A program made the position numbers and the translations under genes. Shown piece by piece: positions 1-64,000 of a DNA stretch of 64,000 nucleotides. How positions within the stretch are numbered: position 1 is the stretch's first letter; each line of letters opens with the position of its first letter. Source of the DNA: Prochlorococcus sp. MIT 1300 (lineage in GTDB: Bacteria > Cyanobacteriota > Cyanobacteriia > PCC-6307 > Cyanobiaceae); contig NZ_CP139302.1 of NCBI RefSeq assembly GCF_034092375.1, forward strand, positions 682,001-746,000, read 5' to 3'. Below the pieces are notes generated by a model. It did no database searches and was not told the DNA's origin. It worked only from the letters and a program-made list of their open reading frames with translations.

Positions 1-267
1 AACAGAACACTTCATGATCATGAGTGGATAGATAGTGCCTTCTTTGTATTGCATATATGCCTCTTCACACATCGTTTGCCTAATTCCTACCCACTCTTCA
101 AAAGTTTTGGATTTCAGTTCCTGCTTCAACTTTTTATCTGACTGAACAAGTTTGCTGAAAGCACATTCACGCATCGCGTAGGTATTTCCTTCGTTGCAAT
201 ACCCCTCTTTCTCTTGTGCCAATACAGGTAAAGGGATGAGTAATAGCAATAGAAGGAAGGATCTCAT
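1..267 (-). CDS. LprI-like secreted protein, C-terminus beyond the window
   Basis: The gene reads leftward from ATG at 265-267 and stays open for 89 codons to the window edge. Residues 1-17 form a signal peptide with a run of leucines ending in LPVLAQ, so the product is probably exported. The mature part has spaced cysteines (YCNEG, RECAF, TMCEE, MKCSV) with a conserved Trp between them, the layout seen in the LprI/DUF1311 lysozyme-inhibitor family. Only the general pattern supports this, so the family call is tentative. It abuts the preceding small gene (stop at 268) and is the last visible member of a chain of five tiny overlapping genes. Confidence 0.5.
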   Translation of the reverse strand, partial: MRSFLLLLLLIPLPVLAQEKEGYCNEGNTYAMRECAFSKLVQSDKKLKQELKSKTFEEWVGIRQTMCEEAYMQYKEGTIYPLMIMKCSV

Positions 268-477
268 TTACTCCTGATCATTCATTAAATAAAGCACCTC
301 TAAATCTTGTCTTGAGTCGGCGACCTTCCTTCTTAAAAAGGTCAAGGCATCTCCATCGATTTGCGATTCAGCAATCATCGCTTCTGACTGGTCAATGGCA
401 TGCTCCAAATTCTTGATTTTAAGTTGTCTAATTTCCTTATCTTTCTTGCACTGCTCAAGTGTGTAGGAATCAATCAT
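268..477 (-). CDS. small coiled-coil-like hypothetical protein (69 aa)
   Basis: I start it at the ATG at 477 because this overlaps the stop of the preceding gene in an ATGA junction (translational coupling). A longer reading from TTG at 600 would run through sequence used by that gene in another frame. The product is charged and helical, with heptad-like spacing in KIKNLEHAIDQSEAMIAES, and has no signal peptide or membrane segment. I do not recognise a family. The next gene starts immediately after its stop. Confidence 0.45.
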   Translation of the reverse strand: MIDSYTLEQCKKDKEIRQLKIKNLEHAIDQSEAMIAESQIDGDALTFLRRKVADSRQDLEVLYLMNDQE

Positions 478-590
478 CTTCTGTCTCGGCCCTTGGTGAA
501 GACCCTTGTAATCACAATATTCATCACCACAAAGAAAATCACCGATCCAATCGTGGGAGCAAAGATAAACAGTGCATCGGAATAGTGCAT
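474..590 (-). CDS. 38-residue single-span membrane protein
   Basis: ATG at 588-590, stop overlapping the next ATG at 477 by 4 nt. The product begins MHYSDALFIFAPTIG and continues with a hydrophobic stretch of about 20 residues (around residues 8-27), then a basic tail TKGRDRR. That is the layout of a one-pass inner-membrane peptide with its C-terminus in the cytoplasm (positive-inside rule). It lies only 3 nt after the preceding small gene. Family unknown. The position in an overlapping chain is the main reason to believe it is translated. Confidence 0.45.
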   Translation of the reverse strand: MHYSDALFIFAPTIGSVIFFVVMNIVITRVFTKGRDRR

Positions 591-593
591 CGC

Positions 594-713
594 TTACCAA
601 TCTGGATAGGCAAAATCATCTCCAACAGGTTCCTCATAAAAATCACCTGCTTTGATTCCCCTTTGGTAAGACGAAAGGAATGAAAGGAAATGGCGAGTCA
701 TTTCTTTGCTCAT
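594..713 (-). CDS. 39-residue hypothetical protein
   Basis: ATG at 711-713 lies 6 nt after an AGGAG ribosome binding site, and the start overlaps the stop of the upstream 61-codon gene (ATGA). The product starts MSKEMTRHFLSFLSSYQ and ends in an acidic, aromatic tail FAYPDW. No known domain is recognised. A good ribosome binding site plus tight coupling on both sides makes translation likely despite the small size. Confidence 0.5.
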   Translation of the reverse strand: MSKEMTRHFLSFLSSYQRGIKAGDFYEEPVGDDFAYPDW

Positions 714-895
714 TCTCCTGCTACCTCTCTTAAACGATAGAAAGTTTCCTCGCACCTCACAACGACACCTTTGTATTCAGGTGGAAACGCTTTCATCCAA
801 GTGGGGATTCCCATAGTCACGGGGAATCCTCCCTTGATATGGAAGACAACCTCTTTCTTCTTTTCGTCCAAGAAGTGTGGGGGAAGGTTCACCAT
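710..895 (-). CDS. 61-residue hypothetical protein, first gene of the small-gene chain
   Basis: ATG at 893-895; an in-frame stop lies four codons upstream, so this is the only plausible start. The product (MVNLPPHFLDEKKKEV at the N-terminus) is mixed in composition, with no signal peptide and no membrane span, and it looks like a real soluble domain rather than a shadow. It couples to the next gene through an ATGA overlap at 710-713. Function unknown. Confidence 0.5.
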   Translation of the reverse strand: MVNLPPHFLDEKKKEVVFHIKGGFPVTMGIPTWMKAFPPEYKGVVVRCEETFYRLREVAGE

Positions 896-986
896 TCCAA
901 CACTTTCTTATAAGGATGTTTTTTCATTTCACCAAAGATATACTCGTATAAACAACATTGAATGAAAGAATTAAACGCTTCTAAAA

Positions 987-1037
987 ATACCCTATCAGAC
1001 ACTTTATACCCTACCATTCCAGTCAAAATACCCTACC
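987..1037. repeat. three direct repeats of ATACCCTAYC
   Basis: The 10-mer ATACCCTAYC occurs at 987-996, 1006-1015 and 1028-1037, spaced by 19 and 22 nt, roughly two helical turns. The repeats lie between the small-gene chain and the 3' end of tRNA-Ser. Evenly spaced short direct repeats next to a tRNA 3' end resemble protein-binding arrays such as integrase arm sites or iterons. No integrase gene is visible here. The rest of 896-1150 shows no gene. Confidence 0.5.
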
Positions 1038-1150
1038 GTTTAAATTGCATTGCGTTGCCTTTGTGTGCATATGTCTGAAAGGTAGACCGCTGAAATCGAC
1101 TACAGAACTCCAGTTTGAGACCCTGTATTCCCGTGTGAATGAGTTTGGTA

Positions 1151-1235
1151 CGGAGAGGGTGGGATTCGAACCCACGGACGGTTTCCCGTCAAACGATTTC
1201 GAGTCGTTCGCTTTCGACCACTCAGCCACCTCTCC
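1151..1235 (-). tRNA. tRNA-Ser (anticodon CGA)
   Basis: Read on the minus strand, the acceptor stem GGAGAGG (5' end at 1235) pairs with CCTCTCC near 1152-1158. The anticodon loop CTCGAAA gives anticodon CGA, which reads the serine codon UCG. A long variable arm of the class II type follows, then a normal GGTTCGAATCC T-arm. CCA is not encoded. Length is 85 nt, right for tRNA-Ser. Confidence 0.96.
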
Positions 1236-1404
1236 AGAGCCTATAGACTAAGGTCGACTAATTATAAAGTTATATTATCGTAAAAATCAAATAATTACTC
1301 TTTGAGTATTCAAACTCAAAAAGAATAATAAATCACCCTTTGGGAACCAGGAAGATTTTAAATCTTCACTAAAAAATATCAGCTCGCTACAAATCAATTT
1401 ACTA

Positions 1405-2472
1405 TTATTTCCAGCCAAACTTAGCCATTAACTTCGTGGCTTTGGCATTCAAACTTCCTAACGCCTTTATCGATACTCCATCAGGAATGAAGTTCCCAAA
1501 CTTACGTACATATGGAGAGTTGCTAAAACCATTTAGAGGATGTTCAAATGTAGGTCCAGCTAGACCAGTGCTCCCATCAGGTGATGCTAGAAATTCAAGT
1601 AACTCAATAGCTTCAGCCTTGTTTTTTGCATACTTAGCTATACCGCCAGCGCTAACATTTACATGTGCGGGGTTGGGAGTAATGACCTTCACTTTTTTTG
1701 CCAAAGCCTTATCCTTTTCACCATTTATGCCTCCAAGCATTCTTGCAACATAATAATGATTAGTAATTCCTACTCCACAAATTCCTTGTGCTACTGCTCT
1801 TGTCAACGAAATATCTCCACCAAAGAAAGGTTCAGAAACATTGTTAATCATCCCTTTCAACCAAGACTTAGTTGACTGCTCTCCATATAGTGAAATTTGA
1901 TCTGCCACCAATGATTGGTTGTAAACACTATTTCTCTTTCTCAAGCAAACCTTACCTTTCAGACCAGGCTTTGCCAAATCAGCATAAGTATTAATCTTGT
2001 CTACATCAATTACTGAGGGATTTGCAACTATAACGCGGACCCTTCTTGTAAGGCCATACCATCTACCAGCAGGATCACGATAGACAGAGGGAACCGTATC
2101 ATCTAACTTTTTAGATCGGTAAGGTTGAAGCAAGCCCTCTTTCGCCGCATTATTAATCCGAGCTGCATCTACTAGCAAAATCAAATCAGCTCTTGAGTTT
2201 CTACCTTCACGCTTAAGCCTTTCAACTAAGGAGATTCCAGTAGCCTCAATAAGTCGGATTTTAATATTGGTTTGCTCAGAAAATTTCTTATAAATTTGCC
2301 TATCAGTATTGTAATGACGCCCAGAATAAACTAATACTTCTCTTTGAACTGAAGTAGCAGAAGGAGTCTTAGGTCGCGGCTTATCCCCACCAAATAAAGC
2401 TTTGTCAGCAGTACAACTTGTCAAGAAAGCAGCAAGAAGGACACCAGAGGTAAGCCTTAGAGAGCAAACCAT
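1405..2472 (-). CDS. futA: ferric iron ABC transporter substrate-binding lipoprotein (FutA/IdiA type)
   Basis: 355 residues from ATG at 2472. The N-terminus has a lipoprotein signal ending LAAFLTSC, so it is likely lipid-anchored at the outer face of the inner membrane. The mature part begins with the family motif VLVYSGRHYNTD and continues as a type II periplasmic binding fold that captures Fe(III) for an ABC importer. Late tyrosines of the family (for example around NHYYVARML) are present, as expected for metal ligands. The permease and ATPase are not in the window. It is divergent from the PiuC-like gene, with 153 bp between, so the two may share iron-dependent control, although I could not read a clear Fur box. 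Confidence 0.9.
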   Translation of the reverse strand: MVCSLRLTSGVLLAAFLTSCTADKALFGGDKPRPKTPSATSVQREVLVYSGRHYNTDRQIYKKFSEQTNIKIRLIEATGISLVERLKREGRNSRADLILLVDAARINNAAKEGLLQPYRSKKLDDTVPSVYRDPAGRWYGLTRRVRVIVANPSVIDVDKINTYADLAKPGLKGKVCLRKRNSVYNQSLVADQISLYGEQSTKSWLKGMINNVSEPFFGGDISLTRAVAQGICGVGITNHYYVARMLGGINGEKDKALAKKVKVITPNPAHVNVSAGGIAKYAKNKAEAIELLEFLASPDGSTGLAGPTFEHPLNGFSNSPYVRKFGNFIPDGVSIKALGSLNAKATKLMAKFGWK

Positions 2473-2625
2473 TTCTCAATCCAATCAATGAGCCAACTTA
2501 TACATTATAGGCTTAATCGACTAGATGCATGAACTATAAAATATTTTACAAGTAAATGTAGCTAATGACCCTCTCGGGGCTTAAGCTTAAAGTTGATGAA
2601 ATAGCATTTAGCCCTTTAAAATCCT

Positions 2626-3291
2626 ATGGAATATTTAAAACAAAATTTAATTAGCAAAGGGTCGGCCGAAACAATTGTCAATTCTATTTTAAGTGATAAA
2701 GAGTCCTGGGTAGATGGGAAAAAGACTGCTGGGAGTCAAGCAGCAAAGGTTAAGAGGAATCTTCAACTCTCAAGAGATTCTTACGTATCAAAATTACAAG
2801 CAGACCAAGTTGCCCAGGAAATTTCTAACAATGATTTATTAAAAAGCTTTTGCCTTCCTAAAAGTATTCATGGACTGATGTTTACCCGAACAGGTATTGG
2901 CGACTCTTACGGAATGCATGTTGACAATCCCTATATGAGCTCCGGGAGAAGTGACCTTTCATTTACGTTATTTTTAAACGAAAAGGATGAATATGAAGGG
3001 GGAAATTTGTGCATACAAACGATGCAAGATGTAAAAAAGATTAAATTAAATGCAGGCCAAATAGTGATCTATCCAAGCACAAGTCTTCATGCTGTTGAAC
3101 CCGTCACAAAAGGGGAGCGGATCGTGTGTATAGGTTGGATACAAAGCCATATAAAAAGCAGTGAAGACAGAAACCTACTTTTTAACCTTAATGCTGGAGC
3201 ACGAGGGATCCTCGCTGCTCAAGGAAGATCTGATGAACTCGACCTTATCTTTCAGGCCTACAGCAATTTAATAAGGCGACTAGGTGACTAG
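2626..3291 (+). CDS. PiuC/YbiX-type 2-oxoglutarate Fe(II) oxygenase (PKHD hydroxylase)
   Basis: 221 residues. The Fe(II) ligands are visible as H-x-D in YGMHVDNP (about residue 98) and a distal His in SLHAVEP (about residue 155). The 2-oxoglutarate-binding Arg follows in GERIVCIGW. The length matches PiuC/YbiX proteins (about 225). Family members are often iron-regulated and found beside iron-uptake genes, as here, where it is divergent from the ferric-iron binding protein. The substrate is unknown. Confidence 0.9.
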   Translation: MEYLKQNLISKGSAETIVNSILSDKESWVDGKKTAGSQAAKVKRNLQLSRDSYVSKLQADQVAQEISNNDLLKSFCLPKSIHGLMFTRTGIGDSYGMHVDNPYMSSGRSDLSFTLFLNEKDEYEGGNLCIQTMQDVKKIKLNAGQIVIYPSTSLHAVEPVTKGERIVCIGWIQSHIKSSEDRNLLFNLNAGARGILAAQGRSDELDLIFQAYSNLIRRLGD

Positions 3292-3386
3292 GTAATCATT
3301 TGATACAGCATTATGTAGTAATCTTTATGACAAAAATATTTGAGTTAAGAGACAATGTTCATTAAAGTTAGTTCAGGATCACATAA

Positions 3387-3629
3387 ATGAGGCAAAAATC
3401 TCCTGTAGCCATCTTTATGGCCGCCTCAGCTCTTCTAGCGGGCTGTGCAGGCGAACCGAAACTACAGCCAGAACAACAGCAAAGTAATGCTGGGGGCACT
3501 AAGGAGTGGACTACAGATCAGGAGGTTAATGATAAGAGCACACTTGACGAAGATGCTAAAAAAGCTGCCAAAAAAGCAAAAGAACAAGACATATGCATAC
3601 CTATTGGAGAAGGCGAAAACTGCTGGTAA
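3387..3629 (+). CDS. small putative lipoprotein (80 aa)
   Basis: ATG at 3387 follows an AGGA at a suitable distance. Residues 1-20 are a lipoprotein signal ending SALLAGC, giving an N-terminal lipidated Cys. The mature part is short, hydrophilic and rich in Lys, Glu, Asp and Gln, ending with two further cysteines (DICIP, ENCW). No enzymatic domain. Transcribed in the same direction as the PiuC-like gene, 95 bp downstream. Confidence 0.7.
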   Translation: MRQKSPVAIFMAASALLAGCAGEPKLQPEQQQSNAGGTKEWTTDQEVNDKSTLDEDAKKAAKKAKEQDICIPIGEGENCW

Positions 3630-3801
3630 AAAAAATCTATAAAAACCTTACTAAAAACAACTAAATAAAAACTCTAATCAGTTAATTATAATTATCTACC
3701 TGGAAAGTCTCACGATAGACATATAATATCGCTTAGATCCTAATAAAATAAATATGTCTAGACAAGTTTTTCTTGTGATTATCCCATCTCTTTTAAAAGA
3801 A

Positions 3802-3826
3802 AAAGCGCCCACAAAGTGGGCGCTTT
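3802..3826 (-). terminator. Rho-independent terminator of the porin gene
   Basis: A near-perfect inverted repeat AAAGCGCCCAC / GTGGGCGCTTT closes a 3-nt loop, and on the minus strand it is followed by a T-rich tract. It sits about 30 nt beyond the porin stop codon. Confidence 0.85.
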
Positions 3827-3857
3827 AAAGGAACACAAATTAGGAGTTTCTGGTTGA

Positions 3858-5366
3858 TCAGAACTTAAATTTAGTGTTAATCAAGGCGCCGACAACATCA
3901 TCACCCTTCACGCCATCACCCTTTGGATCAGTTAAAGCAAATACTGCTGGAGTTACTGATACGTTGTCAGATACCTGGAAGGTATACCAAGCTTCAAGAA
4001 CAGTGTTCTCATCGTTGGTATCACCACCACCTTTCTTCTCAGTTGCATACTGGTTAGCACCAAAAGCAAGACCGGCTGAGTTGCCATCAATGAAAGCATC
4101 CTTCCATGAAAGACCAATCATCCAAGCAGTAGTTTCTTCGGTGTCACCTGTTGACTTCGCATCAATGTTTGCGATGTCATAGCCCACACTGATAGATGGG
4201 ACTGCACCAGTATCTTCTGGCTTCCAATAAGCCCTTAAACCTATGGCGTCTTGCTCGCCAGTACGGTTTCTACCGGCAACTGTTCCAAATCCAGCCGATG
4301 CTGCTGGATCTGCAGTCTTGTGGGAATAAGCAGCTGAAACCTGCCAACGAGGGCTTCCATACTCGACTTTGGTAAGGAACATCCCTTTTGCACCATCAGT
4401 GAGGATGCCGCCTTTAGTTGGATCAGCGTCTTCACCTGTACTGCTAGAAGCAGTGTAGTTAGCACTAACCGCAAATCTTGGCTCGCTACGGTCGTCGACT
4501 GACTGAGTCCAAGCAGCACCAAAGCCCTGTCCTGTGCTCGCACCATAAACAGCGCCGTTTCCACCTAACTTAAGAGACTTCAAGATTGGCTTATAAACCG
4601 AAGGAGCACTAGCCAACATGTAGTAGTTCTCGATCTTTGCACCCAGCCAGGCCTTAACGTTGTCTCCAACAGGGAAGCTGTACCAAAGCTTATCTACCTT
4701 TAGGGTGTCGTCATTGCTATTAGCATGATTCAAATAGGTACCATCAGAAGTACTCTTGAACATGCTTGGCCCAAAATTACCTGTCTTTAGACGGGTATAG
4801 AGCATGTCCTCGCCAGTAAAACTGCTCCTTAAATTGGCCTGCCACGTGTAATTCATTGTGGTGGCATCTTTAGGAGTCGTGACATCATCACGATCGTTAT
4901 AAGAAATTCCTCCAAGAGTAAAAATGGCATAACCATCTAACTTGGTGGTTGAGGAGAACTGACCTGCTTCAAACTCGCCAACACGAGCACTTAGGCCATC
5001 AACGCGACCTTTAAGTACTGCAAGTTCAGGGCCGAACTCGCTGGTTAGGCGACGAACGTCGTCAGAAGCTTCAGCGACGTTGCCTAAGCAAGAATTAAGG
5101 AGAGCAGCCGCTTCGAAGCGGGTCATTGACTGGTTGCCGCTGGGGGTTCCAGCTACGCATCCAGTTTGCTCAGCCAAGTTGGTCAGAGCCTGGTAAGCCC
5201 AATCACTAGGATGGACATCAGAGAATTGAGAAGCATTTGTGACTTGCTCGCTAGAAGCGGCGTAGTCAGAAACACCATTGATGTTTAGCTCAGCAGCAGT
5301 TGCAGCGACAGGAGCCATAAGGCCAAGCGCAGCAGGTGCTACCAGCAATTGCTGGAAGAGTTTCAT
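3858..5366 (-). CDS. SLH-domain outer-membrane porin (Som type)
   Basis: 502 residues starting MKLFQQLL. I chose ATG at 5366 over the upstream GTG at 5378 because the AGGA ribosome binding site lies between them. A signal peptide ends around VAATAAE, followed by an SLH domain (FSDVHPSDWAYQAL, about residues 50-100) that anchors to peptidoglycan, then a short coiled coil with RRLTSEF. The rest is a long Gly/aromatic-rich beta barrel ending in KFKF, the usual terminal aromatic of outer-membrane barrels. It is the main porin type of marine picocyanobacteria, sometimes called iron-uptake porin. Its leader carries a hairpin and a likely sRNA target. Confidence 0.92.
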   Translation of the reverse strand: MKLFQQLLVAPAALGLMAPVAATAAELNINGVSDYAASSEQVTNASQFSDVHPSDWAYQALTNLAEQTGCVAGTPSGNQSMTRFEAAALLNSCLGNVAEASDDVRRLTSEFGPELAVLKGRVDGLSARVGEFEAGQFSSTTKLDGYAIFTLGGISYNDRDDVTTPKDATTMNYTWQANLRSSFTGEDMLYTRLKTGNFGPSMFKSTSDGTYLNHANSNDDTLKVDKLWYSFPVGDNVKAWLGAKIENYYMLASAPSVYKPILKSLKLGGNGAVYGASTGQGFGAAWTQSVDDRSEPRFAVSANYTASSSTGEDADPTKGGILTDGAKGMFLTKVEYGSPRWQVSAAYSHKTADPAASAGFGTVAGRNRTGEQDAIGLRAYWKPEDTGAVPSISVGYDIANIDAKSTGDTEETTAWMIGLSWKDAFIDGNSAGLAFGANQYATEKKGGGDTNDENTVLEAWYTFQVSDNVSVTPAVFALTDPKGDGVKGDDVVGALINTKFKF

Positions 5367-5371
5367 TGAGT

Positions 5372-5404
5372 TCCTCACACAAAAAGCCCAATTATTTGGG
5401 CTTA
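5372..5404 (-). promoter_or_regulatory. porin mRNA leader: hairpin plus predicted Yfr1 sRNA target over the ribosome binding site
   Basis: Just upstream of the porin ATG the mRNA has the hairpin AAGCCCAAATAATTGGGCTT (5384-5403), then U-rich sequence, then GUGUGAGGA (5372-5380), which contains the AGGA ribosome binding site. GUGUGAGGA is exactly complementary to UCCUCACAC, the conserved unpaired core of the cyanobacterial sRNA Yfr1. In Prochlorococcus MED4, Yfr1 is known to target porin mRNAs. Pairing here would hide the ribosome binding site. The hairpin with following U residues could also act as an attenuator or as a terminator for glyQ read-through. Yfr1 itself is not seen in this window. 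Confidence 0.65.
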
Positions 5405-5558
5405 TAGAGTTTAATTAATCTGCAATGCATATAATGTAGCCACGCATACCAGCCAAAGTAAAGTTAGATACACGATTGAGTGCGATTAAAACACTACAAA
5501 GTTATTTAGAGCGGCTTTCTATGTAAGATATTTTCTTCTAGTCGATTAGCCAGTTTGG

Positions 5559-6440
5559 CTATTTAATTTGGTACTTTTTAAGCAAAGGGAATCCCATTTT
5601 TCCTCTTTCTTCAACCCAGGCCTCCGCAGCTTGACGTGCAAGATTTCTAATTCTACCAATGGTTGCGGTTCTTTCTGTAACCGAAATCACTCCTCTGGCT
5701 TCTAAAAGATTAAAAGTATGGCTACATTTAAGGACAAAATCTAGGGCTGGTGCAGGGAGTCCCTTGGAAATCAAGTCTGCAGCCTCAGCTTCATATAAAG
5801 CAAAAAGCTTATTTAAGCGCTCAGGATCAGATTTCTTGAAATTATATTCACATTGAGCCTTTTCAAAAGGCAGCCATATTTGCCCATAATTCATGTGATT
5901 ATTCCATTTAAGATCCCATATACTTTCTACATTTTGAAGATACATAGCCAACCTCTCAAGTCCATAAGTGATTTCAATTGAAACGGGTCGACAATCTATA
6001 CCGCCACATTGTTGAAAATACGTAAATTGAGTAACTTCCATCCCATCAAGCCATACTTCCCAGCCAACCCCCCAAGCTCCAAGAGTAGGCGACTCCCAAT
6101 TATCCTCAACAAACCTAATGTCATGTTGATCTGGGCAAATACCCAGACGTTCAAGAGAAGACAAATAAGTCTCTTGAATGCTGTCCGGGGAAGGTTTTAT
6201 TAAAACCTGATATTGAAAGTAATGCTGTGCACGATTAGGATTATCCCCATACCTGCCATCAGACGGACGCCTACAAGGCTCTGGATAAGCTACAGACCAT
6301 GGCTCAGGACCAAGTGCTCGTAGCACAGTGTGAGGACTCATCGTCCCCGCCCCCTTTTCAGTGTCATAAGGCTGAAGTAACAGACATCCTTGCTCAGCCC
6401 AAAAGGTATTCAAAGAACTAATAATGTCCTGAAAATTCAC
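5559..6440 (-). CDS. glyQ: glycyl-tRNA synthetase alpha subunit
   Basis: 293 residues beginning [19 protein letters not shown] from a GTG at 6440, the conserved family start. Class II aminoacyl-tRNA synthetase signatures are clear: [19 protein letters not shown], then [16 protein letters not shown] (motif 2 region), then [14 protein letters not shown] (motif 3 region). It charges tRNA-Gly together with the beta subunit (glyS), which is not in this window. Length matches bacterial GlyQ (about 300). Confidence 0.97.
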
Positions 6441-6709
6441 TTGTCGCGCCTCCCGGTAATTTCCACCTGAGAAAATGAGGGGAGCATATAGGGGCTGGCT
6501 TTAAAATATATGTATTGAGGAAGGAACTTCACTTCGTTGATGGAATGGCATAAGTGCCATTCTCTCAAAAAATGGATTCTTTTCACAATTTCAAGTGCAA
6601 AGCAAGACAAGAAGTAATCAAAGCCAATTTCAAGATACTTCTTCAGTTTTTCAATAGGTAATAGAATAATCGTCAAATCATTTGTATCTTCTATCCATAC
6701 TAATAGCAT
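6437..6709 (-). CDS. doubtful 90-codon open frame upstream of glyQ
   Basis: The frame ends in a GTGA overlap with the glyQ start, and its product has no recognised domain. It contains hydrophobic and aromatic stretches ([18 protein letters not shown]) but no clear signal or membrane topology. It may be a real small gene coupled to glyQ, a decayed gene, or chance. Only the overlap argues for it. Confidence 0.25.
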
Positions 6710-6748
6710 TAATTTAGAAACATGGTTAAAAGAAGGGTTTCAAAATTT

Positions 6749-7483
6749 TCAGGAACAAAGCGACTGGAATAATTTCCGTATAAATGCAAATCTGGTATTT
6801 AAAGTTTGTTGTCCATATTCCTTTTGTTGTTTTCTCAAAGTCAGCTCTGCATCTAGACCTAAACCAGCTCTAATAAAGTCTGGGTCTTCTTTAATCCATT
6901 GTTCAAACATTTGGTCTTCTATTTCAACATGAAATTGTAAACCATACGCATTAGCTCCTATCTTAAATAGCTGCTCTTTACAACGCTTGCTGCTTGCAAG
7001 AAGCTCTGCCGAGGGAGGCAGTATGATTCTATCTCCATGCCAATGTAATACATTAAAGGGGGATTTAAACAAAATATTCTCTGAGTCTTGGATTGAACGA
7101 CCGCTAGCATAGATTGCTCCCCAGCCTACTTCTGGCTTTAGTTTAAGCGACGATCTATCAAGAAGAGATTCAACCTTTCCCCCTTCAACATGTGCTAAAA
7201 GCTGTGCGCCAAGGCAAACTCCAACAATTGCAATCCTCTTACTAAGAGCTTCTTTTATAAAATCCAATTCATGAAGCATCCAAAAATATTTAGGATCATT
7301 TTTATCCCTGATACCCATAGATCCACCTAAAACCAAAAGCAAGTCCCCTGGCTCTAATTTAGGAAAACTTTCTCCCTGATCCAATCGAACAATCCTTATA
7401 GTCATTGCTCTCTCTAAAGCAACCGTTGCAAACAAACCAGGCCCCTCTCTACACAGATGTTGAAGGACTAGCAGCCTAGACAC
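6749..7483 (-). CDS. class I glutamine amidotransferase (GMP-synthase-like)
   Basis: 244 residues from ATG. The GATase triad is visible: nucleophile Cys in AIVGVCLGAQLLA (about residue 90) and His/Glu in LQFHVEIED near the C-terminus. The oxyanion-strand motif LLVLGGSMG lies upstream. It is a stand-alone domain, so it likely hydrolyses glutamine or a gamma-glutamyl compound, or supplies ammonia to an unknown partner. It is not GuaA, since no ATP-PPase domain is present. The acceptor is unknown. Confidence 0.85.
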   Translation of the reverse strand: MSRLLVLQHLCREGPGLFATVALERAMTIRIVRLDQGESFPKLEPGDLLLVLGGSMGIRDKNDPKYFWMLHELDFIKEALSKRIAIVGVCLGAQLLAHVEGGKVESLLDRSSLKLKPEVGWGAIYASGRSIQDSENILFKSPFNVLHWHGDRIILPPSAELLASSKRCKEQLFKIGANAYGLQFHVEIEDQMFEQWIKEDPDFIRAGLGLDAELTLRKQQKEYGQQTLNTRFAFIRKLFQSLCS

Positions 7484-7821
7484 ATCAGATCTATTATTAA
7501 ATCAATATAGTATAGGGGAAGAAAATATTTTATGTTGTATGCATGAAATGTCTATTAATAGGATTAGCCAAAAGAGTAAAATGCACTACTTCAGCGGATG
7601 ATCTGAAAACAAGATTAGAGATTTCTCAAGGGCTTAATACATTTCTATTGAAAGATTGTAACCATGGAGTGATGCAAGTTAAGACATCTTCTAATAAAAG
7701 ATGTTCGGTTCGCAGAGAGATAAAGCCAATCAATTACCAGTTAAAAGTGATAGAGTTTCACCGGTTTTGCTGAGTGTTATTCTGGGTGGCACATACAAGG
7801 CCAAGCGACCTCTCGTCAAAG
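7484..7821. other. intergenic stretch with a doubtful ORF
   Basis: Between the amidotransferase and the FkbM gene. A 76-codon plus-strand frame (7543-7773, starting MKCLLIGLAKRVK) ends just before the next gene, but its product is basic, Cys-rich and featureless, and I could not support it as a gene. No RNA or terminator is clear. Confidence 0.3.
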
Positions 7822-8715
7822 ATGGAAACTTATGACTATGAAAAATCTCAATTATTCTTTCAAACCAGAGACAAGGTTAGCGATAAATGGATTTGGGGAA
7901 CATCCAAGCTAGAAGACTGGGACAATATTGCTTTTGGGAAGGAAGTAAAAAAGGTAAGAATAGATGTAGGTTTATCAAATGATGCGTCACAGAGTGCTAA
8001 ATGGATAATTGATAACCCTGATAGAGGGATTATCGGGATTGAACCACATCCTCAAAACATCGAAGTCTTATTTCGTGGCTCTGGAAAACTAAATCAATTA
8101 TCCCTTTTAACCAATAGTGCCAATATTGCTGATTATGTACTTGAGTTAATAAATGGCAGGTTCTTTCTAATACAAGGAGCTATAGATAATATCAATGAAC
8201 CTTCAACTGCTGAGTTTTATAGTGCCTACCCAGATAAAGGAAATAGCAGTCTTATTAAATGCCAAGATACAATTGTTACAGGAAATATGACTGATCTAAA
8301 ATTTAAAGTCGCCGTCAACAACCTAAGGTCGATTATAGACAAGCTAGATCTAGATAAGTATCGATATATTGAATGTATAAAGGTTGATACAGAAGGAAAA
8401 GATTTAGAAGTTCTGCAAAGCTGTGGAGATCAAATTTTTAATACTGTTTTCCTAAAAGTTGAATTATTTAGAGGTTACTTTCCCGAAAGCATAAAGGCTA
8501 TCAAGGAAAATAGAATAGAGAGCCTAAACCTACAGGTTGAGAGTGGGAGAATTATAATAGATGAAAAAACTGGTTTTTTAGATGGAGCCACATATACCGT
8601 TAATTGGCTTAAAGAAAGGGATTTCGAGTTAATCGCTGCTGTTCCTGGCAATTGGATCTTTCTCAACAAAAGATTTAAAGAGACGATATATACTGATGGC
8701 CTGCATTTCTCTTAA
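7822..8715 (+). CDS. FkbM-family SAM-dependent methyltransferase
   Basis: 297 residues from ATG at 7822 (a GTG at 7774 would add 16 unlikely residues). The SAM-binding region begins RIDVGLSNDASQSAKWI, with the acidic second strand in IIGIEPHPQN. The family hallmark KVDTEGKDLEVLQS is at about residue 195. FkbM enzymes O-methylate sugars or other small molecules, often in surface polysaccharide pathways. No polysaccharide cluster surrounds it, so the substrate is open. Confidence 0.85.
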   Translation: METYDYEKSQLFFQTRDKVSDKWIWGTSKLEDWDNIAFGKEVKKVRIDVGLSNDASQSAKWIIDNPDRGIIGIEPHPQNIEVLFRGSGKLNQLSLLTNSANIADYVLELINGRFFLIQGAIDNINEPSTAEFYSAYPDKGNSSLIKCQDTIVTGNMTDLKFKVAVNNLRSIIDKLDLDKYRYIECIKVDTEGKDLEVLQSCGDQIFNTVFLKVELFRGYFPESIKAIKENRIESLNLQVESGRIIIDEKTGFLDGATYTVNWLKERDFELIAAVPGNWIFLNKRFKETIYTDGLHFS

Positions 8716-9060
8716 AAATTAGCGGTATATCAACAGCGAGCATATTTCTTTTAAAAATTTTAAGGGGAATCAAGATTTTTTGATCGTAATTATTACAATT
8801 ATTTCTCCCTTGAAAGTATTTCCTTGTCCTAGATTTTAAATATGGCTAAGATATATATTAACATACATGTTAATTGAGCATAAAGAGCACTACAAGCTAT
8901 AAAAAACTACTTATATCATTCGTTATTTTATGGATTTGAACTTAATATTGAACAAGAGCATGAGATAATCAATATTTTTAATTTTACGTTTATCAGGTTC
9001 CTGGGCTCAGAATGTCCCACAAAGGTAAAGGCGATAGGGACTATCTCAAGGGCTATATTG
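8716..9060. other. AT-rich intergenic stretch, no gene seen
   Basis: 345 bp of very AT-rich DNA after the FkbM gene. It contains a palindrome TTAACATACATGTTAA (8863-8878) and short T-runs but no convincing coding frame. Some of it probably carries the promoter of the following membrane-protein gene. Confidence 0.4.
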
Positions 9061-9789
9061 ATGAGTATATGTAATGAACGCATGACCAAGTCAAAGATCA
9101 AATGGAGACCGCTCTCAATAACAAAGTTCCTGGCTTTGTCAGCCATTTGCATGACTGCGATCAATATATTAATTGTAGTTGCCATGTTTTCTTTCAATTT
9201 AAGGAAAGAATGGTTCCTATTGTTTAATATGGACAAAGAAATGAATATACCGACCTTGTTTGCAAGTTTACTTTTAATATTCTGTGCGGTTTTGATAGGA
9301 ATTGTTGCTAAAAAGATTCCATATAAGAGTAAAGATTTGGCAAAAAAGTGGAGAGCCTTTAAATGGATATTTTTATTTCTAGCGTTAGACGAAGCTCTGC
9401 AGATTCATGAGGTATTTATTATAAATGGATTAAAGCAGCTTTTGCCTCCTATACTTAATTCGGTTTGGGTTGTGCCATACGGCATCTTCTTGGTTTGGTT
9501 CCTATTATATTTTAAGCAATTAATATTCAGCCTTCCTTTAAAGATACGAAGGCTAACCTTATTTTCAGGGGCAGTTTATGTATTCGGTGCCTTAATACTA
9601 GAAATAATTGGTAATTATCTAGTATTGAAAAGTGTCATAAGATTGCATGGAATATCGTACGGATTGATAACAACTTTAGAAGAATTCGCCGAGCTAAGTG
9701 GCTTAATAATATTTATTTATGCTCTACTTTTATATGCTCTAGATTATCAAAAACAAAAAATAAAGATCAATCTGAGAATCAAATCCTAA
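9061..9789 (+). CDS. multipass membrane protein of unknown function
   Basis: 242 residues from ATG at 9061; ATG at 9082 (MTKSKIKWRPLS) is an equally good start. About six hydrophobic spans are visible: around residues 25-50, 60-80, 95-110, 135-155, 170-190 and 205-225. Polar residues buried in the third and last spans form two motifs, LDEALQIHE and LEEFAE, which suggests a metal or catalytic site in the membrane. I do not recognise a named family. It precedes another membrane gene on the same strand. Confidence 0.7.
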   Translation: MSICNERMTKSKIKWRPLSITKFLALSAICMTAINILIVVAMFSFNLRKEWFLLFNMDKEMNIPTLFASLLLIFCAVLIGIVAKKIPYKSKDLAKKWRAFKWIFLFLALDEALQIHEVFIINGLKQLLPPILNSVWVVPYGIFLVWFLLYFKQLIFSLPLKIRRLTLFSGAVYVFGALILEIIGNYLVLKSVIRLHGISYGLITTLEEFAELSGLIIFIYALLLYALDYQKQKIKINLRIKS

Positions 9790-9934
9790 TAAGCATATGA
9801 TTGAGGTTGATATTGCTCACTAGTTAATAAATAAAGTTCTTGGCCAAGAAGTCGACAGGAAAGCACAGTTATGGTTAAAGGGGTAATTTGAAAGCCTGCA
9901 AGAGTGCTATATTTAAAGAAATATTTTCTGAACT

Positions 9935-10678
9935 GTGAATATCAAAAGCAAGCTAAAAGAGAAATCATTCTCATTGATCATTTTGTTGATTTTAGTACTA
10001 GCAATGTTTTTGATTTATAGAACTATCCCAATAGAGGTTGTTCAGGCTTGGCTCTATACTTTGCAGAGTCAGGTAAGCTTATTTGTTCTCTGGGGGCCAA
10101 TTTTAATTTTTGGCCTAAGGTTCATGAGCATAGTAATACCTATACTTCCAGGGACCTACTGTTCTGTACTTTCAGGGTACTTTTTTGGAATACCTCAGGG
10201 ATTAGCTATTATATTTGTTGCAGATTTAATTGCTTGTTCTACTAGCTTTACACTTTCAAGAAGGCTTGGCCGAAACTTTATAAAAACATTGGTAGGTAAA
10301 AGGTTAATGAATCGGGTAGAAAAGTTCAGCAAAAATCACTTAGAACAAAATTTCTTCTTATTGACAGGGCTTTTGATGTCAAACTTCTTTGACTTTGTAT
10401 GTTATGGGGTTGGTCTCAGCAAGATTAAATTTAGACAGTTTCTACCAGCACTTGTTTTTAGCATATTGATTTCAGATACTCCTTTTGTATTCGCTGGTTA
10501 TAGCATTAAAAAGATTGGAAAAACTAACGTTCAAGAGATACTAAGTGGTAATGCTACTTCTCTGCAAGGCATGCCGCTAATATTATTTATAGCTACAGCT
10601 ATTCTAATTTTCTGCCTAGCCATAATAAATATAAAGACCACAAAGAATAATTCTATCGACATCAATTCACGAGATTAA
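9935..10678 (+). CDS. TVP38/TMEM64-family (VTT domain) membrane protein
   Basis: 247 residues from GTG at 9935. The VTT-domain core is visible as FGLRFMSIVIPILPGTYCSVLSG (written here in part), followed by YFFGIPQGL and DLIACSTSFTLSRRLGR. The C-terminal half has further spans. Members of this DedA-related family are inner-membrane proteins; bacterial relatives are linked to lipid handling and stress tolerance. It is 145 bp after the previous membrane gene and could be co-transcribed. Confidence 0.85.
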   Translation: MNIKSKLKEKSFSLIILLILVLAMFLIYRTIPIEVVQAWLYTLQSQVSLFVLWGPILIFGLRFMSIVIPILPGTYCSVLSGYFFGIPQGLAIIFVADLIACSTSFTLSRRLGRNFIKTLVGKRLMNRVEKFSKNHLEQNFFLLTGLLMSNFFDFVCYGVGLSKIKFRQFLPALVFSILISDTPFVFAGYSIKKIGKTNVQEILSGNATSLQGMPLILFIATAILIFCLAIINIKTTKNNSIDINSRD

Positions 10679-10759
10679 ATTATAAATTTCAGCGTCCAAT
10701 TACGATGGCAAACTACCGTCCCCTAATAAAATCATTCTTTACTAAGGGATGACAGAAGA

Positions 10760-10945
10760 CTATACCTCCTTTTCAATAACCTTTCTAGCGTCATGTAGCT
10801 TGTCTAATTCACTGTATATATCCTTTAACTGCTTCTTGATATGATCAACATTATCGATCCTACTAAGAGAGTTCATTGCACTCAAAATACTGTCTTTAGC
10901 AGCTATAAGGCCAAGGCATTGAGTACTTCCAGGTTCATATGGCAT
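10760..10945 (-). CDS. small helical hypothetical protein (61 aa)
   Basis: Starts at ATG 10945 (MPYEPGSTQCLG); a TTG four codons upstream is an alternative. The product is soluble, ending in an amphipathic helix KKQLKDIYSELDKLHDARK. A similar helix, LKEIYAALEALHEL, ends the 67-residue protein at 15082-15285, so the two may be distantly related. No known function. Confidence 0.5.
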   Translation of the reverse strand: MPYEPGSTQCLGLIAAKDSILSAMNSLSRIDNVDHIKKQLKDIYSELDKLHDARKVIEKEV

Positions 10946-11136
10946 GGATTGGTTCAACGATAATTCAACAAATTATAGCAACCACCTCAGAGAATAATAA
11001 AAATGCCAACTAAAGCATTGCATTGAAGTTATTATCTTGCTTTGCTATTGAATTAAAAAATATCATCAAAAATCTAGCAATTTATTTCTACAAGAGATAC
11101 AAGACTTTTATTAAAGTGTGTATTTAGATACAAAAA

Positions 11137-11235
11137 AACACCCCTCGATAGAATCACCAAGGGGTGTTGATCGTCGCTGTTCCAAAATCGATGCGCACCT
11201 CACCGATCTGCCCCCTTAGAACATAACCCCTGGCA
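11137..11235 (-). ncRNA. candidate small non-coding RNA with its own terminator
   Basis: A minus-strand hairpin AACACCCCT / AGGGGTGTT (11138-11169) is followed by seven U residues, a strong terminator, yet no minus-strand gene lies upstream of it within 600 bp. Sequence 11170-11235 is more GC-rich than its surroundings and can fold (GATCG near 11214 pairs with CGATC near 11170). A -10-like TTACATTATT lies at 11241-11250, a sensible distance before a start near 11235. No coding frame fits. I could not assign it to a known Yfr family. Confidence 0.6.
11138..11169 (-). terminator. Rho-independent terminator of the candidate ncRNA
   Basis: Stem AACACCCCT with AGGGGTGTT, loop of 14 nt, followed on the minus strand by TTTTTTT. 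On the plus strand it lacks a U-tract, so it acts leftward. Confidence 0.8.
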
Positions 11236-11445
11236 AAAACAATAATGTAACCGATGCTTTATTTTTGGTTGAGCATATAAGCAAATAACATAAACAAATC
11301 TCACTCAAGCTTGTGCAAGATATTGCTATTAAAAAATAACATCCTGTTGTTAAAAAAATAACATCGACTTATCATTTGTATTCAAGGCATACAAATTTAT
11401 GGGAAGTTGAAGCAGTATTAATATGAAATTCATCCCTACCATCCA

Positions 11446-11652
11446 ATGCTTCTTTCTTCATTAACCACTGGTGCACCAGCTGCAATTACTGACCTTTCAG
11501 CACCTATATTCGGAATACTCGGTGTAATTGGATTTGCTATTTTTGCAATTGGTGGGAAAAGTGACAATGATGGTCAAGGTACCAATTCTTCCCCTTTTAT
11601 AAAAGCAGATGTGACTGGCAAGAAAAAGAGCCAAGCCAATACAGAAGCCTAG
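11446..11652 (+). CDS. small single-span membrane protein (68 aa)
   Basis: ATG at 11446. The N-terminal third is small and hydrophobic with one membrane span (IFGILGVIGFAIFAIGG, about residues 22-38). A hydrophilic tail ends in basic residues KKKSQANTEA. The first residues (MLLSSLTTGAPAAITD) loosely recall PsaK N-termini, but the second span of PsaK is missing, so I do not assign it. It is followed by a strong shared terminator. Confidence 0.55.
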   Translation: MLLSSLTTGAPAAITDLSAPIFGILGVIGFAIFAIGGKSDNDGQGTNSSPFIKADVTGKKKSQANTEA

Positions 11653-11725
11653 TGAAAACTAAGTAGACTTTATAGACATTTGAGGACTAAAGCCTTTCCA
11701 AACTGAGCTTTTTTCTCGGAGACCA

Positions 11726-11775
11726 TTCAACCAACAAAAAAGCCTCACTAACGTGAGGCTTTTTTGTTGGTTGAA
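11726..11775. terminator. bidirectional Rho-independent terminator, 23-bp perfect stem
   Basis: A perfect palindrome with arms of 23 nt (11726-11748 and 11753-11775) around a TAAC loop. The core GCCTCAC/GTGAGGC is flanked by A6 and T6. It lies between the plus-strand 68-codon gene and the minus-strand Pcb gene and can stop both. Confidence 0.93.
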
Positions 11776-11805
11776 TTAAGAGGTTTTTACAAAGGAGTAA
11801 TAGTT

Positions 11806-12861
11806 CTAATCACGCACAGTGATTTTGACATTCTCCATGTTTTCAAAAGCATTAGAAATTCGTCTAAAATCAAATCCCATACCTCTTAAAGCATGCCAGA
11901 GATGACCCTGTAGGAAAAAGAACCCTAGGAAAAAATGAGCATTGGATAACCAAGCTCTAGAAGTGTGGACATCTGCTGAAAGATTGGAGGCGGTATCAGT
12001 AAAATAAGGGAAAAACTCAAAATTAAGTTTTAAAACCTCACCATAGAATTCTGTTGGGTAAACAGTGGTGTTAGTTGAACACCAAAATGCTGCAACAAAA
12101 GCCATATATCCAACCCCTGCAAGGGAGTAAGAAAGAACGGATTCAGCTGAAAGCAATCCTTTCCCTTTGAATTGAGTGTATTCACCAAATTGCTTAGTAG
12201 CAATATGGAATGCTCCTCCACTTATAAGAAGAAAAGCCAAGATTCCATGACCACCCATTACATCCTCCAGGCTGGTTATAGATAAGAAATCAGCTTGATG
12301 ATTCCAAACCATTGAAGCGCTTAGGTTAGGTTCAACAGTCCGAACAACGCCTTGTGCACTGTCCCAAATGCCATGGTATTTGGCCCATTCAACAAACTGA
12401 ATAGCGCCGAGTCCAAGGAAAATTAGATGATGGCCAAGGATGGAGGTCAATCGATCAGGATCGTCCCAAGTAAAGTCAAATTTCTTAGGGCGACCACTTG
12501 CATCCCCAAGATCACCTTCGAACTTGAGTGAATGGAGGAGTCCACCAGCACCAAGTACTCCGGAGAAAATTAGATGCAAAACCCCTATGACTGTGCATGC
12601 ATAAAGATCAGTAATTACACCTCCTTCAATTCCTCCAATACCCAGAGAGGCTAAATGAGGTAAACAAATTAAACCCTGAGTTCCCATTGGCAAAGAAGGG
12701 TCATATCTAGCCAACTCAAAGAGGGTGAATGATCCAGCCCAGAACATCATCAATCCAGCATGGGCTGCATGCGCGGCGATGAACTTGCCTGAGCGGTTAG
12801 TCACCCCAGAATTTCCCGCATACCAATCATAGGTAACGTTTGGGTTTCCGTAGGTCTGCAC
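11806..12861 (-). CDS. Pcb divinyl-chlorophyll a/b-binding antenna protein
   Basis: 351 residues from a GTG at 12861 (MQTYGNPNVTYDWYAGNSG). It is a six-span protein of the CP43/IsiA/Pcb family: membrane-embedded His residues of the family recur (AAHAAHAGLMMF, LGHHLIF, GGHGILAF, LWHAL). Features typical of Pcb are SVTNRSGKFIA-like sequence at the N-terminus and the DDPDRLTSILGHHL loop. It collects light for photosystem I or II in Prochlorococcus. Low-light strains carry several pcb genes, and I cannot tell which copy this is. Flavodoxin lies 640 bp away on the opposite strand, which hints at an iron-stress type. It shares a 23-bp-stem terminator with the gene on its other side. Confidence 0.95.
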   Translation of the reverse strand: MQTYGNPNVTYDWYAGNSGVTNRSGKFIAAHAAHAGLMMFWAGSFTLFELARYDPSLPMGTQGLICLPHLASLGIGGIEGGVITDLYACTVIGVLHLIFSGVLGAGGLLHSLKFEGDLGDASGRPKKFDFTWDDPDRLTSILGHHLIFLGLGAIQFVEWAKYHGIWDSAQGVVRTVEPNLSASMVWNHQADFLSITSLEDVMGGHGILAFLLISGGAFHIATKQFGEYTQFKGKGLLSAESVLSYSLAGVGYMAFVAAFWCSTNTTVYPTEFYGEVLKLNFEFFPYFTDTASNLSADVHTSRAWLSNAHFFLGFFFLQGHLWHALRGMGFDFRRISNAFENMENVKITVRD

Positions 12862-13050
12862 GAGGAAGACAGATATATAGGACTATATGAACTTATTAAT
12901 AAACTGACTCAAGCTTGATGTTCACTTTACATGGTTTATTAGGGTTGTGAATTATGCAAACCTAGTATATATCATTGATCACACCATAATGTTTTTAGCC
13001 CTACTATCGTCTTTAGGTCTAAAAAATATGCGAAATTTGTACTAATAGAA

Positions 13051-13066
13051 TGTGATAAATTTCACA
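13051..13066. promoter_or_regulatory. perfect CRP-family-type palindrome TGTGA-N6-TCACA
   Basis: TGTGATAAATTTCACA matches the consensus TGTGA-N6-TCACA of CRP-family regulators (including SYCRP1 in cyanobacteria) without mismatch. It lies between divergent genes: about 190 bp upstream of pcb and 86 bp upstream of the 47-codon gene at 13152. Which regulator binds is unknown. Confidence 0.5.
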
Positions 13067-13151
13067 AAGGGTTTATTAAAGGTAAAACAGGATTAGCAAA
13101 ATTATATTTCTAGGAAGATGATGTGTATTGGACTTTTAACTGGTTACCACT

Positions 13152-13295
13152 ATGAGCCGATACCAAATCGATCTATATCTGATTGTTCTTCTTCACTTCT
13201 TCATTGGAATTCCTCTGGCAATATCTATTATTAGAGCAAGAAGTATGGCTAAAAAGGGCATTGCACCCCCCCCTGCTGGTCTTAAGAGCTGGTAA
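13152..13295 (+). CDS. 47-residue single-span membrane protein
   Basis: ATG at 13152. The product starts MSRYQIDLYLIVLLHFFIG, has one membrane span (about residues 8-27), a basic stretch RARSMAKKG and a proline-rich end APPPAGLKSW. The regular layout, proline-glycine tail and position between pcb and flavodoxin suggest a real small protein, perhaps a thylakoid subunit. I do not recognise a family. Confidence 0.6.
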   Translation: MSRYQIDLYLIVLLHFFIGIPLAISIIRARSMAKKGIAPPPAGLKSW

Positions 13296-13502
13296 TTTAT
13301 TTGCAAGCTTGGGGGCGTGATCCCTACAAAGGTAAGTTAGCTGAGCAGCCAATTGCACCATTGATGTTCTAAAAACCTTTCTTAAAGCCATTCAAATACC
13401 AATAGATAAACATCTTGGTATCAATTCAAACAGGTATCAGTAAATCCTGAACTTCTAAATAATTACTTTCTGTATTAGGAAGTGATAGTTATTTTTTTTT
13501 AA

Positions 13503-14027
13503 ATGCCTGTAGGAATTTATTTCGCCACAACCACTGGTAAAACCGAAGACGTAGCAGAACGACTACATGAACTTCTCGAAACATCCAATCCACCCAAAGA
13601 CCTCGCCGATCTTTCAAGCCTAGATGAGTTTGAAGGTCTTGATGGAATTATTTGTGGCATACCGACCTGGAATACTGGAGCAGATTGTGAGCGATCAGGT
13701 ACAGCCTGGGACGAAATGCTTGAAACAATCGGAAGTATGAAGTTGGCAGGAAAGAAGGTCGCTATTTTTGGATTGGGAGACTCCTCTACTTATACAGAAA
13801 ATTTTTGTGATGCAATGGAGGAGTTACATAGTTACTTCGTAAAAGCTGGAGCTAAAATGGTTGGGTATGTTCGCAAAGATAGCTATACATTTGATGACTC
13901 CAAAAGTCTTCTGGGAGAAAGCTTTTGTGGCTTACCACTAGATGAAGATAGTGAATCAGATTTAACTGACTCTCGACTTCAAAGCTGGGCACAAGAGCTA
14001 AAGCATGAAATGCCTGAATTAAATTAG
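13503..14027 (+). CDS. isiB: flavodoxin
   Basis: 174 residues. The FMN phosphate loop is YFATTTGKTEDVA (residues 6-18), the first isoalloxazine loop is PTWNTGADCERSG, and the second loop region is GLGDSSTYTENFCDAMEEL. The length matches long-chain cyanobacterial flavodoxins. It replaces ferredoxin as the soluble electron carrier from photosystem I when iron is scarce. In many cyanobacteria isiB follows the antenna gene isiA; here a Pcb antenna gene lies nearby but on the opposite strand. Confidence 0.95.
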   Translation: MPVGIYFATTTGKTEDVAERLHELLETSNPPKDLADLSSLDEFEGLDGIICGIPTWNTGADCERSGTAWDEMLETIGSMKLAGKKVAIFGLGDSSTYTENFCDAMEELHSYFVKAGAKMVGYVRKDSYTFDDSKSLLGESFCGLPLDEDSESDLTDSRLQSWAQELKHEMPELN

Positions 14028-14064
14028 ATTTCAAGTCAATGGGAACATAGCATTCATTCTACTT

Positions 14065-14110
14065 AAAGAGGTAAGTGCTTAAAGGAAAGGCTAAAGAGAC
14101 TTACCTCTTT
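14065..14110 (+). terminator. hairpin downstream of flavodoxin
   Basis: Arms AAAGAGGTAAGT (14065-14076) and ACTTACCTCTTT (14099-14110) pair over 12 bp around a 22-nt loop, 38 nt after the flavodoxin stop. The U-tract is short, so it may be a terminator or an RNA-stabilising 3' hairpin. Confidence 0.55.
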
Positions 14111-14223
14111 AAATAGATCAACTAAAACTGTATTTTTTGAATCACTAAATCTGATCATAATTACAAAATATTATTTTAAGATCGACTATAAATGATGAAA
14201 TAAAATAAATTAATTAATTTCAA

Positions 14224-14373
14224 ATGGAGATCGTACGCAGCGCACGGCCCTACAACAGCATGCCAGAACAAAATATGGAACGGCCAATAAGCATCGAACT
14301 TAATGGAATATTAGCAAGGGCCTACAAGCAGAAAAACTTATATAAATCGACCAAAACGCTTACAATGACTTAG
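14224..14373 (+). CDS. possible 49-residue protein
   Basis: ATG at 14224, stop at 14371. The product begins MEIVRSARPYNSMPEQNMER and is basic and hydrophilic with no domain or membrane span. The first codons are more GC-rich than the surroundings, which argues mildly for selection. There is no ribosome binding site. It could equally be part of an RNA gene. Confidence 0.35.
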   Translation: MEIVRSARPYNSMPEQNMERPISIELNGILARAYKQKNLYKSTKTLTMT

Positions 14374-14593
14374 ATTTAACTATTCATTTTTTCTGCAGAG
14401 ATCAAGCTCTCTTTTGACTAGCTGATCAGCCTAATGGAACCAGTCTATTGATCATTTTGGTATTGAAAAATGTATAAGACAAGACACAAATTAGCTATAA
14501 ATTTTACATAAATAATTAGCCAGATAAAGCATAATAAACAAGGAACGCATAATTAAGTCTCCTTCCCAACAAAAGGAAAGAGACTTTTTTTTT
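14374..14593 (+). other. stretch ending in an orphan terminator, possible small RNA
   Basis: No coding frame is seen. It ends in a strong plus-strand terminator (14555-14593), and AT-rich promoter-like sequence lies around 14490-14515, so a short transcript of about 70-200 nt may be made here. The remaining stretch 14594-14764 shows nothing I can support. Confidence 0.35.
14555..14593 (+). terminator. Rho-independent terminator without an assigned gene
   Basis: Arms AAGTCTCCTTCC and GGAAAGAGACTT pair over 12 positions with one mismatch around an 8-nt loop, followed by a run of nine Ts. Confidence 0.8.
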
Positions 14594-14763
14594 GCCACAA
14601 AATAAGTCCTCTAATCAAAATAGCTAGCATTGGGCACATCGCAAAATGAAGTATGGCCTTAATCCATCTGAGTCGGCAACCAAGATAAGGGTCATCTATG
14701 AGGAAGGCTTTTCAAACGAATCTTTTGTTACTTGAAACTCTTAGTATTTTTAATAACACATTA

Positions 14764-14803
14764 AAAAAGCCCTCTATATAGAGGGCTTTATAGAGGGCTT
14801 TTT
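14764..14803 (-). terminator. terminator of the DUF4278-type gene, with duplicated arm
   Basis: AAAGCCCTCTA / TAGAGGGCTTT forms a hairpin directly after the minus-strand stop, followed by T6. One arm (TAGAGGGCTTT) occurs twice in a row, so two alternative hairpins are possible. A T-run on the plus side makes it potentially bidirectional. Confidence 0.75.
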
Positions 14804-14905
14804 TTATCTTTGATACTGCTGACCTCGATAAGTCAAGACAGCATGCTGTCTTTGTCCAGCATCTTTTTGCTGTTGATACTTTTGACCGCGATAGGTAAGA
14901 GTCAT
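14804..14905 (-). CDS. 33-residue DUF4278-type protein with two LTYRGQ repeats
   Basis: ATG at 14905 follows a GGAG ribosome binding site by 7 nt. The product starts MTLTYRGQKYQQQKDAGQ and repeats LTYRGQQYQR at the end, so it consists of two copies of a YRGQ(K/Q)YQ unit. The LTYRGxxY motif is characteristic of the small cyanobacterial DUF4278 family, whose function is unknown. A terminator follows at once. Confidence 0.8.
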   Translation of the reverse strand: MTLTYRGQKYQQQKDAGQRQHAVLTYRGQQYQR

Positions 14906-15081
14906 TTGGTTCTCCGAGTTAGCTCAAGTCCCCGTTCCTTGGCTTGAATCGAACTGCGCCCCACTATGTAGCAGGGTGAACGTTTTGTAGCGATTGCTAC
15001 CAAAAATAATTATCTGCTGTAAATGCTCATTTGGCAAGACCCAATGTTCGATCTACTATCAAAATATGAAATCAATGATTA

Positions 15082-15285
15082 ATGTCGACCAGTAAACGTG
15101 AAGAGGTTTGCTCTCATTTGCGCTATATCCGTCAAGAGCTAAGAGATATGGATCAAATGCTGAGAGAGGACCGCCTACTCCCAGAGGTCTCTGAGCTCAA
15201 GGAGATCTATGCTGCCCTCGAAGCTCTACATGAGCTCGTTTCAGGCAAAACCAAGAAGAAGCCAAAGCCTGAGTTTGACGACTAG
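15082..15285 (+). CDS. small helical hypothetical protein (67 aa)
   Basis: ATG at 15082. The product is charged and likely a helical hairpin or coiled coil (HLRYIRQELRDMDQMLRED, then LKEIYAALEALHEL), with a basic tail KTKKKPKPEFDD. No membrane span or signal. No recognised function. Its C-terminal helix resembles that of the 61-residue protein at 10760-10945. Confidence 0.6.
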   Translation: MSTSKREEVCSHLRYIRQELRDMDQMLREDRLLPEVSELKEIYAALEALHELVSGKTKKKPKPEFDD

Positions 15286-15679
15286 AGAGAGGTCAAACCA
15301 AGAATTTAATCTTTTTCAAGCTGAATTTCAAGCTTCCAAGGGTTAACTCTTTGGGCCTTCAGAGTCAAATCAAAAAACCTTGAACGAAAGAAACAGAAGA
15401 CTTAAAGAATGGCTCTCTAAGAAATTTTAAATATTCTCCAAATCCTCAAGAAATAAAAAATCAATCTTCTCACTTCTAACTTATACTATCTATCTGTTAT
15501 CTAAAGTCATAAAGTTTTAGAGATGTGAGATATTAATTTAAGCATTTTTTGATCTCAACTTTAATTAGTTGCCCTTGCACAGTGCTGTAATTAGTCTCCA
15601 ATTTCTATTTAAATAATTAGTTTCTTTAAAGTTTCTCAGCATTAAAGAGAAAACTGCTTAAGAAACAATATATAAGTCT
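15286..15679. other. AT-rich intergenic stretch, nothing recognised
   Basis: 394 bp between a plus-strand and a minus-strand gene that face each other. Many stops in all frames. Short imperfect hairpins (for example around 15319-15337) are present, but none has a clear U-tract. Confidence 0.4.
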
Positions 15680-16015
15680 CTAGCAGTAATCTCCAATCTC
15701 CTTCCACTTATTTAAACCACTCTGGAGGTTCTCAATCTCTTGACTAGTTCCTTTTAACTTAATTGCTTTAATTAGCGATTCTGTTGCATCAACGCCATAT
15801 TGACTTGCAATTTTTTGTTTAGCACATCCAGTCAAGACATCTCCCTCCTTTAAGGCGGTTTCTGCCTCAAGGAGATATTTACTTGCTAACTCCCTCTTTT
15901 CGTTCCAAACATTCATGTAACCTTGAAAGGCGTCTTCACTATCCGCAGCCAAAATATCAGGAGAAGCCCCAATATAAAAAAGAAAAAATAGGATGGCCAA
16001 TAAAACCGATTTCAT
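15680..16015 (-). CDS. secreted hypothetical protein (111 aa)
   Basis: Residues 1-23 are a signal peptide (MKSVLLAILFFLFYIG, cleavage likely after ILAA). The mature part is all-helical and acidic, with two cysteines (TGCAKQ and the C-terminal GDYC) that could form a disulfide. No named family is recognised. Likely periplasmic or lumenal. Confidence 0.6.
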   Translation of the reverse strand: MKSVLLAILFFLFYIGASPDILAADSEDAFQGYMNVWNEKRELASKYLLEAETALKEGDVLTGCAKQKIASQYGVDATESLIKAIKLKGTSQEIENLQSGLNKWKEIGDYC

Positions 16016-16193
16016 CCAGGAATCCTACTAGATGCCTAAAGAGGCAAGGGAATACATTAAAGCATATTAGAAAACCAATCAATTCCTATAAAGTCAAATT
16101 TAATTCTCATAGAAAATGCTAAAGCTAATAGTACTTTTTTATAATAATTATTATGGTCCATAGAGGCTATAATAGAAAAAATGAAACGAGTCA

Positions 16194-16598
16194 ATGCAAG
16201 AGCCTAGCTATTTAATTGCAATTGCATTTATAAAGCAATCTGGCAGATTAGCAATGCCATTGGGTGGAAAATCTTTGCATATAGATATAACAGATACAGA
16301 TAGTATATTAAATGTAGGGAAGGAAATTACATTGGACCTTCTTTTGAGGGTCCTTCAAAGAAGTGAAAAGAAGGAGTTGGGTCAAGCAGCAGGTAGAAAT
16401 AGCTTGCTACTTTTAAGGATACCAATGGGAGCCACTCAAGAGCTGTTGCCTAAAATCAAATCTCAATGGCTAGAAACTGGAGACCAAGAAAGATTTTTAT
16501 CCTCTGCAAGGGATTTCTCAGAGAATATATGGAGTGTTGAATATATAAAATATGAAGGAGTCAAATTTACATCTATATTTGATAAAGAAGTCCAATAA
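16194..16598 (+). CDS. hypothetical protein (134 aa)
   Basis: ATG at 16194. The product is soluble, with hydrophobic strands (SYLIAIAFI, SLLLLRIPMG) and no signal or transmembrane span. No domain is recognised. It is isolated between convergent and divergent small genes. Confidence 0.55.
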   Translation: MQEPSYLIAIAFIKQSGRLAMPLGGKSLHIDITDTDSILNVGKEITLDLLLRVLQRSEKKELGQAAGRNSLLLLRIPMGATQELLPKIKSQWLETGDQERFLSSARDFSENIWSVEYIKYEGVKFTSIFDKEVQ

Positions 16599-16621
16599 AG
16601 TTTATTAGTAAGATTTTCAAT

Positions 16622-16957
16622 TTAACGATTGAGAACCAAATAAACTATTAAAGGAACTATTGATGCAATAACAAGTAGGCCCACCACATAAAATTTTGCC
16701 TTGCCAGAATCGGGGTCATTGTCTCTCATTGCATTAAAATTTGGGTCAGTAACTGGTGCTTGCAAGGTAGACGAGCGGTCAACACCACCATTTAATGGAT
16801 TATTTAATCGAATAGACCTATCAAGAGGTGTTTCAGTAGGAGAAGACTCAGGCGAAATGTCAGGTGCATCTAATTCAACTGCAAATACAGGTGATGCAAC
16901 AAGTAGCAATGAAAATAAATACGCGACAAAGCTGAACACAGTTCTGGAAAGATCCAA
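16622..16957 (-). CDS. exported membrane-anchored hypothetical protein (111 aa)
   Basis: A signal peptide (about residues 1-26, ending SPVFAVE) is followed by a low-complexity Pro/Ser/Asp region. A C-terminal membrane span (FYVVGLLVIASIVPLIVYLV) is followed by LNR. This suggests a type I membrane protein with a short extracytoplasmic domain. Family unknown. It runs convergently against the 134-residue gene, 23 bp apart. Confidence 0.6.
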   Translation of the reverse strand: MDLSRTVFSFVAYLFSLLLVASPVFAVELDAPDISPESSPTETPLDRSIRLNNPLNGGVDRSSTLQAPVTDPNFNAMRDNDPDSGKAKFYVVGLLVIASIVPLIVYLVLNR

Positions 16958-17188
16958 GATTTTTATTTAGTTGTTTCAAGCATTCTGAATGGTCTTTAGC
17001 TTTTTGATGAATTTCGTATACATACCATCCTAATTTGAAACGAAAACTCTCGTAGTTGGATCAACCAAAAACAATCTGTCGACCAGATAGGCTTCTAGAG
17101 TACTTCCTGCACAATCATAGCTGCAGAATGGCCACTTGATGGTTTAAGGCTATAACTGCTTGTAAGCAAAAGGATCTACTAGAATTAA

Positions 17189-17587
17189 ATGAATAATTCC
17201 AAGAAAATGAACTTTCCAAGCCTTAAGGGTCAAATTCTAAAGCTCTATAAATCATCTCCAAGCCTTAACAAGCAGTTAACAAGACTTTACTCCCCATTCA
17301 AAGTCTTCCTAATAATCTACTTTAGTAGTCATATCAGTCCAATACTTGATCCAATCCATACCTCATGGGCAATGGCAATGGGAAGCATATTCTTCTCGAG
17401 TGCTAACCTACTTACATCTCAAAACTTAAATAATTCCCTAAAGATAAAGGAATGGGATACTGTCGTATTGGTAGCTGTAGTAATAACTCTTTTACCCATT
17501 TTGGAGTGGGTAAGCGCATCTATTGGTCTGGCTTTTTGTATAACATCTCTATTCCATTTCCAGCGCAACACTTCAATTCAAAACTAA
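17189..17587 (+). CDS. membrane hypothetical protein (132 aa)
   Basis: The N-terminus is basic (KKMNFPSLKGQILKLYKSS). Three or so hydrophobic segments follow: FKVFLIIYFSSHISPIL, SWAMAMGSIFFSSANLL and the pair VVLVAVVITLLPIL / SIGLAFCITSLF. Likely an integral membrane protein. No family recognised. Confidence 0.55.
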   Translation: MNNSKKMNFPSLKGQILKLYKSSPSLNKQLTRLYSPFKVFLIIYFSSHISPILDPIHTSWAMAMGSIFFSSANLLTSQNLNNSLKIKEWDTVVLVAVVITLLPILEWVSASIGLAFCITSLFHFQRNTSIQN

Positions 17588-17612
17588 ATGCTTTTATCTA
17601 AGAAAATTCGTA

Positions 17613-17963
17613 TTAATCGCTTTGGTAAAAGCAACGATTCAGATGGTCAACTCTAGCAATATTCGCCAACGAACTATCCCCTAAACCAACTAGACCCAGC
17701 CAAAATTCTCCGTTATCCTGTAAAACCAATACTGGCTTTATAGTTCCTTGACTAGGGGCATCCTCTAAAGAGTTATAAAGCATTTCGGCAACCAACTCCC
17801 CTTTTGGATGGGTTCTTAACCTTTGCAATAAAGAGCTCAATTGTGAAATCGAAACGAAAGTTACCGTTGCGCCATCTGCCACAAGAATCAAACCCTCTAG
17901 GGTGTGGACTCTCTTAAGCATTTCCTCGATAGAAGAAAGCAAAGAGGGGACTGGGAAAATCAA
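17613..17963 (-). CDS. conserved-looking hypothetical protein (116 aa)
   Basis: Starts with TTG at 17963, supported by GGGAGGAGAG immediately upstream. The sequence has an alpha/beta look: LEGLILVADGATVTFVS, then a helix, then IKPVLVLQDNGEFWLGLVG. It lacks signal and membrane segments. It follows menG on the same strand (81 bp gap) and may be in one operon with menG and hisF. Function unknown. Confidence 0.65.
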   Translation of the reverse strand: MIFPVPSLLSSIEEMLKRVHTLEGLILVADGATVTFVSISQLSSLLQRLRTHPKGELVAEMLYNSLEDAPSQGTIKPVLVLQDNGEFWLGLVGLGDSSLANIARVDHLNRCFYQSD

Positions 17964-18044
17964 AACTCTCCTCCCTTTATATTTTCTTCATAATTCAAAT
18001 ATTTGCTATTGGCATGAGCATTTATACGAGTTAGCAGCTTCGGA

Positions 18045-18746
18045 TTAATTCTTGAGTAAAAGCACTCCCATTTGTCCAAAGGCAAGTTTTAAATGAACGG
18101 CTTCTGAGAAACCAACCTCCAAAGCCATTTTTTCCTGTTCCTGTCCATCTGAAAACTCTTTCAAACTTTCTTCCAGGTAGGCATATTGGTCTCTTAAACC
18201 AAGGGTGGAGGCAATTGGTACAACGAAATTACGCAAATAAAGTTTTTGAAACTTAGCGGCAAATGAATCGTTCAAAAGCCTATTGAAATCAAGAATTCCA
18301 GCTCTTGCTCCAGGCTTAAGAATTCGCTGCATCTCCTTTAAGCCTAATGTCGGATTCGACAAATTCCTAAGTCCATAAGCCATAACTGCTCCATCAAAAC
18401 AATCAGATGAAAGTCCTGTATTTAGTGCATCTGCTTGCAACCAAGAAATGTTCAAGGAAGGCTTTTTATTCGAACGCTTTTTAGCTAAAGAAAGTTGCTC
18501 TGAGGAGCTATCTAAACCTAAGACATGGCCACTTGGTCGAACACGACCAGCCAAAACTAAGGCAAGGTCTCCAGTCCCACAACAAAGGTCTAGCCAACTC
18601 TCACCCTGAGTTGGCTTCAACCATCCAAGCAACTGTCTTTTCCAGATTCTATGTAGGCCAAGGCTTAACAGATCATTCAACTTGTCATATGAAGGAGCAA
18701 TCTCATCAAATAATTGCTCAATTGATTTAGGGTCGCTATTACGCAC
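18045..18746 (-). CDS. menG: demethylphylloquinone methyltransferase (UbiE/MenG family)
   Basis: 233 residues from GTG. The SAM-binding motif is LDLCCGTGDLALVLAG (residues about 52-67), preceded by the UbiE signature FDEIAPSYDKLNDLLSLG and followed by the second UbiE signature around MQRILKPGA. In cyanobacteria this enzyme performs the final C-methylation of phylloquinone, the photosystem I secondary acceptor. It is 51 bp downstream of hisF on the same strand. Confidence 0.92.
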   Translation of the reverse strand: MRNSDPKSIEQLFDEIAPSYDKLNDLLSLGLHRIWKRQLLGWLKPTQGESWLDLCCGTGDLALVLAGRVRPSGHVLGLDSSSEQLSLAKKRSNKKPSLNISWLQADALNTGLSSDCFDGAVMAYGLRNLSNPTLGLKEMQRILKPGARAGILDFNRLLNDSFAAKFQKLYLRNFVVPIASTLGLRDQYAYLEESLKEFSDGQEQEKMALEVGFSEAVHLKLAFGQMGVLLLKN

Positions 18747-18797
18747 AATCAGACTAAGAAAAGAAAAACTTTGGGTGTTTTTGATCCATAACTACTT

Positions 18798-19571
18798 TTA
18801 ATCCTCTAAGGGCCTTATTGGCAAAGATCTATTCAACAAATCTGTTTTAATTTGCTCAACTGAAAGTATTCCATCATGTAGCAGAGAGGCTAAAAGGGCC
18901 GCTGATGCCTTGCCTTTAAAAAAAGCATCTGCAATGTCATCTATGGACCCTGCCCCACCAGAGGCAATGATTGGAACAGGTACTGCCTCAGCAACAGATT
19001 TAGTTAAATGCAAGTCATATCCTTTCTGAGTACCATCGCCATCCATTGAAGTCAAAAGAATCTCGCCTGCGCCGAGGTGAGCCACCTCTCTAGCCCAAGC
19101 AATGACGTCTAAGCCAGTATTTTCTCTACCACCCTTGACGAAGACATCCCATCCTTCCTTCCCATGGGTTCTTTTTCTGGCATCAATGGCTACCACAATG
19201 CATTGACACCCAAAACGATCGGCACCCATCTTTACGAGTGCAGGATTTTTAACTGCAGATGAATTCAAACTAACTTTGTCCGCTCCTGCTCTTAAAAGTT
19301 CCGTAATCCCTTCAATTGAACCAATTCCCCCTCCAACAGTAAAAGGAATAGTTACAGCTTCAGCTGTCCTCCTAACAAGCTCGACCAGGGTATCTCTTCC
19401 CTCGTGACTAGCTGCAATATCCAAAAAGACCAACTCATCTGCACCAGCAAGGCTGTATCTGCAGGCCAATTCGACTGGATCACCAGCATCTCTCAACCCA
19501 ACAAAATTGACACCCTTAACAACTCGACCAGCGGCCACATCAAGGCAAGGAATCAATCTAAGTGCGACCAT
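18798..19571 (-). CDS. hisF: imidazole glycerol phosphate synthase cyclase subunit
   Basis: 257 residues, standard length for HisF. The catalytic aspartates are visible in [14 protein letters not shown] (residue 11) and VVAIDARK (about residue 130), and the phosphate-binding half-barrel motifs GGGIGS and SGGAGS recur. With HisH it converts PRFAR and ammonia to imidazole glycerol phosphate and AICAR in histidine synthesis. HisH is not in the window. Confidence 0.97.
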
Positions 19572-19628
19572 TAGTAAATAAGCAAAGGCGGCTTGTTAGG
19601 GTTGCGCCACTTCTAAGCCTTACAGGCC

Positions 19629-19853
19629 ATGCCCCAGACTGCCACTCTGGCCAAAATCGGATCAAAAGTCCGAATTGATCTAGATCGCGTTCGTGATCGC
19701 ATTTCCAGCTCCCTCACTAAAAAGCTAAAGGAAGATCCCCGAGGAACTGTTCTTTCATACAAAATGACTGACGGCCAAGGTATTGGACTTGTCCTTGAAC
19801 TTAGCGATGGCACAACTAGCTGGTTCTTTGACACAGAATTAGCACGTAATTGA
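19629..19853 (+). CDS. DUF2862-family small protein
   Basis: 74 residues (MPQTATLAKIGSKVRIDLDR at the start). It shows the SH3-like pattern of the cyanobacterial DUF2862 family: KVRIDLDRVRDRI, then GTVLSYKMTDGQGIGLVLEL and a final SWFFDTEL. No enzymatic role is known. It ends 10 bp before chlG and is probably co-transcribed with it. Confidence 0.8.
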   Translation: MPQTATLAKIGSKVRIDLDRVRDRISSSLTKKLKEDPRGTVLSYKMTDGQGIGLVLELSDGTTSWFFDTELARN

Positions 19854-19863
19854 GACTTCAAAA

Positions 19864-20817
19864 GTGAGCGACGCACGCCAACTTTTAGGCATCAAAGGTG
19901 CCTCTGAAACCTCAAGTACTTGGAAACTGCGCTTGCAGTTAATGAAACCAATTACTTGGATCCCTCTCTTATGGGGGGTAGTTTGTGGCGCAGCCGCCAG
20001 TGGCAATTACCAATGGCGGCTGCCTGACGTGATCGCTGCAATTGCCTGCATGATCATGAGTGGCCCACTGCTTGCTGGATACACACAAACTATTAATGAC
20101 TATTACGACAGGGAAATAGATGCGATCAACGAACCCAATAGGCCTATCCCTTCTGGAGCGATTTCGCTCAATCAAGTAAAACTACAAATTTGGGTTCTTC
20201 TTTTAGGAGGTTTGGGAGTTGCCTATCTTTTAGACCTTTGGGCAAACCACAAAACTCCCTCTGTTTTTTTACTAGCGCTAGGGGGATCTTTTGTTAGTTA
20301 TATATATTCCGCACCCCCTTTAAAACTCAAACAAAATGGATGGCTAGGGAACTATGCCCTTGGAGCCAGTTACATCGCCCTGCCATGGTGGGCAGGGCAA
20401 GCTCTTTTCGGACAACTTACTTGGGCCACTGCTGCCTTAACTCTGGCTTACAGCTTGGCAGGCTTAGGTATTGCCGTTATCAATGATTTCAAGAGTGTTG
20501 AAGGGGACAGGGAGCTAGGTTTGCAATCTTTACCTGTTGCATTTGGGATAAAAAAAGCAAGTTGGATAAGTGCAGGAATGATTGATGTATTTCAACTGGC
20601 GATGGTGGTAGTTCTTATTGCAATTGGTCAACACCTTGCATCAGTAATACTAATACTATTAATAATTCCACAAATGACTATGCAAGACATATGGTTACTG
20701 AGAGATCCATTGGCATTTGACGTTAAATATCAAGCGAGTGCACAACCATTTTTAATCATGGGAATGCTTGTAACAGCATTAGCTATTGGGCATAGCACTC
20801 TTACTCAAATTCTGTGA
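19864..20817 (+). CDS. chlG: chlorophyll synthase
   Basis: 317 residues from GTG, a multipass UbiA-family prenyltransferase. The prenyl-diphosphate binding motifs are NDYYDREIDAINEP (about residues 78-91) and NDFKSVEGDRE (about 205). KPITWIPLLWGVVCGA at the N-terminus matches ChlG. It esterifies (divinyl) chlorophyllide a with phytyl or geranylgeranyl diphosphate in the membrane, the last step of chlorophyll synthesis. The stop overlaps the PBP start by 4 nt (GTGA). Confidence 0.96.
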   Translation: MSDARQLLGIKGASETSSTWKLRLQLMKPITWIPLLWGVVCGAAASGNYQWRLPDVIAAIACMIMSGPLLAGYTQTINDYYDREIDAINEPNRPIPSGAISLNQVKLQIWVLLLGGLGVAYLLDLWANHKTPSVFLLALGGSFVSYIYSAPPLKLKQNGWLGNYALGASYIALPWWAGQALFGQLTWATAALTLAYSLAGLGIAVINDFKSVEGDRELGLQSLPVAFGIKKASWISAGMIDVFQLAMVVVLIAIGQHLASVILILLIIPQMTMQDIWLLRDPLAFDVKYQASAQPFLIMGMLVTALAIGHSTLTQIL

Positions 20818-22631
20818 ATCCAGGTAATCGCCGCAACTGGCTTTTACTTACTTTTTCAGCGGCTGCAATCGGGTCCAGTTTCTCACTTATTGAAAACTCA
20901 TTCAACCGTTTTATAGATAATGCTCTGCCTAATTTAACAACAATCTCTAGTTTTAGGCGACCAGGTACGATAACGATCCTTTCTACTTCTGGAAAGATTA
21001 TACAAAAACTTGGTCCTGCAACTAGGGAAAAGGTTCCAAATGGTCTTATGCCAAAGCTCTTGGAGCAAGCATTTATTGCGGCAGAAGATAAAAGGTTTTA
21101 CCACCATAAAGGTGTTGATATATGGGGAATCAGTCGGGCCTTAATAACTAATATTCAAGAAGGAAGAATCAAAGAAGGTGCTAGTACAATTACGCAACAA
21201 CTAGCTCGTATAGTTTTTCTTAGTCAAGATCAAACATTTACTCGCAAGATTCAAGAAGCGGCTCTTGCATATAAATTGGAACGAGAACTAAGCAAAGAAG
21301 AAATAATTGAACAGTACCTTAATAATGTATACCTGGGTTCTGGAGCCTATGGAGTAGCCGATGCCGCTTGGGTTTACTTCTCAAAAAAACCAGTCGAATT
21401 GACACTTGCAGAGACTGCTCTAATAGCTGGCCTTGCACCAGCCCCATCATTTTATTCTCCTTTAATAGATCCAAATAAAGCTCTTGAACGACGCTCAGTT
21501 GTACTAGATAGAATGCATCAATTAGGTTTTATAAATGATATTCAACGCCATGAAGCAAAAATTTCACCATTAAATATTAGGGAAGCCAGACCAAAATACC
21601 TTAAAAGTTCAGCCCCATTCTTTACAAGTTGGGTAGCCAAGAAACTTCCAGAGTTTTTAACCAAAGAGCAACTTGAAATTGGTGGTCTCGAAATCAAAAC
21701 AAGCCTAAATCTTTCTTGGCAAAAAGTTGCACAGGGAGTAATTGAAAACTTCAGCCCGCGCGAAACAGAAGGCGCCCTAGTTTCAATAACTCCTAAAGAT
21801 GGACTGATCAGAGCCATGGTCGGAGGCAGAAACTTTAACGCGACACAGTTCAATAGAGCCACTCAAGCCCTCCGTTCACCTGGATCAACTTTTAAATTAT
21901 TTCCTTACGCTGCTGCAATTCAGGCAGGCTATAAGCCTGAAGATATCTTGATTGACTCACCCCGATGTTGGGGTAAATATTGCCCTAAAAACTTTAACAA
22001 TAAATATATGGGCAAAGTCTCATTGAGCGAGGCATTTGAGGGTTCACTAAATACAATTGCTGTTCAGCTTTTAGACAATGTAGGCTTTGAAAAAGTCATT
22101 AATATAGCCAACAAACTAGGAGTAGGGAAAAACAGAAAGCTTGGCACTTATTACCCTTTAGCAATAGGTGCATATGAACAAACAGTCCTTGAAATGACTG
22201 CTGCCTATGCAGCAGTCACTAATCGTGGTCAATACATCAAGCCAACACTTATTGAAGAGATAAGGGGACCAGATAATTCTCTAATTTGGAATTCAAAAAT
22301 GCAAAAAACCAAAAATATACAAGCAATTAGCACCGATGTCGCCGATACACTAAACTGGATGCTTCAACGATCAGTCAGTATCGGTACAGGCAAAGAAGCT
22401 AAACTCAAAGAGCGCCCAGTTGCGGGGAAAACAGGCACCTCTGAAGGAGGTCGAGACCTTTGGTTTATAGGCTCCATACCCCAACTAACAACTGGCATAT
22501 GGTTTGGTCATGACAACAACAGAAAAACGAAAAGTACTAGCGGTGAGGCAGCTTGGGCATGGAAGGTATATATGAAACAAATAGCAAATGAGTTTCCTAT
22601 TATCCCCTTCCCATCAAGACCAATTAATTAA
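20814..22631 (+). CDS. class A penicillin-binding protein (bifunctional transglycosylase/transpeptidase)
   Basis: 605 residues from GTG. After an N-terminal membrane anchor (WLLLTFSAAAIGSSFSLI) comes the GT51 transglycosylase, with EDKRFYHHKGVD and GASTITQQLAR, then the transpeptidase, with SxxK in SPGSTFKL (about residue 355), SLN in EGSLNT and KTGTSEGG (about 538). It polymerises and cross-links peptidoglycan at the outer face of the inner membrane. Translationally coupled to chlG. Confidence 0.95.
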   Translation: MNPGNRRNWLLLTFSAAAIGSSFSLIENSFNRFIDNALPNLTTISSFRRPGTITILSTSGKIIQKLGPATREKVPNGLMPKLLEQAFIAAEDKRFYHHKGVDIWGISRALITNIQEGRIKEGASTITQQLARIVFLSQDQTFTRKIQEAALAYKLERELSKEEIIEQYLNNVYLGSGAYGVADAAWVYFSKKPVELTLAETALIAGLAPAPSFYSPLIDPNKALERRSVVLDRMHQLGFINDIQRHEAKISPLNIREARPKYLKSSAPFFTSWVAKKLPEFLTKEQLEIGGLEIKTSLNLSWQKVAQGVIENFSPRETEGALVSITPKDGLIRAMVGGRNFNATQFNRATQALRSPGSTFKLFPYAAAIQAGYKPEDILIDSPRCWGKYCPKNFNNKYMGKVSLSEAFEGSLNTIAVQLLDNVGFEKVINIANKLGVGKNRKLGTYYPLAIGAYEQTVLEMTAAYAAVTNRGQYIKPTLIEEIRGPDNSLIWNSKMQKTKNIQAISTDVADTLNWMLQRSVSIGTGKEAKLKERPVAGKTGTSEGGRDLWFIGSIPQLTTGIWFGHDNNRKTKSTSGEAAWAWKVYMKQIANEFPIIPFPSRPIN

Positions 22632-22643
22632 AATATTTTTATA

Positions 22644-23960
22644 TTAATAAAATTCTCTTTCTAAAATAGCCACATAAAAGCCATCGCCTTCTCTATCAAT
22701 ACCTGGCCATCTTTGTTCTTCTTTCAACAAATGCAAATCAGGATGAGATTGGACAAGATTTTTAATTTGCTCAAAATTCTCACTAGGATTAATAGTACAA
22801 GTTGAATAAACTATCCTTCCTCCATAAGCCAAGAGAGGCAAAACCCCGTTAAGAATTCTATATTGTAAATCAATTAAGTCATCAATATTCTCTGGTTTAA
22901 TTCGCCACCTTGCGTCTGGATTCCTCGCTAAAGTTCCTAAGCCAGAACAAGGTGCATCTATAAGGATTTTATTGAAAAAGCCATTCCATTCGGGCTTTAA
23001 GGTATCTAGAAGGCTTGCATCTGCAACTAAAGGATGAATACTTTTAATACCAAGCCTAGCTGCATTAAAGCTCAATCTTTTTAACCGGTCTTCTGATCTA
23101 TCTACGGCCCATATCTCACCATTCCCAGACATTAATTCTGCTAAATGAATAGTCTTCCCTCCTGGGGCGGCACAGACATCTAGTATTTTGTCTTCAGTGC
23201 TTGGAGCTAAAAACGGCGACACCCATTGTGCTGAGCGATCCTGAACAGACCAGTCCCCTTGTTCGTACCCAGGCAATTCTCGAATATTTCCTGGATTAGA
23301 ACAAATCTCTATTCCGAAAGGACAACCATTTATTGGCTTTGTTTTTAGCCCTGCAATTTTAAACTCCTCTTGCAAGTTTGTCGGGTTTGAGCGAAGCCTA
23401 TTGACCCTTAGATCTATAGTTGGAGATTGATTAAAGGCTTTAGCTATATTTTCAGCATCCTGCAAACCTCTCCAACTTATTATCTTTTTAGAAAGCCAAA
23501 TGGGCAATGAATATTTCTGGGCAAACCTTAGAGATTGATCTTTAGGCTGGGGTAAATCAACATCATCCTCTTTAGCTCTTACAGCTTCTCTTAGGATTGC
23601 ATTTACCACCCGTGAAAGCCTATTTAGATCAGATTCCTTTGCAAGTTGCACAGTAATATTAACGGCTGCAGATTCAGGGACTCTATCCATACATAATATT
23701 TGATAAAGGCCTACGTGTAATAACCATCTAAGCAATGGCGGCTGCTTAAGTGCAGGGACTTTTCCTAGAAAATCAATCCAACAATCAAGCACATAACGTT
23801 GGCGAATTGCACCATAAGAAATTTCGGTAAGCAAAGATCTATCTGAAGTCTTTAAATTACTTTTACGAAAAGCACGCTCGACTGCTTTTTCAGCATAAGC
23901 CCCTGAAGAAACAGATTGCAGAACCTGCCATGCCAACCTTCTTACCAATAAACCCTTCAC
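22644..23960 (-). CDS. rsmB: 16S rRNA (cytosine-967-C5)-methyltransferase
   Basis: I start at GTG 23960 (reads MKGLLVRRLAWQVLQ), giving 438 residues, close to the family length. A TTG at 24011 would add 17 untypical residues. The N-terminal NusB-like RNA-binding domain (to about residue 140) is followed by the Rossmann methyltransferase: DVCAAPGGKTIHLAELM (SAM), DAPCSGLGTLARNPD, and the catalytic Cys in STCTINPSENFEQI. It modifies C967 in helix 31 of 16S rRNA. Confidence 0.93.
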   Translation of the reverse strand: MKGLLVRRLAWQVLQSVSSGAYAEKAVERAFRKSNLKTSDRSLLTEISYGAIRQRYVLDCWIDFLGKVPALKQPPLLRWLLHVGLYQILCMDRVPESAAVNITVQLAKESDLNRLSRVVNAILREAVRAKEDDVDLPQPKDQSLRFAQKYSLPIWLSKKIISWRGLQDAENIAKAFNQSPTIDLRVNRLRSNPTNLQEEFKIAGLKTKPINGCPFGIEICSNPGNIRELPGYEQGDWSVQDRSAQWVSPFLAPSTEDKILDVCAAPGGKTIHLAELMSGNGEIWAVDRSEDRLKRLSFNAARLGIKSIHPLVADASLLDTLKPEWNGFFNKILIDAPCSGLGTLARNPDARWRIKPENIDDLIDLQYRILNGVLPLLAYGGRIVYSTCTINPSENFEQIKNLVQSHPDLHLLKEEQRWPGIDREGDGFYVAILEREFY

Positions 23961-24137
23961 GTCATTACTCAAATAAACAACACCAAAGGAATGGTGTAGA
24001 GAAATACACAATAGTGAAAGCCTTGGCAGAATGGATTCTAGAAACAGATACTCGAGGCTAAGGCCACCGAATTTGCGTCGAAAGGGATCTTCGGGTCAAT
24101 GTCCCTTACTCTTAAGCCAAAGGAATCCCTTTGATAG

Positions 24138-24827
24138 ATGCCTCTACTACCAAGGCGATTTGAACGGCTTAAATCAGTTCTCAATTGCAGAATGGGAGAC
24201 TTGACAGTTCTGCTTGAAGAAGTCGACAAACCCCACAACCTATCCGCCATTCTCCGCACATGTGATGCAGTTGGCACAATGGATGCACATGCAGTCAGCA
24301 AGGAAGAAAGACCTAGAACTTTTAACAGCACAGCACAAGGCAGCCAAAAATGGGTTTACCTTCAAGATCATCCAAATATTGGAATCGCAGCAAAAAAGCT
24401 CAAAGAAAAGGGTTTTCGCCTATATGGAACAAACCTAAATACCAAGGCAAAGGACTATCGGGACTGTAATTACTGCAAGCCTACAGCTTTTGTTTTGGGG
24501 GCCGAAAAATGGGGACTAACCTCTGAGGCTAAATCTTTAATGGATGAAACAGTATTCATACCAATGCGCGGAATGGTTCAATCTTTAAATGTTTCGGTGG
24601 CAGCAGCAACATTGCTCTTTGAAGCACTGCGCCAAAGGACAGTGGCAGGTTTATTACCTAAACATGGAGAAGGAGTTGGGTTAGATCTATATAAACAACG
24701 ACTATTTGAATGGGCATATCCAGAAGTTGCTACTTGGTGCAAACTAGAAGGGAGACCATATCCTCAACTCAACTCAGATGGTGAAATCACCGACAGACTA
24801 CCTAGAGATATAAGATTAAAGTATTAG
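24138..24827 (+). CDS. trmH: tRNA (guanosine-18-2'-O)-methyltransferase (SpoU/TrmH)
   Basis: 229 residues. The SPOUT motifs are NLSAILRTCDAVG (motif 1), FVLGAEKWGL (motif 2) and IPMRGMVQSLNVSVAAATLL (motif 3), forming the knotted SAM site. The C-terminal extension ending in PQLNSDGEITDRLP-like sequence is normal for TrmH. It methylates the ribose of G18 in tRNAs. Confidence 0.94.
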   Translation: MPLLPRRFERLKSVLNCRMGDLTVLLEEVDKPHNLSAILRTCDAVGTMDAHAVSKEERPRTFNSTAQGSQKWVYLQDHPNIGIAAKKLKEKGFRLYGTNLNTKAKDYRDCNYCKPTAFVLGAEKWGLTSEAKSLMDETVFIPMRGMVQSLNVSVAAATLLFEALRQRTVAGLLPKHGEGVGLDLYKQRLFEWAYPEVATWCKLEGRPYPQLNSDGEITDRLPRDIRLKY

Positions 24828-24906
24828 GCAAAAGCTCAACTCATATATAGTCAATTAAGTTATTCACTAACATCGCAATGTATCCTATAAAAGTATTTTA
24901 CTCATA

Positions 24907-25770
24907 CTAATCTTTATCGCGACTAAACCAAGATTCTAATCCTTCTCCGAGCATTGAAAGGCCAAGGACAAGAATAAACATTGCCAAACCTGGATACAAT
25001 GCAGTCCACCAGACCCCCGTGGGAACAGCAGCCAAAGCCAAGTTCATATCACTACCCCATTCAGGAATATATTCTGGTAAACCAAGACCTAAAAAGCCCA
25101 AGCCTCCAAGCACTAAAACAGCATCAGCAGCATTAAGTGTAAGTAAAACTGGAACAGAGGTGACCACATTACGCAAAAGATATTTACGCATTATCCATAT
25201 AGAACTAGCCCCTAATGTTTTAGCAGCATCTATATACAGTTCAACTTTTACCTGGGCAGTCTGGTTTCTTACAACTCGAAAATATTGAGGGACATATACA
25301 ATACAAAGAGCAAGTGCGGCATTTAGAATACCTCTTCCCAATAGAAATGCAAGAACAACTGATAGCAATAGGACAGGAACGGTATAAAGAGTTTCCATCA
25401 ACAAGACCAAAACCCTATCAATCAACCCACCAATATATCCACTCAAAATCCCCAGAGGCACCCCAATAAATACAGCCAAGGTGACTGCCAAGAAAACCAC
25501 TTGAAGAGCCACTCCGCTGCCTTCCAAGGTTCGAGCACAAACATCCCGCCCCAACCGGTCTGTGCCACACCAATGCTGAAATGAAGGATGAGCAAAAATA
25601 GGATTAGTTAGTCCCTCATTTGGCTTTGGCAAAAAACCTCCGTAAACCAACATTGGAGTTACCAAAGCAACAATCAAATAGCAAACAACAATGAAAGTCC
25701 CATAAAACACCATACGTTTAGGGAAATTCCGTTGCCTAAGGCGCAAAAATCCTCGAAAAAACTTCAACAA
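24907..25770 (-). CDS. peptide/nickel-type ABC transporter permease (DppC family)
   Basis: 287 residues from TTG at 25770; ATG at 25713 is another possible start. Six membrane spans, and the EAA loop that docks the ATPase is visible as AAKTLGASSIWIMRKYLL (about residue 180). HWCGTDRLGRDVCARTL is the conserved periplasmic DppC/OppC motif. It would pair with a DppB-type permease, ATPases and a binding protein, none of which is in the window. The substrate (peptide, nickel or other) cannot be read from sequence. Confidence 0.9.
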   Translation of the reverse strand: MLKFFRGFLRLRQRNFPKRMVFYGTFIVVCYLIVALVTPMLVYGGFLPKPNEGLTNPIFAHPSFQHWCGTDRLGRDVCARTLEGSGVALQVVFLAVTLAVFIGVPLGILSGYIGGLIDRVLVLLMETLYTVPVLLLSVVLAFLLGRGILNAALALCIVYVPQYFRVVRNQTAQVKVELYIDAAKTLGASSIWIMRKYLLRNVVTSVPVLLTLNAADAVLVLGGLGFLGLGLPEYIPEWGSDMNLALAAVPTGVWWTALYPGLAMFILVLGLSMLGEGLESWFSRDKD

Positions 25771-25853
25771 TTAAATTTCTGGTCACATAAGAAAGACTAC
25801 AGGGTAGAAAAGATTGATAAAACACGCTTAGATAGAACAGTTAAAAAGCTCAA

Positions 25854-26015
25854 ATGAATTTCAGGAACGAAGGCCTAACCGTTGGAGAACTCACCATGGC
25901 TGTAGCCACCTTGATTATTGTTGGCCTGATTTGGACTACATTCAACAATCAATCCAACTCAAGTAAAGAGTCGACGCTCCCATTGCAAAACATCTCTACA
26001 CATCTCTATACATAA
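25854..26015 (+). CDS. 53-residue membrane protein with a prepilin-like N-terminus
   Basis: ATG at 25854. The product begins MNFRNEGLTVGELTMAVATL, then IIVGLIWTTF, then a polar tail of about 23 residues. G-L-T-V-G-E resembles a type IV prepilin cleavage site: Gly before the cut, Glu at +5, then a hydrophobic helix. The globular part of a pilin is absent. It may be a mini-pseudopilin or simply a small membrane protein whose sequence fits by chance. It lies on the strand opposite its neighbours lepA and the dppC-type gene. Confidence 0.6.
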   Translation: MNFRNEGLTVGELTMAVATLIIVGLIWTTFNNQSNSSKESTLPLQNISTHLYT

Positions 26016-26031
26016 AATCAGCTCTTACCAA

Positions 26032-26070
26032 AAAGGTTAACTCTAATATATCAATATAGAGTTAACCTTT
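26032..26070 (-). terminator. Rho-independent terminator of lepA
   Basis: Arms AAAGGTTAACTCT and AGAGTTAACCTTT (13 bp) overlap the lepA stop codon, with T5 following on the minus strand. Confidence 0.88.
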
Positions 26071-27877
26071 ACTGATTAATTTTTAGAACTGCCATAAATG
26101 CTTCTTGAGGAACATCAACTTTGCCCATGGCCTTCATTCTCTTTTTGCCTTTTGCCTGCTTTTTTAAAAGTTTTTTCTTACGAGATATGTCACCACCATA
26201 ACATTTTGCTAATACATCTTTACGCATAGCACTAATACTTTCACTCGCTATAATTCTACTGCCAATTGAAGCCTGCAAAGGTATCTTAAACTGCTGGCGA
26301 GGAATAAGTTCCTTTAACTTTTCAACCAGTCCCTTCCCAACAAAATAAGCTTTATCCCTATGAACTATAGTTGTAAGAGGGTCGGCCTTTTCAGAATTGA
26401 TTAATACATCTAAACGTACCAAGTCATTTCTCCGATAACCAATTAAATGATATTCCATTGATGCATAACCTTTAGTACGACTTTTCATCTGGTCGAAGAA
26501 GTCAGTCACAACTTCAGCCAAAGGTATTTCATAAACCAAAGTAACCCTATCAGTAGTTATATACTTCATATCAATGAAATCACCTCTACGTTCTTGACAA
26601 AGGCCCATCAAGGTTCCATTGAATTCATTGGGCGCATATATCTCCATACGAACATAAGGTTCTTCAAGCGATTCACGCTTCTGAGGGTCAGGCAAAGTCG
26701 CTGGATTATCAATCATTAAGGTCAATCCATCAAGCATATTAACCTTATAAATTACAGATGGAGCAGTTACTATTAAATCTAAATCATATTCTCTTTCAAG
26801 CCTTTCTTGAACAATTTCCATATGCAAAAGACCTAAAAAACCACAGCGAAAACCAAACCCCATTGCACTACTAGTCTCCGGTTCATACTTAAGAGCTGCA
26901 TCAGAAAGCTGCAGCTTCTCTAAGGACTCTCTTAGGTCAGGGTATTGATCAGCATCAGTAGGGAAAAGCCCACAAAAGACCATTGGCTTCGCCTCAGTGT
27001 ATCCAGGCAGAGGTTCTTCTGCAGGAGACTTTAATAGGGTTATTGTGTCTCCAACTCTTGCATCAGCAACAGCCTTAATCGAGGCGGCTAAATAACCAAC
27101 CTCACCAGCATGTAACTCATCAACTTTTATTTGATCTGGAGCCATGACACCAATTTCGTCGAGCTCATAACTCTTTTGGCTGGCCATTAAAAGAACTTTA
27201 TCTGCTGTGGTTATATTTCCACTAATAACCCTAAAATATACTATTACACCCCTGTATGGATCATAATAAGAGTCAAATATCAATGCCTTAGTAGGCTCAT
27301 TCAAGGCATCATTTGGTGGAGGTATTCGTTCCACCACTGCTTGTAAAATATCAGGGATACCAATTCCAGTTTTTGCTGAACAATAAATCGCATTGGATGT
27401 ATCTAATCCAATAATTTCCTCAATCTCCTTCTTAATACGATCAGGATCTGCTCCAGGTAAATCAACTTTATTCAAAACAGGAATTATCTCCAAGTCATTT
27501 TCCAATGCCAAATAAACATTGGCCAAAGTTTGAGCTTCTACTCCTTGACTTGCATCTACAACAAGCAAGGCGCCTTCACAGGCCTGCAAAGACCTGCTGA
27601 CCTCATACGAAAAGTCAACATGTCCAGGGGTGTCAATCAAATTCAATACATAAGTCTCCCCATCAACAGCTTCGTAATTCATTCTTGCTGCCTGTAATTT
27701 GATTGTTATTCCTCGTTCTCTCTCAAGGTCCATATTGTCAAGGAACTGTTCTTGCATATCCCTTCCAGCAACAGTTCCAGTGTCTTGAAGCAATCTGTCG
27801 GCAAGAGTCGACTTGCCATGGTCTATATGGGCAATTATGCAAAAATTTCTTAAACGAGAAACGATAACTTCGGTCAT
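26069..27877 (-). CDS. lepA: elongation factor 4 (LepA)
   Basis: 602 residues, the standard length. GTPase motifs are [13 protein letters not shown] (G1), a GIT (G2), [12 protein letters not shown] (G3), NKVDLPGAD (G4) and CSAKTG (G5). EF-G-like domains and the LepA-specific C-terminal domain follow, ending in the lysine-rich [16 protein letters not shown]. It acts on ribosomes to aid translation under stress. Confidence 0.98.
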
Positions 27878-27969
27878 CGGAGAGGAGATTTCCCGCTCGG
27901 ACGCAGCGAGCTCAAAACACGATCTTAAGTGGTGATCTTATCCACATGCCAAAAAGCATCTCCACCTAG

Positions 27970-29478
27970 TCAAGACAAACCAAGCAGGGAATTACTTCTT
28001 TCTCTCATACGCACCAAGAGATTGCTGTCAAGATTAGGACTTTTCCCATAACTGGGAATCAGCTCAGCCAATCTCTTCTTCCAGTCTTCACTGAGCATCC
28101 CATCTCCCCAACAAAGCCTCAAAACCTCCAGCATTATTGACACTGCCGTACTCGCACCAGGCGAGGCCCCTAACAAAGCAGCTAAGGATCCGTCCGAAGA
28201 CGAAACGACTTCAGTACCCATTTTCAAAAGAGAACCTTCCTTTGTTCTTTTTATTATTTGAACTCTCTGACCTGCAATAGATAAATTCCAATCCTTAGCA
28301 GAAGCTTTTGGGAAAAACCCCTTGAGTTCAGTTAAACGGTCTTCATCTGTTTGACTCAACTGAGTAATTAAATAAGTAACAAGATCAAAATTGTTTAAAC
28401 CAACTTTGATCATTGAACTGAGATTCGATACACGAAGAGAGCGAAATAAATCAAGATGAGATCCCTTTTTCAAAAATTTACTGCTGAAGCCTGCATATGG
28501 CCCAAAAAGCAAAGAGCGTTTACCACCAATCCAGCGTGTATCAAGATGAGGAACTGACATTGGTGGAGCTCCTACTTTTGCTTTTCCATATACCTTTGCA
28601 TGGTGTCTATCAACCAATTCTGGATTAGAGCAAACCAACCATTGCCCACTAACAGGGAATCCAGCATATGACTCAGCTTCCGGAATGCCAGACTTCTGAA
28701 GCAGAGGCAATGTTCCACCTCCTGCGCCTAAAAAAACAAAAGGTGTTTGAACCAAAGAACTTTGTTGCTTGCTCTGAAGCTCCAGCTCCCAAGATCTTTT
28801 CTCTAACCTTCTAATATTTACTACTTCAAATCCATATTTCAATTCCAAAGCCCCGGTTTTTTGAAGAGATTTCAAAAAACCTCTTGTCAATGCTCCAAAA
28901 TCAACATCAGTCCCTCTCTTGACCCTAGTCGCGGCAACGGCTTGGTCATTATTTCTACCTTCCATAACCAATGGCATCCACTGATTAAGTTGAGCTCTAT
29001 CTATAGACCACTCCATCTTTGAGAAGGCAGTCATAGACTTCAGTTTTTCGTAACGTCTTCTCAAAAAAGCGACTTCCTCATCCCCCCAAACAGCACTAAT
29101 ATGTGGCAATACATTTAAAAATTCCTTAGGAGAAAGCTTTCCCTCCGAAACCAAAGAACCCCAATATTCAAGACTTTGCTCAAAAGCCAAATTAATGGCT
29201 ACTGCCTTCTCAGTTGAAATTTTCCCGTTAGCGGTTGAAGGGGTGTAATTCAGTTCGCAATTAGCAGCATGGCCTGTACCTGCGTTGTTAACGGCTGCTG
29301 TGCTTTCAAGAGCAGGACCTTCCAATCGCTCAACAATTAGTATTCTTAGAGATGAATCCAATTCATTAAGCAATGATGCCAATGTGGCACTCATAATTCC
29401 TGCACCCACCAAGATGGCGTCGTAACGTCCCTCCACATCAGCAGATCCCGATAAAGTCACAATCTTCAATCCACCCAC
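27970..29478 (-). CDS. mqo: malate:quinone oxidoreductase
   Basis: 502 residues from GTG. The FAD-binding motif is [20 protein letters not shown] (residues about 20-39), followed by MQO signatures [15 protein letters not shown] and the C-terminal [15 protein letters not shown]. It oxidises malate to oxaloacetate and passes electrons to the quinone pool at the membrane, independently of NAD. Length matches the family. Confidence 0.95.
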
Positions 29479-29533
29479 TAGTCAGGTTATGGCATAGTTC
29501 ACTAATCTGTAGAAAGCTATAGCTTCAAATTAA

Positions 29534-29779
29534 ATGAGTATCGAATCAATGGCCCTAACACATGAAAATGTGGAGACCGTACTTGACGAACTAAGGCCAT
29601 TCTTAATGGCAGATGGAGGGAATGTGGAAATAGTAGAGATAGATGGCCCAGTTGTAAAAGTAAGATTGCAAGGAGCCTGCGGTAGTTGCCCAAGTAGCAC
29701 AATGACTCTAAAAATGGGCATTGAACGAAAACTGCGAGAAATGATTCCTGAAGTTAGCGAAGTAGTACAAGTGCTTTAA
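29534..29779 (+). CDS. Nfu-type iron-sulfur scaffold protein
   Basis: 81 residues forming a single NifU C-terminal domain: [20 protein letters not shown], then GNVEIVEID, then the cluster-binding CxxC in [12 protein letters not shown]. Stand-alone domains of this kind carry and deliver [4Fe-4S] clusters, important for photosystem I in cyanobacteria. Divergent from mqo with 55 bp between. Confidence 0.94.
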
Positions 29780-29841
29780 AAAAAAAGGGTCAATTTTTAG
29801 GCATAAGTAATAATTAATGAGTTAATAGCGTAAGGAACCGA

Positions 29842-30081
29842 TTACTCAACTGATGATTCTCTATCATACTCTAAAGCCCTATCGTTCATCCATTCAGACT
29901 CGGTCTTGCAATATTCACCATGGATTGACAAATGCCTTATTTCTATAAAGCATAAGATTGCCAGTAAGGCCACAGGCACAAACCATACCGGTGATTTCCA
30001 GACATCTCCAGGCTCTGGCATCTCAACATTAGCTTTAACATGATGATAGTAAAGCATATGAATAAGATAATCCCTAACCAC
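29842..30081 (-). CDS. small single-span membrane protein (up to 79 aa)
   Basis: One membrane span (VWFVPVALLAILCFIEI) in the middle, with an acidic C-terminal tail (ESEWMNDRALEYDRES). The listed start is GTG at 30081; ATGs within the frame (MLYYHH or MPEPGDVW) could be the true start. The family is not recognised. The span and the charged tail argue for a real protein. Confidence 0.5.
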   Translation of the reverse strand: MVRDYLIHMLYYHHVKANVEMPEPGDVWKSPVWFVPVALLAILCFIEIRHLSIHGEYCKTESEWMNDRALEYDRESSVE

Positions 30082-30322
30082 GCGAATATTTGCTCAAACA
30101 ATATTTATATCGTGGAAGAAATAAATTAATAAAGTTTAAGAGCAAAAATCATCCAATATAATGCAGACTTGGATAAGATGCATGCCATTGAACTTCACAA
30201 AAGTCTTGTTAATCATAAGAACAGGTTGGTCCATAGAACATTAAGTTGCAGAAAATATTTATCGCTATAAGAATCCAAAGCATCTACAATGATATGGATT
30301 ATCAAAGACAATAATTTAGCTC

Positions 30323-31099
30323 ATGCAGAAAACCAATCCCAAAAATCCTATGTTTAACATTATCGTTATCTCTCTAGCAAGAACGCCCGAAAGGTGGGAG
30401 TCTTTTCAAAATAGTTTAGGTAATAATGATTGGCCAATTAATCGTTTATGGGGTGTTGATGGTCAAAATCTAAATACACGTGAGCTAAGTCATTTAAAAG
30501 GTCGAGGTTTAATTAGTGATTCAGCATTACGTTGGCCAAAAGGTCAAATAGGCTGTGCCTTAAGTCATCAACTATGCTGGAGGTCATGCATAAATAGCAA
30601 CACTCCTACCTTGGTTTTAGAGGATGATGCAATCCTTGCTCAGGGTTGGCAACAAAAACTTAGCTTGGCAATCGATGAACTGCCAGAAAAATACTGGGAC
30701 ATTTTACTTTTAGGTTGGAATTTTGATTCATGTCTTGAATACGAATGGGCCGAAAAGCTATCTGCAACTTTACTGTTTAGGCCTCGTTTTCCCACTAGTC
30801 TAGAGTTGCAAAGAGGATTAAATGAAGTAAAAACTAGAACTTGGAAGCGCTTAAGGAAAAGCCTTGGTTTAGCGGGCTACATATTAAGTGTAGAAGGTGC
30901 TACTCGACTTTTGGAATGGTCAAAACCGCTAAGGACTTTAGAAATCAAAAATCCTGAATTACCATCAAGAAGTTGTTTTAGCCTTGATGGGCAATTGAAC
31001 GATTTATATCCAAGTATTAGCGCTTGGGTAATAACACCACCCTTGATTGTAGGAGCGAATCAAAAGGGTGAGTCCCTTACATCACCAAATATCATTTAG
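30323..31099 (+). CDS. family 25 glycosyltransferase (LPS-type)
   Basis: 258 residues. It starts with the GT25 strand NIIVISLARTPERWESF. GQIGCALSHQLCWRSC follows at about residue 75, and the metal/nucleotide motif LVLEDDAIL is at about 97. GT25 enzymes add sugars to lipopolysaccharide or proteins. No other sugar genes adjoin it, so donor and acceptor are unknown. Confidence 0.87.
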   Translation: MQKTNPKNPMFNIIVISLARTPERWESFQNSLGNNDWPINRLWGVDGQNLNTRELSHLKGRGLISDSALRWPKGQIGCALSHQLCWRSCINSNTPTLVLEDDAILAQGWQQKLSLAIDELPEKYWDILLLGWNFDSCLEYEWAEKLSATLLFRPRFPTSLELQRGLNEVKTRTWKRLRKSLGLAGYILSVEGATRLLEWSKPLRTLEIKNPELPSRSCFSLDGQLNDLYPSISAWVITPPLIVGANQKGESLTSPNII

Positions 31100-31125
31100 T
31101 GATTATTGACTTAAAGAAAACCTCA

Positions 31126-31812
31126 TCAAAGCAAGGTTTGATTATCAGTTGAATACCCAATAGAATTAATCTTATCCAAAACTCGCTTCATCTCAACATC
31201 TGAAAGTTTTTTTGGCTCTCCAATGATTAGCGAATTTAAGTAGACCTTGGATAAGGATTCTACTTCTAATGCAATATTAAGAGCTTGATTCAAAGTCTTG
31301 CCGAGAGCTACTTGTCCATGATGCGCTAGTAAACAAGCAAACCGATCTTTTAAAGCCTTAACAGCTACTGAAGAAAGTTCTTCTGTGCCAAAGGTCTGGT
31401 ATGGAGCACACCGAATATTATTCCCACCTGCAATTGCAATCATATAGTGAAAACTTGGAATATCTCGCCCATGACATGCAATAGCAGTAGCAAATGCAGA
31501 GTGACAATGTAAAACAGAGTTTACCTCTGGACGCTCTGAAAGAATGTGTGCATGAAGCCTCCACTCCGAGGAAGGCCGAAGAGTTTTTCTAGATTTTTCA
31601 TCAGTTGGTCTTGAAATAATTGATCCTGATAAACTTATTTCCAATACATCCGAAGGAGACATTGTTTCATAAGGTTTAGCACTTGGAGTGACAAGCATGC
31701 CTGCAGGGGTTCTACAGGCAATATTGCCCGAAGCTCCTTGATTAAGCCCAAGAGCATTAATTCTTCTAGCCATATCGACAATTTCTTCTCTCAAGCCTTT
31801 ATGACAAGACAT
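31126..31812 (-). CDS. class II aldolase/adducin-family protein (fuculose-phosphate-aldolase type)
   Basis: 228 residues. Class II aldolase features are NQGASGNIACRTP (phosphate binding), Zn ligands in LHCHSAFATAIA and AHHGQVALG, and a catalytic Glu region near HGRDIPSF. Family members cleave sugar phosphates such as L-fuculose-1-phosphate or act as dehydratases (MtnB). The exact substrate cannot be told. Confidence 0.85.
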   Translation of the reverse strand: MSCHKGLREEIVDMARRINALGLNQGASGNIACRTPAGMLVTPSAKPYETMSPSDVLEISLSGSIISRPTDEKSRKTLRPSSEWRLHAHILSERPEVNSVLHCHSAFATAIACHGRDIPSFHYMIAIAGGNNIRCAPYQTFGTEELSSVAVKALKDRFACLLAHHGQVALGKTLNQALNIALEVESLSKVYLNSLIIGEPKKLSDVEMKRVLDKINSIGYSTDNQTLL

Positions 31813-32053
31813 ATTTAATTTTCCCCTCTTCAGGTAATTTCTTAAAAAGTTTAGCCATACAAATTAAAGAATAAGAAGTTCGATCTTAGATCTTATCAAT
31901 AACCATAAATAAATCAATATGCAGAAGCATATATTTAAATACAAGCAAGCATTATACTTGAATCAGCAAAGATTAAGTATGCAAGACTTTTGGTTTGTCT
32001 ATTCCAGCAATGTTGCATAAAATGAATGAGAGAAAACAATCACACTATTTGAG

Positions 32054-33250
32054 ATGAGCTCCCTCAGAGCAACAATGTCTGCTCTATCCAATAAGCATTA
32101 CTTCAATTATGGAGGGCAAGGTCCATTACCATCACCCTCTCTTAAGGCAATGAAAGCAAGTTGGGAAAAGGTTCAAGAGCTTGGTCCATTTACTCTAAAT
32201 GTATGGCCTTATCTCGCAAATGAAATACAACAAACAAAGATTAAGCTTGCAAAAATCTGCGGGGTCAGGCCAGAGAGAATATCCCTTACAGAAAATGTAA
32301 CTAGTGGTTGCATTTTGCCGCTTTGGGGACTTCCCTTTGAAGCAGGAGACCGAATACTAATTAGCAACTGCGAACATCCCGGGATAGTAGCTGCTTGCAT
32401 GGAATTAGCACGTAGATTAGGCTTAGAAATTGACACCTTAGACCTAGAGGTCTTCGCAAGCCTTTGCAAGAAACCTGATGAGATTAATGATGAATTACTA
32501 GAATCCCTAGAGAAAAGTATCAAGCCTAAAACGAAATTAATTGTTATCTCACATATTCTATGGAATACCGGACAAGTTATTCCTATTGAGGCTATTGCAA
32601 TGAGCTTAAATCAAAAGCCTCAAAAACCCTACCTATTAGTTGATGGAGCTCAGAGTTTTGGACAAATTCCTCTTAAGAGGTCAGCAGCCAGTGCCGACAT
32701 ATATGCCTTTACGGGCCACAAATGGGCTTGCGGACCTGAAGGATTGGGTGGAGTTGTTTTATCAGAGCGTATTTTAAACGAGGCTAGCCCTACATTTATT
32801 GGTTGGCGAACTTTAAAAAATGAGAACCTTATTCAAGAAGACATAGGCAATTTGTTCCATAATGATGGTCGGCGTTTTGAGATTGCAACCTCCTGCATTC
32901 CATTATTAGCAGGGCTAAGGTCCTCTTTAGATCTAATCGAAGAAGAATGTTCAGAAGAAGTACGTATCCAACAAATATGTCTTTTAAGTAATCAATTCTG
33001 GGAATATATAAATGACTCTGATTGTTTTTCGACAATTCTGAAAATACGCCCCAACTCAGGGCTGGTAAGCTTTACCAGTAAAGATAACAAATCACCAGCT
33101 AAACTAACATCTCTTCTAGGAAAAAAAAAGATATGGATAAGGAGTCTGGAAAGTCCCTTATGTATGCGAGCGTGCTTTCATATCACAACAACAGCCCAGG
33201 AAATTGAAAAACTAATTGAGTGTTTAACAAGATATACTAATCACAGCTAA
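32054..33250 (+). CDS. class V aminotransferase / cysteine desulfurase-like PLP enzyme
   Basis: 398 residues. The PLP lysine is in FTGHKWACGPEGLGG (about residue 224), with LLVDGAQSFGQIP providing the cofactor Asp. NYGGQGPLP at the start is typical of the cyanobacterial cystine C-S-lyase/NifS-like group. It probably releases sulfur or cleaves C-S bonds rather than transaminating. Its stop overlaps the convergent murE stop by 4 nt. Confidence 0.85.
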   Translation: MSSLRATMSALSNKHYFNYGGQGPLPSPSLKAMKASWEKVQELGPFTLNVWPYLANEIQQTKIKLAKICGVRPERISLTENVTSGCILPLWGLPFEAGDRILISNCEHPGIVAACMELARRLGLEIDTLDLEVFASLCKKPDEINDELLESLEKSIKPKTKLIVISHILWNTGQVIPIEAIAMSLNQKPQKPYLLVDGAQSFGQIPLKRSAASADIYAFTGHKWACGPEGLGGVVLSERILNEASPTFIGWRTLKNENLIQEDIGNLFHNDGRRFEIATSCIPLLAGLRSSLDLIEEECSEEVRIQQICLLSNQFWEYINDSDCFSTILKIRPNSGLVSFTSKDNKSPAKLTSLLGKKKIWIRSLESPLCMRACFHITTTAQEIEKLIECLTRYTNHS

Positions 33251-34776
33251 TTTAAATTTAATTTCTCTCTTAGAGAAGCCTCAACCTCCTCACTGTCATC
33301 AAAATGTACTTTAATATTCCCTAGAATTTGATAATCCTCATGTCCTTTACCTGCAACGAGAATAATGTCATTAGGTGCTGCATCAACAATTGAGTTTCTA
33401 ATGGCTTTAGACCTATCTTCCTCTACAAGAAAATTAGTTCTTTTTGGAATACCTTGGATAATGTCAGAAAGTATTTGTCCAGCATCTTCATTGCGCGGAT
33501 TATCAGAAGTCAAATAAATCCTATCTGCAAAACTTGCAGCAATCTCACCCATTTTTGAACGTTTAGATCTATCTCTATCACCTCCACATCCAAATACACA
33601 AATCAAATCACCTTCTGCAAAAGATCGGCAAGCCATGAGGGCATTCTTTAAGCCATCTGGTGTATGAGCATAATCAACCAAAACTGTTGGTAGCAAATTC
33701 TCAGAATACGCATCTAGTGAAATACGCTGCAAACGTCCGGGCACTCCAGGAAAACCTTTTAAATGCTCTAGAAGTTCAGGTAATGCGAATCCGTGTTGCA
33801 ATAAAACGCCTAAAGCTTGCAAAATATTCATCAGATTAAACTTACCTAACAAAGGAGCTACTAGCCTGCCTTCACCAAGAGGACTATAAAAGTCTCCCTC
33901 AATTCCTGAATTTTTAACTACAATATTATCAATGGAAATATCAGCAATACCTTGTTGAAATGCACTTTGAATGATAGAGCTACGCCAACATTGCTCACCT
34001 AGCCTTTGAGCCAATTCAAGTCCCCATTTGTCATCAATATTTACTACCACCTTTGGACTATCTAAATCCAAAAGTGGAGGAGCAAATAAGGTTGACTTAG
34101 CCTCAAAATATTTGTCCATAGAGATATGGTAATCAAGGTGATCTTGCGTAAGGTTTGTAAAAATAGCTCCTGAGAAATGACATCCCGAGACCCTTTGTTG
34201 AGCCAATGCATGTGAGCTTACTTCCATAGCAACTAAATCAACTCCTGATTGAACCGCTAATGCTAATTGGGCTTGCAAGTCAACCGCAAAGGGTGTCGTA
34301 TTTAAAGCTTTAATCTTATTACCTTTCCAACGATTGCCCAAGGTTCCAAAGAGTCCAGCTGTTCTACCAACAGAGTTACTTAAATACTCAATCAAGTAAG
34401 CAATTGTTGTTTTACCATTCGTTCCGGTAATGCCTATCAAGTCCAATTTCTGAGAGGGCTGGTTCCAAAATGCTGCTGCTATTAATCCAACCCATTTGGC
34501 TACAGGGTCAGGTGCAATTATGACCAAATCTGATTCACCTGGTGGTTGAAGTATTGCTGCGGCATGCCCAATCAACGAGGCAACTGCGCCCTTTTGTTGT
34601 GCCTGGGGCCAAAAAGTTCCGCCATCAAACCCCTCTCCTGGTATTCCTAAAAAGAGTGATCCTTTTTCAACAATCCGTGAATCAGAAGTTAAAGATTCAA
34701 TCAAAGGGTCAGACATATTCTGTGGCATATCTAATCCCACTTCTCTTAAAAGTGAGTGGAGTTTTCGTTGAACCAT
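33247..34776 (-). CDS. murE: UDP-MurNAc-tripeptide synthetase (meso-DAP adding)
   Basis: 509 residues. Mur ligase motifs are IGITGTNGKTTIAYLIE (ATP P-loop, about 117), the TNLTQDHLDYH region and FGCGGDRDRSKR. The motif DNPRNEDA marks the meso-diaminopimelate specific type. It adds meso-DAP to UDP-MurNAc-L-Ala-D-Glu in peptidoglycan synthesis. Confidence 0.97.
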   Translation of the reverse strand: MVQRKLHSLLREVGLDMPQNMSDPLIESLTSDSRIVEKGSLFLGIPGEGFDGGTFWPQAQQKGAVASLIGHAAAILQPPGESDLVIIAPDPVAKWVGLIAAAFWNQPSQKLDLIGITGTNGKTTIAYLIEYLSNSVGRTAGLFGTLGNRWKGNKIKALNTTPFAVDLQAQLALAVQSGVDLVAMEVSSHALAQQRVSGCHFSGAIFTNLTQDHLDYHISMDKYFEAKSTLFAPPLLDLDSPKVVVNIDDKWGLELAQRLGEQCWRSSIIQSAFQQGIADISIDNIVVKNSGIEGDFYSPLGEGRLVAPLLGKFNLMNILQALGVLLQHGFALPELLEHLKGFPGVPGRLQRISLDAYSENLLPTVLVDYAHTPDGLKNALMACRSFAEGDLICVFGCGGDRDRSKRSKMGEIAASFADRIYLTSDNPRNEDAGQILSDIIQGIPKRTNFLVEEDRSKAIRNSIVDAAPNDIILVAGKGHEDYQILGNIKVHFDDSEEVEASLREKLNLN

Positions 34777-34804
34777 ATACCTCTGGATTGTTTAGAAAAC
34801 TGAA

Positions 34805-35119
34805 CTAAAAAGACTCAAGTGCATTGAGGCAAGTCTTTTGAAGCCACTTGAGCAATCCTTCCCCATTCAATCGTGGAGAAACCCTGGGCAAGGGAATTAG
34901 CTTATGAAGCGAATCAGATGGACCAATACACATAACTGGTACCTCAAGGTTATAGCGTTCTCGAACATCGGCAGGAGTCAACTGGTGATCTATATCAACC
35001 ACACGGAGAGATAATTGAGGAGTGACTTTATTAAGTTTCAATTCTCGCAATTTTTTCTCAAGCCCTTCACAAAGGCAACAACCTTTGCGGGTATAGAGCA
35101 CAAGCGAAAATGCTGCCAT
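34805..35119 (-). CDS. glutaredoxin-like (DUF836-type) thioredoxin-fold protein
   Basis: 104 residues from ATG 35119 ([13 protein letters not shown]). A thioredoxin-fold start with the redox motif GCCLCEG near residue 15, and the cis-proline region LEVPVMCIG. The ATG overlaps the stop of yidD (TGATG), so the two are coupled. Likely a redox protein; its partner is unknown. Confidence 0.8.
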   Translation of the reverse strand: MAAFSLVLYTRKGCCLCEGLEKKLRELKLNKVTPQLSLRVVDIDHQLTPADVRERYNLEVPVMCIGPSDSLHKLIPLPRVSPRLNGEGLLKWLQKTCLNALESF

Positions 35120-35385
35120 CAATCAGGCACAGGGTCACAACCACATGGTGTAAAAGGATGGCATTTAGAAAGCCTCTTTAACGTCAGCCACCCCCCTCTC
35201 CAAGGCCCATGACGAGCAATTGCTTCTAACCCATATTCACTGCAAGAAGGAATAAATCTGCAACGTGGGCCCAAAACAGGGGAGACCCATTGACGATAAA
35301 AGCCAATAAGTTCAATCATCAACCATCCCAAGATTTTGTTCAAAGCTTCTCGCATGTGGACGGATAGACTATAAGGCTCGTTCAT
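35119..35385 (-). CDS. yidD: membrane protein insertion efficiency factor YidD
   Basis: 88 residues. The hallmark [15 protein letters not shown] with its paired cysteines follows an amphipathic N-terminus ([16 protein letters not shown]). [14 protein letters not shown] at the end is typical. It helps YidC/Sec insertion of membrane proteins at the inner membrane. Confidence 0.94.
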
Positions 35386-35455
35386 AGCTCAAAGTCCTCC
35401 TGGAGCTTATCCAGCACGACAGTTGCTTTAACGATTGTTCTCCAATTAGGTTCTT

Positions 35456-36064
35456 ATGTCTAGATACCGCGGCCCTCGCTTGAGGATTACGCGGCGCTTG
35501 GGAGATCTTCCAGGTCTCACCCGGAAGGCCGCAAAACGGTCACATCCGCCAGGTCAGCACGGCCAAGCCCGTCGCAAGCGCTCCGAATACGCTATTCGCC
35601 TCGAAGAGAAGCAAAAGCTAAGGTTTAACTACGGGATTTCAGAGCGTCAGCTTGTCCGCTATGTAAAAAAAGCACGATCTCAAGAGGGCTCCACAGGAAC
35701 CAACCTCTTGAAACTGCTTGAAAACAGACTGGATAATGTTTGTTTTCGTCTTGGCTTTGGACCAACTGTGCCTGGTGCCCGCCAATTAGTTAATCACGGT
35801 CATGTAACAGTAAATGGCCGGGTTCTCGATATTGCTAGCTATCAATGCAAGCAAGGTGATGTAGTGGGAATCCGTGAAAACAAAGGCAGCAAAAAACTTG
35901 CTGAAGCCAATCTTGAATTTCCAGGATTAGCAAACGTTCCTCCCCATCTCGAATTAGACAAACCAAAGATGACTGCAAAAATCAATGGCAAATGCGAAAG
36001 GGAATGGGTTGCTCTCGAGATAAACGAATTATTAGTGGTGGAGTACTACTCACGTAAAGTATAA
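35456..36064 (+). CDS. rpsD: 30S ribosomal protein S4
   Basis: 202 residues starting [20 protein letters not shown]. The S4 RNA-binding domain is seen as [15 protein letters not shown] and [15 protein letters not shown], with the C-terminal VVEYYSRKV. It binds 16S rRNA early in 30S assembly. Its last codons and terminator recur as partial copies at 39470 and 41483 in the adjoining island. Confidence 0.98.
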
Positions 36065-36122
36065 AAACCCAGTTATACCAAGGCTTTTCAGCTTTCTTGT
36101 CAAACTTTGGTCAAACTTTTTC

Positions 36123-36153
36123 ACCCCTCGGATCTTCAATCTGGGGGGTTTTT
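36123..36153 (+). terminator. rpsD Rho-independent terminator (copy 1 of a repeated junction)
   Basis: ACCCCTCGGAT (36123-36133) pairs with ATCTGGGGGGT (36139-36149) around CTTCA, followed by T-rich sequence. Similar hairpins occur at 39567-39596 and 41568-41596. Confidence 0.85.
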
Positions 36154-36172
36154 ATTTGGCCACTAAATTTCG

Positions 36173-36247
36173 CTAATTCATCAAATAACGAGCCAAGCTA
36201 AGTGCAATACAGAGACCTATGCCAACGTTCCAAATCTTAGAAGGTCT
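36173..36247 (-). pseudogene. minus-strand tail fragment of a small membrane protein (copy 1)
   Basis: A short open frame encodes SKIWNVGIGLCIALSLARYL then MN and TAG, with an in-frame stop upstream. Similar tails occur at 41616, 42653 and, in the other orientation, 45108. Conservation at protein level suggests each derives from the end of a gene that once faced rpsD. Confidence 0.5.
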
Positions 36248-36359
36248 CTATACCGGCGGTGATTTATCCGTGGCTCAGATTCAAGACATGACGACTGGCG
36301 ATCCGACCGCTAAATGGAGCTACAGAACCAACGCCACAACCCCTGATCTACTCGCTTAA
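36237..36359 (+). pseudogene. 3' fragment of an RTX exoprotein gene
   Basis: The frame LEGLYTGGDLSVAQIQDMT to PDLLA and stop is almost identical to the last 40 residues of the full RTX gene that follows (36448-39012). No start or upstream domain is present. It joins directly to the rpsD-downstream sequence, marking a recombination junction. Confidence 0.85.
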
Positions 36360-36447
36360 AAGCCTTTTTTTCGCTAATTCTTCAGACCAAGTCTCATATC
36401 CTGGCTACAGTAAATAAAGTAAATCTAGGTTGCCTAGTCATTTCCTT

Positions 36448-39012
36448 ATGGGTACTTATGCAACCAATGAAAGAGATGGGCTAACCCTTTCATGGTCAGG
36501 GACTGTTGGTGTTTGGGGTGATGAAACAGATAATTGGGCATCAATAATAGATAGCCAAAAAGGTATTACGACAATTGTCCCTACTGCCTCTTGGCAGTTT
36601 GGGTCAAGACCAGGATATGTGAACAGATGGGACCAAGGGCTCCCTTTTGCAATCGGAACAAAGGATAACGGAGATTATTTTGTGCTGAGGAGAGGTTCAG
36701 GTGCTCAATATATTGGGACTACATATACACCTAGAAAAAGTTATAGTTATGCAAATGTGTACGATGATTATAATACTTACGCAAATAGCAGTTCCACACT
36801 TAACCTCGAGAAATTAGTTCAATATGATATAAATGGAGATAACATAATACATAATGATTATGAGATCTCTCTATCGACATCTTCTTCAACGCTCAATGAA
36901 AGCAGCACATTAACAACTACAGTTTCAGCAAAAAATGTTTACAATGGCACTACTATTTATTGGTCATTATCTGGCACTGGTATTAGTTTGTCAGATTTTT
37001 CCTCCGGTTCATTAACCGGATCAGGTATTACCGAAGGAGATAATGGGAGTTTTACTTTCTCGCATGTTCTGAATAATGATGAGACAACAGAAGGCACAGA
37101 AAAACTACAAATAAATTTATTTGCTGATGCTAATAGGAACAATAATCTGATTGATTTAGGCTATCAAGTTGGTTCCACTAAAACTGTATCCATTTTAGAT
37201 ACTTCAGGAACCCCTGGACCTTCTTATTCACTTGAAGTATCAACATCAGCGCTGAACGAAGGAGGAAGTGTAACAACTACAGTAAGCACATCTAATGTAA
37301 ACCAAGGAACTAATCTTTATTGGACAGTTTATGGTAATAATATAACATCTTCTGATTTTTCTTCTGGCAACTTAACCGGATTTGGAAGTGTTGATAGCAA
37401 TGGTGAATTCAGTTTCTCTCATTCAATTGCTAATGACAAAACGACAGAAGGTACAGAATACTTCTATGTATATCTCTATAGTGATTCTGCTCGCGCAAGC
37501 CTAGTTGGCTCTCCTCAATATGTATATATATATGATACATCCTTAACTACAAGTAGTAATGACTCAAGCACAACAAAGCCTGGCTTGGAGGTTTCACATA
37601 TCATAGATGGAAGATCGGCCTTCCAAGATTTCAGAGATAAGGTTGAAAACAATACAATAAACATTTGGGTTGATAAATACGGAGAATCTACTCAATTCGA
37701 TAACACCCTTATTGATGCAAAATCAATGCCGGATTATAGAATTACTTCAATCGATAATATGCTTACAAAATTAGATGGCATCATCGATTTAGATTTCAAC
37801 CTTGTTAACAACAGATCGGATGCAAATATAACAATTATGCAGCATGATAATCCAGTAGCAGGACAAGAATATGGAGGAAATACCACTTTTTTCAAGAAAG
37901 ATAATGGTCAGATGAATTTTGAGATTTCATTGACTACAACAAGAAATGATCATGATAAAAATCTAGGTAGCAATTATTGGGAAAATCTAATCTTGCATGA
38001 ATTTGGTCATGCTTTACATCTTGAACATCCTTTCAAGGGCGATGATGGAGATAAATTTGGTGATCAGGATGACACCAGCGTAGAGGACACAGTTATGGCT
38101 TATGGGTCCCCATCTAAATGGGGGGTTTATCCAACATGGTTTCAGGATATAGATATAAAAGCATTAAAAGAAATTTGGGGAGAAGAAACAGGCGAGATAT
38201 CATCAACTGAAACTGAAACTGAAACTGAAACTGAAACTGAAACTGAAATTAAGACTAGTTACCAATTAGGTAAAACCGATAGCTCAAACAAAATTATTAA
38301 AAATTGGTTCTCAAATTCCACAGCTGTATCTTCTCAAAGTACAGATGTTTATAACTCCGAATTAGCGATTACGACCAATACTTGGAATCAAACAATCAAC
38401 ATCAACCGTGTTTCCCGAGCATCATCTTCTGGTGGCTTAATTCAAGCCAAACAAATTACCTTCAACCAACCAGTTAAATCTGGATCAGTCATAGAAGGTG
38501 GCATTGGTGCCGACACCGTTCGAGGTTTGGCCGGATGGGATGTTCTCGATAGTGGCGCTGGTGATGATTTAATTCATGGTGGCAATGGACGAGACATTAT
38601 TACCGGTGGTTCAGGTGCCGATGAACTTCATGGTGACTTTGGCTGGAACACCTTCCGATCCGAGAAAGATGGTGCTAAGGATCTCATCGTCATTAAATCC
38701 GACCAACATCTCCACAACTGGATTTATAAAAAAGCTGGTAACAATCCCAATGGCGAAAAGGTCGACATCATCGAGGGCTTAGATGCCAACGATGAAATCA
38801 AAATTGTTGGAGTCTTTACTCCTGATCTGACCTTTGCTCAAGCCACAGCAAAAGGAGTTAGTGGTGTGGGCATCTATGCCAAAGGGGCTTTGGAAGGGCT
38901 CTATACCGGCGGTGATTTATCCGTTGCTCAAATTCAAGGCATGACGACGGGTGATCCCACCGCTAAATGGAGCTACAGAACCAACGCCACAACGCCTGAT
39001 CTACTCGCTTAA
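36448..39012 (+). CDS. RTX-type secreted M10 metalloprotease with tandem beta-sandwich repeats
   Basis: 854 residues from ATG 36448 (a TTG at 36430 would add six). The N-terminal region of about 135 residues has no signal and ends in an EF-hand-like DINGDNIIHND. Two repeats of about 120 residues follow (from about 138 and 259), each with LNE..S.TTTV and TTEGTE, resembling Calx-beta folds. A metzincin domain carries HEFGHALHLEH at about 516 and the Met-turn DTVMAYG. After a (Thr-Glu)n linker come RTX calcium repeats (GGAGDDLIHGG-like, about 690) and the shared C-terminal module. Expected to be secreted by a type I system. In the zinc motif HExxHxxGxxH the usual Gly is His. Confidence 0.88.
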   Translation: MGTYATNERDGLTLSWSGTVGVWGDETDNWASIIDSQKGITTIVPTASWQFGSRPGYVNRWDQGLPFAIGTKDNGDYFVLRRGSGAQYIGTTYTPRKSYSYANVYDDYNTYANSSSTLNLEKLVQYDINGDNIIHNDYEISLSTSSSTLNESSTLTTTVSAKNVYNGTTIYWSLSGTGISLSDFSSGSLTGSGITEGDNGSFTFSHVLNNDETTEGTEKLQINLFADANRNNNLIDLGYQVGSTKTVSILDTSGTPGPSYSLEVSTSALNEGGSVTTTVSTSNVNQGTNLYWTVYGNNITSSDFSSGNLTGFGSVDSNGEFSFSHSIANDKTTEGTEYFYVYLYSDSARASLVGSPQYVYIYDTSLTTSSNDSSTTKPGLEVSHIIDGRSAFQDFRDKVENNTINIWVDKYGESTQFDNTLIDAKSMPDYRITSIDNMLTKLDGIIDLDFNLVNNRSDANITIMQHDNPVAGQEYGGNTTFFKKDNGQMNFEISLTTTRNDHDKNLGSNYWENLILHEFGHALHLEHPFKGDDGDKFGDQDDTSVEDTVMAYGSPSKWGVYPTWFQDIDIKALKEIWGEETGEISSTETETETETETETEIKTSYQLGKTDSSNKIIKNWFSNSTAVSSQSTDVYNSELAITTNTWNQTININRVSRASSSGGLIQAKQITFNQPVKSGSVIEGGIGADTVRGLAGWDVLDSGAGDDLIHGGNGRDIITGGSGADELHGDFGWNTFRSEKDGAKDLIVIKSDQHLHNWIYKKAGNNPNGEKVDIIEGLDANDEIKIVGVFTPDLTFAQATAKGVSGVGIYAKGALEGLYTGGDLSVAQIQGMTTGDPTAKWSYRTNATTPDLLA
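38206..38247 (+). repeat. hexanucleotide tandem repeat (ACTGAA) x7
   Basis: Seven perfect units of ACTGAA inside the RTX protease gene encode alternating Thr-Glu between the protease and the C-terminal module. Length changes by whole units would keep the frame and only alter the linker. Confidence 0.97.
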
Positions 39013-39099
39013 AACAAGGTCGTTCTCGAGAACCCTGTCTGCAGACAAGACAACAAGATAAAAATTACGCATATCTACTCCACTTTTCTTGAAGTCTGT

Positions 39100-39465
39100 T
39101 TTGCTGCTCGCTCTCAACAACGTTTCAAGGGTGAAATGGACATATCTTTGACCTACTGAATCAAGAACCCTGTCATAGCAATGGGTTTCAAAACGGACTT
39201 GCGGTCCGCCGAGAATTTGAATGAAAATTGTTAGAGCAATAAGCCTTTGAAAGGCTTTGGATCATCCCCCAGCGGGACTCACTTACATACAACTCAAAGC
39301 TAAAGAGACGATATCGCTGAAATTTACTGCCTAAATGAAATCGATATAGCAACCAGTCCCCATAAGGGTTTTTCTCAACTTTCAAAATGGCACTTTCAAG
39401 TTAGACAAACTTTTGACAAACCCTGTTTTCACCGTTGGCCTCTAGTCATAGCAATGGATTTACCG
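39100..39465. repeat. island repeat A, copy 1 (about 360 bp, non-coding)
   Basis: Begins around GCTCTCAACAACGTTTC and runs to TTCACCGTTGGCCTC. It shares long stretches with 41124-41480, for example CGACCTACTGAATCAAGA-like sequence near the start and TTTCAAGTTAGACAAACTTT near the end. A weaker third copy is at 45517-45810. No frame is kept between the copies. Confidence 0.75.
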
Positions 39466-39469
39466 CTCT

Positions 39470-39656
39470 GTAGAGTACTACTCACGTAAGGTATAGACGC
39501 CCAGTCATACCAATCGATTTCGGCGAAAGTTAGACTTTCTTGTCTAACTCTTGTCAAACATTTCCAACCCCCGGATCATCAATCTGGGGGGGGGTTATTT
39601 GACCACTAAATTTCACTAATTTATTAGATAGTGAACCAATTCAAGAGAAGCGCTAT
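39470..39656 (+). repeat. copy of the rpsD 3' end, terminator and downstream DNA (copy 2)
   Basis: 39470-39496 reads VEYYSRKV and stop, exactly the last eight residues of ribosomal protein S4. The following DNA resembles 36065-36235, including the terminator (39567-39596) and the CACTAAATTTC-ACTAAT sequence beyond it. The upstream part of rpsD is absent, and repeat A lies there instead. Confidence 0.88.
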
Positions 39657-39701
39657 GCCTTAAATTAAGTTAAAGAGAATGTATTTATTCTTTCAAGAGA
39701 T

Positions 39702-40373
39702 TTATTGCCTACACCATCCAAGAAAACACTTTTTCTTGTCAGAAGAAGACTCATACAAACTATCTGGGTCTTTCCCGCTATCAAGATTGTCAGCACTTCT
39801 CATTCTTCCAATATTTTCAGGTTCAAGGGAGCCTCCACTTTTTTCGAGTTTCCTAATTTCTTTTATACTACGTTTTTGCCCCATTGGGAGGCCTGTGAGC
39901 ATTGCCATCTCACTCATTAATCGCTTCGGCTGTTTAGCATCCTTAAATTGCATCAAAATAGAGGCTCTCTTACCATCAGCGTCATATCCATTTACCGCAA
40001 AATTATAGTCATGTTTTTTACTTAAAAATCCAAGAAGACCAATTGGGCCAAGGATTATGGTAGTAGCCACTCCTCCTCCAACATCTGTTTTTGATTCTCC
40101 AGCAATGCCCCAACTTATAATTCTTGTCGTTGGTATAGATGCATGAGGTGTGGTTATTGTTTCACTATTTATAACTACTTTGTCTATACATTTCTTCTTA
40201 CTACCTTTACGAGGATCATGACCAAACTTTCTTTGAGATGAGTCTTCCTTAGGGAATAAACAAACTGCCTCATAATTTCCTGCAATGGCCAAAAGAGGAT
40301 TAACTAGAAATGACCCGGCTAAAACCAACGGGACCAATGGGAAAGAAGCCGAGAGAACAACTTTGGTCTTCAC
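39702..40373 (-). CDS. secreted hypothetical protein, paralogue A
   Basis: 223 residues from GTG at 40373, with AGGAG 7 nt upstream. A signal peptide (about residues 1-31, ending LLAIAGN) is followed by a Gly-rich hydrophobic core VATTIILGPIGLLGFLSKKH. Then NFAVNGYDADGK, MTGLPMGQ-like sequence and a charged tail ending FLGWCRQ. It is clearly related to the next upstream gene (40414-40983); spaced cysteines may form disulfides. The family is not recognised. Confidence 0.75.
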   Translation of the reverse strand: MKTKVVLSASFPLVPLVLAGSFLVNPLLAIAGNYEAVCLFPKEDSSQRKFGHDPRKGSKKKCIDKVVINSETITTPHASIPTTRIISWGIAGESKTDVGGGVATTIILGPIGLLGFLSKKHDYNFAVNGYDADGKRASILMQFKDAKQPKRLMSEMAMLTGLPMGQKRSIKEIRKLEKSGGSLEPENIGRMRSADNLDSGKDPDSLYESSSDKKKCFLGWCRQ

Positions 40374-40413
40374 TTGCTACTCCTGATTGCAAAGAAAGAT
40401 CGTCAGCGACGTA

Positions 40414-40983
40414 TCATTGACGACACCATCCTAAGAAGCATGCTCTTCCAGAAGAATTTTCTTCATAAAGATTGTCTTGGCTCTTGAATTTTCCAAGACC
40501 ATCAATTCGATCTAAACGTCTTTCATTTCTTCTGATTTGCTTTGCAGAGCGCCTTTGTCCCATTCCTAATCCTGTAACCATTCCCATTTCCTGAATAAAT
40601 CTTTTAGCTGGCTTTGCATTCTTAAATTGAATCTGCATAGAGGTTTTTTTCCCTTGATCGTCATATCCATTGATAACAAAATTGAAATCATGCTTCTTAG
40701 CCAAAAAACCAAGTAGCCCAAGTGGGCCAAAGAAAATCGTTGTAGCAACACCGGTTCCTACAGCTGTAGTTGAGTCACCTCCTCCACCCCAACTTGTCAC
40801 CCGGCCAGCCGGGATGGAGCCATATGGCGAGCTAATCGCTTCTGGATTAACACTTATATAACACTTGGTTCCGCCACATAAGGCTTTGTAGTCTCCTGCG
40901 AATACAGGGGAGGCTAAAAAGGATGGAATTAAGTAAGCGCCCAAAAAAGAGAGGGTTGCGAACTTGAGTCTTTTAATAATCAC
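40414..40983 (-). CDS. secreted hypothetical protein, paralogue B
   Basis: I start at GTG 40983, which gives a good signal peptide (KRLKFATLSFLGAYLIPSFL, then ASPVFAG) and a length of 189. The longer open frame to 41253 runs into repeat A. Core VATTIFFGPLGLLGFLAKKH, NFVINGYDDQGKK and final FLGWCRQ match paralogue A closely. The tandem pair, 40 bp apart, is probably one transcript. Function unknown. Confidence 0.72.
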   Translation of the reverse strand: MIIKRLKFATLSFLGAYLIPSFLASPVFAGDYKALCGGTKCYISVNPEAISSPYGSIPAGRVTSWGGGGDSTTAVGTGVATTIFFGPLGLLGFLAKKHDFNFVINGYDDQGKKTSMQIQFKNAKPAKRFIQEMGMVTGLGMGQRRSAKQIRRNERRLDRIDGLGKFKSQDNLYEENSSGRACFLGWCRQ

Positions 40984-41123
40984 TTCTTTAAATTTTTCGG
41001 GGTAGTAGCAGAACGTAGATTTAATTATTCTGTTTGCACTAGGAAATCTAGATCTTTCAAACGCCGGTTCCATAAAAGCTGCAGCTCTGTTAAAAAAGCT
41101 ACAAAACCAACGGAGCCTGCACT

Positions 41124-41480
41124 CTTTCAACAAGATTTCCAAGGTAAACGCGACATATTTTCGACCTACTGAATCAAGAGCCCTGTCCACCACAGGGTTC
41201 TTGTGAAGTGACACGCTGTCACTTGAGAATTTATCGGAAACGAGTAAGGCCAAACTGTCATAGGAAGGCTTCTAGTCGTTACCCCCATAGCCCCTATTAC
41301 TTCAAAAGTCACAGCTAAAGGCGACTGATCGACTGATTTGCTGCCTACATGAAACCAAGCAACCAACCAGTCCCCAACGGGGTTTTGCCCGACTTCCAAA
41401 ATGGCAGTTTCAAGTTAGACAAACTTTATACAAACCCTGATTTCACCGTTGCCACCTATTCATACCAACAGCTTTCAGCG
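41124..41480. repeat. island repeat A, copy 2
   Basis: Aligns with 39100-39465 at both ends (AAAATGGCAGTTTCAAGTTA versus the same stretch with CACTTT) and diverges in the middle. Directly followed, as in copy 1, by a copy of the rpsD tail and terminator. Confidence 0.75.
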
Positions 41481-41482
41481 AC

Positions 41483-41680
41483 GTTCAGCACTACTCACGC
41501 AAAGTATAAAATCCTAGTTATACCAAGGTTTTTCGGCAAAAGTCAGACTTTCTTGTCTAACTTCTTCACCCCCAGATCATCATTCTGGGGGTTTTTTATT
41601 TGCCACTAAATTTCACTAATTCATCAGATAGCGAGCTAAACCAAGCACAATACATAGAACTATTCCTACGTACCAAGTCG
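41483..41680 (+). repeat. copy of the rpsD 3' end, terminator and downstream DNA (copy 3)
   Basis: 41483-41509 reads VQHYSRKV and stop, a slightly diverged S4 tail. Terminator at 41568-41596 (CCCCCAGA / TCTGGGGG, then T6). The downstream part matches 36160-36235 closely, through GCGAGCTAAACCAAGC. Confidence 0.88.
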
Positions 41681-41732
41681 GAATCTGTCTTAATAGGACA
41701 TTGCGAACAGAATCTTCAAGATTTAGTATTAT
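41616..41732 (-). pseudogene. minus-strand tail fragment of a small membrane protein (copy 3)
   Basis: An open frame of 38 codons without a good start reads NVLLRQIPTWYVGIVLCIVL then GLARYLMN and stop. The hydrophobic stretch looks like a membrane span. It matches the fragments at 36173 and 42653. It lies opposite a spurious N-terminal extension of the next gene. Confidence 0.5.
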
Positions 41733-41761
41733 TTATCTCTACTTTTTCCCTCCAAACATGT

Positions 41762-42613
41762 ATGAGAGTATTTTTTAATCATATTGCAAAATGTGGCGGG
41801 ACAACAATTAACCTCCTAGCCAAATCAGAATACAAAGAAAATTATCACGTTCTCTCACCCAGTACATCTATAGGTGAATTGACATATTGGTTGTCCAAGA
41901 AAGTATTCTTTATAAGTTCGGAAATCTATGGAGTTAGTCCTTCACACTTAGGATTAATCATGAAGGATCCAAATATAACTCGTATTATACTTGGCAGAAA
42001 TCCAATAAGTAGATTTAAAAGTTTTTGCGGTCATTCAGCAAGGAATCCTACAAAAAAATATGCAGGGGGGGTCGAATGTGGGACAAACCAGGTATACATA
42101 CCACAGGCTGTTAGCATTAACTTTTGGTTGAAAGCTGCTCTGAAGAAAATCGAACTAGGTTTGAATAGTTCCCAAGCTGAGTACAGTTTTATTGATCCAA
42201 CAGGACTTCCTATAACTATTTATTCTCAATGGTGGCTTGCTTCTATTCAATCTGTTTATGATCCAAATTCAAAAAGCTCCATATTCTATGGAAAGAATTT
42301 TTTTGGTCATATATGTCAAACCAGGAAAATAGCAACTTCTACAAGACAAACACTACCTAAATACATCTCAACCTATATCCGGAAATTCTACCAAGTTTAT
42401 GGAATTACTGAATGCATGCCAGATTTTCTCAAAAAGTTAGAGTGTTTAGGAGTTTTATCAGCAATACCTGAGTCGATTCCCAAAGCAAATTCATCGGAGG
42501 AGATTCAGCTTAAACTCAAGAGTTCCTTCGAAATAGATGAAATTCTTTTAGCCGATTACTTTTCAATTTTGCCAGAAGAGTTCTTCTTTTACGAGGCCTG
42601 TATGGACCCATAG
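41762..42613 (+). CDS. sulfotransferase-family protein A
   Basis: 283 residues from ATG 41762. An open frame continues to 41600 but covers repeat DNA. The 5'-phosphosulfate-binding loop is FNHIAKCGGTTINLLAK (residues about 5-21), and the 3'-phosphate site RIILGRNPISRFKSF is near residue 75. It would transfer sulfate from PAPS to a sugar or protein. It runs convergently towards a second sulfotransferase-family gene, with a repeat fragment between. Confidence 0.75.
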   Translation: MRVFFNHIAKCGGTTINLLAKSEYKENYHVLSPSTSIGELTYWLSKKVFFISSEIYGVSPSHLGLIMKDPNITRIILGRNPISRFKSFCGHSARNPTKKYAGGVECGTNQVYIPQAVSINFWLKAALKKIELGLNSSQAEYSFIDPTGLPITIYSQWWLASIQSVYDPNSKSSIFYGKNFFGHICQTRKIATSTRQTLPKYISTYIRKFYQVYGITECMPDFLKKLECLGVLSAIPESIPKANSSEEIQLKLKSSFEIDEILLADYFSILPEEFFFYEACMDP

Positions 42614-42652
42614 ATCGGCCGAAAATAGAGCCTTTCTTGCCAGCAAATTTCA

Positions 42653-42757
42653 CTAATTCATCAGATAGTGAGCCAAACCAAGCGCAATACATAGACCGAT
42701 GCCAACGTTCCCATCACCGCTTGATTTCTTAAATACCAGCGCATAATTCCGTAAGTA
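42653..42757 (-). pseudogene. minus-strand tail fragment of a small membrane protein (copy 4)
   Basis: The frame ends GDGNVGIGLCIALGLAHYL then MN and TAG; upstream sequence differs from the other copies and hits a stop. The DNA matches the region downstream of the rpsD terminator (through AGACCGATGCCAACGTTCC). Confidence 0.5.
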
Positions 42758-42776
42758 CTATTAAATTGATTCTAAT

Positions 42777-43625
42777 TTAAAGGGCAAAGAAGTAGTCCCA
42801 CAAATAAAAGTCAATTGGGTATTGAATGAAAAACTTAACAGCAAGTTCTGTCTTCAGATTATCCAATTTGCTCTCTTCTCCTACATTTACTCTCTCAAGG
42901 CTATTTGCATAATCATAAGTTTTCTTCGAGATTATGTCTGCATCTAGCAAGTCTGTTATAAATTGATTCATTTTCTCTGTTGTTCCAACTACAGCATATT
43001 CAGGACCTCCTATGAAATCGAACAATTTTTTATTCACAAAGAAATGCTTGATTCCAGAAGCAACTAACCCTCTAATTTTTGCATTTGCAGTAAAAACATT
43101 GTCCGGATTACCTAAAGAGAATGCCATGGTTTGGCCTATGGTATTTGCAAAATCATAAACACTTTCGTTTTCCCTTGAATCATTAGTCATCAAACCTATC
43201 AGACTATCAATGCTCACATCTGCGTAATGATAAGTAGGGTTAAGATTTTTCATGGCAATTAGGCTGGAATAAGAGAAGTCCTTATATGGCCCTTTAAGAA
43301 GTCTCGCATAAGAATAGTGTTCATAGCGACCCTCTCTTCTGTTATGTTTTACACCTGAGATAAGTCTTGCGAGTGGATGCCTAAAACATGTAACAAACTT
43401 AACTTCTTCGTATTGGGATATACCTTGTTTTAGTGAATCAAAATAGTCCTTATCAATAAACGTATTGTGAATACTAATGCAACTTGCATTTTCAGGGAAA
43501 TTAGACTTCTTTATATCTTCGCTTGTAAGGGAGTAATATAAATCACCATATTCTTTTCTAAGAATAGTATTTATATAGCTGCCACCTGTTTTAGGAATGT
43601 GATTGTAAACTACCAATCTTTTCAT
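42777..43625 (-). CDS. sulfotransferase-family protein B, in operon with an RTX gene
   Basis: 282 residues. PAPS-binding loop YNHIPKTGGSYINTIL (residues 7-22) and 3'-phosphate loop CFRHPLARLISGVKH (about 80-94) are both clear. ATG lies 8 bp after the stop of the RTX gene upstream, so the two are almost certainly co-transcribed. Likely transfers sulfate from PAPS to an envelope or secreted molecule; the co-encoded RTX protein is a candidate substrate (inference). Confidence 0.8.
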   Translation of the reverse strand: MKRLVVYNHIPKTGGSYINTILRKEYGDLYYSLTSEDIKKSNFPENASCISIHNTFIDKDYFDSLKQGISQYEEVKFVTCFRHPLARLISGVKHNRREGRYEHYSYARLLKGPYKDFSYSSLIAMKNLNPTYHYADVSIDSLIGLMTNDSRENESVYDFANTIGQTMAFSLGNPDNVFTANAKIRGLVASGIKHFFVNKKLFDFIGGPEYAVVGTTEKMNQFITDLLDADIISKKTYDYANSLERVNVGEESKLDNLKTELAVKFFIQYPIDFYLWDYFFAL

Positions 43626-43633
43626 AAGTTGTT

Positions 43634-44986
43634 TTACGCGAGCAGATCAGGCGTTGTGGCATTGGTGCGATAGCTCCATTTCGCGGTGGGATCACCAGTA
43701 GTCATCCCTTGTATTTGACCAACGGATAAATCCCCTCCGGTATAGAGAGCTTCTAAGGCGCCTTTGGCATAGATGCCAACACCACTGACACCTTTGGCTG
43801 TTGTTTGGGCAAAGGTTAAATCTGGAGTGAAGACCCCAATGATTTTGATTTCATCAAAGGCATCTAAGCCCTCGATGATGTCGACTTTTTCTCCATTGGG
43901 GTTATTGCCGACTTTGCCATATATCCAATTGGCGAGATGTTGATCTGATTTGATGGCAATGAGATCTTTGGCGCCATCTTTTTCTGAGCGGAAAGTATTC
44001 CAACCAAAGTCACCGTGGAGTTCATCGGCACCCGCACCACCTGTGATGATGTCTCGCCCATTACCGCCATGAATCAAGTCATCGCCTGCTCCACCATCCA
44101 AAATATCCCATCCGGCCAAGCCTCTTAATGTGTCACTGTTATTGCCACCAAGGAGAACCGAGCCTGATTTAACTGGCTGATTGAATTCAATCTGCTTAGC
44201 TTGTAAATAACTCCCGTTACTCGAAGCCTCTGAAACACGATTGACTTTGATTTCTTTGCTCCAAGTAGTTGTTTCTATTTTGAGTAACTTTTCAGGAGAA
44301 AGGTCTAAAGATCGACTGGGCCTATCTGATGTGCTGGCAAATAATTGACCAACTAAATCTTTGGTGCTAGTGGTTGTATTTAGTTCAAAAGTATTGATTT
44401 GATTGGATCCACCCCCAGAATTTTCACCACCTAATGACTTAGATCCATCTAGAAAAGTTTCCCAGGGATTGTCCCACCAACCATCATATAAATATTCAGA
44501 ATGAATTTTGCCTTCTATTGAGTTTCTATCTCGAGAAGGTGTTGTGCCTATTATTTCTATATCACTATCTGTAATCTCATAATTTTGATAAGCATAATTT
44601 ACTCCAGTCCAAATATCATCTAAATTAACACTAGGCCAGGTTAATTCCCTAAAATAACCTGGGTTGATCTCGTAAGAGCGGGCTATTTCTTTGAAAGTCC
44701 CATCCTTGTAAAAGCTTGCAACCGAAAATGAGAGATTTTTTATTGTAAAGGAAAATAAACCCCCGTCTGAATTGTAATTGAAATCACCATTTGTACTTAC
44801 GACCCTCCAGTAAGAAGTCGGTAAATAATGTTCTCCATTTTCTCCAGTATGCTCATGCAATTTTAGATTGGCAACGAAACCATCATCAGCAAGTTCATAT
44901 AAATAATCTGCCTCATCTGTAGATGTTTTCTGCCCTGAATATAAATAAAGGTCTATTTCTTTTTCATATCCCCAATAGTTACTCAT
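43634..44986 (-). CDS. RTX-type exoprotein without a protease domain
   Basis: 450 residues. The first 200 or so are unlike the other RTX proteins here: they contain no HExxH motif and are rich in Tyr, Trp, Asp and Glu (TDEADYLYELADDGF near residue 25, IHSEYLYDGWWDNP later). From about residue 235 comes the shared module: INRVSEASS-like strand, QAKQIEFNQPVKSGS, RTX repeats GGAGDDLIHGGNGRD and ITGGAGADELHGD, then the terminal DLSVGQIQGMTTGD to PDLLA. Secretion by a type I system is expected. The first gene of a two-gene operon with sulfotransferase B. Confidence 0.85.
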   Translation of the reverse strand: MSNYWGYEKEIDLYLYSGQKTSTDEADYLYELADDGFVANLKLHEHTGENGEHYLPTSYWRVVSTNGDFNYNSDGGLFSFTIKNLSFSVASFYKDGTFKEIARSYEINPGYFRELTWPSVNLDDIWTGVNYAYQNYEITDSDIEIIGTTPSRDRNSIEGKIHSEYLYDGWWDNPWETFLDGSKSLGGENSGGGSNQINTFELNTTTSTKDLVGQLFASTSDRPSRSLDLSPEKLLKIETTTWSKEIKVNRVSEASSNGSYLQAKQIEFNQPVKSGSVLLGGNNSDTLRGLAGWDILDGGAGDDLIHGGNGRDIITGGAGADELHGDFGWNTFRSEKDGAKDLIAIKSDQHLANWIYGKVGNNPNGEKVDIIEGLDAFDEIKIIGVFTPDLTFAQTTAKGVSGVGIYAKGALEALYTGGDLSVGQIQGMTTGDPTAKWSYRTNATTPDLLA

Positions 44987-45107
44987 AATTATTTAGACGT
45001 ACTTACGAAGCATTAGTTTTCAATTAAGGAGCAACGAAGATCCTTAAATCAGCCAAAAAGGTACAAAACCTTAAGGCAGCCCCCCTCTATCTGTGAATAG
45101 GTCGTAA

Positions 45108-45233
45108 TACCTAGAGTATCTAGGAAGTCTAGGCGGTCTTCTTCTTCGCCCCCAGGCTTTGGCTTGGCAGATTGGGATAGGTCTATGTATTGCTACGTTT
45201 CAAACCAAACCCCATAAGATTAAGCATTGGTGA
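45108..45233 (+). pseudogene. inverted relative of the small membrane-protein fragment, or a small gene lacking a clear start
   Basis: A plus-strand frame of 41 codons, opening right after a stop, reads LLLRPQALAWQIGIGLCIAT then FQTKPHKIKHW and stop. It matches the minus-strand fragments (LLR..W.VGI.LCI) but in the opposite orientation and with a different end. No ATG, GTG or TTG start is convincing. Confidence 0.4.
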
Positions 45234-45273
45234 TCTCAGTCCCCTCTCATGCTGATGTTTTTAATTAAAAGAC

Positions 45274-45471
45274 TTACTCCTCGCTCTTCCATTCTCTATA
45301 CCATTGACGATCATCAAGCCAACGGATGACTATCCAATTAATGAGTATTGAAGCTATTGAAAGCCCATAGAATGAGGCGTTCTCAGAAGCAATAAAAAAT
45401 AGAAGAGTTGGCACTATCGTCATTATTGCCGAAGTAAGCAATGCCCTTCTAGGGGACATTTTTGTTCTCAT
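45274..45471 (-). CDS. small two-span membrane protein (65 aa)
   Basis: ATG at 45471. Basic N-terminus (MRTKMSPRRALL), spans SAIMTIVPTLLFFIA and FYGLSIASILINWIVI, then a charged tail WLDDRQWYREWKSEE. A simple helical-hairpin membrane protein; no family recognised. Confidence 0.55.
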   Translation of the reverse strand: MRTKMSPRRALLTSAIMTIVPTLLFFIASENASFYGLSIASILINWIVIRWLDDRQWYREWKSEE

Positions 45472-45516
45472 GAATAAATCTTCTAAGAAGAAGTGGTGTA
45501 ACTCTTTCCGTAAGTC

Positions 45517-45810
45517 TGATTACTTTGCTCCGTCTCAACAACATTTCGAGGGTTAAAACGACATATTTTCAAGCTGATGAATCGAAGCCCCTTCTCCACT
45601 ACTGGGTGTTTAGTAGACGGACCAAGTCTCCGTGAGTACTTGTAAGAAGCCAGGAAGACAAACAGTGATGGGCAGGATTGTCGTCATCCCCCCAATAGCA
45701 ATAGGCTCTATTCCATTCATTGATCACAGCTGAAGGCTCCTGATCGCTTCATTTACTGCCTAGACGAAATCGAGTTGCCAACCGGTTCTCAAAGGAGTCC
45801 CACTAGTGAG
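45517..45810. repeat. island repeat A, copy 3 (diverged)
   Basis: Begins CGTCTCAACAACATTTCGAG and keeps ACGACATATTTTC, GAATCGAAGCCC and CTGCCTAGACGAAATCGA in common with copies 1 and 2, but lacks the rpsD-tail part. A decayed RTX gene follows. Confidence 0.6.
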
Positions 45811-45835
45811 TAATTGGTTTGGCGACTCTAGAACT

Positions 45836-46449
45836 CTTTCTTCTCAAAGTGAAGATATTTGGATACCCAAGTCAGCATTTAAACCGATATTTAGGATCAA
45901 ATAATAAGTATCATTGGTCTCTCTAGAGGCTCATCTTCAGGAGGCTTAATTCAAACCAAGCAAATTATCTTTAATCACCCCCCTTAAATCCGGCTCGTTT
46001 AGAAGGTGGAAATGGAACTGACACATTTCAAGGCTTGGCAGGCTGCGTTGTTCTTGATTGCAGCGCGGGAGATGATTTAGTACATGAGAGCAACGGACGA
46101 GAGAGACATCGCAACAGTTCATGCTTGTGCTGATGAAATCTACGAAAACGTTGACTGGAATACTTTTGTTCAGGACCAGGTGAAGCAGAAAACTGATCTC
46201 AATCAAATCAGATCAGCATCTATGCAATTGGATTTATAGCAAATCATGGAATTTGGATTTTGGCATCGCAACAGGTGATCTTGGCATTGGAGAAGTAACC
46301 GCAAAGAGAGGTAGTGGTATTGGGAGCTACAGTATGTTGCTTTAGAGGGCTTTATTCAGCCAAAACGACCATCAATCGAGACAATAGTCACGCTCACACC
46401 TCATTGTTGCGACCCAACAGGAGTAGCAACACCAGATTTATTAGTTTAG
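45836..46449 (+). pseudogene. decayed RTX exoprotein gene (C-terminal module)
   Basis: Across 45836-46449 the DNA follows the shared RTX module in order (TTCTTCTCAAAG, then GGAGGCTTAATTCAA, then GGAAATGGAACTGACAC, then GACTGGAATACTTTT, ending CCAGATTTATTAGTTTAG), but several frameshifts, stops and a deletion break it. It is 34 bp upstream of the next intact RTX gene. Confidence 0.8.
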
Positions 46450-46482
46450 AAGTTATATTGAAGTGCTTAGAAATCAACTTCA

Positions 46483-47895
46483 ATGCCATCGATAGCTAGT
46501 GAATACCTAATAGATCAAGGATGGGTTGATATCACCAGAGATATAGTTAAGTCAGATAATTACCTTGACATTTATCTGCACAATAAAAAGGGTCCAGTCT
46601 ATGTTGGGGGAGGAATGTATGGTGCACAGTACATTAACAGTTTAATAATAAATGAAGAATACCGAATATTCATCGAAGAGCAGGTTTTGTCTATCGATAA
46701 AGAGTTAGACCTTGATTTTCGTTTTGTAGGTAATAGCAGAGATAGTGATATAGCTGTTTATTTTGATTCTGACATCAACATAGAAGGAGATAGTGGTGTT
46801 CTTGGCTTAGCTGTTCTAAATTCAGAGGCCAATAGAAAATATTGGGAGATATTCATTGATGAACCAGCATTCGCCGGTGATACAAACTATTTAAAATACG
46901 CATTAATACATGAGCTAGGACACACGTTTGGGCTTGAACATCCTTTTGAAAGTAGTGATGGAGATATATGGGGAGGGATTACTTCGCCATGGCTTAGTGC
47001 CTACCCAGAAGATACAGTTATGGCTTATAGGACACCTAGGTTAAATTATTGGCCAAATAACTTCTCTGCAAATGACATGAATGCCTTAAGTTCAGCGTGG
47101 CCTGAGGAAAGCAAAGAAGAAGGCACCAATATTGTATATAAATTTGACAACAAAGCCAATTTAAAAGATTTATTAGGTTACTGGTTTGACTCACTTGAAT
47201 CTGGAAGCTTACAGAAAATAGATTCACCTGAAAATAGACTTCTGGAGATAAAAACTAATACATGGGGTGATCATATAAAGATAAACCGAATCACAAAATC
47301 TTCAGCTGATGGGAATGAAATTGTACAAGCCAAACAAATTATTTTTAACCAGCCAATAAAATCTGGTTCTCTCGTCCATGGCAGCTCCAGCAATGAAACC
47401 CTAAGAGGTTTAGCCGGATGGGATATTTTGGATGGTGGAGCAGGCGATGACTTGATTCATGGCGGTAATGGGCGAGACATCATCACAGGTGGTGCGGGTG
47501 CCGATGAACTCCACGGTGACTTTGGTTGGAATACTTTCCGCTCAGAAAAAGATGGCGCCAAAGATCTCATTGCCATCAAATCGGATCAACATCTATTCAA
47601 TTGGAACTATGGAAAAGCTGGTAATAATCCAAATGGCGAAAAAGTCGACATCATCGAAGGGCTAGATACCAATGACGAAATCAAAATTTTAGGTGTATTT
47701 ACCCCGGAACTAAGCTTTCAAGAAACCACCGCCAAAGGCCTCAATGGGATTGGCATATATGCCAAAGGTTCTCTAGAAGCTCTTTATACAGCTGGTGATT
47801 TATCAGTCACTCAGATTCAGGGCATGACAACCGGTGATCTCAATCCGAAATGGAGCTTTAGAACGAACACAAAAACTCCTGATTTATCAGCTTAA
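46483..47895 (+). CDS. RTX-type secreted M10 metalloprotease, short form
   Basis: 470 residues. The metzincin domain comes first: the canonical zinc motif HELGHTFGLEHPF is at about residue 143, with the Met-turn DTVMAYR after it. A linker leads to the shared module from about residue 255 (INRITKSSADGNE, QAKQIIFNQPIKSGS), with RTX repeats (GGAGDDLIHGGNGRD) and the end DLSVTQIQGMTTGD to PDLSA. No N-terminal signal, as usual for type I substrates. Part of its module DNA is nearly identical to the inverted gene at 43634. Confidence 0.9.
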   Translation: MPSIASEYLIDQGWVDITRDIVKSDNYLDIYLHNKKGPVYVGGGMYGAQYINSLIINEEYRIFIEEQVLSIDKELDLDFRFVGNSRDSDIAVYFDSDINIEGDSGVLGLAVLNSEANRKYWEIFIDEPAFAGDTNYLKYALIHELGHTFGLEHPFESSDGDIWGGITSPWLSAYPEDTVMAYRTPRLNYWPNNFSANDMNALSSAWPEESKEEGTNIVYKFDNKANLKDLLGYWFDSLESGSLQKIDSPENRLLEIKTNTWGDHIKINRITKSSADGNEIVQAKQIIFNQPIKSGSLVHGSSSNETLRGLAGWDILDGGAGDDLIHGGNGRDIITGGAGADELHGDFGWNTFRSEKDGAKDLIAIKSDQHLFNWNYGKAGNNPNGEKVDIIEGLDTNDEIKILGVFTPELSFQETTAKGLNGIGIYAKGSLEALYTAGDLSVTQIQGMTTGDLNPKWSFRTNTKTPDLSA

Positions 47896-48081
47896 AAATT
47901 AATCTTTCCCAGTACTTTGTCGGGAAGTTCATTCATTTGGGACGGACTACTCCTAAATAGAAGTAATGAGTCAGGTATTTAACTTACATTTTTTATGTAA
48001 AATATACTTAATACATTCCTCAGAGAACTAGGTATTTTAGGAATAAAGTATGAATCCATGTAAATTTCAACATTGAAACTT

Positions 48082-48117
48082 GGCCTCCTAAAATGAAGTA
48101 CTTGATCTTAGGAGGCC
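48082..48117. terminator. hairpin between the RTX gene and minus-strand small genes
   Basis: Arms GGCCTCCTAA and TTAGGAGGCC pair over 10 bp, with short T or A runs on both sides. It could end transcripts from either direction. Confidence 0.65.
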
Positions 48118-48145
48118 TTTAAACACTATCCATGGTTTTAAGGAT

Positions 48146-48346
48146 CTATTCAAGAGATATGCCATCAAAAGACTTTTCATCTCTAGCTACATAAAATCTA
48201 GCTAATCTCTCAGTCCTAAGATTTTTTATTCGTTGATTACTTAAATACCACAAGTGGTCCCTTTCATAGGGGGCAAACTCAAAGAACTCTAAGATTGCTT
48301 CATAGGAAGCATTAAGGTCTAATGCTCTATATTTGGTATTATTCAT
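48146..48346 (-). CDS. small hypothetical protein (66 aa)
   Basis: ATG overlaps the stop of the upstream gene by 4 nt. Soluble and charged, with ILEFFEFAPYERDHLWYLSN in the middle and RTERLARFYVARDE later. No recognised domain. Coupled pair with the next entry. Confidence 0.5.
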   Translation of the reverse strand: MNNTKYRALDLNASYEAILEFFEFAPYERDHLWYLSNQRIKNLRTERLARFYVARDEKSFDGISLE

Positions 48347-48525
48347 ACCTCATACTCTCTATCTTGGAGCTCACATTCACGCAACCAATACTCATCATAT
48401 AAATCATTCTGCTTAAGAGTAGGCATGAAATTCATGCGGCTAAAAGCCATGGCAGGACTAGCATTAAATCGATTCATGATTAATTTAACTAAATCAAGTC
48501 TGCGAGATACATTTTTCTTTCTCAT
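48343..48525 (-). CDS. small hypothetical protein (60 aa), first of a coupled pair
   Basis: I use ATG 48525 (MRKKNVSRRLDLVKLIMNR); an upstream start at 48582 is possible. Basic N-terminal helix and acidic C-terminus (ECELQDREYEV). Stop overlaps the following ATG. Function unknown. Confidence 0.45.
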   Translation of the reverse strand: MRKKNVSRRLDLVKLIMNRFNASPAMAFSRMNFMPTLKQNDLYDEYWLRECELQDREYEV

Positions 48526-48775
48526 AACAGAAAAGCAACGTATATGGAATATATTGAGCAAATCAAGGGTTGGTAGTATCAACTTTTACATAACCTTAAC
48601 TAGTGGACATTTATCTTGAAACCCTCGCTAAACAGAGCATCAATTACTACATAACCTGTCATTTATGTAGCAATTCAAACTAAAAGAGTTGCTCAACTGA
48701 AAAGTTCTATATTCAGAAAGTTACGCTGCATCATCCTATGAACTGTTTAAATAAATCGGATTACTAACCAATATT

Positions 48776-48886
48776 ATGGCTTATTTAAAAATTTTTAAAC
48801 CTTGTAAAAAATTAAACAAGCATCCAATTGCTATTCTTAAGGCCTTAGATGCAACTAATATTCGTGCCCAACTATTCTCAGCTTAA
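48776..48886 (+). CDS. possible 36-residue basic protein
   Basis: ATG at 48776; the product starts MAYLKIFKPCKKLNKHP and is basic and helical. No ribosome binding site or neighbour supports it, so it may be chance. Otherwise 48526-48923 shows no gene. Confidence 0.3.
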   Translation: MAYLKIFKPCKKLNKHPIAILKALDATNIRAQLFSA

Positions 48887-48923
48887 CCAAGTCATGTATG
48901 AAGTAATAATTCAAACGTTTATG

Positions 48924-49223
48924 TTACCTGTAAGAGTCAAAGCCTGAAATAAACGGAAAGACTTGGTCATCCTCAAATACTGAATTTTCATAATTTTGAT
49001 CTTCGGCAACAACGTCTTGATTCCCTAAATCGTTATCTTCTTCACTTGGAAGCATTACCTTGCTCTCAGAACTATCGATATTTTCATCCTGAAGAGGAGT
49101 TTCCTGAGAGGGAGGAGTCCAACCTTTAATCAAAGCTTGAACAGGGGCATTAAAAAAAAGAAATGTTGTACTTACAAAGACTAGCGGCGCAACCAGCAGC
49201 AACAGTTTCTGAATAGTCTTCAT
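48924..49223 (-). CDS. exported hypothetical protein (99 aa)
   Basis: From ATG 49223. A signal peptide or membrane anchor (LLLLVAPLVFVSTTFLFF, residues about 6-24) is followed by a strongly acidic, low-complexity tail (DENIDSSESK, SEEDNDLGNQD). Likely periplasmic. No family recognised. Confidence 0.55.
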   Translation of the reverse strand: MKTIQKLLLLVAPLVFVSTTFLFFNAPVQALIKGWTPPSQETPLQDENIDSSESKVMLPSEEDNDLGNQDVVAEDQNYENSVFEDDQVFPFISGFDSYR

Positions 49224-49519
49224 CAGCATTTGGTTGAATAGCACCTATGCACATAATAACTATATGGGATTACCTGACAACAGGCCTCGAGGAGGCGCGT
49301 TGTTTAGACTTGTTAATCATCTTTAAGAATATATTTGTAGAGACTCTATGTATAAAATGAATTTACTCATAATAAATATAGAAAATAAACATTAAAACTT
49401 TAATGGGAGGTACCTTTAAAATCAAATAAATACGACAATCTACCTAGCTCAGAGAATAGTGTAGATAAAAGTTAAAAGTTTATGAGATAGTAAAATAATT
49501 TATTTACAAGTGCAACAAG

Positions 49520-49948
49520 ATGACCAGGATTAATTTAGTATGTCCTAGAGAATTGTCAGACCAGCATCTTTTAGCCGAATATCGTGAGATTTTTATGGTC
49601 GGCTCTGCTTTACAAAGATCCTTAAAGGCTAAATCCTGGAACAAAACTATTAAAGAGCTTCCCCAAGAGTTTACATTAAATAAGGGGCACGTCAAGTTCT
49701 TTTATAACAAAGGAAAGTATCTTCATAAAAGGTATATTAGTCTGATCAAGGAAATGCAATTGAGAGGCATGAAGACTGATCCTAACCGTAAATTCAAAAG
49801 AGATCAATGGCCAAATGAACTTTATAACGACTGGGCCCCTAATGCAAAAGACCTAAGAATAATAAGGGAACGAATTAAACTGAAAATTGATCAAAAACCA
49901 GAATGGTATAGGTGGTCTAAAAATACTCTAAGCTCAACAACTAAGTAA
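49520..49948 (+). CDS. pyrimidine dimer DNA glycosylase (T4 endonuclease V family)
   Basis: 142 residues, close to T4 DenV (138). The N-terminus MTRINLVCPRELSDQHLLAE aligns with DenV. Thr2 (the N-terminal amine nucleophile after Met removal), Arg3, His16, Arg22 and Glu23 (catalytic) are all in place. GHVKFFYNKGKYLHKR and PEWYRWS near the end also match. It cuts the glycosyl bond at UV-induced cyclobutane dimers and nicks the abasic site. The gene is common in viruses, so transfer from phage is plausible. Confidence 0.92.
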   Translation: MTRINLVCPRELSDQHLLAEYREIFMVGSALQRSLKAKSWNKTIKELPQEFTLNKGHVKFFYNKGKYLHKRYISLIKEMQLRGMKTDPNRKFKRDQWPNELYNDWAPNAKDLRIIRERIKLKIDQKPEWYRWSKNTLSSTTK

Positions 49949-49960
49949 ACAAAGAAATAT

Positions 49961-51046
49961 TTATATGGTATCCGCTATAAATTTAAGCTCATTTTTCCAA
50001 CAGCCGAAACGGCTCTGCTTTAACAGCTGTAAGTAGCTGCCATAACTACAACTTGGCTTAGCTAATTCATACCATCTCTCATCGGGGTAAAGAGGTAATA
50101 AAATTGTAGCTTTTTTCCCCATAGAAGCACAAAGATGCGCTAAAGCAGTATCAATGGTGAAGACGCGAAAATCTGATATTAGGGTTATAAGGTCAATTAA
50201 TTTTTTGTCGAATGGTGAATACAGATCAATGCCCATACCCTTCAGGATGAATTTCTCCCACAAATTCCAATCTGTTATATCAATAATTACGACCTTTGGG
50301 TATTTATCTCGTAGTTGTTTATAAAAGCAACAAACATCTTCGAACTGAACAGAACGCATAAAACAAGAAAGCAAGTCATCAACTCCTTTAGATTGCCAAC
50401 AAAAAACAAAGCCTTTTGAAGTATCTCCAGAGCTATAGGAATCAATCAACCATGATGCATAGCTCAGACGAGAGTACATATAAGAAGTAATTAGTTCAAA
50501 GTCCAATGAGGTATAACATGAAACTGGATCATCACTTTCATTTGAAATTATAGTCCATTCCACGAAAGGTAAATATTGTAAAAGTTCACCAAATTGCTCA
50601 GCTCTACCTTGACTTATCTCCACATGAACTGATTTAGCTGTAAGACTATTCCACCAAAATAAAAGTGAGAAAAATTGTAGGTGGTCTCCTATTCCGCCAT
50701 TAATATTTATCCTAATACTAGAACTATCTTTGCTAGATCTCGACTTAAACTCATTAGCAACTTTCTCCATTCGTTTTTCTGTAACCAATGTCAAGTAAGG
50801 ATTTGCCTTACCTTTAATACGAGCAATGCGATAATGGATCTTCTGCTGATAAAGAATTGGCAGTTCATTTGTGTAATCAGCAAGCCAATCTTCCACCTCT
50901 TCGTACAGGCCAAGGCTTAAACCCCAATGAACCAACTGAGGCAACTGAGGGTGGGCTGGGGAAGCCCGCCATGCTTCTTTCAACCACTTGCGAGCATGGT
51001 CAAGATCATTTGTGAACAATGGCCAGGGTGATTGGTTTACAAGCAA
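49961..51046 (-). CDS. TPR-like plus GT9 (heptosyltransferase-like) protein
   Basis: 361 residues; TTG at 51046 is the only start before an in-frame stop. The first 80 residues look like helical repeats (ARKWLKEAWRASPAHPQ, LVHWGLSLGLYEEVEDWL). Then comes a glycosyltransferase-B-like part: ININGGIGDHLQFFSLLFW and, near the end, FTIDTALAHLCASMGK, the GT9 acceptor-domain signature. Donor and acceptor are unknown. The abrupt N-terminus may mean truncation. Confidence 0.65.
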   Translation of the reverse strand: MLVNQSPWPLFTNDLDHARKWLKEAWRASPAHPQLPQLVHWGLSLGLYEEVEDWLADYTNELPILYQQKIHYRIARIKGKANPYLTLVTEKRMEKVANEFKSRSSKDSSSIRININGGIGDHLQFFSLLFWWNSLTAKSVHVEISQGRAEQFGELLQYLPFVEWTIISNESDDPVSCYTSLDFELITSYMYSRLSYASWLIDSYSSGDTSKGFVFCWQSKGVDDLLSCFMRSVQFEDVCCFYKQLRDKYPKVVIIDITDWNLWEKFILKGMGIDLYSPFDKKLIDLITLISDFRVFTIDTALAHLCASMGKKATILLPLYPDERWYELAKPSCSYGSYLQLLKQSRFGCWKNELKFIADTI

Positions 51047-51149
51047 TGCAAATTGGTTTTAGAACTAACTAAGATCCATTCATAAGACCTTTAGGAATTA
51101 AAAGGTAGAACCTTGCTATTCCGTAGCCTTATGAAAGCACTTCCAAAGA

Positions 51150-52319
51150 GTGGTCTTGGCAAACCAAAACCCTAAGAACCTTCCTGGCCTAAATACAAGA
51201 GCAATCCATCACGGCAAAAGCTTCGCGTCCGAGACCGGAACGGTCATGCCTCCGATTTTTCCCAGCTCAACCTTTATGCATGGGAACCCAGAAGGCTTCG
51301 ACTACACACGCTCTGGGAACCCCAATTTCCGCATCCTTGAATCATTGCTCTCATCTATTGAAGTCTGTAAGTTTTCGTCAGTATTTGCTTCTGGAGTAAG
51401 CGCTATTACCGCTATAGCCTCAACTCTCAAGTCAGGAGATCTCGTGCTATGTGAGGAGAATTTATACGGCTGTACCGTTAGATTATTTGAGAAAGTATTT
51501 GAGAAATTTGGTATAAGAACTCAATGGGTCGACTTCACAACTCCCGAAGCATTAAATACTATAAAAACTATTAAACCAGCCATGGTCTGGCTGGAAAGTC
51601 CGACTAACCCACTTTTAAAAATTATAGATATAAAAGAAGTTTGCGAAGTAGCTTCTTCAGGGGGAATACCTGTAGTAGTTGACAATACCTTTTCGACACC
51701 AATTATTCAGCGTCCCCTAGAACTTGGGGCAACACTTTCGTTAACCAGTACAACTAAGTATATAAATGGCCATTCGGATGCACTTGGAGGGGCAATATGT
51801 ACACATGACAAGCTGTGGCAAGAGCGATTGTGCTTTGCACAAAAGGCACTTGGACTACAGCCATCACCTTTTGATTGTTGGCTAATTACTCGTGGGATTA
51901 AAACCCTCCCACTGAGATTAGAACGTCAGGTCGCTAATGCAGCTGCTATTGCTGATGAACTCGCAAAACATCCAAGAGTCAACTGGATTCGCTATCCCTT
52001 CCGCTCAGACCATCCCCAACAAGCAATAGCGAAAAAGCAAATGCAATCCGGAGGAGGAATAATTACAGCGAGGGTTAATGGGGATGCCAAAGATACTTAT
52101 CTTTTCTGCAAAGCTCTTAAGCATTTCACCATGGCTGAAAGCCTTGGTGGAATTGAAAGCCTGGTATGTCATCCTGCAACGATGACTCATGCTTCAGTTG
52201 ATTCAGAAATGAAAAAGCACTTAGGAATAGATGAAAATTTGGTGCGATTTTCAATTGGGTGTGAAGATTTATCGGATCTAATTGATGACCTAAATCAAGC
52301 ATTTGCACAAACCAAGTGA
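51150..52319 (+). CDS. cystathionine gamma-synthase / beta-lyase family PLP enzyme
   Basis: 389 residues from GTG. A typical trans-sulfuration enzyme: PPIFPSSTFMH, YTRSGNPNFRILE, FASGVSAITAI, and the PLP lysine in SLTSTTKYINGHSD. C-terminal ESLVCHPATMTHAS is normal. Whether it acts as MetB (forming cystathionine) or MetC (cleaving it) cannot be decided from motifs. The stop overlaps the next gene (GTGA), and cysK follows, so it is a sulfur amino acid operon. Confidence 0.92.
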   Translation: MVLANQNPKNLPGLNTRAIHHGKSFASETGTVMPPIFPSSTFMHGNPEGFDYTRSGNPNFRILESLLSSIEVCKFSSVFASGVSAITAIASTLKSGDLVLCEENLYGCTVRLFEKVFEKFGIRTQWVDFTTPEALNTIKTIKPAMVWLESPTNPLLKIIDIKEVCEVASSGGIPVVVDNTFSTPIIQRPLELGATLSLTSTTKYINGHSDALGGAICTHDKLWQERLCFAQKALGLQPSPFDCWLITRGIKTLPLRLERQVANAAAIADELAKHPRVNWIRYPFRSDHPQQAIAKKQMQSGGGIITARVNGDAKDTYLFCKALKHFTMAESLGGIESLVCHPATMTHASVDSEMKKHLGIDENLVRFSIGCEDLSDLIDDLNQAFAQTK

Positions 52320-53788
52320 GTCCAAGAGATCTTCTAAAACACCCATGCTGGTCCGCCAAGGACCTTGGCGCTGCCTTGCCAGACAGCCCTCACGCAGTCT
52401 CCGTGGCCCTACCTAGATGGAATGATGTTGTTGCCTATGAAGAAAAAGATCCCATATGTACAAAAGCCCTAAAGGCAATTTATCCACGTTTCGGTCTTAA
52501 CCCACTGGTTTCAGAAGTTGCCAACCAAGCAATTCGACTAAGCGGTTTCGCAAACAGCACTGCCTGGCCATACCCAGATCTAAAAACAGCAAAGAAAGCT
52601 CAACTTCATTGTCAAAAAGTTTGTCAAAATGCACAAACATCTATCACTGAGTTTCATGGATTGCACTGTTTGATTGCAAGCAATGAAACAACCGCAGATG
52701 CTAAGGCTTTTTGGCAACACACTGGCCTTGGAGCCTCCTCTAGACAAGCCGCAATAGCACTAAACAAAGAACAAGCTCCATTACAAAAGTCAGGCATTGA
52801 AGCTAGAGATAAAATAATAAAACGTTTGGCTAAAATTTATGAGTGTGAGGAGGGTCTCTTTTCCCTTCATCCTTCAGGGATGGCAGCTCTATATAGTGCT
52901 TTAGAAGTAATTACAGAATTACAACCTGGGAAACCCACAATCCAAATAGGTTTCCCATACGTAGATGTACTCAAACTTCCACAAGTTATTTTCTCAGGGG
53001 GTGAGCTAATACTAGAGACGGACCTATTAAAATTAAGTAAAAAACTAGATCAAATAAAACCGGCAGCAATCATCATTGAATTGCCAAGCAATCCATTGCT
53101 TCAATGTATTGATCTACAAGGAGTCTCAAAGATCGCTCATCAAAAAAGAATACCTGTGATCGTTGATGACACAATTGGCTCAGCTGTAAATATAAATGTC
53201 CTGCCATATTCTGATATCGTTTTCACCTCACTCACCAAAAGTTTTGCAGGACGAGGAGACATCCTTGCAGGTTCTCTTGTTATTAGCCCTCATTCTCCTT
53301 GGCGAGAAGTACTTTTAAAAAAAGTTCAAGCAGCCTCATTTAGCTCACTATCAGACTCCGATAGTATTGCTCTGGAACTAACCAGCCAAGATGTAATTAA
53401 TAGGCTAATACTTTTAAATCAATCCTGCTTAACCCTAAAAAAAAGGCTTGAGCAACATCCTGAAGTTTCAAGGGTGCTACACCCAGAAAAATGTCCAAAC
53501 TTTCATTCTCTTATGCGCCCTGGTGCAGGACATGGTTGCTTGCTGTCGTTCGAACTTAAGGAAGGCATCTCAAAAGCAAAAAGATTTTATGATGCCCTGG
53601 AGGTCTGTAAAGGTCCCAGCCTTGGTACAAACTTCACCTTGGCTTGCCCATATGTGCTTTTAGCTCATTACAACGAATTGGAATGGGCTGAAGAATGCGG
53701 ATTGCCAAGACATCTCTTAAGAGTCTCAGTAGGGCTTGAAGAACCAGAAAATCTCTGGCAAAGATTCGAAAAAGCATTTAGGGCTTAA
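52316..53788 (+). CDS. divergent cystathionine gamma-synthase-like PLP enzyme with N-terminal extension
   Basis: 490 residues from GTG, overlapping the previous stop. About 110 N-terminal residues precede the PLP fold. Landmarks are FSLHPSGMAALYSAL, IIIELPSNPLLQCIDL, IPVIVDDTIGSAVN and the PLP Lys in VFTSLTKSFAGRGD. In most family members the latter reads TKYxxGHSD, so this is a divergent subfamily. Likely paired with the upstream enzyme in methionine synthesis. Confidence 0.85.
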   Translation: MSPRDLLKHPCWSAKDLGAALPDSPHAVSVALPRWNDVVAYEEKDPICTKALKAIYPRFGLNPLVSEVANQAIRLSGFANSTAWPYPDLKTAKKAQLHCQKVCQNAQTSITEFHGLHCLIASNETTADAKAFWQHTGLGASSRQAAIALNKEQAPLQKSGIEARDKIIKRLAKIYECEEGLFSLHPSGMAALYSALEVITELQPGKPTIQIGFPYVDVLKLPQVIFSGGELILETDLLKLSKKLDQIKPAAIIIELPSNPLLQCIDLQGVSKIAHQKRIPVIVDDTIGSAVNINVLPYSDIVFTSLTKSFAGRGDILAGSLVISPHSPWREVLLKKVQAASFSSLSDSDSIALELTSQDVINRLILLNQSCLTLKKRLEQHPEVSRVLHPEKCPNFHSLMRPGAGHGCLLSFELKEGISKAKRFYDALEVCKGPSLGTNFTLACPYVLLAHYNELEWAEECGLPRHLLRVSVGLEEPENLWQRFEKAFRA

Positions 53789-53882
53789 ACATGAAATCCA
53801 CACAGATATTTGTCATATCGAAATCAGCCGGCTGGAAGAGACCTAAATTCAGGTAATTGATTAGATCGCTTCAAGCTTACGC

Positions 53883-54869
53883 ATGTCACGAATTTACGAA
53901 GACAACAGCCTTGCCATAGGAAACACCCCTCTTGTGAGACTGAACTCGGTCACAAAAAACGCTAAAGCAACCGTTTTAGCCAAAATTGAAGGTCGCAATC
54001 CTGCTTACAGCGTCAAATGTCGAATTGGCGCAAACATGATCTGGGATGCTGAAAAGCGTGGGGCACTAGATAAAACCAAAACCATCGTTGAACCCACCTC
54101 AGGCAATACAGGCATCGCCCTTGCTTTTACAGCTGCAGCAAGAGGCTACAAGCTAATTCTCACAATGCCTGAGTCAATGTCTCTAGAAAGAAGAAGAGTC
54201 ATGGCAGTACTTGGAGCCGAATTGATCCTCACTGAAGCAGCTAAAGGCATGCCTGGTGCAATCGCCAAAGCAAAAGAAATAGCCGACAGCGATAAAAATA
54301 AATATTTCATGCCTGGACAATTCGAAAACCCCGCTAATCCAAACATCCATTTCAAAACCACCGGTCCTGAAATATGGGATGACTCGGATGGAGCAATAGA
54401 TGTATTGGTTGCAGGAGTAGGAACAGGCGGGACGATTACAGGAGTTTCTAGGTATATAAAACAAGAAAAAGGTAAGCCAATCACCTCTGTAGCGGTGGAG
54501 CCTTCGCATAGCCCAGTCATTTCTCAAACCCTTAATGGGGAAGAAGTGAAACCAGGCCCACATAAGATCCAAGGGATTGGAGCTGGGTTCATACCCAAAA
54601 ACCTGGATCTTTCTTTAATAGATTCAGTCGAACAGGTAACAAATGAAGAGTCGGTTGCCATGGCCCTTCGGCTAGCACAAGAAGAAGGTTTATTAGTAGG
54701 AATTTCTTGTGGGGCAGCGGCAGCTGCAGCAATTCGACTTGCTGAAAAGGATGAATATGCCGGCAAAACAATTGTTGTCGTCTTGCCAGATATGGCAGAA
54801 CGCTATCTTTCATCAGTGATGTTTGAGACTGTTCCGACAGGAATAATTCAGGAACCAGTTCCTGCTTAA
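53883..54869 (+). CDS. cysK: cysteine synthase A (O-acetylserine sulfhydrylase)
   Basis: 328 residues. The PLP lysine lies in [14 protein letters not shown] (about residue 42), where SVKCR replaces the usual SVKDR. The substrate loop is [12 protein letters not shown], and the phosphate cup is [10 protein letters not shown]. It forms cysteine from O-acetylserine and sulfide in the cytosol. 94 bp after the previous gene. The stop overlaps the convergent queA stop. Confidence 0.96.
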
Positions 54870-55978
54870 TGAAGCTTTGCGCTTGGTAAAACTGCCTCAG
54901 GGCTTATCCACATAGCATCTCCATAAGAAAAAAACCTATATCTTCTTTCTATTGCTTCTGTATAAAGTGCTAATAGTCGTTCTCTACCTATCAAGGCGCT
55001 TACCAAAAGGAGTAGAGAGCTTTTAGGCAAATGAAAATTAGTCAACAAACCGTCTACGACTCCATATTGATATCCAGGTTTGATAACCAAGTCAACTGGT
55101 TCGCTAATTGCCTTTAATTGACCGCCTCCTGCAAGGCAAGCCCCTTCCAGAGCTCTAACACTAGTTGTACCAACAGCAATAACTCTGCCACCACGAGCTC
55201 TACAAGCTTTAATTGAATCAACTACTTCTTCTCTAACTTCAACCCACTCACTATGTAATTCAAGATCCCTAAGATCTTCTTTTTCAACAGGTCTAAAAGT
55301 TCCAAGTCCTACATGCAGAGTTACGCGAGTCTGCAATATCCCCCTTTTAGATAAGGCTTCCAACAATTCATCACTTAAATGCAATCCAGCTGTAGGTGCA
55401 GCAACAGCGCCTGGTCTTGCTGCATATCGAGTCTGATATCTATGATTATCTTTCGGGTCATGTCTCTGAATATAAGGAGGTAATGGCACCTCTCCATATC
55501 TTTGAAGAAGCACCTCCATAGTCTCTCTATCGCAAAATTCAATGGGGAACTGCACGACTCGTCCCCCTGTCTCAGGATCATTTGATATCACCTCAAGACT
55601 TATTGGTTCCTGCTCAAGAGCTTCTACCCAAAGCTGATCACCAGGCCTCATCCTTTTGGCGGGCCTACCAAGACACAACCATTTGCCATCCCCACGTGGC
55701 TCTAGTAATAACAATTCAGCGCGTCCACCCCCTGAGCGTCTCACACGCAATCTTGCCTTCAAGACCCTTGTGTCATTCAAAACTATTAGATCCCCAGGCA
55801 GCAATTCCCTATGCCAATCCCAAACTTGAGCATGCCTTGCGCCAAACCCATCCTTGGAAGGTTGATCCACAATTAAAAGCCTTGCGGAATGTCTTGGATT
55901 CACAGGGACTTGAGCTATGAGGCTTTGGTCCAGCTCATAGTCGTAAGAACTTAATAAAGAATCTCTTAGGTCCGTCAC
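54866..55978 (-). CDS. queA: S-adenosylmethionine:tRNA ribosyltransferase-isomerase
   Basis: 370 residues from GTG. QueA signatures are [57 protein letters not shown]-like [12 protein letters not shown], and [16 protein letters not shown]. It builds epoxyqueuosine on tRNAs using SAM as ribosyl donor. Confidence 0.97.
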
Positions 55979-56041
55979 GCAATGAAGAAAACAGCTTTGA
56001 TAAAGGAAACCCTTGCAACAAGTAACCAGCCTTAATCACTG

Positions 56042-57424
56042 TCAAACAACAAGTTCTTCAGGTTGGGTTTCAAGCAAATTCGCTAAATCCTTAAGGAAAG
56101 CAGCACCATCTGCACCATAAACAACCCGATGATCAGCAGTGAGATTTACCTGCATCTGACGCTTAACTGAAATTGAGCCATCCTTACCAGCAACAACAAC
56201 AGGCCTGGAGGCGGCTACAGCAAGTATTGCCCCAGTTCCAGGCGGCAAGACTGCATCAAAACGATCAACCCCAAACATCCCCAAATTGGAAACTGTAAAA
56301 GTTCCAGTGCTGTATTCATCAGGTTGTAATTGCTTTTGGCGAGAACGCTTAACCAGATCAGCCCATTGTTTAGACAAGTCAAAAAGTCCTGTTTTGTCAG
56401 GGTTTTTCAGTACAGGAGTAATCAGTCCCCCATCTTCCATAGCAACTGCCACCGCTACATTCACTTGAGGTGGATAGACCATTCCTTCAGTGGAGCAAGC
56501 TGCATTTACTTGAGGATGACGTGAAAGGGTTATCCCCACGGCTTTAACAAGAAGCGCCGTCATAGTTACTCCATTCGGCTTAACTTTCTTGTAAAAAGCA
56601 TCAAGCTTGTCAGTGGTAATGGAATAACCAACTCTGAAGCAAGGCACCGACAAACTTGCTTCCATATTCCTATTTACAGCTAACTGAAGCGTATTGAAAG
56701 GAACAGTTTCTCCAGGAGATCCAAAGCTCTTGCCCTTAGGAGGGCTTGAGGATTCTTGAGAGGAGGAAGAAGTAGTACTACTACCGCCTGCAATTGAAGT
56801 TGAAGTTGAAGTTGAACTATTAAGCGCAGGTCCATTGCTTTCCGCAACCCAAGGGACCGTAATGGGTTGGCCTATAGCAGCTTCCACATCCTCGGCTTGT
56901 ATTCGTCCATGAGGGCCACTCCCAAGCACTGTCCTTAAATCAACTCCTTTTTGAGAAGCAAGTTTTTTCGCCCTCGGAGTAGCAACAATCCTTCCATCAT
57001 TTACTGCAACTGGAATTACGTTGCTAGGAGTGCCTGGTGCTGAAAGTTCTGGAGGGGGGGTAGTTGCTGCTACTGCGGGAGCGGGCGCGGAAGCGGGAGC
57101 GGGCACGGAAGCGGGAGCGGGAGCGGGATCCTCTATAGGCGAAGCAGCCTTTGCTGAAGACTGAACTTCTTCTATCTCAGCCTCAGTCTCAACTATCAAA
57201 CCTATCGTTTCTCCAACTGGTGCAGTACTCCCAGCTGGCATCAATACAACAGCAAGATATCCATCTTGAAAAGACTCAACATCCATATCTGCTTTATCGG
57301 ACTCCACCACAAGGACCGATTCACCTCTGCCAACTTTCTCCCCAGGTTTTTTCAACCACTCAACTATTTTGCCCTCCGTCATGGTGGAGCTAAGGGCAGG
57401 CATAAAAATGTCGTGCGTTGCCAA
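56042..57424 (-). CDS. pdhC: pyruvate dehydrogenase E2 (dihydrolipoamide acetyltransferase)
   Basis: 460 residues from TTG 57424, giving the conserved start MATHDIFMPALSSTMTEG, with GGAG upstream. The lipoyl lysine is in VVESDKADMDVESF (about 44). A Pro/Ala-rich linker of repeated APAPAS units and a peripheral subunit-binding domain (RAKKLASQKGVDLRTVLG) follow, then a Ser/Thr-rich linker. The acyltransferase domain ends in the catalytic LTADHRVVYGADG. It transfers acetyl groups to CoA in the PDH complex. Confidence 0.95.
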   Translation of the reverse strand: MATHDIFMPALSSTMTEGKIVEWLKKPGEKVGRGESVLVVESDKADMDVESFQDGYLAVVLMPAGSTAPVGETIGLIVETEAEIEEVQSSAKAASPIEDPAPAPASVPAPASAPAPAVAATTPPPELSAPGTPSNVIPVAVNDGRIVATPRAKKLASQKGVDLRTVLGSGPHGRIQAEDVEAAIGQPITVPWVAESNGPALNSSTSTSTSIAGGSSTTSSSSQESSSPPKGKSFGSPGETVPFNTLQLAVNRNMEASLSVPCFRVGYSITTDKLDAFYKKVKPNGVTMTALLVKAVGITLSRHPQVNAACSTEGMVYPPQVNVAVAVAMEDGGLITPVLKNPDKTGLFDLSKQWADLVKRSRQKQLQPDEYSTGTFTVSNLGMFGVDRFDAVLPPGTGAILAVAASRPVVVAGKDGSISVKRQMQVNLTADHRVVYGADGAAFLKDLANLLETQPEELVV

Positions 57425-57492
57425 TACCTTCTCCAGAATGGTCCTATGGAAACAATTTTAGAGACTGATTGAACCAAGCCATTAAGAACTGT

Positions 57493-57936
57493 TCAATCTT
57501 GCTGAATTGCCTCAACTACCCCATCACGAACCACTACAGCTACTTGCATTTTGCTCACAAGATTGTCACCTACCTTCAAGTCGCAAAAGCTGTCAATTTG
57601 TCCCTGATCAACGATTTGCTCCATTTCCAGTTCACGAACCTGAGCCTGCTGCTCAAGCAAATTTCGCTTCTGTTCTTCCAATTCAGCTCTTTTTGCAGCA
57701 ACTTGTTGCTGCACTTGCGCCACCTGATCCTGGACACGAGGGTCTAATGGATTCGCACTTTGGCTCCGAACATCATCAACAACTTGCTGTCCCTCCTTTT
57801 CTAATTGTGCTAATTGCTGATCTGACGTTGAAATTGCATTACTCAACTCTCTCTCAGCTTCTTCCTTCCAAGCAGGAGTGACTACAGCCCGAACAGTGAT
57901 AGAGCGCTTAATTGAAAGGTTGTTGATAGAAGACAT
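57493..57936 (-). CDS. YlqD-like coiled-coil protein
   Basis: 147 residues from ATG 57936. N-terminus SIKRSITVRAVVTPAWKEEA, then a long coiled coil rich in Gln and Glu (QDQVAQVQQQVAAKRAELEE), then a small beta end, LKVGDNLVSKMQVAVVVRDG, with a final VVEAIQQD. This layout fits the YlqD family. Function unknown. Same strand as pdhC. Confidence 0.8.
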   Translation of the reverse strand: MSSINNLSIKRSITVRAVVTPAWKEEAERELSNAISTSDQQLAQLEKEGQQVVDDVRSQSANPLDPRVQDQVAQVQQQVAAKRAELEEQKRNLLEQQAQVRELEMEQIVDQGQIDSFCDLKVGDNLVSKMQVAVVVRDGVVEAIQQD

Positions 57937-58010
57937 GACCAAGCATTTTCTATTGGATAAAGCTCTCAACGAGGAGGCTTGCGACCCACTAAATAAATCA
58001 TCTTGCTGTG

Positions 58011-59957
58011 CTAGCGGCTATAGATATCGGCAATCGCAAACTGATCTCGTGCAGAAATATTCTCACGCCTTTGCTTCAGAGTCTGTGTAAGAAGCCCATT
58101 CTCAATGGTAAATGCATCGACTAGAGCTATGCCAATTACGCGTTCTTCAGAACGTGAAGAAGGTCTTTGAGCAAGCAATCTATTAATTTCTTGGCTGAGA
58201 CTTTTCCTGACAAAAGGGTCTCCAGGAGACCCACCTAAATCTTTGGGGAACGAAAATCCTAAATTATTTGCCCAAAGCAATATCGAGGGAACATTTGGAA
58301 CAATCAAAGCCCCTAATTTCTTCTCATCTTGTCCAACCATCATTACCTGATCAAAAAGTGGACTGGCCACAAGAAATTCCTCTAAAGGAGATGGTTCAAC
58401 ATTCTCCCCACTGCTAAGCACAATTGTGTCTTTTGCTCGACCTGTAAGCACTAACGAGCCATCTGGCAAGAGCATTCCCAAATCACCAGTATCAAACCAT
58501 CCATCACGGTCAAGAACTTTTGATGTCTCTTCAGGCTTACCTAGATAGCCATTCATCACCTGCGGCCCTCTAACAAGCACAAGCCCTCTTTCTCGATATT
58601 TTCTCAACTCCCTGGTTTCAGGATCAACAATTTTAAATTCAGTCTTAGGCAAAGGGGGGCCTGATGTACCTCGAATATTCCGCCAGGGCCTGCGACAACT
58701 GACGACTGGACTAGTTTCAGTCAAACCATAACCAACTAATAACTCCACTCCAAGGGATTCAAAAAACACATCTACATGAGGTGCAATTGCCCCACCGCCA
58801 TTAATTGGAAACCTCAATTGTCCCCCACAAAGTTTCTCTAAAACCTTTGGCCAAAGCAATAAAGATGCCAGCCTATGCATAGGCCATCTCCCAACAGCCT
58901 CTATAAATGAAATCAATTTGTTAATTGGAGATATAGGTTCTACTGTTAAGCCCCTCGTCCTTCTCCAGGAGACTCTCTGAGCCGCACTATTAGAAAGAGC
59001 TTTCTTTATTATCCATCGACGGTGAGGAGGCAACGCTTTGATTGCATCATAAAAACCTATCTGAATTGCTTCCCATAGCCTGGGAACAGTAGCCATAACC
59101 ACTGGCTTTATCTTTGGAAGATCACGCTTTAGTTCCTTAATAGTTGTATAAGTTTGAGTACATCCACAAGAAAAAAAATAATACTCAGCACTCCTTTCAT
59201 ATGCATGCCAGATAGGCAAAACACTCAAAACAGGAGAGCCAACAGCCGGGTAAGCAACACAAGCCAAAGATTTCATCTGATGCAAAATATTTGCATGTGT
59301 CAAAGGAACTCCTTTTGGTTTACCTGTTGTTCCTGAGGTATACAAAATAGTCGCAGTAGTGACTTCAGCGGACTTGTGGTCTCTATCAGCAAAAGGGTCT
59401 GGTGCCTTTAGACCAATCCCTGCATCAAGAAAAGATTGCCAATCTAAAATGCTCTCCCTATCTGACTTTCCTTCTAATTGCAATATGAACTTAAATTCCT
59501 TCATTTGAGTATTAGTTAAAGAGAGCTTATTCAAAAGCTCAGCATTTTGAATAATCAGAGCTTTAGCCTTGGAATCGATAATGATGTAATTGAGTTCTTC
59601 TACTGGGGAAGAAGCCCCTCTAACTGAATCGGCCGCTCCCACTCGCATGAGGCCCTGATCAGCTATCAGCCACCTTGGACTATTTTCAGCGAATAGCGCC
59701 ACTACCTCTCCATGGCGAATCCCTAATGAATAAAAAGACGCAGCTGCAGTGGAAATAAGTTCAGATAGCTCTCCATAGGAAAAACTCTCTGGGTGATAAG
59801 CATGAGGAGCCTGTACTGCAAGAACCTGAGAGTGTTTATCCGACAACCAGGGCCAAAGCTGATCTATACGATCTAATTGATCAACATGATGATGAGAAGT
59901 CAAGGCCTTCTCTTCTTGCTTATCTGGAGACCAAAATGCTCTTGCAAATCCAACCAT
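58011..59957 (-). CDS. long-chain acyl-CoA/acyl-ACP synthetase (AMP-binding family)
   Basis: 648 residues from ATG 59957 (a TTG at 59990 would add 11). The ATP/AMP motif is TILYTSGTTGKPKGVPLTH, then GYGLTETSPVVSCRR, then WFDTGDLGMLLPDGSLVLTGR and a C-terminal catalytic region near GENVEPSPLEEF. In cyanobacteria the single enzyme of this type usually activates free fatty acids to acyl-ACP (Aas) for recycling. CoA versus ACP use cannot be read from sequence. Confidence 0.92.
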   Translation of the reverse strand: MVGFARAFWSPDKQEEKALTSHHHVDQLDRIDQLWPWLSDKHSQVLAVQAPHAYHPESFSYGELSELISTAAASFYSLGIRHGEVVALFAENSPRWLIADQGLMRVGAADSVRGASSPVEELNYIIIDSKAKALIIQNAELLNKLSLTNTQMKEFKFILQLEGKSDRESILDWQSFLDAGIGLKAPDPFADRDHKSAEVTTATILYTSGTTGKPKGVPLTHANILHQMKSLACVAYPAVGSPVLSVLPIWHAYERSAEYYFFSCGCTQTYTTIKELKRDLPKIKPVVMATVPRLWEAIQIGFYDAIKALPPHRRWIIKKALSNSAAQRVSWRRTRGLTVEPISPINKLISFIEAVGRWPMHRLASLLLWPKVLEKLCGGQLRFPINGGGAIAPHVDVFFESLGVELLVGYGLTETSPVVSCRRPWRNIRGTSGPPLPKTEFKIVDPETRELRKYRERGLVLVRGPQVMNGYLGKPEETSKVLDRDGWFDTGDLGMLLPDGSLVLTGRAKDTIVLSSGENVEPSPLEEFLVASPLFDQVMMVGQDEKKLGALIVPNVPSILLWANNLGFSFPKDLGGSPGDPFVRKSLSQEINRLLAQRPSSRSEERVIGIALVDAFTIENGLLTQTLKQRRENISARDQFAIADIYSR

Positions 59958-60068
59958 CTTTTCAACTTCAATTTTGCCAAAAGGCTTCAATAACCAACTT
60001 ATTTACATATGACTGAAGTAACCACTTTCCTTACGCCTTAGAAGCAAATGATTCCCTGAAAATCTTTA

Positions 60069-60791
60069 CTATTCAGTCTGCCAAACCAAGCCAAACCGTT
60101 TCCTTAAAGATTCCCGAATCAATGGCTTTACGTCTGCCACCTCAAGGCCTGGAATCCAATTACTCAGCCGATCTACAGATTTTCCTCTTAATCCACAGGG
60201 AATAACTTGCTTAAACCCCTCTAACTGACAGTTCACATTTAGAGCCAGACCATGCTGAGTAATCCATCGCTTACATCCAATTCCTACTGAGGCAACCTTC
60301 CGCCCATCAAGCCACAAACCCGTTAAGCCTGGCATACGACTCCCGCTCAACCCCAAAGACTTCAATACTTCAAGACTGACCTGCTCAAGCTCTCGCAAAT
60401 ACCAATTCAGGTCAGTTTTGTAATTATGAAGATCTAGAACGGGATACACCACAAGCTGACCAGGCAAGTGATGAGTAACTTCTCCGCCACGATCAATTCG
60501 GAACAAAGCTAAAGGAGGTTTATTTAGATCAAATAACAAATTGTTCTCATTAGCCCCTCTACCAAGGGTGTAACAGGAGCAATGCTGTAACAACCAAACA
60601 GCCTGTTCCGAAGAGGGTTCCTTAAGCAGCTGAGCCTGCCAGTTACGTTGCCAATCCCAAGCAAGCTGAAAAGGCACCAAACCTGTCGGCTCAAAAAGAA
60701 AAGTCGAGAAAGACTTTGCTGATGCACTTGATTTAACTAGTTTGCTCTTATCAATGAATGCAGGAGTGCCGGAATGAAGCTGCTTATCCAT
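60069..60791 (-). CDS. lipB: octanoyltransferase (lipoate biosynthesis)
   Basis: 240 residues. LipB motifs are [18 protein letters not shown], the catalytic Lys in [19 protein letters not shown], and the catalytic Cys in VIPCGLRG. It moves octanoyl from ACP to lipoyl domains such as that of pdhC nearby. The only possible start, ATG 60791, overlaps the divergent hpf start by 18 nt. Confidence 0.95.
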
Positions 60792-61361
60792 GGAAGGAAC
60801 CTGGAGCTAACACCTGCATTGCGTGACTACACCCAAGCAAAGCTTGAGAAAGCCGTCCATCACTTTGGAGATATGGTGAAAGAAGCGGATGTTCATCTAT
60901 CAGTTGCAAGGAACCCAAGAGTGCCACAACAAACTGCCGAAGTAACCGTTTTTGCTAGCGGAACAGTGATTAGAGCTCAGGAAAGAAGTGAAAACCTATA
61001 CGCAAGCATTGACCTTGTGGCCAGCAAACTCTCCAGACAACTCCGCAGATACAAAGAACGTCATGCAGATCATCACCATAGTCCTGGCCACAGCGCCTCG
61101 TCGACACCCAACACTAAAGACCTGACTCATGAAACATCCATTGAGGGCTCTCTAATCAAAGGGAAAGAAGCACATTTACCAAACCCAGGAGTAAGACGCA
61201 AGTATTTCCCTATGCCGCCAATGAGCACCGAAGATGCTCTTCACCAACTAGAGCTAATAGACCACGACTTTTACATGTTTCGTGAAAGGAATACTGGGGA
61301 GCTACAAGTTGTATATAGAAGAAATCATGGTGGTTATGGACTAATTCAAGCAAAGAATTGA
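60774..61361 (+). CDS. hpf: ribosome hibernation promoting factor, long form
   Basis: 195 residues. The N-terminal S30AE domain ([19 protein letters not shown], about residues 1-100) is followed by a His/Ser-rich linker. The C-terminal dimerisation domain is [20 protein letters not shown] with [13 protein letters not shown]. Long HPF (LrtA) joins 70S ribosomes into inactive 100S dimers in the dark or stationary phase. Its first codons overlap lipB head to head. Confidence 0.96.
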
Positions 61362-61374
61362 TATCAATAGTCAG

Positions 61375-62058
61375 ATGCTTGAAGCAAATTCTGGAGGGAA
61401 TTACAAGGAATTAGCTCCTTTCATAAAGCAAGCAATGCTTGACCCTCATCAAGACAAAGAAGAGATTAAAGGGTTCATTGATTCAGCATGTCATTTTGGG
61501 TTCTCAGGCATTTGCACAAGCTTGAATCAACTACCACATGCGCGTAAACAACTTGGGACTACAGGTAAAACAAAACTCATTGCCGTAATTGCCTTTCCCT
61601 TTGGCGCAATTCCAACGGAAATGAAATTGGCCGAAGTAGAATGGGCAGCAGAACATGGAGCAGAAGAGCTAGATATTGTTCCGAATTTCTATGAGCTAAG
61701 TCTGAACCAAAGTATGTTCTTCGCAGAGGAAATTGCATCCCTGTGTGAACCTGGTTTACCTGTAAATATAGTGTTAAACATGAACAAATTATCCAGTGAG
61801 GAACTATCACTTGCAGTGAATTCTTCTATTGAGGCAGGAGCTCAAGGTTTACAAACCAGCAATGGTTTTGGCCCAGCCGTCACCCCCGGCGACATTCATC
61901 AACTTGTTGAGATAACAAAAGGTCGTTGTTCCATTAAGGCAGCTGGTGGCATTCACAAGCTTGGCCAAGTTGTTGAATTAATAGAAGCAGGTGCGAATCA
62001 TATTGGGACTAGCAAAGGAGCCGAAATCATGCAAGAACTCCGCTTAGCAAGTTCATGA
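61375..62058 (+). CDS. deoC: deoxyribose-phosphate aldolase
   Basis: 227 residues. The family pattern includes CTSLNQLPHARKQL, AVIAFPFGAIPTEMKLAE, EELDIVPNFYEL, and the Schiff-base lysine in CSIKAAGGIHKL with final GANHIGTSKG. It interconverts deoxyribose-5-phosphate with glyceraldehyde-3-phosphate and acetaldehyde. 13 bp after hpf; its stop overlaps the recO ATG by 4 nt. Confidence 0.95.
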   Translation: MLEANSGGNYKELAPFIKQAMLDPHQDKEEIKGFIDSACHFGFSGICTSLNQLPHARKQLGTTGKTKLIAVIAFPFGAIPTEMKLAEVEWAAEHGAEELDIVPNFYELSLNQSMFFAEEIASLCEPGLPVNIVLNMNKLSSEELSLAVNSSIEAGAQGLQTSNGFGPAVTPGDIHQLVEITKGRCSIKAAGGIHKLGQVVELIEAGANHIGTSKGAEIMQELRLASS

Positions 62059-62855
62059 GTTCTGAAAGATACCTTGAGGGATTGGTCTTAAAGGTTGGGC
62101 CTCTAGGAGAAACCGATCGCCTTATATCCCTGCTAAGTGACGAGGAAGGGTTAACTCGTTTGGCAGTTCCAGGTGCAAGAAGACCACGTAGCAAAATGGC
62201 TGCAGCATTACCACTAACTTTTTTAAAACTTCAAGTTGTTGGTCGAACTGGCCTAAATAGAGTTCGCCAACTAAAAGTTCTTAAGAGCTTTGGCAAGCTT
62301 GGGCTAAAGCTTGAAACGTTATCAGCAGCACAAGCACTAACAGATTTGAGCATGATGTTAGTAGCACATAATGATCCTGTGCCAGGACTCCTAAGTACGC
62401 TTCTAATGCATTTGGAACGACTTGAAGCCTTAAGCAGAATTAGTCCTTTTGAGCAAGAGTCAACTTTGGCCAGTAGCGTTCAATCATGTCTTCATCTTCT
62501 AGCACTTGGTGGTTATGGAATCCCTATACAAAGTTGCTGCAAAACTGGCAAGCCATTAGATCCTCCACTAGGAGATTGGGCTTGGCGTTGTAGTTTCTTA
62601 CCCGAAGAAGGGTTCGTTATAGGAGCTCTTCCAGGTGCCGCAGTTCAATTGAATCCATCTGAACTTGCCTTGCTACAAATACTCCCCCGTCCCAATCTCC
62701 CCTTCCGAAAGAATGGCGAATTATTAGGGCCTAAAAAAGTTTGGCTTCGACTACTTTCAGTAATTCAGTATTGGATTAAAGCACACTTGAATCGAAACAT
62801 TAAAGCTCTATCGATGTTACAGACTTCTGTAATTGAAGAAGATGAGAAAAATTAA
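62055..62855 (+). CDS. recO: recombination mediator RecO
   Basis: 266 residues. The N-terminal OB-fold (YLEGLVLKVGPLGETDRLIS, then VPGARRPRSKMAAALPL) is followed by the helical domain with LLALGGYGI and a Cys pair region (SCCKTGKPL). It helps RecA load on SSB-coated DNA in gap repair. Translationally coupled to deoC. Confidence 0.95.
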   Translation: MSSERYLEGLVLKVGPLGETDRLISLLSDEEGLTRLAVPGARRPRSKMAAALPLTFLKLQVVGRTGLNRVRQLKVLKSFGKLGLKLETLSAAQALTDLSMMLVAHNDPVPGLLSTLLMHLERLEALSRISPFEQESTLASSVQSCLHLLALGGYGIPIQSCCKTGKPLDPPLGDWAWRCSFLPEEGFVIGALPGAAVQLNPSELALLQILPRPNLPFRKNGELLGPKKVWLRLLSVIQYWIKAHLNRNIKALSMLQTSVIEEDEKN

Positions 62856-62905
62856 CTTTGAAACGCACATGACCAAAACTAAAAGCTTCTTGAACGATTG
62901 AAAGC

Positions 62906-64000
62906 ATGCTCGAAACAGAGTCGCCCGCAAGCCCAAAACAAGCGGAACCAAACCAAGGATTAAAAGGATTAATCCACTTAGATGGATTTAAAAAGCTATG
63001 GATTGGACAGGTTTTCTCACAATTAGCTGACAAGTTCTACATCGTTTTAATGGTTTTTTTAATTACTCAAAACTGGGTAATAAAGTCTCCACAAAGCAAT
63101 GGTGAGCTAGCGGATATAGCAGCAGCAATACGTATGCAGATTGAAACGCCTGGTCAAATGATCACACTTTTAGCTACGGGGATATTTGTTGCCAATACAA
63201 TCCCTGCGATAGCTATGGGATCGATAGCAGGGGTATGGGCTGATAGATGGCCTAAACGCAGCGTAATGGTGGCATCAAATGCAGTAAGAGCATTTCTAGT
63301 TCTATTTACCCCTCTATGTCTTATCCCTGGACCTCTTTTTCTTGGAATCACATGGGGATACTGGGCACTAATTTTAATGACATTTTTCGAATCAATTCTT
63401 ACAAACTTCTTTGCCCCTGCCGAACAAGCAGCAATACCAATGTTGGTACCAAAAGGGAACCTCCTTGCAGCCAATTCTGTTTATCAAGCAACAAGTATGG
63501 GCGCAACGATTGTTGGGTTTGCACTTGGTGAGCCAATACTCCAACTCTTACATAAAGCTTTTTTGCCCATGGGCTTCACAGGCGGCGAATTCTTACTCCT
63601 CCCATTTTGTTATGGCATGGCTGCCCTGAGCATAAATTCGATGAAGCTCAAAGAGCAGATAAAGCTCACCAATAAACAAACAACTGTCTTGCAAGAGATA
63701 ATTGATGGTTTAAAAGTTGTTCAAGATAGACCAAAAGTTCGTTCGGGAATAGTGCATTTAGTCCTTTTGTATAGCCTTTTAGCAGCGTTGTATGTATTAG
63801 CCATAAGCCTGGCATCCTCAATTGAAGGACTAGGTCCTGCAAGGTTTGGGACCCTTTTAGCAATGAGTGGAATAGGTATGGCTGGCAGTGCGGTTCTTAT
63901 CGCACAAGTTGGTCATTGGTTTAGCCGCAGACGACTCACTGCCACCGGTTTAGGAATCATTACATTCAGCTTGATAATGCTTACCCAAGCAGAAGGCTCA
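62906..64000 (+). CDS. MFS transporter, C-terminus beyond the window
   Basis: ATG at 62906 (MLETESPASPKQAEPNQG) and open to the window edge for 365 codons. Membrane spans recur. The MFS loop 2-3 motif is visible as GVWADRWPKRSVM, and FFAPAEQAAIPMLVPK follows, as in DHA3-type exporters (macrolide or enterobactin exporter-like). The substrate cannot be stated. It begins 50 bp after recO. Confidence 0.88.
   Translation, partial: MLETESPASPKQAEPNQGLKGLIHLDGFKKLWIGQVFSQLADKFYIVLMVFLITQNWVIKSPQSNGELADIAAAIRMQIETPGQMITLLATGIFVANTIPAIAMGSIAGVWADRWPKRSVMVASNAVRAFLVLFTPLCLIPGPLFLGITWGYWALILMTFFESILTNFFAPAEQAAIPMLVPKGNLLAANSVYQATSMGATIVGFALGEPILQLLHKAFLPMGFTGGEFLLLPFCYGMAALSINSMKLKEQIKLTNKQTTVLQEIIDGLKVVQDRPKVRSGIVHLVLLYSLLAALYVLAISLASSIEGLGPARFGTLLAMSGIGMAGSAVLIAQVGHWFSRRRLTATGLGIITFSLIMLTQAEGS

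Follow-up and report, generated by a model that had tools for sequence, protein, structure and literature searches.

The locus and its neighbours

The locus described here belongs to Prochlorococcus sp. MIT 1300, whose genome (G000) is a single contig of 1,855,146 bases, and which we presume, partly from general knowledge of the group, to be a low-light (NATL-like) strain. The window, meaning the whole stretch of DNA that was analysed, is 64,000 nucleotides long, and all coordinates below refer to it unless another source is named. A candidate small RNA (sRNA) lies on the minus strand, divergent from a short open reading frame (ORF) that starts at 11446 and close to a gene for a chlorophyll-binding protein of the pcb type. 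The features are as follows.

9935-10678, plus: VTT-domain membrane protein
10957-10760, minus: 65-aa ORF, homologues in three related loci
about 11213-11130, minus: candidate sRNA of about 80-84 nt, with a predicted start 7 nt past the -10 box and a predicted end in the T-run; covariance-model match, orthologues in eight other species
11132-11168, minus: Rho-independent terminator found by terminator search, 14-bp stem and T-run
11169-11186, minus: linker with GGAACAGCGAC
11187-11207, minus: hairpin I, stem AUCGGUG/CAUCGAU
11220-11225, minus: predicted -10 box, TATGTT (TANNNT)
11245-11251, minus: conserved element of the -35 region, GTTACAT in the window
11446-11652, plus: 68-aa ORF, divergent from the sRNA; syntenic anchor, outside the RNA itself
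12861-11806, minus: pcb-type chlorophyll-binding protein (Pfam PSII)
13503-14027, plus: flavodoxin

An earlier note on this DNA had placed the candidate between two membrane-protein genes, which is a loose description: on the other side the nearest ORF is the 65-aa frame, and the gene of the VTT-domain protein lies beyond it. The 68-aa ORF contains one hydrophobic stretch and has no Pfam match at E <=0.001. Between this ORF and the convergent pcb gene there is a long inverted repeat (11725-11776), T-rich on both strands and probably a bidirectional terminator, which attracts many Rfam matches below cut-off. Opposite the pcb gene (12297-12468, plus strand) an IsrR-like antisense stretch scores 45.3 bits, where the cut-off is 52; the match is above cut-off in three of the eleven loci scanned (L034, L038, L041), and the signal may merely mirror the conserved isiA/pcb coding sequence. 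Farther away, a Glutamine-II riboswitch (67.7 bits) stands ahead of a short ORF that contains the LTYRGQ motif twice (14923-14985 and 14804-14905, both minus).

Terminator, folding and coding potential

The candidate consists, in order, of a 21-nt hairpin (AUCGGUG-AGGUGCG-CAUCGAU), the linker and a terminator ending in U7. The minus-strand terminator with U7 was confirmed: a stem of 14 pairs occupies 11168-11137, and seven T stand at 11138-11132, two of them inside the stem. The stretch of 99 nt that had been called folded is indeed so, with -36.7 kcal/mol against -28.0 +/- 3.1 in 200 dinucleotide shuffles (z -2.8, one shuffle equal), and the statement that it holds no coding frame agrees with our scan, in which all ATG, GTG or TTG frames crossing it are at most 34 aa. 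By eye, the short frames that begin in the hairpin differ between relatives and shift in frame; L036 is without ATG or GTG, and stops follow codons 5 (L032), 7 (L039), 8 (L041) and 10 (L038). Two properties looked for in an sRNA gene, its own Rho-independent terminator and the lack of a conserved reading frame (from the window scan and from relatives by eye), are thus present, and a third, its own promoter, is predicted from the sequence, with an unusual spacing of the elements.

Terminator-like sites in 9500-13000 are by count at the level of chance (2 found against 2.5 +/- 1.7 in shuffles), so that significance must come only from the comparison of relatives. The same count is what favours reading the locus as an accident, a strong terminator next to an unrelated GC-rich spacer, but we consider this extremely improbable, as it is largely refuted by the independent recovery of the element in synteny, by covariation and by a promoter footprint, each described below.

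Orthologues at the syntenic position

We collected 80 pcb loci from genome contigs of Prochlorococcus and, in a few cases, of uncultured Synechococcaceae. Seven of them (L031, L032, L033, L036, L038, L039, L041) carry a similar linker and/or hairpin together with a terminator, divergent from a homologue of the 11446 ORF; L035 and L037 have the homologue and no RNA. A covariance model, R1, was built from these seven orthologues and the window (8 sequences), and it matches the window at 11220-11129 with 73.2 bits, a score to be read with the window sequence being part of the training set. Searched over 54 sources (the window, L031-L080, L105 and two Yfr2 loci), R1 gave 62-90 bits for the eight training copies and 17.4 for the next match. 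Over 400 genomes of the family, which are a draw from a larger group, it recovered the training copies again and one new copy in the same gene context (L116 in genome G137, 81 bits, E 1.5e-20). Beyond these nine copies above 60 bits the best match in the 400 genomes has 26.8 bits; matches at E <=0.1 occur in 46 of them, with at most 10 candidates scored per genome, and the host genome has one match at this threshold.

The comparison of the syntenic region that the earlier note had proposed as a check therefore finds the candidate at the same place in eight further species, and all nine loci have the divergent 11446 homologue and pcb. A homologue of the 11446 ORF is present in 27 of the 400 genomes, often beside pcb, and the 12 that exceed 80 bits all have pcb adjacent. 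The RNA occurs in 9 of the 12 species with such a close 11446-pcb pair; in L152, L153 and L155, which also have the pair, an unfiltered model search found nothing above 11.1 bits. Plain sequence search is less informative: blastn of the locus against 99 relatives matched 62 of them at E <=1 in short pieces, one of which (35 nt in G019, E 0.0033) turned out to be orthologous (L033/L002/L123), and against the 400 genomes it returned the locus itself and nothing else at E <=0.001. The other orthologues were found by inspecting the syntenic position.

Several weaker matches were viewed and set aside. Ten of the R1 matches (L124-L133) resemble, by eye, terminators or coding sequence, and the 11446 homologue is absent from all of L124-L144; L133, with 21.8 bits, has a pcb homologue in convergent orientation and was not counted. 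A second model, R2, was applied to 17 chosen genomes and matched 10 of them at E <=1; the two best matches score 30.2 bits (E 7e-5) and 29.9 bits (E 5e-5). Six of its matches (L192-L197) have by eye at most a terminator in common with the candidate, and three of these six (L192, L193, L195) have no 11446 homologue; a remote relative may be among the R2 matches. In viral contigs there was no exact match to the terminator, and a query of 421 bases against phage gave 67 records at E <=10, the best listed at E 0.03 and none covering more than 80% of the query. Two viral matches to the hairpin pattern comprise the hairpin only (17.7 bits), lie inside a GC-rich frame read as terminase coding sequence and were attributed to chance.

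Conservation of the secondary structure

Conservation of the stem in relatives, on which the earlier proposal depended, is borne out by covariation. In the alignment of the nine sequences (A3), 91.0% of the cells are paired against 80.4% in shuffles, none of which comes as high in 500. Two-sided changes are seen in 9 of 15 pairs, a number that none of the 500 shuffles equals; as A3 was fitted to the model, these pair counts lean towards structure. Sliding the partners by 1-3 columns lowers the pairing to 30-46%. The covariation is mostly that of the terminator, where 7 of the 8 modelled pairs have a two-sided change somewhere and 93% of cells are paired, as against 2 of 7 pairs in hairpin I, where 88.9% of cells are paired.

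The folding z-score of the 82-nt RNA ranges from -2.75 to -7.44 across the nine sequences. Hairpin I by itself spans from 0.03 (L031) to -5.47 (L116), with -1.7 in the window, and in several species it is not clearly above shuffles. The lowest-energy fold of the 82-nt window RNA differs in its 5' half and lacks hairpin I, which does appear in the fold of the 99-nt stretch; in L032 the hairpin is rebuilt differently. Hairpin I, with its 7-nt loop AGGUGCG, thus appears to be supported mainly by sequence conservation (73% mean pairwise identity). In the alignments, AGCGA of the linker is common to 7 of 9 sequences; the linker is absent in L033 and reads AGCUAUA in L041.

The promoter and the length of the RNA

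A TANNNT hexamer, TATGTT in the window, precedes the hairpin by 16-18 nt in eight of eight sequences, the window included. None of 2000 dinucleotide-shuffled sets reaches eight and one reaches seven, in a test that treats the upstream regions without regard to kinship. L032 was kept outside the test because of its odd hairpin and has TATTAT at -22. Farther upstream, the element that reads GTTACAT in the window contains TNACA in five of nine sequences, and the other four read, by eye, CTACAT, ATACAC, ATACAG and ATACAT. Mean pairwise identity among 8 sequences (L038 was omitted for its longer spacer) is 73% at 11251-11246, 36% in the spacer that follows, 69% in the -10 box and 44% in the spacer farther upstream.

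The window, L031, L038 and L116 have 19-20 nt between this element and the -10 hexamer, and L039 has 15; the usual gap between -35 and -10 boxes is 17. As the two conserved elements stand farther apart than such boxes usually do, the upstream one could be the site of a regulator rather than a -35 box. In the earlier note the -10-like box had been put at 11241-11250. That segment has the minus-strand sequence TTACATTATT but overlaps the conserved element (11251-11245) near -35; taken as a -10 box it fits TANNNT in four of nine sequences, L032 having another TANNNT 4 nt further on, and it is more likely a part of the -35 region. From the conserved -10 box at 11225-11220 the start is predicted at about 11213, and the RNA would be about 80-84 nt long. 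The length of 99 nt given before is accordingly most likely wrong, the prediction being about 80 nt (from about 11213 to 11132).

An independent gene or a leader

Synteny in nine species, covariation and the conservation footprint of the promoter together give good support to the proposal of an independent, terminated small RNA. We consider it likely, with fair confidence, that the locus is an independently transcribed sRNA gene of a Prochlorococcus group, about 80 nt long, with its own predicted promoter of the sigma-70 type and its own terminator, and a putative regulator that would pair in trans. A hairpin followed by a terminator is also the layout of an attenuator, and the RNA could be a 5' leader that controls the 65-aa ORF (10957-10760). 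In the window and in L041 this ORF comes next on the strand of the RNA, and in L032 it stands about 2 kb farther down. A leader of this kind we judge improbable: the nearest downstream ORF of at least 60 aa points the opposite way in L031, L036 and L038 (three of eight loci scanned, L116 being outside the scan), which argues for a stand-alone unit, and the 65-aa gene is elsewhere in the L031 locus, with no copy found at the other related loci compared. Conservation does not extend to the gene downstream, so that a leader or attenuator is unlikely.

Possible targets

Duplexes with the leader regions of pcb (9 sequences), flavodoxin (7), the 11446 ORF (9) and the 10760 ORF (4) showed nothing consistent. 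The lowest ranks were 13, 15 and 16 of 200, each in a single species; a rank of 9 of 200 for pcb in L116 came from a tested region that contained the RNA itself, and in the test of the 10760 leader the starts were misplaced in L031, L032 and L041. A pattern complementary to the linker is not in excess in the nine genomes (15 matches, compared with 20 when the control pattern, its reverse, was used); four of the 15 are the RNA gene itself, and among the 11 other loci no pair matched each other (blastn, 1e-10).

Another idea is that GUGAGG of hairpin I lets the candidate bind the Yfr1/Yfr10 motif (UCCUCAC) as a decoy or partner, in the manner of Yfr2. Pairing with CACUCCUCACACG beats most shuffles in the window, L033 and L039 (27, 17 and 24 of 500 as good), and the same genome contains a gene (L209) that we take to be Yfr1-like from its motif. 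In L031, L032, L036, L038, L041 and L116 the pairing is unremarkable (102-384 of 500 shuffles as good) and the complement is not kept, which makes the idea highly improbable; the window copy, L033 and perhaps L039 could pair in this way, but the ability is not conserved.

With a leader role unlikely, pairing with neighbouring leaders unsupported and pairing with the Yfr1 motif not conserved, elimination favours an RNA that acts in trans by base pairing as the most likely mode. The sRNA would pair with mRNAs or with another RNA through the loop of the hairpin (about RGGURCG) and/or the linker (AGCGAC), and the terminator hairpin would serve 3' end formation and stability. A more specific proposal, which we regard as doubtful, is that of an undescribed, clade-specific Prochlorococcus sRNA family at the pcb/flavodoxin locus, with the purine-rich loop of the hairpin and the AGCGAC linker as two separate pairing sites that would tune antenna or iron-stress genes in trans; to judge by the kind of genes it holds, the locus may be iron-responsive.

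Significance

Comparative sequence data make it very probable that this stretch next to a light-harvesting gene encodes a genuine small regulatory RNA, made as a transcript of its own and common to a group of relatives. A candidate sRNA is not new as a concept. Prochlorococcus has very few regulatory proteins, according to one report (PMC2518516), and each conserved sRNA is thus a candidate for regulating primary production in the ocean. For this one, nine orthologous copies and predictions of the promoter, the ends and the structure make target prediction and tests of expression possible directly.

Comparison with known cyanobacterial RNAs

The earlier note had seen no match to the features of Yfr1, 6S, SRP or tmRNA. 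In the Rfam search that it suggested as a check, no Rfam 15 family reaches the gathering cut-off over the RNA, where the best match on its strand scores 20.8 bits (cut-off 54, E 2.6), and none does so in the seven orthologue loci. Yfr2, which we take to be one family with Rfam RF01701 (Cyano-1), resembles the candidate in being a short RNA of cyanobacteria that has a hairpin in its 5' part as well as a terminator, but the copies in the host genome carry GUGAGGAGU and GAAACAAGGAAA blocks and the candidate has neither. RF01701 has no match in the window, nor near the RNA at E <=10, and the two matches above cut-off in the genome are elsewhere (G000 935947-936013 and 677781-677846). Yfr1 and Yfr10 are likewise small terminated RNAs; they share the motif ACUCCUCACAC, which is absent from the candidate. 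The two places in G000 that carry it, 540393 and 935999, are outside the candidate locus.

In relatives we also observed a multi-copy sRNA in which the ACUCCUCACAC (Yfr1) motif occupies the loop of a short stem, for the most part CGAC/GUCG, and a terminator comes next. This Yfr10-like layout was seen by eye in 15 of 25 motif matches, three of them within about 8 kb on one contig (at about base 1500 of each of L202, L205-L207, L210, L212, L215, L216, L218, L219, L221 and L223-L226), and with the exact motif it was not seen in the host genome.

Other published RNAs can be compared by their descriptions. Yfr103 is a structured non-coding RNA with homologues in NATL1A and NATL2A, and the seven copies in Synechococcus CC9605 have 290-328 nt (PMC5069720); number and length set these copies apart from the candidate, with its predicted 80-84 nt and one match in its own genome. 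Yfr13 has 101 nt in MED4 and homologues in NATL1A and NATL2A, and is shared with high-light strains (PMC2518516); strong matches of the candidate occur in only 9 of the 400 family genomes, a sample that very likely includes high-light strains. Yfr106-Yfr108 of NATL2A are three RNAs tested by northern blot that, as is presumed of the candidate, are small RNAs of a low-light strain with homologues in low-light ecotypes; the same work lists 104 candidate regions of NATL2A, among them 34 RNAs that had been annotated before (PMC7368042). The host genome, for its part, is not of the size of the NATL2A genome, which speaks against identity with these RNAs. A strongly structured, clade-restricted RNA is the kind that the pipeline, as described there, would detect. 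There is nevertheless a substantial chance that the candidate is already on a published list, and its identity with Yfr106, Yfr107 or Yfr108, or with an entry in that candidate table, is a serious possibility that we put somewhat short of even.
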